DNA of 5,664 nt from Oscillospiraceae bacterium (GTDB lineage: Bacteria; Bacillota_A; Clostridia; Monoglobales; WRBX01). The notes beneath the pieces were generated by a model. That model was not told where the DNA came from. It saw only the letters and a program-made list of their open reading frames with translations, and did not search any database. The stretch covers positions 1-5,664 of the forward strand of contig WRBX01000047.1 in assembly GCA_009784335.1 (NCBI GenBank), given 5' to 3'. The translations under genes were made by a program, and so were the position numbers. Positions 1-5,664 of this stretch are shown here, one piece after another (position 1 is the first letter of the stretch; each line of letters opens with the position of its first letter).

Positions 1-1243
1 GCTTGGCAAGCTTTAGGGCGTTAGTTTCTAAAGTTTTGCGAGTTTTTATAGTTTGTTCGATAACCTGGGGGAGGGTTTCGATATATTCTTCAAGGAGCAT
101 ATTAATTGCTCCTTTTTTCGCGAGATTTTCGGCATTTTTCACTTGGTGGTTGGCGGTTACATTGGGGGATGGGATGATGATAGAGGCCTTGCCTAGCGCG
201 AGGATTTCGAAGAGCACGCCGCCTGCGCGAGTAATGACGATATCGGCGATGGGGAGGAGCTCGGACATATTGTGGATATAGGGAACCAGTTGACAGTTGG
301 CAGTTGACAGTTGACAGGATGAATGTGAATTCTTCGAAGTCGGGACGCCGAGGGCGGCGTCCTCTACAAGGCGGTTGCGTATATCCTCAAAGTAGCGTTC
401 GCCGGTGGCCCAGATTATTTGGTATTTATCGTTGTTTTCGAGGACAAGTTTTTCGATGGCATTATTTAGCACTTCGGCGCCGAGGCTGCCGCCGAAAGCG
501 AGGATTATTGGACGGGAATCGAAGCCGAGTTTTTGGCGGAGGAGGCAGTTAGCAGTTGACAGTTGATAGTTGACAGTTGAATGAGGTTCTTCGAAGTGCG
601 GGCGCCCCACACTTAGAGGTGATGCGCTACCTCTCAAGCAATCCGCTTCCACTAAGTGTGGGGTTGCCCCTACGGGCTGGGGTGTGCGCTTCGAAGGCTG
701 AGAATTAAAGTCGCTGGATTGCTTCGATAGCTCGCAATGACGGAGAAGTTCCGGGCGGATGGGGTTGCCGGTGCAGTGGATAGTTTTGCTAGTTTTTATC
801 TTTGTGTTTTCAAAAGCGCAGGTTATGATATCGGCATATTTTGAGAGCAAGTTGGTTGCAAGACCGGCGACGGAATTTACTTCATGGATTAGAGTCTTTA
901 TGCCGAGTTTATGGGCGGAATAGATAACCGGGAGGGTTACATATCCGCCGGTGCCGATAACAAAATCAGGCTGAAATTCTTTGACAATCTGCTTACTTTG
1001 CTTAATTGAATTTACGATTTTTTTAGGAAGAGAAAGGTTTTTGAATAGATTTTTGCGATTTAGCCCGGAGATTTCGATGAATTTTATATCAAAGCCGCCC
1101 TCGGGAATGCGCCGAGCTTCCATGCCTTTTTGCGTGCCAACAAAGAGAACTTCATTCTCCTTGTTTTCCGCTAATTTATTGGCAATGGCGAGCGCCGGAT
1201 TGATATGCCCGGCCGTTCCGCCGCATGCGAATAGGATTTTCAT
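1..1243 (-). CDS. murG: MurG, lipid II synthase, with two in-frame repeat-derived insertions (3' end outside window)
   Basis: UDP-GlcNAc:undecaprenyl-PP-MurNAc-pentapeptide GlcNAc transferase, a GT-B enzyme that converts lipid I to lipid II on the inner face of the membrane. I translated it by hand: it is open from ATG (1243-1241) to the window edge, 414 residues, with no stop seen. The start is supported by GGAG at 1249-1252, 5 nt upstream. Family motifs in order: GGTAGH (8-13), GTGGYVTLP (97-105), HEVNSVAG (120-127), TGNPIR (158-163), GGSLGA (251-256), YIHNMSELLPIAD (322-334), RAGG (339-342) with acidic E346, and NHQVKNA (365-371). Usual MurG length is about 355-370 aa, so this copy is long although its C terminus is missing. 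The excess is at residues 168-235 (interdomain linker) and 293-319 (a loop before YIHNM), both encoded by repeat DNA. All core motifs flank the inserts intact, so I infer a working enzyme. A 20-codon sample has clearly higher GC3 than murF. Confidence 0.95.
   Translation of the reverse strand, partial: MKILFACGGTAGHINPALAIANKLAENKENEVLFVGTQKGMEARRIPEGGFDIKFIEISGLNRKNLFKNLSLPKKIVNSIKQSKQIVKEFQPDFVIGTGGYVTLPVIYSAHKLGIKTLIHEVNSVAGLATNLLSKYADIITCAFENTKIKTSKTIHCTGNPIRPELLRHCELSKQSSDFNSQPSKRTPQPVGATPHLVEADCLRGSASPLSVGRPHFEEPHSTVNYQLSTANCLLRQKLGFDSRPIILAFGGSLGAEVLNNAIEKLVLENNDKYQIIWATGERYFEDIRNRLVEDAALGVPTSKNSHSSCQLSTANCQLVPYIHNMSELLPIADIVITRAGGVLFEILALGKASIIIPSPNVTANHQVKNAENLAKKGAINMLLEEYIETLPQVIEQTIKTRKTLETNALKLAK
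287..314. repeat. Heptamer array A, CAGTTGA x4, inside murG
   Basis: Four consecutive 7-nt units on the plus strand: CAGTTGA, CAGTTGG, CAGTTGA, CAGTTGA. On the murG sense strand the unit is TCAACTG. It is read as CQLSTANCQL-like peptide at about residues 310-319, just before the conserved YIHNM segment. It lies 18 nt from the hairpin element at 333-367, in the same order as array B and its hairpin. Confidence 0.93.
333..367. repeat. Palindromic element in murG (copy 2)
   Basis: The element begins TTCGAAG (333-339) and ends CTAC (364-367). Its core is a perfect 8-bp inverted repeat, GGACGCCG (343-350) and CGGCGTCC (355-362), with a 4-nt loop. It closely matches the murE element at 5601-5636 and shares its edges with 590-673. 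In murG it encodes about VEDAALGVPTSK (residues 293-304). It lacks one base between TTCGAAGT and CGGG compared with the other two copies, so the TTCGAAG end is read in a different frame here, still without a stop. Confidence 0.85.
546..580. repeat. Heptamer array B, CAGTTGA x5 with variants, inside murG
   Basis: Five 7-nt units: CAGTTAG, CAGTTGA, CAGTTGA, TAGTTGA, CAGTTGA. On the murG sense strand it is read as STVNYQLSTANC (residues 222-233), immediately before the conserved LRQKLGF segment. Same heptamer and same orientation as array A, about 230 bp away. Confidence 0.93.
590..673. repeat. Long palindromic element in murG (copy 1)
   Basis: The edges are TTCGAAG (590-596) and CTAC (670-673). 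A 12-bp perfect inverted repeat, CCCCACACTTAG (605-616) and CTAAGTGTGGGG (652-663), is extended by GGGC (600-603) pairing with GCCC (666-669). The 35-nt loop has its own small stem (GAGGT...ACCTC) and an AAGCAATCC (636-644), which is an inverted copy of GGATTGCTT at 716-724 in the neighbouring repeat. In murG it is translated as about VGATPHLVEA...SVGRPHFEE (residues 191-219). Confidence 0.88.
714..743. repeat. CATTGCGAG-type interspersed repeat inside murG
   Basis: On the murG sense strand this reads CCGTCATTGCGAG, then CTATCGAAGCAATCCAG. From memory, CGTCATTGCGAG...GAAGCAATCC motifs are common interspersed, usually intergenic, repeats in many bacteria. Here it is coding: it supplies RHCELSKQSS (residues 168-177) right after the conserved TGNPIRPELL. 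It marks the amino-terminal edge of the first MurG insertion. Confidence 0.75.
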
Positions 1244-1268
1244 GAACACTCCAAAACTATTAAAACTA

Positions 1269-1343
1269 TGGCACCCTCGGCGCGAATCGAACGCACAATA
1301 CAGCCTTCGGAGGGCTGTGTTATATCCGTTTAACTACGAGGGC
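1269..1343 (-). tRNA. tRNA-Arg, anticodon CCG
   Basis: A full cloverleaf folds on the minus strand. The acceptor is GCCCTCG (1343-1337) with CGAGGGT (1279-1273), one G-T wobble. The D stem is GTTA/TAAC. The anticodon stem is CAGCC/GGCTG with loop CTCCGAA, giving anticodon CCG, which reads CGG arginine codons. The variable loop is 4 nt. The T stem is GTGCG/CGCGC with loop TTCGATT. The discriminator is G, and CCA is encoded (1271-1269). It sits 25 nt upstream of the murG start and on the same strand, so it and murG can share a transcript. RNase P and 3'-end cleavage would then leave murG mRNA with a very short leader. Confidence 0.93.
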
Positions 1344-1348
1344 TCGTC

Positions 1349-1414
1349 GCAATCCACTACGCTGTCGTTATTGCACCTAGCGGTGCAATTAGCACGACGA
1401 TGCTCCGTGATTGC
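1349..1414. repeat. Imperfect long hairpin just upstream of the tRNA
   Basis: Nested inverted repeats: ATTGCACC (1370-1377) and GGTGCAAT (1382-1389), perfect 8 bp with a TAGC loop; GTCGT (1364-1368) with ACGAC (1394-1398); and an outer GCAATC (1349-1354) with GATTGC (1409-1414). It ends 5 nt from the tRNA 5' end. The outer GCAATCC/GATTGC resembles the GGATTGC half of the repeat at 714-743, so it may be a degenerate member of that family. It could also act as leader RNA structure. Confidence 0.65.
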
Positions 1415-1421
1415 TCCTCTT

Positions 1422-1466
1422 CCGAGAAAAATATCGTTCGCTTTGCGAACTAACAATTTTTCTCGG
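1422..1466 (-). terminator. Strong hairpin in the leader; possible terminator or attenuator
   Basis: The outer stem is 11 bp perfect, CCGAGAAAAAT (1422-1432) and ATTTTTCTCGG (1456-1466). The inner stem is GTTCGC (1436-1441) and GCGAAC (1445-1450) with a 3-nt loop. On the minus strand the inner stem is followed by GATATTTTT, so it has A-tract, stem, T-tract layout like a weak intrinsic terminator. It lies about 67 nt after the ftsW stop but also downstream of the predicted promoter, so it could end ftsW transcripts or attenuate the tRNA-murG transcript. The outer pairing competes with the T-tract, so termination is uncertain. Confidence 0.4.
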
Positions 1467-1494
1467 TGGGGTGCGATGGGGGACTTTAATATTA

Positions 1495-1523
1495 AATATA
1501 CAAAGAAGGGCAGAGAATGTCAA
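1495..1523 (-). promoter_or_regulatory. Predicted housekeeping promoter for tRNA-Arg and murG
   Basis: On the minus strand: exact TTGACA (-35, 1523-1518), a 17-nt spacer (1517-1501), then TATATT (-10, 1500-1495), one mismatch from consensus. Expected start is near 1488. It begins 9 bp after the ftsW stop codon and points at the tRNA and murG. This is the best promoter match I noticed; the genes upstream of it are too tightly packed to need one. The transcript would carry about 145 nt of structured leader before the tRNA. Confidence 0.75.
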
Positions 1524-1532
1524 TAAAAAGAT

Positions 1533-2660
1533 TTATTTGGATTTTATGTGAGAAGTTTTGCAATAGCGCGAGATATTGAGCAGGATTCCCATGGCAGACA
1601 TATTGATTAGCAGGGTGGTGCCGCCGTAGGAGAAGAAGGGGAGGGGCATGCCGGTTACGGGCATGGATGAGGTCACAACGGCGATATTTATGACAGTTTC
1701 AACGGCGATTTTTGCGATTATTCCAGTGGCGAGGAGCGCGGAGAATGTGTCCGGTGCTGTGATGGCGATGCGGATGCCGCGGTAGATGAGAAAGGTAAAG
1801 AGGCCGATGATGAGAATTGCGCCCAAAAGCCCAAGTTCTTCGGCGGTTATTGAGAAGATAAAGTCGTTTTGCGGCTCGGGGATGTAGAGGAATTTTTGGC
1901 GCGATTGGCCGAGGCCGAGGCCAAAGATGCCGCCTGAGGATATGGCATATAGCGATTGGATTATTTGCCAGCCATCGCCTAATTTATCGGCGAATGGGTC
2001 TAAGAATGATGTTATTCGTTTTAGCCGATATTCGGCTGTGAAAATAGCGACAACAAGTGCACAAGCTGCGGGGATCGCAAGCAATATAAAATGTTTCATT
2101 TTTGCACCGGCGATAAGCAGCATAATGCAGCCGATTAGAACGATTACTATAGTTGCGGATAAGTGAGGTTCAATTATAACCAAGCCTGCAATAACTAGCA
2201 AAACTAGTAGATATGGGCAGAGGCCATGCAGGAAGTTTTTTAGCTTGCTACGCATGGCGGTGAGCGAGCTTGCGAAGAATAAAATGACAGCTATTTTGGT
2301 GATTTCGGAAGGTTGAACAGAGAAGAAACCGAGGTTAATCCAGCGTTTTGCATTGTTTACATCTGTGCCGAAAATGAGAACGACTATGAGCAAGATGATA
2401 GATATTATTAGGACAGGTGTGGCAAGTTTTTTTAACACTTTGTAGTTAAATACTGAGAAGAAAAACATGGCGCATAAAGAGATTAATGCCCATAGGCCTT
2501 GGCGTTGAATAAAGTAATATGGATTGGAAAATTTAGCTCTTGCGGCTTCGGAACTGGAAGAAAACACCATAATAAGGCCGAAAGCTAGAAGCGCAATTAC
2601 GACTATGAAAAGCTGGGAATCAAATGGGTGCTTCTTAATTTTTGTTGGTGGTTGTGACAT
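1533..2660 (-). CDS. ftsW: FtsW/SpoVE-family peptidoglycan glycosyltransferase (SEDS)
   Basis: SEDS-family integral membrane polymerase, 375 aa, that polymerises lipid II into glycan strands with a partner class B PBP at the septum (FtsW) or in spore cortex synthesis (SpoVE). About ten hydrophobic segments are visible after a short cytoplasmic N terminus ending in HPFD. Motifs: NNAKRWINLGFFSVQPSE (102-119), EPHLSAT (164-170), GDGWQIIQSLYAISSGG (228-244), GLGLGQSRQK (247-256), PEPQNDFIFSITAEELG (261-277) whose D266 matches the essential SEDS aspartate, and SSMPVTGMPLPFFSYGGTT (331-349). ATG at 2660-2658 has GGAG at 2669-2672, 8 nt upstream. It starts 14 nt after mraY and is likely translated from the same mRNA. 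Position between mraY and murG suits either ftsW or clostridial spoVE; sequence alone does not decide. Confidence 0.94.
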   Translation of the reverse strand: MSQPPTKIKKHPFDSQLFIVVIALLAFGLIMVFSSSSEAARAKFSNPYYFIQRQGLWALISLCAMFFFSVFNYKVLKKLATPVLIISIILLIVVLIFGTDVNNAKRWINLGFFSVQPSEITKIAVILFFASSLTAMRSKLKNFLHGLCPYLLVLLVIAGLVIIEPHLSATIVIVLIGCIMLLIAGAKMKHFILLAIPAACALVVAIFTAEYRLKRITSFLDPFADKLGDGWQIIQSLYAISSGGIFGLGLGQSRQKFLYIPEPQNDFIFSITAEELGLLGAILIIGLFTFLIYRGIRIAITAPDTFSALLATGIIAKIAVETVINIAVVTSSMPVTGMPLPFFSYGGTTLLINMSAMGILLNISRYCKTSHIKSK

Positions 2661-2674
2661 ATGTAAATCTCCGT

Positions 2675-3643
2675 TTATGAGATAAGTGCCAACGCACTAG
2701 TTATTATAGTTATCATAGTGAATGTAAAAACTATCTTCTTCTCACTCCAACCTTTTTTCTCGTAATGATGATGAATTGGAGTCATCAAGAATATTCGTTT
2801 GCCCTTTGTGGCTTTAAAGTAAATCACTTGCATTATCACTGATAATGTTTCAATTAAGTATATGAATCCTACTAGGATAATTATTAGTGGATTTGAAAGG
2901 CAGATTGCAAAAAGAGCAATGATACCGCCGAGGAAAAGCGATCCGGTATCGCCCATAAACACTTTTGCAGGGTGGGTGTTGAATATTAGAAAACCCAGGA
3001 GGGAAGCAACTATTATTATGCCGATAGCGAAGGCACCATATTGATTAGCGATATATGCCAGAGTGGCAAAAGCTAGCACTGCTATGGTAGTTACTGAGGT
3101 TGCAAGGCCATCTAAACCATCGGTTAAATTAACTGCATTGACTGTTGCAAGAATTACAAAAATCATCAGGGGGATGTACCAAATGCCGAGACTTAGCTTA
3201 AAATCGCTGAATGGAATGATTATTTCCGGGGAAATATTTCCCGAAAAATAGAGGAAGCAGATTGTAATAGCTGATACTACGAGCTGCAATCCGAATTTTT
3301 GATATGCTCTAAGGCCTTGATTTTGTTTTAGCACTACCTTAATAAAATCGTCCAAAAATCCGATGGCGCCGAATGCAAAGGCAAAGATGAGTATAGATAA
3401 ATCGCGAATTGTGAACTCAAATAGGTTCAAGGCGAGGGCGATGATGGTTGTCATGGTTATCGAAAAAATGAAGCTGATTCCGCCCATGGTTGGAGTGCCG
3501 CTTTTTTTATTATGCCAAGAAGGGCCGATTTGCAAGATAGCTTGGCCGAATTTTAGTCGCCGCAGGATGGGGATGAGAACGGCGGTAGTGAGAGTGCTGA
3601 TAATAAATGAGATTAGTATGATTAGTATTGATGGAGCAATCAT
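2675..3643 (-). CDS. mraY: MraY, phospho-MurNAc-pentapeptide transferase
   Basis: Transfers phospho-MurNAc-pentapeptide from its UDP carrier to undecaprenyl phosphate, making lipid I in the membrane. Length is 322 aa, usual for Firmicutes and shorter than the roughly 360 aa of E. coli. About ten membrane segments. Motifs: GPSWHNKKSGTPTMGGI (40-56), FLDDFIK (96-102) with the acidic pair, NAVNLTDGLDGL (169-180), HPAKVFMGDTGS (224-235), and MTPIHHHYEKKGWSE (287-301), the His-rich cytoplasmic loop. All family signature residues I can check are present. ATG (3643-3641) overlaps the murF stop as ATGA, with GGAGGG at 3650-3655 inside the murF end, which indicates coupled translation. The next gene is ftsW, not murD. 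Confidence 0.97.
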   Translation of the reverse strand: MIAPSILIILISFIISTLTTAVLIPILRRLKFGQAILQIGPSWHNKKSGTPTMGGISFIFSITMTTIIALALNLFEFTIRDLSILIFAFAFGAIGFLDDFIKVVLKQNQGLRAYQKFGLQLVVSAITICFLYFSGNISPEIIIPFSDFKLSLGIWYIPLMIFVILATVNAVNLTDGLDGLATSVTTIAVLAFATLAYIANQYGAFAIGIIIVASLLGFLIFNTHPAKVFMGDTGSLFLGGIIALFAICLSNPLIIILVGFIYLIETLSVIMQVIYFKATKGKRIFLMTPIHHHYEKKGWSEKKIVFTFTMITIITSALALIS

Positions 3644-4959
3644 AGATTTCCCTCCAATAGTTTTACTAGTTTTTTGAGGCCGATAGCGTTTGATGCTTTT
3701 ATTAGTACCATATCATCTTTTTTTAGGATAGATTTCAAATTGACGAAAAGCTCTTCTATGTTATCATTTTTTGAGATGCTTTCAATGTGTTTATTTGAAG
3801 ATTCGCCGATAGTGAAAATTCCTTTTAGATTAAGGCTATTTGCATATTTGCCGATTTCTTCATGGAATTCTTCATTGAAGTTGCCAAGTTCCAATAAATC
3901 GCCGAGAACTGCATATTTATTACCCTCGGTTTTAAGGTTGCTAAGCATTGCAAGACTTGATAGCATGGAATCTCGATTTGCATTATAACAATCATCAATA
4001 ATTGTGATTCCGTTTTTTTCAATTATATTTTGCCTATCAATTGTTTCAGTAGTTATCATAGTTATTTGTTCGATTATACTTTCGAACGCTATTTCAAGCT
4101 CGATACCAACAGCAATGGCTGCTAAAGCGTTATATATGCTGTGCATCCCATGTAGTTTTAGTTTGGTAGAATGATTTACATCATTAAGCACTAAATCAAA
4201 TTTGATTCCATTTCCATCTTCAATAATATTAATTGCACGCAAAAAAGCTTTTTCATTATGAATGCCAAAAGAGGTGAATTTATGAGGAAATGTGCCATCA
4301 ATACTCCAAAGCATATCATCATCTGCATTTAGTATAATACTGCCATCAGCATCTATAAAATCAAGCAATTCCATTTTTGCCTTGAAAATGTTTTCACGGC
4401 TTCCGAGGTTGCCGATATGTGCTGTGCCGATATTAGTGAAAACAGCGATGGTGGGGCGGATTATCGAGGATATATAACTGATCTCACCGGGATTATTCAT
4501 ACCGGCTTCCAACACGGCAACTTCGGTTGATTTATAGATGTTTAGAATAGAAAGTGGCGCGCCAATATCATTATTTAGATTTCCTTGGGTAGAAACCGTA
4601 TTAAACTGAGCTTTGCTAATCGCGGCAATCATTTCTTTGGTGGAAGTTTTACCATTGGAGCCGGTTATTGCGACAACCGGAATCGAAAATTTACTACGAT
4701 AACTACGGGCAATATCGCCTAATGCTTTTTTGCCGTCATGGCAATCCAGCGCGAAACCTCCCGATTTACTCAAAAATTCTTGAATGAAATTATGGCCATC
4801 AAAATTGTCGCCTTTGATTGGGATATAGAGCGAGGTGGTGGTGGCAGGCTTGCGTGTGTCGATAGTGATATCATCAACAAAATCATTGCAATTGCCTTCG
4901 GCAGCGATGATTTTGCAATCGGTTATGCGCTCTATTTCGCCAATTGCTAGTTTTTCCAT
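3640..4959 (-). CDS. murF: MurF, UDP-MurNAc-tripeptide--D-Ala-D-Ala ligase
   Basis: Cytoplasmic ATP-dependent Mur ligase that adds D-Ala-D-Ala to UDP-MurNAc-tripeptide. Length is 439 aa, normal for the family (about 450). Motifs: DTRK (34-37) in the N-terminal substrate domain; P-loop ITGSNGKTSTKE (98-109); GNLNNDIGAPLSIL (126-139); EAGMNNPGEI (151-160); TNIGTAHIGNLGSRENI (175-191); HGMHSIYNALAA (270-281); DDCYNANRDSM (322-332); GDLLELG (353-359). Two departures: the usual NANP is NANR here (R329; a CGA codon one base from CCA), and the C-terminal KxSR-type motif reads KASN (421-424). Start at ATG 4959-4957 with GAGGGA at 4966-4971, 6 nt upstream, overlapping murE by 13 bp. Sampled codons are strongly AT-ending. 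Confidence 0.96.
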   Translation of the reverse strand: MEKLAIGEIERITDCKIIAAEGNCNDFVDDITIDTRKPATTTSLYIPIKGDNFDGHNFIQEFLSKSGGFALDCHDGKKALGDIARSYRSKFSIPVVAITGSNGKTSTKEMIAAISKAQFNTVSTQGNLNNDIGAPLSILNIYKSTEVAVLEAGMNNPGEISYISSIIRPTIAVFTNIGTAHIGNLGSRENIFKAKMELLDFIDADGSIILNADDDMLWSIDGTFPHKFTSFGIHNEKAFLRAINIIEDGNGIKFDLVLNDVNHSTKLKLHGMHSIYNALAAIAVGIELEIAFESIIEQITMITTETIDRQNIIEKNGITIIDDCYNANRDSMLSSLAMLSNLKTEGNKYAVLGDLLELGNFNEEFHEEIGKYANSLNLKGIFTIGESSNKHIESISKNDNIEELFVNLKSILKKDDMVLIKASNAIGLKKLVKLLEGNL

Positions 4960-5664
4960 AGTATTTCCCTCACTATTTCGTGCTCGTTGAAGCGGATTTT
5001 TTCTTTTCCGATTATTTGATAATCTTCATGGCCTTTGCCGGCCAGAATAATGCAATCATCTTTTTTTGCATTTTCGAGTGCATATTTGATGGCATCATGG
5101 CGACTAGTTATTATAGTTTTTTTGCAAGGGAGCATTCCGACAACAATTTCTTCGATAATTTTTTCAGGATTCTCTGTGCGAGGATTATCGGAAGTTACAA
5201 TGCAAAAATCGGCAAGTGATGCGCAGACTTTGCCCATTATGGGGCGCTTTTTATTATCTCTATTGCCGCCACAGCCGAATAGGATAATAAGGCGGCCTTT
5301 TGTGAATTCACGAGCGGTTTTGAGGATATTTTCCAGGCCATCGGGAGTGTGAGCATAATCAATAATAACTTTGAAATCGCCATCGTGGACGACCTCCATG
5401 CGGCCATTAACGCCTTTGAAATTGGCGAAACCTTCAATAATTTGCTCTTCGGAAAGGCCTAGGGTTTTGCAGATATTATAAGCAATAGCGGCATTTTCCA
5501 GATTGAATTCGCCGACGATGTGGGGAGGTAATGGAAAAACTATGTCTTCTTTCAAAGATGGGCGAACATAGTTAGCCCCTACATTATTGGGGTCATGTCC
5601 TTCGATGTGCGGGACGCCCGAGACGGCGTCCCCTACGAGCAATCTTTCATAGAGTTTTTTGCCC
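4947..5664 (-). CDS. murE: MurE, UDP-MurNAc-tripeptide synthetase, C-terminal part (5' end outside window)
   Basis: ATP-dependent ligase adding the third stem-peptide residue to UDP-MurNAc-L-Ala-D-Glu in the cytoplasm. The frame is open from the window edge (GKKLYER...) to TAG at 4949-4947, 238 residues; a TTG at 5642 is internal, not the start. Visible motifs, numbered in this fragment: GEFNLEN (51-57), GVNGRME (84-90), DYAHTPDGLE (102-111), GCGGNRDNKKRPIMG (130-144), DNPR (159-162) and GKGHEDYQ (209-216). DNPR is the pattern of meso-diaminopimelate-adding MurE, so the peptidoglycan is probably mDAP type. Fragment residues 10-36, in the central domain before the GEFN motif, are largely encoded by two palindromic repeats (5560-5582, 5601-5636). 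The N-terminal and P-loop regions are not in the window. Confidence 0.95.
   Translation of the reverse strand, partial: GKKLYERLLVGDAVSGVPHIEGHDPNNVGANYVRPSLKEDIVFPLPPHIVGEFNLENAAIAYNICKTLGLSEEQIIEGFANFKGVNGRMEVVHDGDFKVIIDYAHTPDGLENILKTAREFTKGRLIILFGCGGNRDNKKRPIMGKVCASLADFCIVTSDNPRTENPEKIIEEIVVGMLPCKKTIITSRHDAIKYALENAKKDDCIILAGKGHEDYQIIGKEKIRFNEHEIVREILWKN
5560..5582. repeat. Small palindromic element in murE
   Basis: GGGC (5560-5563) pairs with GCCC (5575-5578) and AAC (5565-5567) with GTT (5571-5573), leaving one G-A mismatch and a 3-nt loop. It ends in CTAC (5579-5582) like the other elements. On the sense strand GTAGGGGC... is read as VGANYVRP, in the same frame as the VGAT of the long murG element. 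It lacks the TTCGAAG edge, so it may be a shorter or decayed member. Confidence 0.6.
5601..5636. repeat. Palindromic element in murE
   Basis: Edges are TTCGATG (5601-5607) and CTAC (5633-5636). The inverted repeat GGGACGCC (5611-5618) and GGCGTCCC (5625-5632) is 8 bp and perfect, with a 6-nt loop. It is nearly identical to the murG element at 333-367. On the sense strand it is read as VGDAVSGVPHIEG, with no stop. It is 18 nt from the element at 5560-5582. Confidence 0.85.

What the first reader, a model, noticed from the sequence alone, without database searches (positions are those of the whole stretch)
287..743. Essential murG interrupted twice by repeat DNA, yet still fully open
The murG frame runs through two blocks (539-742 and 287-367) that have the character of intergenic repeats, adding about 68 and 27 codons. 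Both fall between conserved blocks, one in the interdomain linker after TGNPIRPELL and one in a loop before YIHNM, and no core motif is lost. The result would be a MurG with about 95 foreign residues that must still make lipid II if it is the only copy.
Basis: partly seen in the sequence, partly recalled or inferred. Interest (0 to 1): 0.8.

Follow-up and report, generated by a model that had tools for sequence, protein, structure and literature searches.

The report
Repeat-DNA peptides inside essential MurG
An uncultured bacterium's cell-wall enzyme MurG carries dozens of extra amino acids spelled by small mobile hairpin repeats that landed in tolerant loops without breaking the reading frame; this kind of event is already known, but it is a striking case in a gene that is normally essential.

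Summary
The murG frame (minus strand, 1243 to 2, cut by the contig end) runs open through two repeat-derived blocks. Site 1 (541-742) is a mosaic: CGTC-type repeat, GTAG-tagged palindrome, TCAACTG heptamers. Site 2 (287-370) is a GTAG palindrome plus heptamers. Of 189 homologues measurable at site 1, 185 have a linker of 22-27 residues; only the window (87) and its closest relatives (43, 43, 59) are longer. Net gain is about 61 residues at site 1; at site 2, a variable loop, 9-28. AlphaFold2 gives a confident MurG fold, insert 1 disordered, insert 2 less certain. The closest relatives carry other repeat-type peptides at the same sites: an old or recurrent landing place. The GTAG palindromes fit the published GTAG-REP superfamily, thought to be moved by RAYT transposases. 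Such elements are high-copy in 4 of 16 related genomes, lie in frame inside RAYT genes of two, and one genome has an in-frame pair in acetolactate synthase. In-frame REP/RPE insertions are in print, so this is a new member of a known kind. The own genome was not available: copy number and function are untested.

The parts
2..1243 (-). murG, 414 aa, 3' end cut by the contig end
   Evidence: TIGR01133 225.4 bits (cut-off 250.25; inserts and missing C-terminus), PF03033 and PF04101 over cut-off; best structural matches are solved MurGs 1nlm, 1f0k, 3s2u, 7d1i
541..742 (-). insert 1, in the linker between the two domains (about residues 168-235)
   Evidence: linker 87 aa against 22-27 in 185 of 189 measurable homologues; pLDDT below 50 at residues 188-226; GC 0.54 against 0.46 for the rest of murG
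715..742 (-). CGTC-type repeat, CGTC..ATTGC..GCAAT..CCA, read RHCELSKQSS
   Evidence: pattern TCATTGCGAGN{4,30}GAAGCAATCC: 40 copies in G008, 4 in G051, 1 in G078 (3 of 148 genomes), reversed-pattern controls 0; tag CGTC or TGTC in 19 of 19 distinct copies among held loci, window included; a Novosphingobium plasmid matches 32 bases here at 93.9% (E 4e-3)
587..673 (-). GTAG-tagged palindrome with long loop and CCCGCACTTCGAAGAA tail, read VGATPH...VGRPHFEE
   Evidence: DNA hairpin z -3.22, 1 of 200 shuffles as stable
544..580 (-). TCAACTG heptamer array 1, read STVNYQLSTAN
287..370 (-). insert 2, in the variable loop before YIHNM
   Evidence: loop 66 aa against 33-58 in 179 of 185 measurable homologues; residue blocks 291-300 and 301-310 have pLDDT 78 and 54
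330..367 (-). GTAG-type palindrome (GTAGAGGACGCCGCCCTCGGCGTCCCG) with ACTTCGAAGAA tail, read VEDAALGVPTSKN
   Evidence: differs at one base from elements in L086, L096 and L098 over GTAG..CCC; DNA hairpin z -3.63
287..317 (-). TCAACTG heptamer array 2, read CQLSTANCQL
5598..5636 (-). GTAG palindrome in the cut 5' part of murE, read VGDAVSGVPHIEG
   Evidence: hairpin not significant alone (z -1.58, 17 of 200 shuffles as stable)
5560..5582 (-). second GTAG palindrome in murE, read VGANYVRP
   Evidence: z -2.56, 4 of 200
4947..5663 (-). murE, N-terminal part outside the window
   Evidence: TIGR01085 258.1 bits (cut-off 257.3); the model aligns only from residue 45 of the fragment
3640..4959 (-). 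murF; no GTAGRGGM on its coding strand
   Evidence: TIGR01143 343.3 bits
2675..3643 (-). mraY; no GTAGRGGM on its coding strand
   Evidence: TIGR00445 300.9 bits
1533..2660 (-). ftsW; no GTAGRGGM on its coding strand, one on the other strand at 1884
   Evidence: TIGR02614 397.2 bits
1269..1343 (-). tRNA-Arg (anticodon ccg) between ftsW and murG

Best explanation
The murG gene of an uncultured Clostridia-like bacterium has taken up small non-autonomous mobile repeats in frame at two places where the protein tolerates extra length. Shown: each site holds a GTAG-tagged palindrome followed by a heptamer array, and site 1 also starts with a CGTC-type repeat; the strand and frame used have no stop; the GT-B core is intact in the model; close relatives carry repeat-type peptides at the same sites. 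Inferred: GTAG palindromes are REP elements copied and inserted by a RAYT (single-strand DNA HUH/Y1 transposase) acting in trans; heptamers grow by slippage; insertions in other frames or in the core are lost by selection; the surviving peptides are translated as flexible loops and MurG still makes lipid II. The inserts are tolerated passengers, not a new function.
For: Four of four GTAGRGGM sites on the window's coding strand lie in murG or murE and are read in one frame (V-G or V-E); 200 shuffles average 0.04 (one more site, at 1884 on the other strand in ftsW). Linker statistics. Ordered core, disordered insert 1. High copy in relatives: G022 150 (reversed-pattern control 7), G089 147 (55), G181 44 (5), G014 24 (1), in 16 hand-picked genomes, the other 12 not above control. 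VGDGVLDVP in relative P0003 is the exact translation of GTAG elements in G022 (L157), G181 (L096) and a viral contig (L086). A 171-aa RAYT-like ORF in G022 (L214) holds two such elements in frame, one on each side of its PNHVH motif, and G014 RAYT-like ORFs also hold elements in frame (L213, L217, L187). G181 carries an in-frame inverted GTAG pair in a full-length IlvB (700 bits, cut-off 538), absent from the 4 relative sequences recovered. PMC3733652 (section 15) reports GTAG and CGTC REPs in coding regions, twice in one ORF, and clusters encoding 43-82 aa.
Against: The own genome is not held, so copy number and a RAYT there are unseen. The tail version GTAGGGGN{8,38}CCGCANNTCGAAG was in 0 of 391 genomes, and a slightly different form of it in 0 of 6. 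RAYT-model matches in G022, G014 and G089 are below the curated cut-off; only G115's pass it, and G115 is not enriched in GTAG elements. G181 is enriched but its one weak match scores far better as a Y1 (IS200-like) transposase. No element was found by the G089 RAYT or by one of G022's; of 7 of the 8 G115 matches scanned, 6 have none and 1 a chance-looking one. The site-1 palindrome has a long loop and a bulged base. In stretches fetched around known elements, few lie inside ORFs of 120 aa or more (3 of 45 in G022, 4 of 17 in G181, 4 of 17 in G014), several of these doubtful ORFs.
Confidence: 0.85

Rival explanations
1. The segments are native lineage-specific linkers that only resemble repeats and now serve a function such as membrane or partner binding.
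For: The closest relatives P0002/P0004 and P0003 also have extra residues at site 1.
Against: The relatives' segments differ from each other and match repeat translations; DNA-level repeat matches and hairpins; insert 1 predicted disordered; a word-based search with insert 1 listed only itself at E up to 0.1 among 21 candidates.
Confidence: 0.07
2. This murG is a decaying or spare copy and another murG does the work.
For: The score is below the family cut-off (225.4 against 250.25) and no genome is held.
Against: It sits in a mur/fts cluster, keeps 77 of 80 strongly conserved columns and an open frame to the contig end; 6 of 6 related genomes have exactly one match over the cut-off.
Confidence: 0.04
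3. The inserts are an assembly artefact of repeat-rich metagenome data.
For: Single contig; repeats are where short-read assemblies fail.
Against: Frame and flanks stay intact at both sites; P0002 and P0004, listed from different sources (lgn, jgi), carry the same insert peptides, though they could stem from one sample; P0003 has different repeats at site 1.
Confidence: 0.03
4. The inserts are removed after transcription (RNA processing or ribosome bypassing of the hairpin), so the protein is of normal length.
For: Strong hairpin in insert 1 (z -3.93).
Against: The frame is open, so nothing needs removing; only tRNA passed Rfam's gathering thresholds in the window. Splicing or bypass signals were not otherwise sought.
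Confidence: 0.01

Closest known systems
GTAG-tagged REP elements moved by RAYTs (PMC3733652; PMC6006769)
   Same: GTAG tag at the foot of a GC-rich stem; high copy in some relatives; RAYT-like ORFs of G022 and G014 hold such elements in frame, as PMC6006769 section 13 describes for subclass 2.4; in-frame intragenic copies, double insertions and long clusters are in print
   Different: Here in a Clostridia-like bacterium (Firmicutes and Clostridi have 0 occurrences in the main text of PMC3733652; its figures and extra files were not seen), in murG, and followed at both sites by TTCGAAG and a heptamer array
Rickettsia palindromic elements (RPE)
   Same: In-frame insertion of palindromic repeats into conserved genes; an insert-bearing gmk product is reported translated and active (PMC2229807, passages); orthologues share insertion loci (PMC3767692, passages)
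   Different: RPEs are Rickettsia-specific and 105-146 bp; RPE sequences were not compared here
CGTC-tagged repeats (PMC3733652)
   Same: CGTC tag, AT at the start of the stem, CCA after it
   Different: Only about five pairs, hairpin not better than shuffles (z 0.62)
Heptamer repeats such as TAACTGA in Beggiatoaceae (PMC4679880)
   Same: 7-base tandem units that stay open on one strand; one set lies at the very end of a MurG (section 15)
   Different: Unit is TCAACTG; here internal and joined to GTAG palindromes

Membership tests
GTAG-REP | GTAG tag at one end, at the foot of the stem | tested here: met
   GTAG at 5636, 5582, 673 and 367 (minus strand); in insert 2 one base at the foot is A instead of G, and in insert 1 the foot is bulged
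GTAG-REP | short palindrome with stem of 5-13 bp and loop of 2-20 bases | tested here: inconclusive
   met by insert 2 (8 bp, loop 4) and the first murE element (8 bp, loop 6); insert 1 has a 12-bp stem but a far longer loop
GTAG-REP | many copies in the genome | tested here: inconclusive
   own genome not held; 4 copies in the 5.7-kb window; 24-150 copies in 4 of 16 related genomes
GTAG-REP | dimers, mostly in opposite orientation | tested here: inconclusive
   not seen in murG; in relatives, neighbours under 150 bp are inverted in 8 of 8 pairs in G181, 7 of 8 in G022, but 1 of 9 in G014
GTAG-REP | association with a RAYT gene | tested here: inconclusive
   none seen in the window; elements in or by RAYT-like ORFs in G022 (L214) and G014, not in G181, G089 or G115
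CGTC-REP | CGTC tag, AT in first stem positions, CCA-like tail | tested here: met
   715-742; among 19 distinct copies in held loci the tag is CGTC (13) or TGTC (6), tail CCC (13) or CCA (6)
CGTC-REP | 8-9 bp stem, 4-5 base loop | tested here: not met
   about five pairs, z 0.62, 148 of 200 shuffles fold as well; so not filed as a member
Rickettsia RPE | Rickettsia-specific sequence of 105-146 bp | tested here: not met
   best genome hits are Clostridia MAGs; elements here span about 27-87 bases; RPE sequences themselves were not compared
MurG (TIGR01133) | both GT28 domains and family score | tested here: inconclusive
   both Pfam domains over cut-off; family score 225.4 under 250.25 with inserts and cut end; best structural matches are MurG

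The most novel reading that the evidence does not exclude
A GTAG palindrome, a TTCGAAG tail and a TCAACTG heptamer array travel as one composite mobile unit, and the interdomain linker of MurG is a recurrent landing pad for it (and for a CGTC-type repeat), kept in frame across species-level or deeper divergence in an undescribed Clostridia-like lineage. The order palindrome, tail, heptamers is seen at both murG sites, and the peptide of P0003 reads the same way.
Probability: 0.3. Interest if true: 0.55.

Novelty: new member of a known kind. Interest (0 to 1): 0.4.

Why it matters
It extends in-frame REP insertion to a cell-wall enzyme that is normally essential, in Clostridia-like bacteria, and offers a natural series at one site of one protein, as read from the peptides: none (P0005), CGTC-type only (P0002), GTAG plus heptamers (P0003), all three (window). 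That lets one ask how mobile DNA becomes peptide sequence, how long such peptides persist and whether they cost activity. It also warns that family cut-offs can underrate genuine genes: this MurG scores below the family threshold.

Tried and rejected
Own genome: not held. Insert 1 as a protein region: only itself at E up to 0.1, 21 candidates. MurG in viral contigs: 6 stretches matched a pattern, none a relative. Insert 1 by distant blastn: one Novosphingobium plasmid, over the CGTC-type repeat (my notebook entry 2 wrongly calls it a heptamer match); phages none. CCCGCACTTCGAAGAA in viral contigs: 6 hits, by eye without the palindrome, judged chance. Palindrome-plus-tail pattern: 0 of 6 and 0 of 391 genomes, in two slightly different forms. 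Heptamers: 1 of 391 genomes, G115, 4 matches against 7 of the reversed control, so not informative. Rfam: only the tRNA. Literature search by repeat letters: 20 of 322 papers listed, none looking relevant. Search for murG with repeat insertions: 10 of 114 listed, none on this. Considered and rejected: native linker, pseudogene, assembly error, splicing or bypass (see rivals). My first idea of a Rickettsia-like host was dropped: the best genome hits are Clostridia MAGs.

Full report
What is there. The window is a minus-strand cell-wall cluster: murE (cut), murF, mraY, ftsW, a tRNA-Arg and murG (cut at its 3' end). The murG frame is open from 1243 to base 2, 414 aa. Both GT28 domains are found; the family score is 225.4 bits against a cut-off of 250.25, as one would expect with inserts and a missing C-terminus.

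Size and place of the inserts. I measured two spacers in the 192 MurG homologues listed by two searches. GNxxR to GGSxG is measurable in 189: 185 have 22-27 residues, the window 87, P0003 59, P0002 and P0004 43. GGSxG to YIxxM is measurable in 185: 179 have 33-58, the window 66; the others above 58 are P0002 and P0004 (61), P0107 (64), P0021 (72) and P0009 (80). P0004 is identical to P0002 over its whole length. So site 1 is a clear insertion of about 61 net residues, while site 2 lies in a loop of variable length and gains 9-28. Of 80 columns at least 90% identical in the other 56 sequences of an alignment, the window keeps 77, and none lies in an insert.

Structure. AlphaFold2 with 57 sequences gives mean pLDDT 85.7 and pTM 0.82; residues 188-226 are below 50, blocks 291-300 and 301-310 are 78 and 54, and most other blocks are above 90. 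The best PDB matches are MurG structures (1nlm, 1f0k, 3s2u, 7d1i).

Anatomy. On the coding strand, site 1 reads: a CGTC-type repeat (742-715), a spacer, a GTAG-tagged palindrome with a CCCGCACTTCGAAGAA tail (673-587), and a TCAACTG heptamer array (580-544). Site 2 reads: a GTAG-type palindrome with ACTTCGAAGAA tail (367-330), then a heptamer array (317-287). The cut part of murE holds two more GTAG palindromes. Controls: heptamer match 27 of 28 at both sites against at most 19 in 200 shuffles; the tail motif three times against 0 of 200 shuffles; GTAGRGGM four times on the coding strand against a mean of 0.04. These motifs were drawn from the window, so the tests are after the fact. All four GTAG elements are read in the same frame. 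Insert 1 has no stop in the coding frame and stops in the other five; insert 2 is open in three of six frames. A shuffled insert 1 stays open in 148 of 2000 cases, so openness alone is not remarkable after selection. Hairpins: insert 1 RNA z -3.93, insert 2 DNA z -3.63, but the first murE element z -1.58 and the CGTC-type repeat z 0.62.

The same kinds of repeat elsewhere. GTAGGGGACGCCN{2,12}GGCGTCCC is in 4 viral contigs and 4 of 391 genomes of one class, always with six bases between the fixed parts, controls 0 in those genomes. The looser GTAGGGGN{6,34}GCCCG is enriched over the reversed pattern in 4 of 16 hand-picked genomes (G022 150/7, G089 147/55, G181 44/5, G014 24/1) and not in the other 12. 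The CGTC-type repeat is in 3 of 148 genomes, with 40 copies in G008. Relatives, by peptide only: P0003's site 1 contains VGDGVLDVP, the exact translation of GTAG elements in G022, G181 and a viral contig, and then STVNYQLS, as in the window. P0002 reads HCE...KQSS at site 1 and HCE...DEAIQ at site 2; of 19 distinct DNA copies of the CGTC-type repeat, 12 read DEAI, 3 (the window included) KQS and 4 something else in that frame. P0002 and P0003 are closer to each other (79%) than to the window, so either an old mosaic was partly lost or the sites were hit more than once.

Mover. RAYT-model (NF047646) matches were found in 5 of 8 genomes, over the curated cut-off only in G115. In G022 a 171-aa RAYT-like ORF (L214) holds two GTAG elements in frame, one (VGDGALDVP) before and one, reversed, after its PNHVH motif. 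In G014, ORFs with a PNHxH motif hold elements in frame at L213 and L217, L187 holds an array before its PNHIH motif, and L223 and L220 have elements nearby; background is 4 in 1.55 Mb of other loci. PMC6006769 (section 13) describes such in-frame REPs in RAYT genes of its subclass 2.4. G089, G115 and one G022 match do not show it, and G181 has only an IS200-like match. Mobilisation by a RAYT in the window's own genome is therefore an inference.

A second housekeeping case. G181's IlvB (580-aa frame, 700 bits, cut-off 538) carries an in-frame inverted pair of GTAG elements between its N-terminal and central domains, absent in the 4 sequences my filter recovered of 8 relative loci. A GatA-like ORF in G181 also has elements but looks eroded (235 against 481 bits). 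MurG of G181 and G022 has a normal linker of 26.

Known or new. PMC3733652 (passages, abstract, sections 5, 6, 7 and 15) defines GTAG and CGTC repeats, reports them in coding regions of several species, twice in one ORF and in clusters encoding 43-82 residues, and suggests that insertions in flexible linkers or loops may be neutral. RPEs in Rickettsia are the classical case (PMC2229807, PMC10969869, PMC3767692, passages only). Heptamers at the very end of a Beggiatoaceae MurG are in PMC4679880 (passages and section 15). So the phenomenon is known. I saw no report of REPs inside murG or of the palindrome-tail-heptamer composite in the listings of nine searches, which cover open-licence papers only; several were cut to their top rows.

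Limits. No DNA for the closest relatives, no own genome, no expression data.

Noticed in passing
window 1380-1480: Intergenic stretch between ftsW and the tRNA folds into strong hairpins (z -4.27, 0 of 200 shuffles); may be a terminator or another repeat.
   Followed up: partly
window 5560-5636: murE carries two GTAG palindromes in tandem near its cut end; the insert size cannot be measured without the rest of the gene.
   Followed up: partly
L179 11886-13625 (G181): Acetolactate synthase large subunit with an in-frame inverted pair of GTAG elements between two domains.
   Followed up: yes
L214 1453-1965 (G022); L187 4428-5138, L188 4090-4599, L217 3-740 (G014): RAYT-like transposase ORFs containing GTAG elements in frame, in L187 a whole array.
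   Followed up: partly
P0107, P0021, P0009: Other MurG homologues with extra residues in the site-2 loop; P0107 also has a VGAGLVSAR peptide near its C-terminus that looks like a GTAG element.
   Followed up: no
L087 and L088 (viral contigs): GTAG elements lie within long open frames (710 and 519 aa) on the opposite strand.
   Followed up: no
L176 4313-5491 (G181): GatA-like ORF with GTAG elements and a low family score; may be decaying or a divergent paralogue.
   Followed up: partly
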